A stretch of 21,313 nt of DNA from a virus: IMG/VR virus record IMGVR_UViG_3300034418_001844, positions 1 to 21,313 of that record, one strand, 5' to 3'. Positions within the stretch are counted from its first letter, which is position 1; every line of letters begins with the position of its first letter. The translations under genes were made by a program, and so were the position numbers. The notes beneath the pieces are model-generated. The model did not search any database. It worked only from the letters and a program-made list of their open reading frames with translations, and was not told where the DNA came from. Positions 1-21,313 of this stretch are shown here, piece by piece.

Positions 1-1
1 G

Positions 2-409
2 AAAGCAGCAACCCTAGACGCACTAGACCTAGACCCAGTGCTAAAGTCACCTGCGGCTACCACCACAGCATACCAAACGTCTGTGCGTGATGGTGTTGTG
101 CAAGATGCTAATGGCAACTGGGTGGAGAACTATGTTGCCCGTGACATGTTTGCAGATACTACAGAGGACGGTGTTACAACTACTAAAGCTGAACACGAAG
201 CAGCATATCAGGCTACACTAGATGCACGTACAGCTACAGCTAACCGTGCTACTCGTGATGCTAAACTAGCTGAAACAGACTTCTATGCACTCTCAGATGT
301 AACTATGTCTGCTGAGATGACTACTTATCGTCAGGCTCTACGTGACATCACAAGCCATTCTAACTGGCCTAACCTAGAAGAAGCTGACTGGCCTACGAAG
401 CCTGAGTAA
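2..409 (+). CDS. Phage tail assembly chaperone-domain protein, 3' part
   Basis: The reading frame is open from the left edge, so this is the C-terminal part of a longer gene; the GTG at 38 is probably internal. The last ~60 residues follow the layout of the phage tail assembly chaperone domain (Pfam Phage_tail_APC type, from memory): a basic helix (RATRDAKLAETDFYAL), a central YRQALRDI helix, and a WP...WPTKPE ending. Proteins with this ending help trimeric fibres fold or attach and usually lie next to fibre genes. That fits the fibre gene starting 26 bases downstream. The segment before it is Thr/Ala-rich and without a recognised domain. The domain assignment is fairly firm; whether it is a free chaperone or the tail of a structural protein cannot be told from this end alone. 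Confidence 0.75.
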   Translation, partial: KAATLDALDLDPVLKSPAATTTAYQTSVRDGVVQDANGNWVENYVARDMFADTTEDGVTTTKAEHEAAYQATLDARTATANRATRDAKLAETDFYALSDVTMSAEMTTYRQALRDITSHSNWPNLEEADWPTKPE

Positions 410-435
410 TAAGATATACTTGAAGGATACACAAT

Positions 436-2736
436 ATGAGTAAAGCAAGAGATTTAGCAGACTTCGTATCAGATGGTAGCCCATTATCGGATGGTACTAT
501 TAGTGTATCCGAAGTATCAGGTGCTGCTCCTACAGCAAGTCCTAATTTTACAGGTGATGCTACATTTGACACAGATACTTTAGCTGTTGATAGCACAAAC
601 AATCGTGTTGGAATTGGGACGACTTCGCCTAGTGTCCCTCTTGAAGTAAGTGCAGGAACTGGGGACGCAGGTGTAAAAGTTACAAGTACAACTGCAAATG
701 CACTTGTTACCTTTGCGGACAGTACTACAACAGCAACTACTGGTCTTGGTGCAGCTGGCAATGAGTTTAAAGTAATAGTAAACAGTAATGAGCAGTTACG
801 TATTGATAGCTCAGGCAATGTTGGTATTGGAACACCCTTTCCTAGTTCTTTGCTTGATGTAGATAAGTCGCAAAACTCTGAAACAAATATAGAGGTATCA
901 AACACTAACACAGGTGCAGATGCACAGGTACGAACAAAGTATACCACTGATGGCGGCTTGTTTACAGTAGGTAAAACAAGTGACGCACATGCCTTTGGTG
1001 GGGATGCATATCTTTATAACGTAGACAACACAAACATTCGTTTTGCTACTAATGACACAGAACGCTTCCGCATTGGTTCATCAGGTGAGCTAGGCATTGG
1101 TGGTGCAACATACGGTACAGCAGGACAAGTTCTAACATCTGGCGGCTCTGGTGCCGCACCAACATGGGCTGATGCTGCTAGTGGTGCAGATAAAGTAAAC
1201 CTTGCTATAACTGAAACAGTTGCTGCAGGTGACGCAATGCAGTTAAATAGTGATGGCAGCATTGACAAAGTTCTTGCAACAACCAGTGCAACAACTGAAG
1301 ACCCAAACCTTGCTGAAACTACTAGAACTAGTCAGCCGTATAAAGTCCCCACTAAAAAGTCTATAGTATTTGTTCCCAATGACCCCACTCGTTTTGTTGT
1401 AGCTTATCAAGATAATGATAACTCAAACTACCCTACGTTAGTTGCTGGAAGTATTGCTTCTGGCGGTGGAGTTACTTTAGGATCGGCTGTTGTTTTAGAA
1501 ACGCAGGCAACTGCTTACGATAGTATGGCCTGTATTATTGATCCCGCAGATAATCAAACAATTATAGTAGTGTATTACAGCAGTGGTGGTGTTGTAAATA
1601 GAATGACGTATGCAACTTTAAGTGCGTCAGGTACCACCATTACAGCCTCTGGCAATTTCACTAACCCTCACACAGAAGGCCCAAGTGGAGGCCGTATAGA
1701 AGACGCTGAGTTAAGGGTTATTACTGGCACTTCTCCTACTCGTTTTCTTCTTACTATGAGAGGGGCTTATACTACTTTTGGCAGTGACAGGATAATAGGA
1801 CGTACTTTTACACTAGACACGACAGGTCCAACTTGGTCTTTAGGAACACTTGCTGATTTAAGTGGCGGCAATTCAAGCGGTACTGGTTGTGCTACTGCAA
1901 TTAATCCATCTGATCCCGATCATTGTATTCTTTCAAGGTACAATACATCTAACAACCGCCTTGAATTAGTATACGTTGATATAAGTGCATCTGGTAATCT
2001 TACTGACCAAGGACAGTTAGTTATTTCAAGAGTAGGAGGTGGGGTTGCAATTCCTTATAGCGGTTCTTTTGGTGTTATTTACGACTCAAACTCAGGACAT
2101 TATGTTACTGTTTGGAGAGATCAAAACACCAATAACTTAGAAGGTGCTGGTTGTAGTCTTAGTGGAACGACTCTGACACAAATAGCAAATGGTAATACTG
2201 TTAATGCCGCTGGTAATATAAGTCATTTTGGTATGAAGGCAGATGAAAATTATAATAGTGGTAAGTTTGTTATATGCTATCCAAATAGTGTAAATAGACC
2301 TAGAACGGCTATCTGTACTTATAATGGCTCTACAGGTGCTGTTGGTTTTGATATAAATGATACTTATGATGCTTCCAATACTTATACCGTTAACTTTTTT
2401 GATGTGGCGGTGTCTAATAATGGATCAGGTATTTATGTTTCAACTTATACACAAGGAACAGGTAGTGGCAGTTTTAATGTAGGCAGACTTGGTGTTGATG
2501 TAACAACAAGTAATCTTGATACAGGTAAAATGCACGGTATTGCTCAAGAGGCTGGTGTTAATGGAGATTCTATTGATGTTTTATTTGGTGGAATAGATGA
2601 AACTCAAACAGGTATGACTCCAGGTTCAAAGTATTATATACAAGAAGACGGAACAGTTGGAACTTCTACCGCTAATGCTAAGAAAATAGGTAGAGCAATT
2701 ACATCTACAAAACTATTAGTAGATTCCGTTCAGTAA
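436..2736 (+). CDS. Tail fibre / receptor-binding protein
   Basis: This 766-residue protein has a modular fibre architecture. The N-terminus (MSKARDLADFVSDG...) is a common start in marine phage fibre genes and probably anchors to the tail. Residues ~51-223 hold three copies of a collagen-free fibre repeat with the core (S)xNxVGIGTxxPxxxLxV (near 57, 128 and 217). An AGQVLTSGGSGAAPTW linker follows near 229-244. Residues ~300-650 contain irregular beta repeats (FVVAYQD, IIVVYYSS, YVTVWRDQ, FVICYPN) like a beta-propeller or beta-sandwich host-recognition region. The C-terminus (TPGSKYYIQEDGTVG...KKIGRAITSTKLL) matches a small beta module that ends many fibres. The start ATG has GAAGGA eight bases upstream. 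The distal half looks richer in A/T at third codon positions than the N-terminal part, as expected of a swapped tip, although this was judged by eye. Confidence 0.85.
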   Translation: MSKARDLADFVSDGSPLSDGTISVSEVSGAAPTASPNFTGDATFDTDTLAVDSTNNRVGIGTTSPSVPLEVSAGTGDAGVKVTSTTANALVTFADSTTTATTGLGAAGNEFKVIVNSNEQLRIDSSGNVGIGTPFPSSLLDVDKSQNSETNIEVSNTNTGADAQVRTKYTTDGGLFTVGKTSDAHAFGGDAYLYNVDNTNIRFATNDTERFRIGSSGELGIGGATYGTAGQVLTSGGSGAAPTWADAASGADKVNLAITETVAAGDAMQLNSDGSIDKVLATTSATTEDPNLAETTRTSQPYKVPTKKSIVFVPNDPTRFVVAYQDNDNSNYPTLVAGSIASGGGVTLGSAVVLETQATAYDSMACIIDPADNQTIIVVYYSSGGVVNRMTYATLSASGTTITASGNFTNPHTEGPSGGRIEDAELRVITGTSPTRFLLTMRGAYTTFGSDRIIGRTFTLDTTGPTWSLGTLADLSGGNSSGTGCATAINPSDPDHCILSRYNTSNNRLELVYVDISASGNLTDQGQLVISRVGGGVAIPYSGSFGVIYDSNSGHYVTVWRDQNTNNLEGAGCSLSGTTLTQIANGNTVNAAGNISHFGMKADENYNSGKFVICYPNSVNRPRTAICTYNGSTGAVGFDINDTYDASNTYTVNFFDVAVSNNGSGIYVSTYTQGTGSGSFNVGRLGVDVTTSNLDTGKMHGIAQEAGVNGDSIDVLFGGIDETQTGMTPGSKYYIQEDGTVGTSTANAKKIGRAITSTKLLVDSVQ

Positions 2737-2751
2737 AAAGGATAACGTAAC

Positions 2752-2790
2752 ATGACCAAAGCAAGAGACATTGGTTGCGTTAAATCTTGA
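2752..2790 (+). pseudogene. Relic of a second tail fibre gene (12 codons)
   Basis: An ATG with a good ribosome binding site (AAGGA about nine bases upstream) opens a reading frame for MTKARDIGCVKS and then stops. The first seven codons closely match the start of the fibre gene at 436 (MSKARDL), and the upstream leaders are also alike (GAAGGATACACAAT against AAAGGATAACGTAAC). The natural reading is that a second MSKARD-type fibre gene once began here and has been deleted after codon ~7. The short frame might still be translated to couple ribosomes to the next gene, but no independent function is visible. Confidence 0.6.
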
Positions 2791-2815
2791 CAAAAAGACA
2801 TTCACGAGTTAAACT

Positions 2816-3070
2816 ATGAGTGACATCAAACTTTCTCCAGAAGAAATAGAAGAAATGCTAGATCGTGCAGCTAGGCGTGGGGCTAAAGAAGCCCTACGTT
2901 CTATTGGCTTACTAGACGATGATGCACATAAAGATATTACAGAGATGCGTAGCTTGTTAGAAGCATGGCGTGACACTCGTAAGTCTATCTGGTCTACAGT
3001 AGTAAAATTAGCTACCGTTGGAGTCCTGACGTTTATCGCAGGTGCGGTATGGATGACAATGGGTAAATAA
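2816..3070 (+). CDS. Small single-TM protein, holin candidate
   Basis: This 84-residue protein begins with a charged amphipathic helix (SPEEIEEMLDRAARRGAKEALRSIGL), continues with DDDAHKDITEMRSLLEAWRDTRKSIW, and ends in one membrane helix (VVKLATVGVLTFIAGAVWM, ~62-81). The pattern resembles a family of ~80-residue alphaproteobacterial phage and prophage proteins (DUF6127 from memory). Its size, single TM and position beside the virion-associated lysozyme-like gene make a holin or holin-like role possible, but nothing proves pore formation. The ribosome binding site is weak (GAG seven bases before the ATG), unlike its neighbours. Translation may depend on the relic frame ending 25 bases upstream. 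Confidence 0.65.
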   Translation: MSDIKLSPEEIEEMLDRAARRGAKEALRSIGLLDDDAHKDITEMRSLLEAWRDTRKSIWSTVVKLATVGVLTFIAGAVWMTMGK

Positions 3071-3081
3071 GGTATAACATA

Positions 3082-6000
3082 ATGGCAGAAGATAATAACA
3101 TTCCAGCATGGGTAGACCCTGACTACGGTTATAACCCAGATTCTCCACGTAAACCTAATATGCGTGAGATGATGGAAATGATCGCAGGTATGCCTCTTGA
3201 AGAGCTTTATTCTTCTGGTCAAGATTGGTCAGGTATATCAAGACAAGCATCTGACTTACTGTATGGTAGTGTCGGTTCTAACCAAGATACCAGAGACTTT
3301 GTTGCTATTACTAATGCTGCTACTGACCCTACTACAGGTGAGTTAAATGTTGATCGATTCGTAGCTGCCACACAGATTGCAACATCACAAATGTATGGTG
3401 GCACTACAGTTAAATATCAATCAGGTGGCTATCAAACAGATGAGTTAGGCAATACTGTCATGGATGACAGTGGTAATCCTTTAGAGCTTCCCCCTTCCCT
3501 TTATATTGTTGGTAATAACGGAACTGTTCTACGTGGACTTTCTGTTTCTAACGTAGAAAAAATGGAAGAAGAACTAAAAACATTTGGTGTTCAGACTGTT
3601 GACTGGGTTGGCGATGTCATGAACGGTATGCAACAGTCTGGTAGTTTTACTGAAACTCAAATGCAAAACAATCTGAAGGTTCTAGGAGATCTTCAGAATG
3701 CTTATAATCCTTGGGCTGACTACCAAGACATTTGGGGTTTAGAAAATCTTGTTACAGGTGTAGCTCCTACGATTGACAACTTTAAAGTTGTTTCTGGTCT
3801 AAAAGCTACAGGAACAGGCTCAGAAACTGTTACTGAAACACCTGCCCAAACCATTACATCCCCTGAAGTTCAGACTGTTGAAGAAGCAACCTCTACCACA
3901 ACAGATGTAACTACTCCTACTTATACGGAAACACCTCAAGCTTCTGAGGCTTTACCTGCTACAACACCAGGATATAATCAAATGCAAAATCAAGCACAAA
4001 ATATTCAAACAGGTGTAACAGGAACAGGTATTTATCCTCAGACTAATGTCACTGGAACAACAGGAACTCCTGTTCAAACTTCAGGTTTGTCTGCAGTTCC
4101 TCAGACTATACAGACTATGCCTAACTACACTGGCACTACAATGGCTAATCTTACAAGTCAGTCTCAAGGTGGTTTTGGAGGAATTAAAAAGTATAAGAAC
4201 GCTTTCGGTCAAGAAATCTCAGTTACTGTTGATGCTTCAGGAAATCCTCTTACATTTGTACCACCAGGTTACACTGCTGCTGCAGAGGGTGGTCTAATGA
4301 CTGGGTATAACGAAGGTGGTTTAGAGTCTGACCCAGTCAAATCCAGTGATGATATTTACTTAAAGATTGCTAAGAGGGTGATGAACTTTCAAGGTGATTC
4401 CTCAGAGCTTAAAAAACAAATGGCTGCTAACCCTGCTTTAGCTGCAAAGCTTGGTAGTCTTACTAATGCTTTGACTAACATGGCTACAACACGTATGGGT
4501 GCAGCACCTGGGACAGATGTAGGTAATCTTTCTTCACAGATAGGTCCAGAGCAGTTTAAGAAGATGCAACAGGACGTTGTTACTGGAACTATGGTTCCTC
4601 CTCAACAGGCTGCTGTACAACAAATAACACCACAAGCTGCAGACTTTATTCCTACTACTGCAGGAATGGCACCTGCCCAAGCTGACATGGCTCAAGCAGC
4701 TACAGTAGGTACTGTGCAACAAGCACAGATGCCTCAGATGACTGCTGCGGGTACTATGGCACCGACTACTGTCACACCACAAGTACAGGCTGAAACAGAT
4801 GCACTACAGGCTCAGACTGGTGCAATCCAACCTGGTTCAACTATCACACCACAACAACAGCTAACTACTTCTATCACTGGTATGCAAGCTGCTACTGGTG
4901 AATCTGTTGATGTTACTGGTGCTCCTACTCGTACAATGCAAGTAGGGGAAAGAGTTGAAGGTACTGGTGTTGATCAAACCCAAGTAGCGCAAGCCTTTGG
5001 AACTGGTGAAGTGCAAGCCGCTTCAGTCCAAGATGAACTAGCAGGATTGATGCAACAGTTTGAGGGTGGAGACACACCTGCTTGGGCTGCAGGATCTATG
5101 AGGGCTGCTACACAGATGCTTGCTGCCAGAGGTCTTGGTGCTTCATCTCTAGCAGGGCAAGCTGTCATCCAAGCTGCTATGGAAGCTGCACTACCTATTG
5201 CTCAGATTGACGCAGGTAATAAGCAGCAGATGGCTTTGTTTAAAGCAGAGCAAAGAGCTAAGTTCTTAGGCATTGAGTTTGACCAAGCATTCCAAGCTAA
5301 GGTCATGAACGCAGCTAAAGTTTCTGAGATTGCTAACATGCAGTTCAGTGCTGACCAACAGATTGCTCTTGAAAACTCTCGTGCTGCCAACACAATGGAA
5401 TTAAATAATCTGTCTAACCAACAAGCTATGGTTATGGCAGAAGCTGCTGCGTTGTCTCAGTTGGATATGGCTAACCTAAACAACAGACAACAGTCTGCTG
5501 TGCAAAATGCTCAGAACTTCCTTCAAATGGACATGGCAAACTTGAACAATGAACAACAAACTGCTATGTTCAAAGCACAACAAAACATTCAAGCTTTGTT
5601 TACTGACCAAGCTGCTGAGAATGCTGCTGAACAGTTTAATGCTACAAGTGAAAACCAAACTAACCAGTTCTTTGCTTCGTTGTCTGCACAGACTTCTCAG
5701 TTCAATGCTTCACAAGCAAATGCTATGGATCAGTTTAACGTAAACAATGTTAACGCACTCAGACAATTTAATGCTGAGATGCAAAACCAAAGAACTATGT
5801 TTAACGCACAAAACGGTCTTGTGATTGCTCAAGCTAATGCTCAGTGGAGACAGAACATAGCTACTATGAATACTGCTGCTATCAATGAAAGTAACATGAC
5901 CTTTGCTCAAACTATGAATGAGCTAACAGCAACCAACCTTGATGAGATCTGGCAACGTGAAAGAGATTTGTTGTCAATGGCATTCCAAGTTTCTGAGAAT

Positions 6001-6150
6001 AACGCTAACAGAGCTAATGAGGTTGTACTACAAAAGATTGCTGCACAAGCACAGAAAGATGCTGCAGAGCTACAGGCTGACCTTGAAGCAGAAGCAAACA
6101 CAGGTGACTTTATTAAAGAGATACTAGTTGGTATCGCAGGATGGAGCTAA
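3082..6150 (+). CDS. Large Gln/Asn/Ala-rich virion protein with 11-residue repeats
   Basis: This is a 1022-residue structural protein, without a family that I can name. The N-terminal ~250 residues look globular (MAEDNNIPAWVDPDYGYNPDSP..., DFVAITNAATDPTTGEL). Residues ~250-380 are Thr/Pro/Gln-rich and probably disordered. A short beta segment follows (GGIKKYKNAFGQEISVTVDASGNPLTFVPPGY), of a kind frequent in marine phage virion proteins. Next comes a Gln/Met/Ala-rich linker and, from ~650 on, a continuous helical region. Inside this, residues ~772-958 form seventeen successive 11-residue units (see the repeat entry). The C-terminus is helical (NRANEVVLQKIAAQAQKDAAELQADLEAEA) with a short hydrophobic end. 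The position just before the lysozyme-like and ejection-protein genes suggests an internal core or DNA-ejection protein, but a tail tube or tape-measure role is not excluded. Confidence 0.75.
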   Translation: MAEDNNIPAWVDPDYGYNPDSPRKPNMREMMEMIAGMPLEELYSSGQDWSGISRQASDLLYGSVGSNQDTRDFVAITNAATDPTTGELNVDRFVAATQIATSQMYGGTTVKYQSGGYQTDELGNTVMDDSGNPLELPPSLYIVGNNGTVLRGLSVSNVEKMEEELKTFGVQTVDWVGDVMNGMQQSGSFTETQMQNNLKVLGDLQNAYNPWADYQDIWGLENLVTGVAPTIDNFKVVSGLKATGTGSETVTETPAQTITSPEVQTVEEATSTTTDVTTPTYTETPQASEALPATTPGYNQMQNQAQNIQTGVTGTGIYPQTNVTGTTGTPVQTSGLSAVPQTIQTMPNYTGTTMANLTSQSQGGFGGIKKYKNAFGQEISVTVDASGNPLTFVPPGYTAAAEGGLMTGYNEGGLESDPVKSSDDIYLKIAKRVMNFQGDSSELKKQMAANPALAAKLGSLTNALTNMATTRMGAAPGTDVGNLSSQIGPEQFKKMQQDVVTGTMVPPQQAAVQQITPQAADFIPTTAGMAPAQADMAQAATVGTVQQAQMPQMTAAGTMAPTTVTPQVQAETDALQAQTGAIQPGSTITPQQQLTTSITGMQAATGESVDVTGAPTRTMQVGERVEGTGVDQTQVAQAFGTGEVQAASVQDELAGLMQQFEGGDTPAWAAGSMRAATQMLAARGLGASSLAGQAVIQAAMEAALPIAQIDAGNKQQMALFKAEQRAKFLGIEFDQAFQAKVMNAAKVSEIANMQFSADQQIALENSRAANTMELNNLSNQQAMVMAEAAALSQLDMANLNNRQQSAVQNAQNFLQMDMANLNNEQQTAMFKAQQNIQALFTDQAAENAAEQFNATSENQTNQFFASLSAQTSQFNASQANAMDQFNVNNVNALRQFNAEMQNQRTMFNAQNGLVIAQANAQWRQNIATMNTAAINESNMTFAQTMNELTATNLDEIWQRERDLLSMAFQVSENNANRANEVVLQKIAAQAQKDAAELQADLEAEANTGDFIKEILVGIAGWS
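5395..5955 (+). repeat. 17 tandem hendecad (11-residue) coding repeats
   Basis: Translated from 5395, the sequence divides without gap or insertion into seventeen 11-residue units (187 codons). Units 8-13 share a Q/M-F-N-A core (AEQFNATSENQ, TSQFNASQANA, MDQFNVNNVNA, LRQFNAEMQNQ) with Phe always at unit position 4. Units 3-4 and 5-6 look like a 22-residue duplication (LDMANLNNRQQ and MDMANLNNEQQ). An 11-residue period implies a straight or slightly right-handed amphipathic helix or hendecad coiled coil. Polar Asn and Gln fill the other positions. Confidence 0.8.
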
Positions 6151-6151
6151 G

Positions 6152-7081
6152 ATGGCAAAAGATCTAACAGCAAGACAGAGAAAAAAATTAGAAAGACAAA
6201 TGAACTCTATTGCTGAGTCTATTCTTGGGGATCCAACAGGTAGGTCAAGCAGTTCTACAAGACAGAGTTTGATGTCTGCTAGAGGTGAAGCTGCTAGAAC
6301 ACAGTCTGGTATGCGGGACGCAGCTTATGGTGTCAGACGTGCTCTTCGTGGTACAGAAGACTCAAAAGAAAAGTCTGATGAAACAAATGAAAAGTTGATT
6401 GCTAAACTTTCTAGCTTTATTGTTGGAGCAAGAGAGCCAAGTGATACTGAAACGCCAAGCTTAGATTGGTACAATGCTCAAGACATTGACTCAGATATGC
6501 CTTATGATCCTGAGTCTTCAAGACCTAACCTAAGTACGTCTGAAGCATCAGAAGAAAGACAAGAATCTACTGATCAGAATAGGGCTGCAGGTGAAGGTCT
6601 TCCAGCATTTATCTTTGCAGGATCTGAGTTTAGATCTGCTATAGCTGACACTGAAGCAGACTCTTACGACACTATGTTTGGTAATGCAGAGAGTGTAGAT
6701 GGTAAATTCCTTGGAACAGAACTTACTGCTATGCCTATGTCTGCAATCTTTGATCTTACTAAATTAAATGGTGACTTCCATAAAAGAAATTTAGAACTAG
6801 GGCATGATACAACAGCCGTAGGTAAGTACCAGTTTGTAGGAAACACACTAAGAGATCTTAGAGACAGAGGTATCCTAGAAGAACTAGGTATTACTGACGA
6901 CACTTTATTTGATGAGAAAACACAGGATACTATTGCTGTATACTTAGTCCAACGTAGAGTTAAACCTGAGTACTCCTTGGCAAAAGCCAGAGAAGAGATG
7001 GGCAAGGAATGGGAAGGATTTAAGAAGCTATCTGTTGAGAGACAGAACGCAGTAATAAAAGAAATTAGAGGTAGTTTATAA
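6152..7081 (+). CDS. Virion-associated lysozyme-like (muramidase/transglycosylase) protein
   Basis: The ATG at 6152 is chosen because GGAG lies five bases upstream and the stop of the previous gene is one base away; a TTG at 6128 inside that gene is less likely. The product has 309 residues. Residues 1-150 are charged, Ser-rich and probably disordered. From ~155 there is a lysozyme-like fold: ADTEADSYDTMFGNAE (likely catalytic Glu168), a loop with GTELTAMPMSAIFDLTKLNG, then the diagnostic VGKYQFVGNTLRDL (224-236) and KTQDTIAVYLVQRR (256-269). This G-[KR]-YQF plus QD pattern occurs in lambda-type and virion-borne peptidoglycan hydrolases. Being embedded in the structural operon, it probably helps the phage cross the cell wall during DNA entry, though a role in lysis is possible. 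Catalytic activity is inferred from motifs only. Confidence 0.75.
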   Translation: MAKDLTARQRKKLERQMNSIAESILGDPTGRSSSSTRQSLMSARGEAARTQSGMRDAAYGVRRALRGTEDSKEKSDETNEKLIAKLSSFIVGAREPSDTETPSLDWYNAQDIDSDMPYDPESSRPNLSTSEASEERQESTDQNRAAGEGLPAFIFAGSEFRSAIADTEADSYDTMFGNAESVDGKFLGTELTAMPMSAIFDLTKLNGDFHKRNLELGHDTTAVGKYQFVGNTLRDLRDRGILEELGITDDTLFDEKTQDTIAVYLVQRRVKPEYSLAKAREEMGKEWEGFKKLSVERQNAVIKEIRGSL

Positions 7082-7611
7082 TGGTTGCATCGATAAAAGC
7101 CCCAATACCTGGGCAGTCCCTGACGGATACTCCAAAGAACTATCCTTGGGAAAGACCTCCTCAGATTGTTGATTTCAACGAAGCTATCAAGTACCACATT
7201 GACAGGCTCACAGATGCAGACGTAATGGATAACGTATTCTTTGGGTTGGAGTACGGCATTCCTTCTTCTATCCTTGTAGAGACTATGATGACTGCTGCAG
7301 TAGGGCAAGGTATTCACAACGTAGACGTAAGCCTCATAGTGTTTCCTGTTGTTCACGCCTTTGTACAGAGCGCAGCGGATGAAGCAGGGATAAACTACAA
7401 GACAGAGTTTACGGATGATGAAGATGACCCTATAACTAAAGCTGCTGCACTTGTGCGTAAGTCTTTGAAAGCTACACCTAAAGAACAACAAGACGGTGGC
7501 TTTGACTTGATGCAAGACGTAGCTGAAGAGCTAGAGGGTGAGACTGAGACCATGCCTGAAGAAATGCCAGAAGAAGAAGCAAAGCCAACAGGCTTAATGT
7601 CGAGGGTTTAA
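7081..7611 (+). CDS. Conserved marine-phage virion protein
   Basis: The start ATG overlaps the previous stop by one base (TAATG), with AGAGG eight bases upstream. The 176-residue product begins with VASIKAPIPGQSLTDTPKNYPWERPP. I recognise this N-terminus from structural proteins of marine phages, where a PIPGQSLT...ERPP motif is recurrent. The middle (residues ~45-120) is a mixed helical domain. The C-terminal ~50 residues are very acidic (EELEGETETMPEEMPEEEA) and end in PTGLMSRV. No enzyme motif is seen. The place between the lysozyme-like protein and the large internal proteins supports a virion-component role; the exact position in the particle is unknown. Confidence 0.65.
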   Translation: MVASIKAPIPGQSLTDTPKNYPWERPPQIVDFNEAIKYHIDRLTDADVMDNVFFGLEYGIPSSILVETMMTAAVGQGIHNVDVSLIVFPVVHAFVQSAADEAGINYKTEFTDDEDDPITKAAALVRKSLKATPKEQQDGGFDLMQDVAEELEGETETMPEEMPEEEAKPTGLMSRV

Positions 7612-7614
7612 TAA

Positions 7615-8793
7615 ATGAGACTTAACTTAGGTAGAGTTCTAAGCCATACTGCAGGTTCTCTTGCAGATGAGATGAAAGAGAACAGAGAGTATGTCCGTGA
7701 TGCTAAGGACAGAATGCAAGCAGACCTTTACCAAAAGGGTCTTGAAAGAAGACAAGCTGTTAAGGCTGCACGTCTTGACATGGAAAGTGCTGTAGACTTT
7801 TTAACTGATGAGGGATTAGATCAAGAAAAGATTGTTGCCCTTCTATCAGAGAACCCTAAAGAGTTTCTTCAGTTCTATAAGACTGCACAGCAAGCTAAAC
7901 TTGAAGGACGTTTGAGTTCTGATATTCTTAATAACGCAGTCAAGGTTGCACAAGGATATCAAGCATCAGACATGACACCGTCTGAGCTTATTAAAGCAGC
8001 AACCCCAGACTTTATTCAAGGTACTGATCTAGAGATTGAAGAAGATAAACGTTCTGGTCTTGCAAAACTATTTAGAAGACCTGACCTTGGTGTTATCATG
8101 TCAGAGGTTTATGCTAACGATGCTATGGCAGGTGTCAAAGGTGGAGACATTATTGCAAGTATGCAAGCTGATCTCGTCCAAGGTAAGAAAGGTCCAAAGG
8201 GAGCAAGTGTAGAGTATAGAGGCTTGACTCCTATGGATCCGACAGACATCTATCAGTTCCAAGGCATAGTTACAAAACGTTACGATGATGCCCTTGAAAA
8301 AGAAATCATTAGACTTAATGCCATTGATAGAAGTGGTATGTCTGCTGATGAGAATAAAGCACTTCAAAAAAGAATTGATGCTGCCAAAAAGATTGAAGAT
8401 ATTGAGGATGATGGTCTAAGGATGGAAGCTATCATGACTCAAACAGATGTTGGATTTGATATAGCAAAAGAGTTCAATAGAATGAGTCCACAGATATTTG
8501 CTGATCAACCAGCATTCATATCTCCTGATTTATATATGAATTACATTGCAGGAGATGAGCAGTACGAAAGACCAGAGCAACCTGACAGTATCCCTGGAGA
8601 TGAACCAGAAGATACTATTGAAGTAAACACAATTACAATTACAGCAGACGATGATGCAGACGCTAAGGCTCAAGCTTGGTTCAATTCAAACCCAGATGAA
8701 ACAGAACTTGTAATTGAGTACGAAGACGGAACAAGAATTGCTTTTGAAAAGGTAGGAAGTGGACGTAGAACCAGAATAAGAAGGGTTGAGTAA
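7615..8793 (+). CDS. Predicted structural/internal virion protein, unknown family
   Basis: This 392-residue protein starts three bases after the previous stop, with GAGGG eight bases upstream. The first ~130 residues are strongly helical and charged (SHTAGSLADEMKENREYVRDAKDRMQADL..., RRQAVKAARLDMESAVDFL), compatible with a coiled coil. The middle holds MTPSELIKAATPDFIQG and a segment with many Asp/Lys. The C-terminal ~70 residues are acidic, followed by a beta-rich end (NTITITADDDADAKAQAWF..., TELVIEYEDGTRIAFEKVG). I do not recognise a family. Its size, helix content and position between other virion genes resemble the smaller internal core proteins of T7-like phages (gp14/gp15 class), which is inference by synteny only. 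Confidence 0.6.
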   Translation: MRLNLGRVLSHTAGSLADEMKENREYVRDAKDRMQADLYQKGLERRQAVKAARLDMESAVDFLTDEGLDQEKIVALLSENPKEFLQFYKTAQQAKLEGRLSSDILNNAVKVAQGYQASDMTPSELIKAATPDFIQGTDLEIEEDKRSGLAKLFRRPDLGVIMSEVYANDAMAGVKGGDIIASMQADLVQGKKGPKGASVEYRGLTPMDPTDIYQFQGIVTKRYDDALEKEIIRLNAIDRSGMSADENKALQKRIDAAKKIEDIEDDGLRMEAIMTQTDVGFDIAKEFNRMSPQIFADQPAFISPDLYMNYIAGDEQYERPEQPDSIPGDEPEDTIEVNTITITADDDADAKAQAWFNSNPDETELVIEYEDGTRIAFEKVGSGRRTRIRRVE

Positions 8794-11700
8794 TGGCTAC
8801 TTATACCAAGGAAGAATATGAAAGCCTCTTCGGTAAGAAGGCAAAAGGCAGTGGTGCACCTGAAGGTTCTCTGATTGATACACTAATGCAAGACAACAAC
8901 TTCCGTGTGATAAGTGAGTACATGGAAGACCGTGATGGTATGACTGAAAGAAACTACAGCAAAAGAGAAATTGTAGATTCTTACATAAATAAAATGCGCA
9001 AGTTTAACTTCGGGCAATCTATTACAACACTAGAAGAACTAGCTCACCTCAATAAAGGTGACGGTGATGACTTAAAAATGAGGCGTAGTAAAGCTGCTGA
9101 AGCCTACAAACTATTTGATAGTCTTGATGGTGCATTCAGTGAGGGTAGAACCTTAGGTGAGAAAGCTGACGCAGTCTGGGATTATGGTCGTGCTCTTATA
9201 TGGGATCCTGTTAACGTTGTTAGTTTTGGTGTTGGTAAACTAGCTGCTGCAGGAGCAACCAAAGCAGCTACACAAGTAGCCAAACGTGCAGCACTAGAAG
9301 CTGCAGAGAACTTGGCTAAACAGTCTGGTAAGAAAGCTGCTACTGCCAAGGGTAAAAAAGAAATACAAGAGGCTGCACAGAAAGAGTTTATGGCAACTCT
9401 TCTGAAGGATTCATCTTATAAAAAGTTAAAAGACAAAGCAGTAAGAAAAGAACTTCTTAGTGCTACAGCTTTTGATACTATGGCAGCAGGTGGTGTTGAT
9501 GCTGCTAGGCAGTCTGCCATGAGAAAGACTGAACTGCAAGAAGGTTATGACCCTATTGCAGGTATGTTAAGTCTTGCAGGTGGTGTCACTGGCGGTGGTC
9601 TTGGTTTTGTCCTAGAGAAGACTAGAGGTACAAACAGGATTCCTATCTATTCTCAGTTGATTGATCGATCAGAGACATTAACTCTTGCTGCTAGAAGAGA
9701 AGCTGCTGACCTAACAAAGTCTTCCACTAACTTAAAAGAAAATAAAAGTGCTTTAGATGAGGGTCTATCAAAACTATCTGATCATTCACAAAGATGGGCT
9801 GATCAAGTTAAAGATGGTCTTGATTTAAGACTAGCTAACAACGAGATTGATGGTGACTCGTATGATGCTTTATTTGATTATGAACTCATGCACTACTTTT
9901 ACTTTGGGGATGAAGGTCAAAGAGGTTTAAGAGATATTCTTTATGACGCTGGTGTAGGTAGGTGGGAGCCAAGAGAAAAGGGCGACACATTTAACCTATA
10001 CATGAAAGATGTGTACGGTATCTTAGACGATGAAACAAAGAAATCTGTTCAAAAGATTTATGATAACGTCTTCAATAAGTTTGATAACACATTTAAAGAT
10101 TTAACTCTTGACGAATACTTCAAGAAGACTGCTTCTATTTCGTCAGATGCAGGTAGAACTCTAGCCTTATCAAGGCACATGAATGTTCTAAATGAAGTAT
10201 CTAAAAAATCTTTTAGTGAGATGACAACAAGGGAAGCTGCAGGTCTAATTATTGATCCTGTAACTAAGACTCAAAGAGAAATGTTTGAAGAGGGTGCAGC
10301 TAAAGTACAACAAAACTTGATTAAGTTTATTGTTACGCATCCTGGTACAACAGCCCTCAACATCAAAGGTTGGGTTCAAGGCTCTACTATGCAGTCATAC
10401 TCTGACATGATCCGTGCAGCATTGTACGGTGGAGCTTCTATCTATAAAGATCTAGTAGGCGAGACTGCTACCGCTGCGTCCTACAGAAATAAGTCTAGGC
10501 TGATGTTGTCTCTTCAATCTCAGAAGCTGAGAAATCTAGCTGATCCGTATATGACGTATGAAGCTACTATGGACATGCTTACATCTAGGCCAGAAGCAAG
10601 AAAAGAATTATTCAGATACCTTGTTGGTGGTGTAGAGGTTGATGATGTCCTGAAGGAACTAGAACTAGACCCGACAGAGACTTTAACCAGGACTAAGTTT
10701 GATAAGTTCATGAACTTTGTTCAGACTTCTTACGGTGTTAAAGCTCAAGACTTCTTAACTAAAACTCAAGAGTACATGTATGCTTTAGATAAACAAGTAC
10801 GTCTAAAGTATGAGATGTCTCTGTCTGATTTCATGCAACAAGATAATGTGTGGGAGTTCATGGCAGATGAAGGTTCTGATGCTTTCAAAGAGTTTTTAGA
10901 GATTGAAACAAAATCCGTTAAGCAAGCCTTAGAAAATACTTTCTCTAAGTCTTATGCAGACATGGATGGTATTCTTGGTGCTGTAGCAAAAGGTATTGAG
11001 GACACAAGAAAGTTCCCAATCATTGGAGCTATGATGCCGTTCGGTCAGTTCTTCAATAACACTATTGCTTTCATGGCTAACCACAGTGGTGTTGCCTTGG
11101 CTTACAATAAGTACAAAGGCACTGGTGATCTGATGGATCTGACAACAAAGACTGCTGCAGGTTGGACTATCTGGGGTGGGCTTGTCGCCAGAGAACAAAA
11201 GAACATGGAAGAGGGTCTTGCTTGGGATCAAGAGAGAGCAAGTGACGGTTCTATAATCAGCAGAAAGTTTGACTTTCCTTACAGCCACCTAAAACTTTTA
11301 GGTAGAATAGGAGCTTACATTGTTGAAGGAGAGAAAGTTCCTGATGATTTAGCTGAAGAGTTCTTGAAGACAGCAGGGCCAGAGGCTCTAACAAGATCTG
11401 TTGGTGAGGCTGCAACAAGCATGTCTGAGTTAGCTAAGAGCTTACTTAACATGGAGTTTGATGAAGCATATAAACAGTCAGGACGTTTACTTGGTGACTC
11501 TGTGGCAATGTACACATCTGGTTTTACTAGATTTGCTGACCCTTACAACCAACTGATTGCTGTTTCAAGAGGGGAAGATTACAAAGTCGTTGACAGGAAT
11601 CAAGGGAATAGAACTTTAAATAATTCTCTTAGGTACTTGGATCAGTTTGTAGCTGTTGCAACAGGTCAAGACATAGCACCTGAAAGAGAAAGTCCTACAA

Positions 11701-12218
11701 ACGAGACTGCAGGTGGTGCGCCAATAGGTCGAGTGTTTGGGTACAGAACTGTTGATGCGCCTTCCACTGTTGAAAAATTATTTAATGATGTTGAAAGACC
11801 AAACTGGAAGACAGGAATCTTTGGAACACCTGAGTCAAAGAATCTATTTAGTAAGTACGTCTTTCCTTCACTGGAGATGTACGCAGACATGCTGATTGAG
11901 GATGGTACTTGGGATTCTTTAAGTATGGATGACAAGAAATCTGCTCTTGATGACATCCTCAAAATGTCTAGGGACAACGTTAAAGAAACACTGAAGTACT
12001 CCACTAGACATGACGAAAGAAAAGCAGGTCTCATTCAAGAGATCCTTGGTAAGAATGTTTCAAAAGAAGACAGAAGAAAATACTTTAGATACTTTGGAAC
12101 TTCTGAAGAAGAATTGTGGGAGCTAGATGCACCACAGCTATCCCTACTCCTTAGCTTCTTTGAAGACGAGGGTATCCGAAATAAGATACAAGATGCAAAG
12201 ATAGGGTTAGATGACTAA
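8793..12218 (+). CDS. Large internal virion / DNA-ejection protein candidate
   Basis: This 1141-residue protein is the last of the + strand block; its ATG overlaps the previous stop by one base (TAATG). After a soluble N-terminus (MATYTKEEYESLFGKKAKGSG), an Ala-rich amphipathic stretch appears (~130-175: ALIWDPVNVVSFGVGKLAAAGATKAATQVAKRAAL...). It is followed by a Lys-rich helix and a glycine-rich segment (AGGVTGGGLGFVLEK). Later blocks include HPGTTALNIKGWVQGSTMQSYSDM and GAMMPFGQFFNNTIAFMANHSGV, which read like conserved, possibly membrane-contacting segments. No enzyme motif is seen. Size and location match the position of T7 gp16, the large protein ejected into the cell to form a channel, but sequence similarity to gp16 itself is not evident to me. 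The gene ends five bases before the terminator hairpin. Confidence 0.65.
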   Translation: MATYTKEEYESLFGKKAKGSGAPEGSLIDTLMQDNNFRVISEYMEDRDGMTERNYSKREIVDSYINKMRKFNFGQSITTLEELAHLNKGDGDDLKMRRSKAAEAYKLFDSLDGAFSEGRTLGEKADAVWDYGRALIWDPVNVVSFGVGKLAAAGATKAATQVAKRAALEAAENLAKQSGKKAATAKGKKEIQEAAQKEFMATLLKDSSYKKLKDKAVRKELLSATAFDTMAAGGVDAARQSAMRKTELQEGYDPIAGMLSLAGGVTGGGLGFVLEKTRGTNRIPIYSQLIDRSETLTLAARREAADLTKSSTNLKENKSALDEGLSKLSDHSQRWADQVKDGLDLRLANNEIDGDSYDALFDYELMHYFYFGDEGQRGLRDILYDAGVGRWEPREKGDTFNLYMKDVYGILDDETKKSVQKIYDNVFNKFDNTFKDLTLDEYFKKTASISSDAGRTLALSRHMNVLNEVSKKSFSEMTTREAAGLIIDPVTKTQREMFEEGAAKVQQNLIKFIVTHPGTTALNIKGWVQGSTMQSYSDMIRAALYGGASIYKDLVGETATAASYRNKSRLMLSLQSQKLRNLADPYMTYEATMDMLTSRPEARKELFRYLVGGVEVDDVLKELELDPTETLTRTKFDKFMNFVQTSYGVKAQDFLTKTQEYMYALDKQVRLKYEMSLSDFMQQDNVWEFMADEGSDAFKEFLEIETKSVKQALENTFSKSYADMDGILGAVAKGIEDTRKFPIIGAMMPFGQFFNNTIAFMANHSGVALAYNKYKGTGDLMDLTTKTAAGWTIWGGLVAREQKNMEEGLAWDQERASDGSIISRKFDFPYSHLKLLGRIGAYIVEGEKVPDDLAEEFLKTAGPEALTRSVGEAATSMSELAKSLLNMEFDEAYKQSGRLLGDSVAMYTSGFTRFADPYNQLIAVSRGEDYKVVDRNQGNRTLNNSLRYLDQFVAVATGQDIAPERESPTNETAGGAPIGRVFGYRTVDAPSTVEKLFNDVERPNWKTGIFGTPESKNLFSKYVFPSLEMYADMLIEDGTWDSLSMDDKKSALDDILKMSRDNVKETLKYSTRHDERKAGLIQEILGKNVSKEDRRKYFRYFGTSEEELWELDAPQLSLLLSFFEDEGIRNKIQDAKIGLDD

Positions 12219-12222
12219 AAGA

Positions 12223-12249
12223 AAACCCCCAGTGAAATGCTGGGGGTTT
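12223..12249. terminator. Bidirectional rho-independent terminator between convergent blocks
   Basis: A perfect 10-bp stem (AAACCCCCAG with CTGGGGGTTT) encloses a 7-base loop (TGAAATG). It lies five bases after the + strand stop and four bases after the end of the last - strand gene (which stops at 12253). On the - strand the stem is followed by TTTTCTTTT, a good U-tract; on the + strand only TTTA follows, so termination there is probably weaker. It is the only non-coding sequence between the two converging operons and insulates them from each other. Confidence 0.93.
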
Positions 12250-12252
12250 AGT

Positions 12253-12501
12253 TCATGACGATTTATCTCTAGTCTTTTTATAATCAAGCATAAGTTGGGA
12301 GTAGCTGTATGCTTGGTCAACGATCTCGCCTGATCGTAAATACTTTCCAGATGCGAGGAGACCTGATAAAGCCGCACCTGCAAAGTAATCCCTGGTCGGT
12401 ATATCACCTACAGGAATCTCTTTTTTAATAAACTCTTGGGCTTCTTGCTCAAGGGTTTTCTTTTTATCTACGCTACTTCTATTAGTTTTTTTAGATACCA
12501 T
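12253..12501 (-). CDS. Small phage protein with RDYFAG-type motif
   Basis: This 82-residue protein is the last of the - strand block. The N-terminus is Lys-rich and polar. Residues ~36-75 (PTRDYFAGAALSGLLASG... AYSYSQLMLDYKK) match a motif found in many short phage proteins of unknown function (RDYFA-x-(Q/A)AL-x-GLLA, then a Tyr-rich helix). The ATG overlaps the preceding DUF3310 gene by 34 bases, more than usual, but GGAG sits eight bases before it, which supports this start. The gene stops four bases from the shared terminator. Function unknown. Confidence 0.75.
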   Translation of the reverse strand: MVSKKTNRSSVDKKKTLEQEAQEFIKKEIPVGDIPTRDYFAGAALSGLLASGKYLRSGEIVDQAYSYSQLMLDYKKTRDKSS

Positions 12502-12743
12502 TGTGCTTTCTCCAAGTCCTGCACACCGTTCTTATAACGCCACCTGTGCATGTACTTTGCTATGTTGCCTCGAAGATAACCAATGAACTCTTCTCTCGTG
12601 AGAAAGTCTTTGATGTAATCAATGCATTCAATTTCACCCTGACCATAGTGTTTAGGTTTTTGTACAGCATCGAAGAAATCTTCACACTCTGCACACACAC
12701 CATTGTCATCCAAAAGGTTATCACACTTACCACAGTAACTCAT
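12468..12743 (-). CDS. Zinc-ribbon plus DUF3310 protein (T7 gp1.7-like domain)
   Basis: This 91-residue protein has two parts. Residues 4-20 form a four-cysteine knuckle (CGKC...CAEC; Cys4, 7, 17, 20) likely to bind zinc. Residues ~29-88 match DUF3310: KPKHYGQGEIECIDYIKDF, then EEFIGYLRGNIAKYMHRWRYK and DLEKAQWYLKKLIE. The domain occurs in T7 gp1.7, which is known as a nucleotide kinase acting on dTMP and dGMP. Whether this short form with a zinc ribbon is catalytic is unknown. Its place in the nucleotide-metabolism block fits such a role. The ATG overlaps the preceding stop (ATGA). Confidence 0.85.
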   Translation of the reverse strand: MSYCGKCDNLLDDNGVCAECEDFFDAVQKPKHYGQGEIECIDYIKDFLTREEFIGYLRGNIAKYMHRWRYKNGVQDLEKAQWYLKKLIEVA

Positions 12744-13186
12744 AGTGTAACCAACTCCGCTTCAGGGTAAGGGATGTGGTAGAAGGTCTCACCGTCAGGA
12801 ATATTTCTTCCGTATGCTTGACGGATAGTTTCATCCTTCATTTGTGTACCCTTAATTTTCCAAGCTTTATCATAAGTATTATTAAAGACGTAAAAGTATA
12901 GGTTTTCTAGTTGATCACTATACTTTTGTACTAGTCTTCTCTTTCTACCTGGTACTCTAACTTCTGTCCAATTACTAGGCCAGTCATATTTCCATGAGTA
13001 CTTCCATTCTGCTTCATTGTAATAGGTAATACCATCCTTAACAGAAACAATATCAGCATAATAATCTTCTTCAGACGAGACTATCTGATGACCGTCAGCT
13101 TCTAATATTTTTATTAGTGCTTCCTTGGAAGGACCATCAACTGCGTCATAAACATTCTTTCGGAACTTACGTGTGTGAACTTTCAT
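12740..13186 (-). CDS. Hypothetical protein, possible PD-(D/E)XK-like fold
   Basis: I do not recognise the family of this 148-residue protein. It starts in an ATGA overlap with the 51-aa basic gene and ends in an ATGA overlap with the DUF3310 gene. The N-terminus has a helix (SKEALIKILEADGHQIV), followed by beta hairpin-like DIVSVKDGITYYNEAEWK. The spacing of Asp45 and Glu60-x-Lys62 resembles the catalytic core of PD-(D/E)XK nucleases. Later strands and aromatic residues (ENLYFYVFNNTYDKAWKIKG) are also compatible with that fold. A Lys/Arg-rich loop (PGRKRRLVQK, 79-88) could contact DNA. The nuclease idea is a weak inference from one motif; a structure prediction would decide it. Confidence 0.7.
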   Translation of the reverse strand: MKVHTRKFRKNVYDAVDGPSKEALIKILEADGHQIVSSEEDYYADIVSVKDGITYYNEAEWKYSWKYDWPSNWTEVRVPGRKRRLVQKYSDQLENLYFYVFNNTYDKAWKIKGTQMKDETIRQAYGRNIPDGETFYHIPYPEAELVTL

Positions 13187-13338
13187 TTGCCTTGACCCCT
13201 ATATGGTTTGGTTGCTCTGCGTTTGTGCTTGTTCATAGAACCTAGTTTCATTGAACTTACTCTTTTTGATTGTGATGTTTTCTTCTTTAGTGGTTGGATT
13301 GTGCCAACAGAAGAACCTACAATCTGTACCTTAGCCAT
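13183..13338 (-). CDS. 51-residue basic protein
   Basis: This short gene encodes MAKVQIVGSSVGTIQPLKKK... ending KRRATKPYRGQGK, 51 residues with many Lys and Arg and only polar or small residues otherwise. Its reality is supported by translation signals: GGAG lies eight bases before the ATG, the ATG overlaps the stop of the DUF1289 gene by eight bases, and its TGA overlaps the next ATG as ATGA. No gene would otherwise fill the 145 bases between those two neighbours. The high positive charge suggests nucleic acid or polyanion binding. No family recognised. Confidence 0.75.
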   Translation of the reverse strand: MAKVQIVGSSVGTIQPLKKKTSQSKRVSSMKLGSMNKHKRRATKPYRGQGK

Positions 13339-13522
13339 TAAGTTGTCTCCACTTTAGTTCATATATAAGCTTACGCTGCTCGTAATCGGACATTACCATC
13401 CAATCTCTTACTTCGTCAAGTGTTCTTTTACACCCCACACAAAAGCCATCATCATCTATACGACAAACCTTTATGCAGGGTGAAGGGACAGTACCCAGTT
13501 TATTTCTACGTTGTCTACTCAC
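13331..13522 (-). CDS. DUF1289 family Cys-rich protein
   Basis: The frame encodes the DUF1289 signature SPCIKVCRIDDDGFCVGCKR (Cx3C-x7-Cx2C) followed by TLDEVRDWMVMSDYEQRKLIYEL. DUF1289 proteins are small proteobacterial proteins of unknown function whose four cysteines probably hold zinc or a similar metal. I chose the GTG at 13522, which gives 63 residues and an 8-base overlap with the RNR gene. An upstream in-frame start at 13561 would add a hydrophobic segment (MLATTILLLVYV) encoded entirely inside the RNR 3' end, probably an artefact of overlap. The ribosome binding site is unclear, so the start is uncertain. The direct overlap with RNR hints at a linked role. Confidence 0.8.
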   Translation of the reverse strand: MSRQRRNKLGTVPSPCIKVCRIDDDGFCVGCKRTLDEVRDWMVMSDYEQRKLIYELKWRQLNG

Positions 13523-15269
13523 ACTGACGTAGACCAGTAGCAGGATCGTAGTAGCAAGCACCGCCCTCTTCTACGTAGTCCTGTGTTTCTTCTACTACAG
13601 GTTCCTCTGCTACTTCCTCAGAGGTAGAAGCGTTGAGTATACCATAGCGTTTACCTGCTGCACGGAAGGTAGTGCAACCAGAAGAACCACCATCGTAAGC
13701 ATCCATGTAGACCTGCTTAAACTCTTCCCATGTTACATCTTCACCAACGTTACATGTCTTAGAACATGCTGAGTCAACAAAGCGTGAGGCAACGTTCAGT
13801 ACCTTGACGTGATCAAAAACTGACAGTTCATCTGCAGTCTTACCCTTCACACCAAAGACACGATAGCCGTAGTCTTCTACTCGTTCAACCTTTGGTCCAT
13901 CGAAGGTTTGGATAGTTCTGTCGTAGTAATGTGAGAAGACAGGCTCGATTCCAGAGGATACGTTGTCGGCTGACAGACTGATAGTTCCTGTTGGAGCAAC
14001 AGAAAGCAGATGACTGTTACGAATACCATAATCGCTAATGAGATTGCGGATATCATCAGGAAGAGACTTAGCAAAGTCACTCTCCAGATAAGCCTGAGTA
14101 AAGAGAGGGAAAGCACCTTTCTCCATAGCCAACTCAACAGATGTACGATAGGCAACATTCCTAATCACCCCCATGATTTCTTCAAGGGTCTGCAGGAATC
14201 TGTCACTGCCATACTCAAACCCTAGTGCTTCAATAGCATTTGCTACACCAGTAACACCAAGGCCCATACGTCTTTTACTCTTGGCTTCTAACTCCTGTTC
14301 TTTCAGTGGATATGTTGCTCTATCTACGACATTATCCATAGCTCTTACGACATGTGGAATGTCATTACGTAATTGGTTCATGTTGAAGACGTACTTACCT
14401 TCATGCTCAACAACATACTTAGTTAAATTAAATGAACCAAGTAGACATGCACCGTTAGGAGGCAGTGGTTGCTCACCGCATGGGTTTGTTGCAGCAATCT
14501 TTTCTGCGTACCACAGGTTGTTCTTCTTATTGATACGATCAATGAAGAGGATACCAGGCTCTGCCCAGTCCCATGTAGAACGTAGGATCTGATCCCATAG
14601 TGCAGTAGCACTTACTGTTTTGTAGACACGTCCATCAAACTTTAGATCAAAGTCTAAGTCCTCTTTCACAGCTTTCATAAACTCATCAGTCACACCAACA
14701 GAGATGTTGAACTGTGTCAGTGTGTCACTGTTGTTCTTTGCTGTGATGAACTCTTCAATATCAGGATGATCAACACGTAGGACACCCATCTGTGCTCCAC
14801 GTCTGTGACCTGCTGATGCAATGGTACGACAGACAGCATCAAAGATACCCATGAAAGATAGAGGACCAGATGATTTACTGTCCAATGATTTAATCAAGGT
14901 GCCACGAGGACGCAGTGTACTAAAGTCATAGCCAATGCCGCCACCTAGACGCATGGTCTCTGCTGCACGTCTTGCTGCTTCCATAATACCATCCATGCTA
15001 TCCTCAATAGTCATAGACACAAAGCAGTTGTAAGGTGTCACACGTCTTGGTGCACCCATAGCTGACTGGACACGTCCTGCAGGTAGGAAGCGTTGGTTGT
15101 ATAGGATGTTACGAAAGTTATTGAAGTGTGATTCATTATCCTTCAGTGCTTCAGCAACACGAGTCATTGCCTCACGAAATGTTTCACCCTTGCTACGATA
15201 CTTCATAGCATGGATTTCTTCTGAGATTGTTAGTGTTGGGCCATATACTTCTTCGTGAACATCTTTCAT
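13515..15269 (-). CDS. nrdJ: Class II (B12-dependent) ribonucleotide reductase
   Basis: This enzyme of 584 residues reduces ribonucleotides to deoxyribonucleotides using adenosylcobalamin, so it works with or without oxygen and needs no second subunit. Key residues are visible: Cys82 in YNCFVS and Cys275 in NGACLLGSFNL form the active-site dithiol pair. Asn262, Cys264 and Glu266 lie in NPCGEQ, with Cys264 the thiyl radical site. The 11-residue gap from Cys264 to Cys275 equals that in Lactobacillus leichmannii RNR (408 and 419). SGPLSFMGIFDAV, GHRRGAQMG and SVAPTGTISL are further family motifs. The N-terminal ATP-cone is absent. The C-terminus carries Cys572 and Cys583, the likely electron-shuttle pair, with unusually wide spacing. 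The ATG overlaps the MazG stop (ATGA). Class II RNRs occur in roseophage SIO1-like phages. Confidence 0.93.
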   Translation of the reverse strand: MKDVHEEVYGPTLTISEEIHAMKYRSKGETFREAMTRVAEALKDNESHFNNFRNILYNQRFLPAGRVQSAMGAPRRVTPYNCFVSMTIEDSMDGIMEAARRAAETMRLGGGIGYDFSTLRPRGTLIKSLDSKSSGPLSFMGIFDAVCRTIASAGHRRGAQMGVLRVDHPDIEEFITAKNNSDTLTQFNISVGVTDEFMKAVKEDLDFDLKFDGRVYKTVSATALWDQILRSTWDWAEPGILFIDRINKKNNLWYAEKIAATNPCGEQPLPPNGACLLGSFNLTKYVVEHEGKYVFNMNQLRNDIPHVVRAMDNVVDRATYPLKEQELEAKSKRRMGLGVTGVANAIEALGFEYGSDRFLQTLEEIMGVIRNVAYRTSVELAMEKGAFPLFTQAYLESDFAKSLPDDIRNLISDYGIRNSHLLSVAPTGTISLSADNVSSGIEPVFSHYYDRTIQTFDGPKVERVEDYGYRVFGVKGKTADELSVFDHVKVLNVASRFVDSACSKTCNVGEDVTWEEFKQVYMDAYDGGSSGCTTFRAAGKRYGILNASTSEEVAEEPVVEETQDYVEEGGACYYDPATGLRQCE

Positions 15270-15643
15270 CTGTTGTCTCCTGATCCTTTTAGTTTTCCAC
15301 GTCTTTGTCTGTCGTCTAGCTTGGCAATGTTTAGCTCTAGTACTTCCTGCAATCCCTTGCCATAGATGTTAGCTAGTGCAGTAGCATAGAATACTACATC
15401 ACCTAGCTCTTTCATGATCTCTTCATTTTGAAAACGAGAGCTATCACGAATTAGTTTCTTGATCTTTTCTGCCACCTCTCCTGCTTCTCCCACAAGACCA
15501 AGTGTATTTTCTACTAGCCTTGCTTGACCTTCAGTCATAATCTTTTTCTCTACCCATCTAGAATAAAGATCAGTCCAGTCTACTTCATCACTATCAAAGT
15601 TATCAAAGTAACCAAACTTATCTAGGTCATCACCACTTATCAT
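15266..15643 (-). CDS. MazG-like nucleotide pyrophosphohydrolase
   Basis: This 125-residue protein has the MazG/all-alpha NTP pyrophosphohydrolase signature. GLVGEAGEVAEKIKKL contributes Glu53, Glu56 and Glu59, and EIMKELGDVVFYATALA contributes Glu79 and Asp82, the ExxE...ExxD magnesium site. Such enzymes cleave (d)NTPs or related nucleotides to the monophosphate and pyrophosphate. Phage copies have been proposed to adjust nucleotide pools or (p)ppGpp signalling, although the substrate cannot be read from the sequence. It is translationally coupled to RNR downstream and to a 51-aa acidic gene upstream, both by ATGA overlaps, which suggests a shared role in dNTP supply. Confidence 0.88.
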   Translation of the reverse strand: MISGDDLDKFGYFDNFDSDEVDWTDLYSRWVEKKIMTEGQARLVENTLGLVGEAGEVAEKIKKLIRDSSRFQNEEIMKELGDVVFYATALANIYGKGLQEVLELNIAKLDDRQRRGKLKGSGDNR

Positions 15644-15795
15644 TTTTCTTTCACCTCTATCTCAAGAATTTTTACATCGTCTAAATCGTATATAGTGTCC
15701 TGAAGAATATCTTCAAGACTCTTCTCCAAACTATCTGAAGCAATAAAGTTTGCATCAGGATCTAAGTCTACAAGTATCGTTACCTCGAACAACAC
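15640..15795 (-). CDS. 51-residue acidic protein
   Basis: This gene opens with GTG and encodes (M)LFEVTILVDLDPDANFIASDSLEKSLEDILQD... ending KILEIEVKEK, 51 residues. A strong ribosome binding site (GGAGG, five bases before the GTG) and an ATGA overlap with the MazG start support it. It is strongly acidic, with a likely strand-helix-strand pattern (FEVTILVDL, then SLEKSLEDILQDTIY, then VKILEIEVK). No family recognised. It is the first gene after a promoter-like AT-rich gap and so may be an early part of the MazG-RNR transcription unit. Confidence 0.75.
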   Translation of the reverse strand: MLFEVTILVDLDPDANFIASDSLEKSLEDILQDTIYDLDDVKILEIEVKEK

Positions 15796-15807
15796 AGGAA
15801 CCTCCAA

Positions 15808-15850
15808 GTTATATAAATAAATATAATATCGTCAACAATTATTCGTTCAA
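15808..15850 (-). promoter_or_regulatory. Candidate sigma70-type promoter(s) for the acidic-protein/MazG/RNR unit
   Basis: The 43-base gap between endonuclease I and the 51-aa acidic gene is very AT-rich. On the - strand two overlapping promoter-like pairs can be read: TTGAAC (15850-15845), 16 bases, TATTAT (15828-15823), and TTGACG (15835-15830), 16 bases, TATAAC (15813-15808). The first leaves room for a short leader with the GGAGG site and is preferred. The second would start transcription at or past that site. Both are by-eye matches in AT-rich DNA. Confidence 0.4.
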
Positions 15851-16234
15851 CCAATCGTCAGGAATTGATTTATCTGCGTACTTAAATCCGTACTTCTTGC
15901 ACCAGTCGCCATAAGATGACTTGGCACCTTTATAAAGTTTTGCTCTACTGTTTTGAAATACAAAACGAATATCCAAATCAGGAAACTGTTTCTGAATTTC
16001 ACGATGCTTGCGTCTATCGTTTGAAACAAATCGTCCCTTGGTTTCGATTATAATACCGTTGCCTAGAACGAAGTCAGGTGTATACGTTCTTACTTTTAAG
16101 TCAACCCACTTAATCTTTTCTTTTTCGTAGGTGAACTTAATTCCTTTAGACCGTAGCTCTTTTGCTACATCATCTTCAAAGCCAGAACGATAACCTGCTT
16201 TGAGTGCCGCTGCGTTAAACTTCTTTCTGTTCAT
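15839..16234 (-). CDS. T7 endonuclease I-like Holliday junction resolvase
   Basis: This enzyme cleaves four-way junctions and branched DNA, resolving recombination intermediates and, in T7, helping degrade host DNA. The 131-residue product aligns with T7 gp3 nearly from end to end: GYRSGFEDDVAKEL with Glu20, YTPDFVLGNGIIIETKG with Asp54, Glu64 and Lys66, DRRKHREIQKQFPDLDIRFVF, and LYKGAKSSYGDWCKKYG. The corresponding T7 catalytic residues are Glu20, Asp55, Glu65 and Lys67. The ATG at 16234 is chosen because it puts the first catalytic Glu at position 20 as in T7; a GTG at 16249 would add five residues (MRYTK). The basic C-terminal tail of the T7 enzyme (149 aa) is missing here. Confidence 0.92.
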   Translation of the reverse strand: MNRKKFNAAALKAGYRSGFEDDVAKELRSKGIKFTYEKEKIKWVDLKVRTYTPDFVLGNGIIIETKGRFVSNDRRKHREIQKQFPDLDIRFVFQNSRAKLYKGAKSSYGDWCKKYGFKYADKSIPDDWLNE

Positions 16235-16679
16235 CTTCGTGTATCTCACAGTGACAATTAGAACAGACTAGAATACAATTTCTAACTTCTTCTTTCAAAG
16301 CTTTACGAGAGTACCCTAACATACTACTTACTTCACCTCTCTTTGGACCAATGTGATGAAAGTGTAGAGCCATCAAAGATTTTTTATAACCACAAACAGA
16401 GCAGCCATAAATACTTTTTACTCGTCTTATAAATTCTCTGTTTGAGCTAGAGTTTTTCTTTTTTTGTTTTGCTTTATTTTTCTTTTCGTTGCTCCATGAC
16501 TTAGGGCTACACCACTGTTCATAAACTTTTCGTGTTTCTTCACCAGAGTGTTTGTTGATTCGAACATAATAATGTTTAAAAATAAAATCGTCAGACCTGA
16601 CATCTCCTTGTCGTAGTGGCAGATTTCTTTCAATTATTTCTTGAGCCACCAAAACTCTTACGGTTTTATTCTTTCTCAT
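16215..16679 (-). CDS. HNH endonuclease
   Basis: The ATG at 16679 gives 154 residues; upstream in-frame codons lie inside the exonuclease gene and are not used here. Residues 1-80 are basic and include a Lys-rich stretch (NEKKNKAKQKKKNSSSN). The C-terminal half is an HNH domain: Cys93-x2-Cys96, LHFHH (His106, 108, 109), then CILVCSNCHCEIHE with Cys139, Cys142 and the final His147. This ββα-metal nuclease type makes nicks or double-strand cuts. Free-standing HNH genes in phages are often homing endonucleases, but this one overlaps the exonuclease gene by 14 bases and the endonuclease I start by 20 bases, so it is an integrated member of the operon. Target unknown. Confidence 0.85.
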   Translation of the reverse strand: MRKNKTVRVLVAQEIIERNLPLRQGDVRSDDFIFKHYYVRINKHSGEETRKVYEQWCSPKSWSNEKKNKAKQKKKNSSSNREFIRRVKSIYGCSVCGYKKSLMALHFHHIGPKRGEVSSMLGYSRKALKEEVRNCILVCSNCHCEIHEDEQKEV

Positions 16680-17532
16680 TGTAGGTAAGATCCTCTGGAA
16701 CATTAGGCTTCTTAACAACATCAACAAGAAGAACGTCACCATTACCGTAAACAAATCTTCTGGCCTCAGGCCAACACTTCTTGTTGAACTCACAGAATCC
16801 ACAGGAAGGATGTAGCTTTGTGTTGGGGCTAGTCTTTGACTGAGGCACAGGATCAAAGCCTCTACCAGGTATCTCACCTGCCACCATTTCTTTGACCTGA
16901 TCTATCTCTTTCTCCTTTTGCTCTAGCTCAGGAGTAAAGTCGTAGACATCAAGACAAAGTGAACCATTGACTTTATCAACAACAAGGAAAGCCCCATGTG
17001 TTTTGTTAGTTACCAGTGGATCATCCTTAGCTGCGTACACATAAGAACTTAACTGACTGATGTACCCGAAAGGATCTTCTTCCCTAAGGTTACCTTCAGC
17101 AAACTTCTTGAATGAGTAAGGTGATGCGGATTTAACATCCACTGTCATGCCATCAATGACTGCATCTCTGTGACCAGCTAAGTCATTAATACGCATACGA
17201 TCCTGCTGTCCTGTTACTGTGTGACCAGAAGCCTCAACAATAGCGAGGACCAACTCTTCTATCATGTCACCATAAAAGAACTTCAGCAAATCCGATGGAG
17301 CAAGAGGACGTGCTGTCGCAGGTTCGTTAATCTTATACCAAAGTTTTCTTTTACAAGGGCTACCAATAGAAGAGAAGGACAGATAACCTCTTGGTTTCTG
17401 TGGTGCTCTGAATCTTGAAGTAGCTGCTTTACCAATACGATCACCCATCTTCAGGCTAATCAAATGATCCCAACCATTGAGACCAAGTATTGTGTCTTCC
17501 ATATCTTTAATGAGTGTGTCTATCTTTGGCAT
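16666..17532 (-). CDS. Cas4/RecB-like exonuclease with Fe-S-type cysteines
   Basis: This 288-residue protein has the RecB/Cas4 branch of the PD-(D/E)XK fold. GDMIEEL (88-94) is motif I, GHRDAVIDGMTVDVKSAS gives the catalytic Asp127 (or Asp123), Asp132 and Lys134, and QLSSY (160-164) is the QxxxY motif. One cysteine before the core (Cys60 in GSPCKRKLWY) and three at the end (Cys244, 247, 253 in CGFCEFNKKC) have the arrangement of the four-cysteine iron-sulphur cluster of Cas4 and AddB nucleases. In T7-like phages an exonuclease at this location (T7 gp6 is unrelated in fold) degrades host DNA and processes recombination ends. AAGGA is six to seven bases before the ATG. There are no cas genes, so a CRISPR role is not suggested. 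Confidence 0.88.
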   Translation of the reverse strand: MPKIDTLIKDMEDTILGLNGWDHLISLKMGDRIGKAATSRFRAPQKPRGYLSFSSIGSPCKRKLWYKINEPATARPLAPSDLLKFFYGDMIEELVLAIVEASGHTVTGQQDRMRINDLAGHRDAVIDGMTVDVKSASPYSFKKFAEGNLREEDPFGYISQLSSYVYAAKDDPLVTNKTHGAFLVVDKVNGSLCLDVYDFTPELEQKEKEIDQVKEMVAGEIPGRGFDPVPQSKTSPNTKLHPSCGFCEFNKKCWPEARRFVYGNGDVLLVDVVKKPNVPEDLTYNEKE

Positions 17533-17551
17533 TGTATATCCTTATGTATAT

Positions 17552-17586
17552 ACGCCCCCACCCCCGAAAGGAAAGGGTGAGGGCGT
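17552..17586 (-). other. GC-rich hairpin between SSB and exonuclease genes
   Basis: A 12-position stem (17552-17563 with 17575-17586) with one mismatch (17558/17580) closes on an inner 2-bp stem around four bases, with a three-base bulge. On the - strand transcript it is not followed by a U-tract (ATATACATAAGG follows), so it is not a classic terminator. It precedes the exonuclease ribosome binding site by about ten bases and could act as a processing, stability or attenuation element. Confidence 0.6.
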
Positions 17587-17588
17587 TG

Positions 17589-17619
17589 CTTCTAGGGAAG
17601 GAACAGGGATACCTAGAAG
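17589..17619 (-). other. Inverted repeat at the SSB stop codon
   Basis: Eight-base arms CTTCTAGG (17589-17596) and CCTAGAAG (17612-17619) are perfect inverted repeats separated by 15 bases. On the - strand the first arm overlaps the final codon and TAG stop of the SSB gene. It lies directly before the GC-rich hairpin, so the 80-base gap is mostly structured RNA. Confidence 0.55.
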
Positions 17620-18143
17620 GGTATTGAGTCCTGAGGTTCTTGGGAGGAGGTGGAAGACGAGGAACCACCAGAACTCTTGGAATGGTCTGTAAACATTGAA
17701 CGTGGTTGGGAGGAACCACCTTCTGATTCATAGACCACATGCTCTAGGACTTGAAGTCCTAGTAGACGTGCACCTTTACGAGCACTGTTTTTGTTCTCGT
17801 AAATTTCAATCTTGACGATACCTTCACTGCCGTTGCCAATGAAACCTTTTTCGTCTAGGCTCCAAGCCTTGCCAGTTACGTCAGCAACCACAGGAGCACC
17901 ACCTTGCCAGTCGTATCTTCCTTTGTGTGGACGATCAATCGTAAATTGCCAACCGTCATCTACCTCTGTAATCTTTCTACCAAAACCTGCTTTGAGTAGG
18001 TCTTTCTTGGTAGCTTCATCAGTAGTGACTGTTACTTTGTAGGCACCGTCTGTCTCGCTGTGGAAGTCTGCACGGTCACGATTAGACTCGAACACTTTAG
18101 CCCACATTAGTTTACCTTTTACATCGTGTTGTGTTGATGGCAT
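17613..18143 (-). CDS. Single-stranded DNA binding protein, T7 gp2.5-like
   Basis: This 176-residue protein fits the gp2.5-type SSB of T7-like phages, which coats single-stranded DNA, and in T7 contacts polymerase and helicase through an acidic C-terminal tail. The core (residues ~10-140) is beta-rich, with the conserved FIGNGSEGIVKIEIYENKN and GLQVLEHVVYES segments of the OB-fold. Residues ~141-165 are Ser/Gly-rich and disordered. The last residues, QEPQDSIPF, resemble the DDDIPF tip of bacterial SSB rather than the very acidic T7 tail. A strong ribosome binding site (AAAGGAGGG, five bases before ATG) predicts high expression, as expected for an SSB. The gene follows DNA polymerase across a 53-base gap with a promoter candidate. 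Confidence 0.85.
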   Translation of the reverse strand: MPSTQHDVKGKLMWAKVFESNRDRADFHSETDGAYKVTVTTDEATKKDLLKAGFGRKITEVDDGWQFTIDRPHKGRYDWQGGAPVVADVTGKAWSLDEKGFIGNGSEGIVKIEIYENKNSARKGARLLGLQVLEHVVYESEGGSSQPRSMFTDHSKSSGGSSSSTSSQEPQDSIPF

Positions 18144-18160
18144 CTTGCCCTCCTTTTTTC

Positions 18161-18200
18161 ACTATAAATAGTATCTAGTTGTTATGATCCAAGATGTCAA
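18161..18200 (-). promoter_or_regulatory. Candidate promoter upstream of SSB
   Basis: A perfect -35 hexamer TTGACA (18200-18195) overlaps the DNA polymerase stop codon on the - strand. The -10 region is less clear: TAGATA with 17-base spacing is only 3 of 6, whereas GATACT and TACTAT are better hexamers at longer spacing (19 and 21). TATAGT at 18166-18161 has no matching -35 element. The gap also contains the strong SSB ribosome binding site. The assignment is tentative. Confidence 0.3.
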
Positions 18201-20155
18201 TGGGTTTCTGACCAATTTTTTCCTACATCATATGAACCTGGTGTAGGTATCTTGAATCCTAATTCTTTACCAGTCTCAAGCATACACTGTGCTTGAATCT
18301 GACCTAGTCTTTCTGCTTCTTCTTTAGTTCCTATAACCTCCACTTGATATTCGTCATGAATAAAACCTACCATCTTGAATTTGATCCCTTCCTTACGTGC
18401 TACGTCATGCCAACGTAGGAGGGTGTGTTTCATGAGGCAAGCTTCACCATTCTGTAGTATACCAGCTAAAGCTTTGTGGGTGCTAGGAACTTTTACTTTC
18501 CTACCATCATACCCTTTGAACCAACCGTTCTCACCTACTTGTTTGATATACTTATTCTTCAGATCGTATAATCCACCAATACTCATCTCAAAACGAGTAC
18601 GTGCATCCTGTGCTTCTTTCATGTTGACCTTGAGGATCTGTGCAGTCTTAGCCACACCTGCACCTAGAAGCCAAGCATAAATAAAAGTCTTTGCCATATC
18701 TCTTGTACCATTAGGTACATCAAGAGCATTCTTATTCACGTTGTGGATGTCTGTCTCATCCTCTTTCTTTCCGTTCATAATAGCAAGAGCATACTGTTCT
18801 TCACCGTACATTCTCCAGAGGTAATCGGCTAAGACTCGTAGCTGAATACCATCAGCATCAGTGCCAACCAACCAAGAACCAGAAGGAACAGTCCAACAAG
18901 CACGTAGATGTTCATCATATTGTTTCTTTACCTCTTCTACAGGTGTCTTTGCATCACCGTGGAAGGGTGAAGATATGTTAGCGGTGTTAGGGTCTGAGTG
19001 AGAGCAGCGTCCAGTCCAAGCCCCAATACTGTTTATGTTACCATGAATACGAGAATCGTCAGAGACTTGACCTATCCACTCCACCAGTGATGAACGTCTA
19101 CCATCAAGGGTCTGCCACTGGGCTAGAGCTTTCGCTCCTGCAGGGGCATCCTCAGGCAGTGTGTCAAGGTTTGCTTCTGAACAAGTGAATCCAAACTTAT
19201 CAAAGTGTTCTTTCTTTTCTTTGTAGAACTCTTTAGACATTGACTCCACTTTGTTCCAAGCATCACCAGGTTTTGTTTTCATGAACCTCTTTGCTGTTTC
19301 AGTTCTGTCAACTGGATTCCAACCTGCTTCCCACAATACTGTGATACGATCTTTAGGTGAACCAGGTTTGAAATCAATCCATTCATGGCACACTAGATCG
19401 TCACCTTCCCTTGTGGTCATAGCACAACTAGCCTTTGCATTCTTTACTGTTGCCATCTCTTCGCCATCTTTCTTTAGACGGTACTTGATACGCTTGACTT
19501 CAGTAAGCTTAGGTGGAAAGTCTACTTGGAATTGTTCCTCTAAAAGTTTCATGCGTTGTTGCACAGAATTAAGTAAGAACTCTGCCTTGGGTTTATCAAA
19601 CTCAAAGCCGTAGTACTTAGTCCGAACCAATTCTATTTGAACATCGTGCTCAGTTCTCAGAGAAAGTGACCAATCATTATCCCAAATAACAGAAGAGAAA
19701 TGTTTGTAAAGAGCATGAGTAACCTCGATGTCTCCATACCAGTATTCAACCATTTCATCACTGAACTTATCAAAGTCATTGAACTCTCCTTTATATTTAC
19801 CTAGTCGCATACCCCAAGCCTGTAGGCTGTGACGTTTCTTTGCACCTTTAGGGATTGGTATATCATAATCAACCAACCTACTAATGATAACCGTGTCAAT
19901 GATCTTACGAGGATCAATCAACCTTGGCTTGAGTAGTTTGTTTAGCATGGGTGCGTCAAATTGTACAAAGTTGTGACCAACAATCAGGTCAGCAGACTCG
20001 TACCATTCTATGGCTGCAGCCTTAGCTACAGGATCTTCATGACAGTTCTCAAACTTATGTATCTCTCCAGTAGTAAGATCCTTACCACCGCAAAGCCAAA
20101 GCTTTTTACAATCGTGAAGCCCTTCAGTTTCTATATCTGAGATGACTATCTTCAT
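18197..20155 (-). CDS. Family A DNA polymerase with 3'-5' exonuclease, T7-like
   Basis: This 652-residue replicative polymerase has a proofreading domain first: DIETEG (Asp7, Glu9), GHNFVQFD (Asp67) and YGDIEVTHAL (Asp142). The polymerase part contains TGRCSHSDPNTANISSP, motif A LVGTDADGIQLRVLADYL (Asp433), motif B RDMAKTFIYAWLLGAG (Arg485, Lys489, Tyr493) and motif C FIHDEYQVEV (His600, Asp601, Glu602). It ends in GKNWSETH, like the T7 ending with its C-terminal His. Two active-site positions differ from T7 and E. coli Pol I: the steric-gate Glu (T7 Glu480) is Gln438, and T7 Tyr530 is Leu497. Tyr493, equal to E. coli position 762, is the type linked with virulent T7-like phages. It is a little shorter than T7 gp5 (704 aa). 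The ATG overlaps the helicase stop (ATGA). Confidence 0.95.
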   Translation of the reverse strand: MKIVISDIETEGLHDCKKLWLCGGKDLTTGEIHKFENCHEDPVAKAAAIEWYESADLIVGHNFVQFDAPMLNKLLKPRLIDPRKIIDTVIISRLVDYDIPIPKGAKKRHSLQAWGMRLGKYKGEFNDFDKFSDEMVEYWYGDIEVTHALYKHFSSVIWDNDWSLSLRTEHDVQIELVRTKYYGFEFDKPKAEFLLNSVQQRMKLLEEQFQVDFPPKLTEVKRIKYRLKKDGEEMATVKNAKASCAMTTREGDDLVCHEWIDFKPGSPKDRITVLWEAGWNPVDRTETAKRFMKTKPGDAWNKVESMSKEFYKEKKEHFDKFGFTCSEANLDTLPEDAPAGAKALAQWQTLDGRRSSLVEWIGQVSDDSRIHGNINSIGAWTGRCSHSDPNTANISSPFHGDAKTPVEEVKKQYDEHLRACWTVPSGSWLVGTDADGIQLRVLADYLWRMYGEEQYALAIMNGKKEDETDIHNVNKNALDVPNGTRDMAKTFIYAWLLGAGVAKTAQILKVNMKEAQDARTRFEMSIGGLYDLKNKYIKQVGENGWFKGYDGRKVKVPSTHKALAGILQNGEACLMKHTLLRWHDVARKEGIKFKMVGFIHDEYQVEVIGTKEEAERLGQIQAQCMLETGKELGFKIPTPGSYDVGKNWSETH

Positions 20156-21313
20156 CCGTTGAATACAACCTCCTCCAAGAGTGTAGTTTCAGGATCGTAG
20201 TAGACAGACCCTGCATTCCCTAATTTAGAGAAAGGTCTGTTCTTGTCAACAATAAACTCTGTGGTGTTACGTTCTTTATCATCTTCTGCTTCTGTGTCTC
20301 GCTTCAGTTTGATACAGATGATGGCCTCTTCCTCAAGGGAAGCTGCGTACTTTGTGCGTCCATCCTCATTGACCTGAGAGATAAAGATAACACCAATGTT
20401 TAATTCTTTGGCAAGCTGTGCCATCCGTGCACCTAGTGTAGTCAAGGTACTTGTTGCCGCATCAACACCAGAGTTAGATAGGTAGGCCAGACGTTGAACG
20501 TGATCAATGAATACAAACTCTGCACCGTAAACAGTGACAGCAGTACGGACATGGTCCAGTATTTTCATTGGGTCTTCATGACTACGCATATCAAAAGGAA
20601 TTGTTTGTTCATTCCTTGCCATGCGTTGACCTGCTTCAATGACTTCACGTTCAGTAAATCCTGCAGCTTCAGCATCTTCTTTGGTACGAACATTAACGCC
20701 TAGCTCGTAGGTAGCCATAGCTCTGAAGGTTGTAGACTTCATCTCTTCCATGTGGACAAGACCAATCCGAACACCTTGTTCAAGCAGAGCACACTCAAAG
20801 TATCTGGCAAGCTCTGTCTTACCTTGCCCCCGCATAGCCTTGATGAAGGTAATACCACCCTTCACCATGCCACGTAGCTTATCATCTAAGCCAGTGTGTC
20901 CTGTTGGTACGTACTCGTATGGGTTCTCGTACAAGATTGCTTTCTCTACCTCTAGATCACCAACAAAGAAGTTGTCAGGGCTGAACCGTTGAGGCTTGAG
21001 TGCTGCCCACTTCAGGTCATCACCATCACCGTTCACCAAGAACTCGTTGGCATCCTTCCACTTGGACATAGGTACGTAGTAGAACTTGTCAGGCATGGTG
21101 CTGTAGAGTTTCTCTGCTGCTGCCTTACCTGTGTCATCTGATAGTTCACCTGCGTAGACTACCATCTCAAAGCTGTTTAGGTACTCAAAGTTTTTCTTTA
21201 AGAACTCATCACTGAAGGATCCACTTGGCAATGACTTAACAGGGTAGGATTTACCTAGCACCTGATAGAGACTAGCCGCATCAAACTCACCTTCTGTGAT
21301 GTAGATACGTTTA
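20152..21313 (-). CDS. Primase-helicase (T7 gp4-like), C-terminal part
   Basis: The frame is open to the right edge, so the N-terminus (zinc-binding and early primase part) lies outside; 386 residues are visible. They start with the TOPRIM motif IYITEGEFDAASLYQ (Glu and Asp), continue through VVYAGELSDDTGKAAAEKL, where T7 has FDMDEAG, and KWKDANEFLVNG, like T7 KDANE. The RecA-type helicase follows: Walker A KAMRGQGKTE, Walker B FVFIDHVQRL, motif VIFISQVNEDG, and KNRPFSKLG at the position of the T7 arginine-finger region. The enzyme unwinds duplex DNA ahead of polymerase. Primer synthesis is uncertain, because one conserved TOPRIM Asp seems replaced. The GTG at 21261 is an internal codon, not the true start. 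Confidence 0.92.
   Translation of the reverse strand, partial: KRIYITEGEFDAASLYQVLGKSYPVKSLPSGSFSDEFLKKNFEYLNSFEMVVYAGELSDDTGKAAAEKLYSTMPDKFYYVPMSKWKDANEFLVNGDGDDLKWAALKPQRFSPDNFFVGDLEVEKAILYENPYEYVPTGHTGLDDKLRGMVKGGITFIKAMRGQGKTELARYFECALLEQGVRIGLVHMEEMKSTTFRAMATYELGVNVRTKEDAEAAGFTEREVIEAGQRMARNEQTIPFDMRSHEDPMKILDHVRTAVTVYGAEFVFIDHVQRLAYLSNSGVDAATSTLTTLGARMAQLAKELNIGVIFISQVNEDGRTKYAASLEEEAIICIKLKRDTEAEDDKERNTTEFIVDKNRPFSKLGNAGSVYYDPETTLLEEVVFNG

Follow-up and report, generated by a model that had tools for sequence, protein, structure and literature searches.

In canonical family A DNA polymerases, ribonucleotides are excluded by a steric gate in motif A, where the side chain of Glu710 (Escherichia coli Pol I numbering) blocks the ribonucleotide 2'-OH. 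Elsewhere in established Pol I structures, helix Q contributes Gln849, positioned at the primer terminus on its minor-groove side; residue 852 is one helical turn further on. In the closed state of E. coli Pol I, Tyr766 is hydrogen bonded to Glu710, and both residues have been termed universally conserved (PMC4882331). Work from 2025 on the apicoplast polymerase likewise terms both the gate Glu and this O-helix Tyr conserved in family A (PMC12529929). Our literature search, which covered mostly open-access papers, returned no natural family A Gln gate, no biochemistry on one, and no pairing of positions 710 and 852. It also found no work on E710Q, E615Q, or E480Q, or on A757 or A852.

The DNA analyzed here (the window, meaning the whole stretch) is a virus fragment of 21,313 bases. 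It encodes a family A (T7 gp5-type) DNA polymerase of 652 aa that comprises a 3'-5' exonuclease domain and a polymerase domain (18197..20155, minus strand; the polymerase features given below lie on the same strand). The translation of this open reading frame contains LVGTDADGIQLRVLADY. This annotation was supported by the Pfam profile DNA_pol_A (108.1 bits; curated cut-off, 34.3), by T7 gp5 as the top PDB sequence match (phmmer), and by an AF2 model (pLDDT 93.3, pTM 0.86) for which the top 27 PDB matches in Foldseek are all T7 gp5. Motif A reads DADGIQLR (Asp433 to Arg440, 18836..18859) and aligns without gaps with T7 DASGLELR; its Asp433 (codon 18857-18859) is a catalytic metal ligand. Motif B, on the O helix, spans Arg485 to Gly500 (RDMAKTFIYAWLLGAG; 18656..18703) and places Tyr493 at the E. 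coli 762 position. Motif C is the catalytic triplet His600-Asp601-Glu602 (18350..18358), which is invariant in two polymerase alignments. Also invariant in the polymerase alignments is the catalytic set D433, D601, E602, R485, and K489, all of which the window enzyme keeps, together with Y493, H600, and the exonuclease DIET. The latter is the Exo I motif (Asp7-Ile-Glu9, 20129..20137), and its alignment, along with the match to the T7 exonuclease domain, indicates an intact proofreading domain. By fold and catalysis this is an ordinary T7-type enzyme, but its gate is non-canonical.

The nearest named relative of the polymerase is that of Roseobacter phage CRP-9 (98.5% identical), so the window has the cobavirus-type DNA polymerase of CRP-9-type phages. 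In such phages the replication genes are of cobavirus type, and morphogenesis and the structural genes are of HMO-2011 type (PMC8528129). Compared by order and length, the window's genes track CRP-9 from the ribonucleotide reductase (RNR) through the structural genes. The polymerase, Endo I, MazG, and RNR (584 aa) are ordered as in CRP-9 gp24-gp38, and opposite-strand genes of 1141 aa, ~392 aa, and ~177 aa also parallel this interval by length. A primase/helicase frame (20152-21261) runs off the end of the window; counted from an internal GTG, 369 aa fall within the window, and the CRP-9 protein has 472 aa.

The gate position is occupied by Gln438 (codon CAG, 18842..18844). A gapless phmmer alignment of the window's motif A with that of T7 gp5 equates this residue with T7 Glu480 and E. 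coli Glu710, so the Glu of the canonical family A gate is absent. A preliminary description of the window had proposed a Gln in place of the gate Glu between 18820 and 18870. Codon and alignment bear this out, and no acidic residue within motif A substitutes for the missing Glu. It had also suggested looking for the Gln across related phages, where it proved to be general: IQLR was read in CRP-9, CRP-13, CRP-4, CRP-5, ICBM2, and SIO1, and in all 80 of the 80 related viral contigs of a first scan. In total, 359 related phage rows carry a Gln gate. Judged from these alignments, Gln438 is a clade-wide feature of cobaviruses, SIO1, and CRP-9-type phages and no sequencing error.

A second substitution accompanies the first. 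Glu571 (codon GAA, 18443..18445) lies in motif 6 of helix Q (LQNGEA), three residues past the conserved Gln568 (E. coli Gln849). Its co-occurrence with the Gln gate drew it out, and the Klenow and T7 registers place it at the position of E. coli Ala852, which is Gly in T7. Among 481 sequences, many of them near-copies, motif 6 is readable in 396 Gln-gate rows, and each of these has Glu at position 852. In the same sequences the residue is G, A, N, or S in 78 of 78 Glu-gate rows, and Thr in the single Asp-gate row. The motif 6 column was the sole one to match the gate one-to-one in a set thinned to 62% identity. Across 272 polymerase-domain columns, the gate and residue 571 were the only two to separate Gln from Glu gates without overlap in both phages (359 versus 64 rows) and bacteria (43 versus 14 rows). 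Bacteria alone have 13 separating columns; phages have just these two.

The O helix has changed as well. Leu497 (AWLLGAG, 18665..18667) stands in place of the Tyr that is residue 766 in E. coli and 530 in T7, so the window enzyme departs from the canonical family A gate at this position too. The preliminary description, correct about the gate change itself, had the canonical gate Glu packing against this Tyr, which the window enzyme does not possess; it missed both Leu497 and the second-site, compensation-like Glu571. In a first wide sample of 406 sequences, the residue at 766 is Leu in 258, Phe in 84, and Tyr in 1 of the Gln-gate sequences, and Tyr in 62 and Phe in 1 of the Glu-gate sequences. 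Loss of Tyr766 is, on these counts, frequent alongside a Gln gate, yet not required. Since Gln gates with Tyr766 exist, its loss appears to be secondary to the gate change. The Tyr-to-Leu replacement on the O helix was considered as the partner of the Gln gate and discarded, as the DSS3_VP1 group and all bacterial Gln gates keep Tyr766. Another exception to the supposedly universal Tyr is Mycobacterium phage Magnar (L103), which combines a Glu gate with Phe766 and Ser852.

These O-helix data bear on the idea that the paired change tunes finger closing, speed, or fidelity and not sugar choice, by removing the Glu710-Tyr766 lock and shifting the balance of open and closed states. In Pol I, Glu710 and Tyr766 do determine fidelity and the equilibrium between open and closed states (PMC4882331), and both are altered in the window enzyme. 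Moreover, position 766 is Leu, Phe, or Tyr in Gln-gate enzymes and nearly always Tyr in Glu-gate enzymes. However, bacterial and DSS3_VP1-type Gln-gate enzymes retain Tyr766, which puts the loss of Tyr outside the core change, and we regard this explanation as unlikely.

Gln gates are not confined to phages. A genome scan with the phage profile unexpectedly returned a bacterial Pol I (L436) with DYSQIQLR and QGAEAD. Within the alphaproteobacterial order to which it belongs, 37 genomes, counted where both motifs are readable, combine a Gln gate with Glu852 and Tyr766. Another 13 genomes of this order have a Glu gate with A, G, N, or S at 852, and one (L477) has an Asp gate with Thr852. A sample of 385 genomes from across the class contained 4 with a Gln gate, and these four were also in the sample drawn from the order. 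Phage-type Gln-gate polymerases also occur on contigs of bacterial MAGs (L430, L432, and L434; Blastopirellula, Dependentiae, and Patescibacteria), which may be either prophages or mis-binned virus contigs.

Could all of these gates descend from one event? With the three trait columns omitted from the alignment, the tree rejected a single origin for all Gln gates (AU p 4e-115) but not one Gln-gate origin within the phages (AU p 0.136). A tree of 97 rows requires six changes for Gln and six for Asp, at least four of each on well-supported branches. Of the independent pairs on supported branches that compare Gln with Glu852, three change in the same direction, none in the opposite direction, and one shows no difference. 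The corresponding pairs for Asp with Ser/Thr852 number about four in the same direction and none opposite. Pooled, 7 of 7 Gln and Asp pairs run in one direction (~0.016, two-sided), a value that comes from few supported pairs on one shared tree. The fourth, no-difference Gln pair consists of L548 (Gln gate, Glu852) and its sister L543 (Glu gate, Glu852). In this lineage Glu852 probably preceded the Gln gate, with L543 as a stepping stone. As reconstructed from these trees, the paired Gln/Glu852 swap took place independently in phages and in several lineages of bacteria.

The same trees weigh on neutral drift, by which both residues would simply have been fixed by descent in one fast-evolving phage lineage. 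Taken alone, the phages prove no coupling, given that their Gln gates could share one origin. The wider tree, however, forces at least four changes, each with the same partner, and Asp gates have a partner of their own; drift is therefore a highly improbable account.

One Pol I from Patescibacteria combines Glu852 with a Glu gate, and this phylum was therefore searched for the Gln gate alone. The search returned 2 of 287 genomes, both outside the discovery set and both with Glu852. Glu852 is also present in 3 of 26 Glu-gate Pol I sequences of Patescibacteria. Because some members of this phylum pair Glu852 with a Glu gate, the coupling as read from the alignments is one-way: a Gln gate implies Glu852, and Glu852 does not need Gln. 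Patescibacteria Pol I sequences with a Glu gate and Glu or Gln at 852 (L500, L542, L543, and L546; L535, L537, and L539) may possibly be stepping stones toward a Gln gate.

Of 192 Patescibacteria genomes, 9 have an Asp gate; residue 852 is Ser or Thr in eight of these and Ala in one, and none of the 26 Glu-gate Pol I sequences of this phylum has Ser/Thr852. Cellular Pol I with an Asp gate, nearly always with Ser/Thr852, includes L525, L528, L529, L536, and L550-L558 from Patescibacteria and L477 from the alphaproteobacterial order. The Asp side chain is one methylene shorter than that of Glu. That Asp gates carry Ser/Thr852 suggests mutual adjustment of the side chains at the gate and at 852, of the kind expected for residues in contact.

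Alignments and trees thus document the substitutions, the dependence of the Gln gate on Glu852, the tie of Asp gates to Ser/Thr852, and the several independent origins. Potentially accounting for them, we propose that the gate has been re-wired rather than broken, and that Gln438 and Glu571 probably form a compensated pair in which ribonucleotide exclusion is largely kept. Gln is near-isosteric with Glu and uncharged. Gln438 would retain the bulk that blocks the 2'-OH. Glu571 could hydrogen bond to the Gln438 amide, assume the electrostatic role of Glu710 from helix Q, or both. The Tyr766 brace would then no longer be needed and could drift to Leu or Phe, as in most phages and not in bacteria. 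Gln438 and Glu571 would function only as a pair. We infer the direct contact between 710 and 852, its hydrogen bond, and the retained sugar selectivity from sequence covariation. Any effect on ribonucleotide exclusion is probably small. Finger closing, fidelity, or sugar choice may nonetheless have shifted, given that E. coli Pol I with Ala at 710 or 766 has lower fidelity (PMC4882331) and BF E658A shows notable rNMP misincorporation (PMC7200780).

The preliminary description saw the gate differently. It held that the Gln should change sugar discrimination or metal/nucleotide geometry and that this may be functional in a phage with its own RNR and MazG. On the corresponding reading, the Gln relaxes sugar or metal discrimination, and phage-encoded RNR and MazG offset this by raising dNTP over rNTP pools. 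Both genes were recovered with Pfam on the minus strand of the window: an RNR of 584 aa (13515..15269; Ribonuc_red_lgC, 368 bits) and a MazG-type nucleotide pyrophosphohydrolase of 125 aa (15266..15643; MazG, 40.7 bits). It is also established that exclusion of rNTPs depends on the gate residue in three enzymes, E. coli Pol I, BF, and apPol (PMC4882331, PMC7200780, PMC12529929). A family search of 56 viral records detected RNR in 31 of the 41 Gln-gate records and in ~6 of the 15 Glu-gate ones (Fisher p 0.02, uncorrected for kinship or habitat, with records that may be fragments).

The tie between gate and nucleotide pools nevertheless loosens on inspection. RNR was not detected in 10 of the 41 Gln-gate records, which are 45-52 kb in size and come from an L232-related branch, unlike that of the window, and several Glu-gate phages do have the gene. 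Bacterial Pol I shows the identical change with no phage context at all. A Gln that acts alone to relax sugar discrimination is unsupported as stated, since it is nearly isosteric with Glu and always coupled to Glu571, a pattern that resembles compensation. We consider relaxed discrimination with a nucleotide-pool offset improbable. RNR as the explanation of the Gln gate was set aside, the association among the 56 records being loose and confounded; the link to RNR and MazG is weak, possible and not needed. The RNR-less Gln-gate records are those of L271, L274, L276, L280, L291, L295, L299, L304, L306, and L314.

More broadly, the compensated pair would make the family A gate a two-residue device, consisting of positions 710 and 852, that has been re-coded repeatedly: a small residue accompanies Glu, Glu accompanies Gln, and Ser or Thr accompanies Asp. 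On the covariation described above we lean toward this generalization, by which residue 852 would belong structurally to the gate, a role so far unrecognized, and the O-helix Tyr would be freed in the Gln/Glu version. The Gln-gate sequences contradict the supposed universality of these two residues, gate Glu and O-helix Tyr (PMC4882331, PMC12529929): one or both are missing from abundant marine phages, from some soil phages, and from several lineages of bacteria. A helix Q residue that pairs with the gate offers a rule on the construction of sugar selection that can be tested directly, and the E/A, Q/E, and D/S combinations of gate and 852 are natural controls provided by evolution. Position 852 is also a new site for engineering polymerases toward modified nucleotides.

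Several relatives have unusual gene structures. The polymerase is annotated as two overlapping genes, for the exonuclease and polymerase parts, in CRP-5 (L084:1501-3397), ICBM2 (L085:1501-3412), and S-TIP37 (L105:304-2078), which could reflect either a split gene or a programmed frameshift. The polymerase match in L417 (601-3099) covers 2499 bases versus ~1812 in relatives. The ~690-base insert suggests an intron, intein, or HNH element. The polymerase gene of Desulfovibrio phage ProddE (L094:349-2789) is annotated with an intron.

Among described phage enzymes, DpoZ of vibriophage phiVC8 is a family A polymerase that has also lost the O-helix Tyr (Phe459; PMC8599892). DpoZ serves 2-aminoadenine genomes, and the shared change reported for it is Tyr to Phe, with no Gln gate (PMC8599892). 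The likeness raises the idea of a pocket fitted to a non-standard deoxynucleotide in a phage with modified DNA, as proposed for DpoZ. The window enzyme is not of DpoZ type, having Leu497 and not Phe, and no 2-aminoadenine genes were recognized in the window with Pfam. Near the polymerase in the window and CRP-9, a cytosine methyltransferase and a thymidylate synthase are the only nucleotide-modification genes recognized. The pairing is, moreover, common to ordinary bacterial Pol I and needs no modified base, and we give adaptation to a modified nucleotide very little credence.

T7 gp5 has in common with the window enzyme its domain order, fold, catalytic residues, motif B Arg, Lys, and Tyr (762), and exonuclease motifs. 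At ~27% identity, it differs in having Glu480, Tyr530, and a helix Q Gly where the window has Gln438, Leu497, and Glu571. E. coli Pol I has homologous palm and fingers, and its E710, Y766, Q849, and A852 positions align with those of the window enzyme, but it has the canonical Glu locked to Tyr766, Ala852, and no phage-type linker or accessory context. Pol I of the order of Rickettsiales bacterium Nl494_bin11 has an independent Gln gate and Glu852 (DYSQIQLR ... QGFEAD); unlike the window polymerase, it is a full-length cellular enzyme of separate origin that keeps Tyr766. The cobavirus, SIO1, and CRP-9-type polymerases are the same enzyme as that of the window (identities of 98.5% for CRP-9, 70.8% for CRP-13, 47% for CRP-4, and 33% for SIO1), and all four share with it the Gln gate, Leu766, and Glu852.
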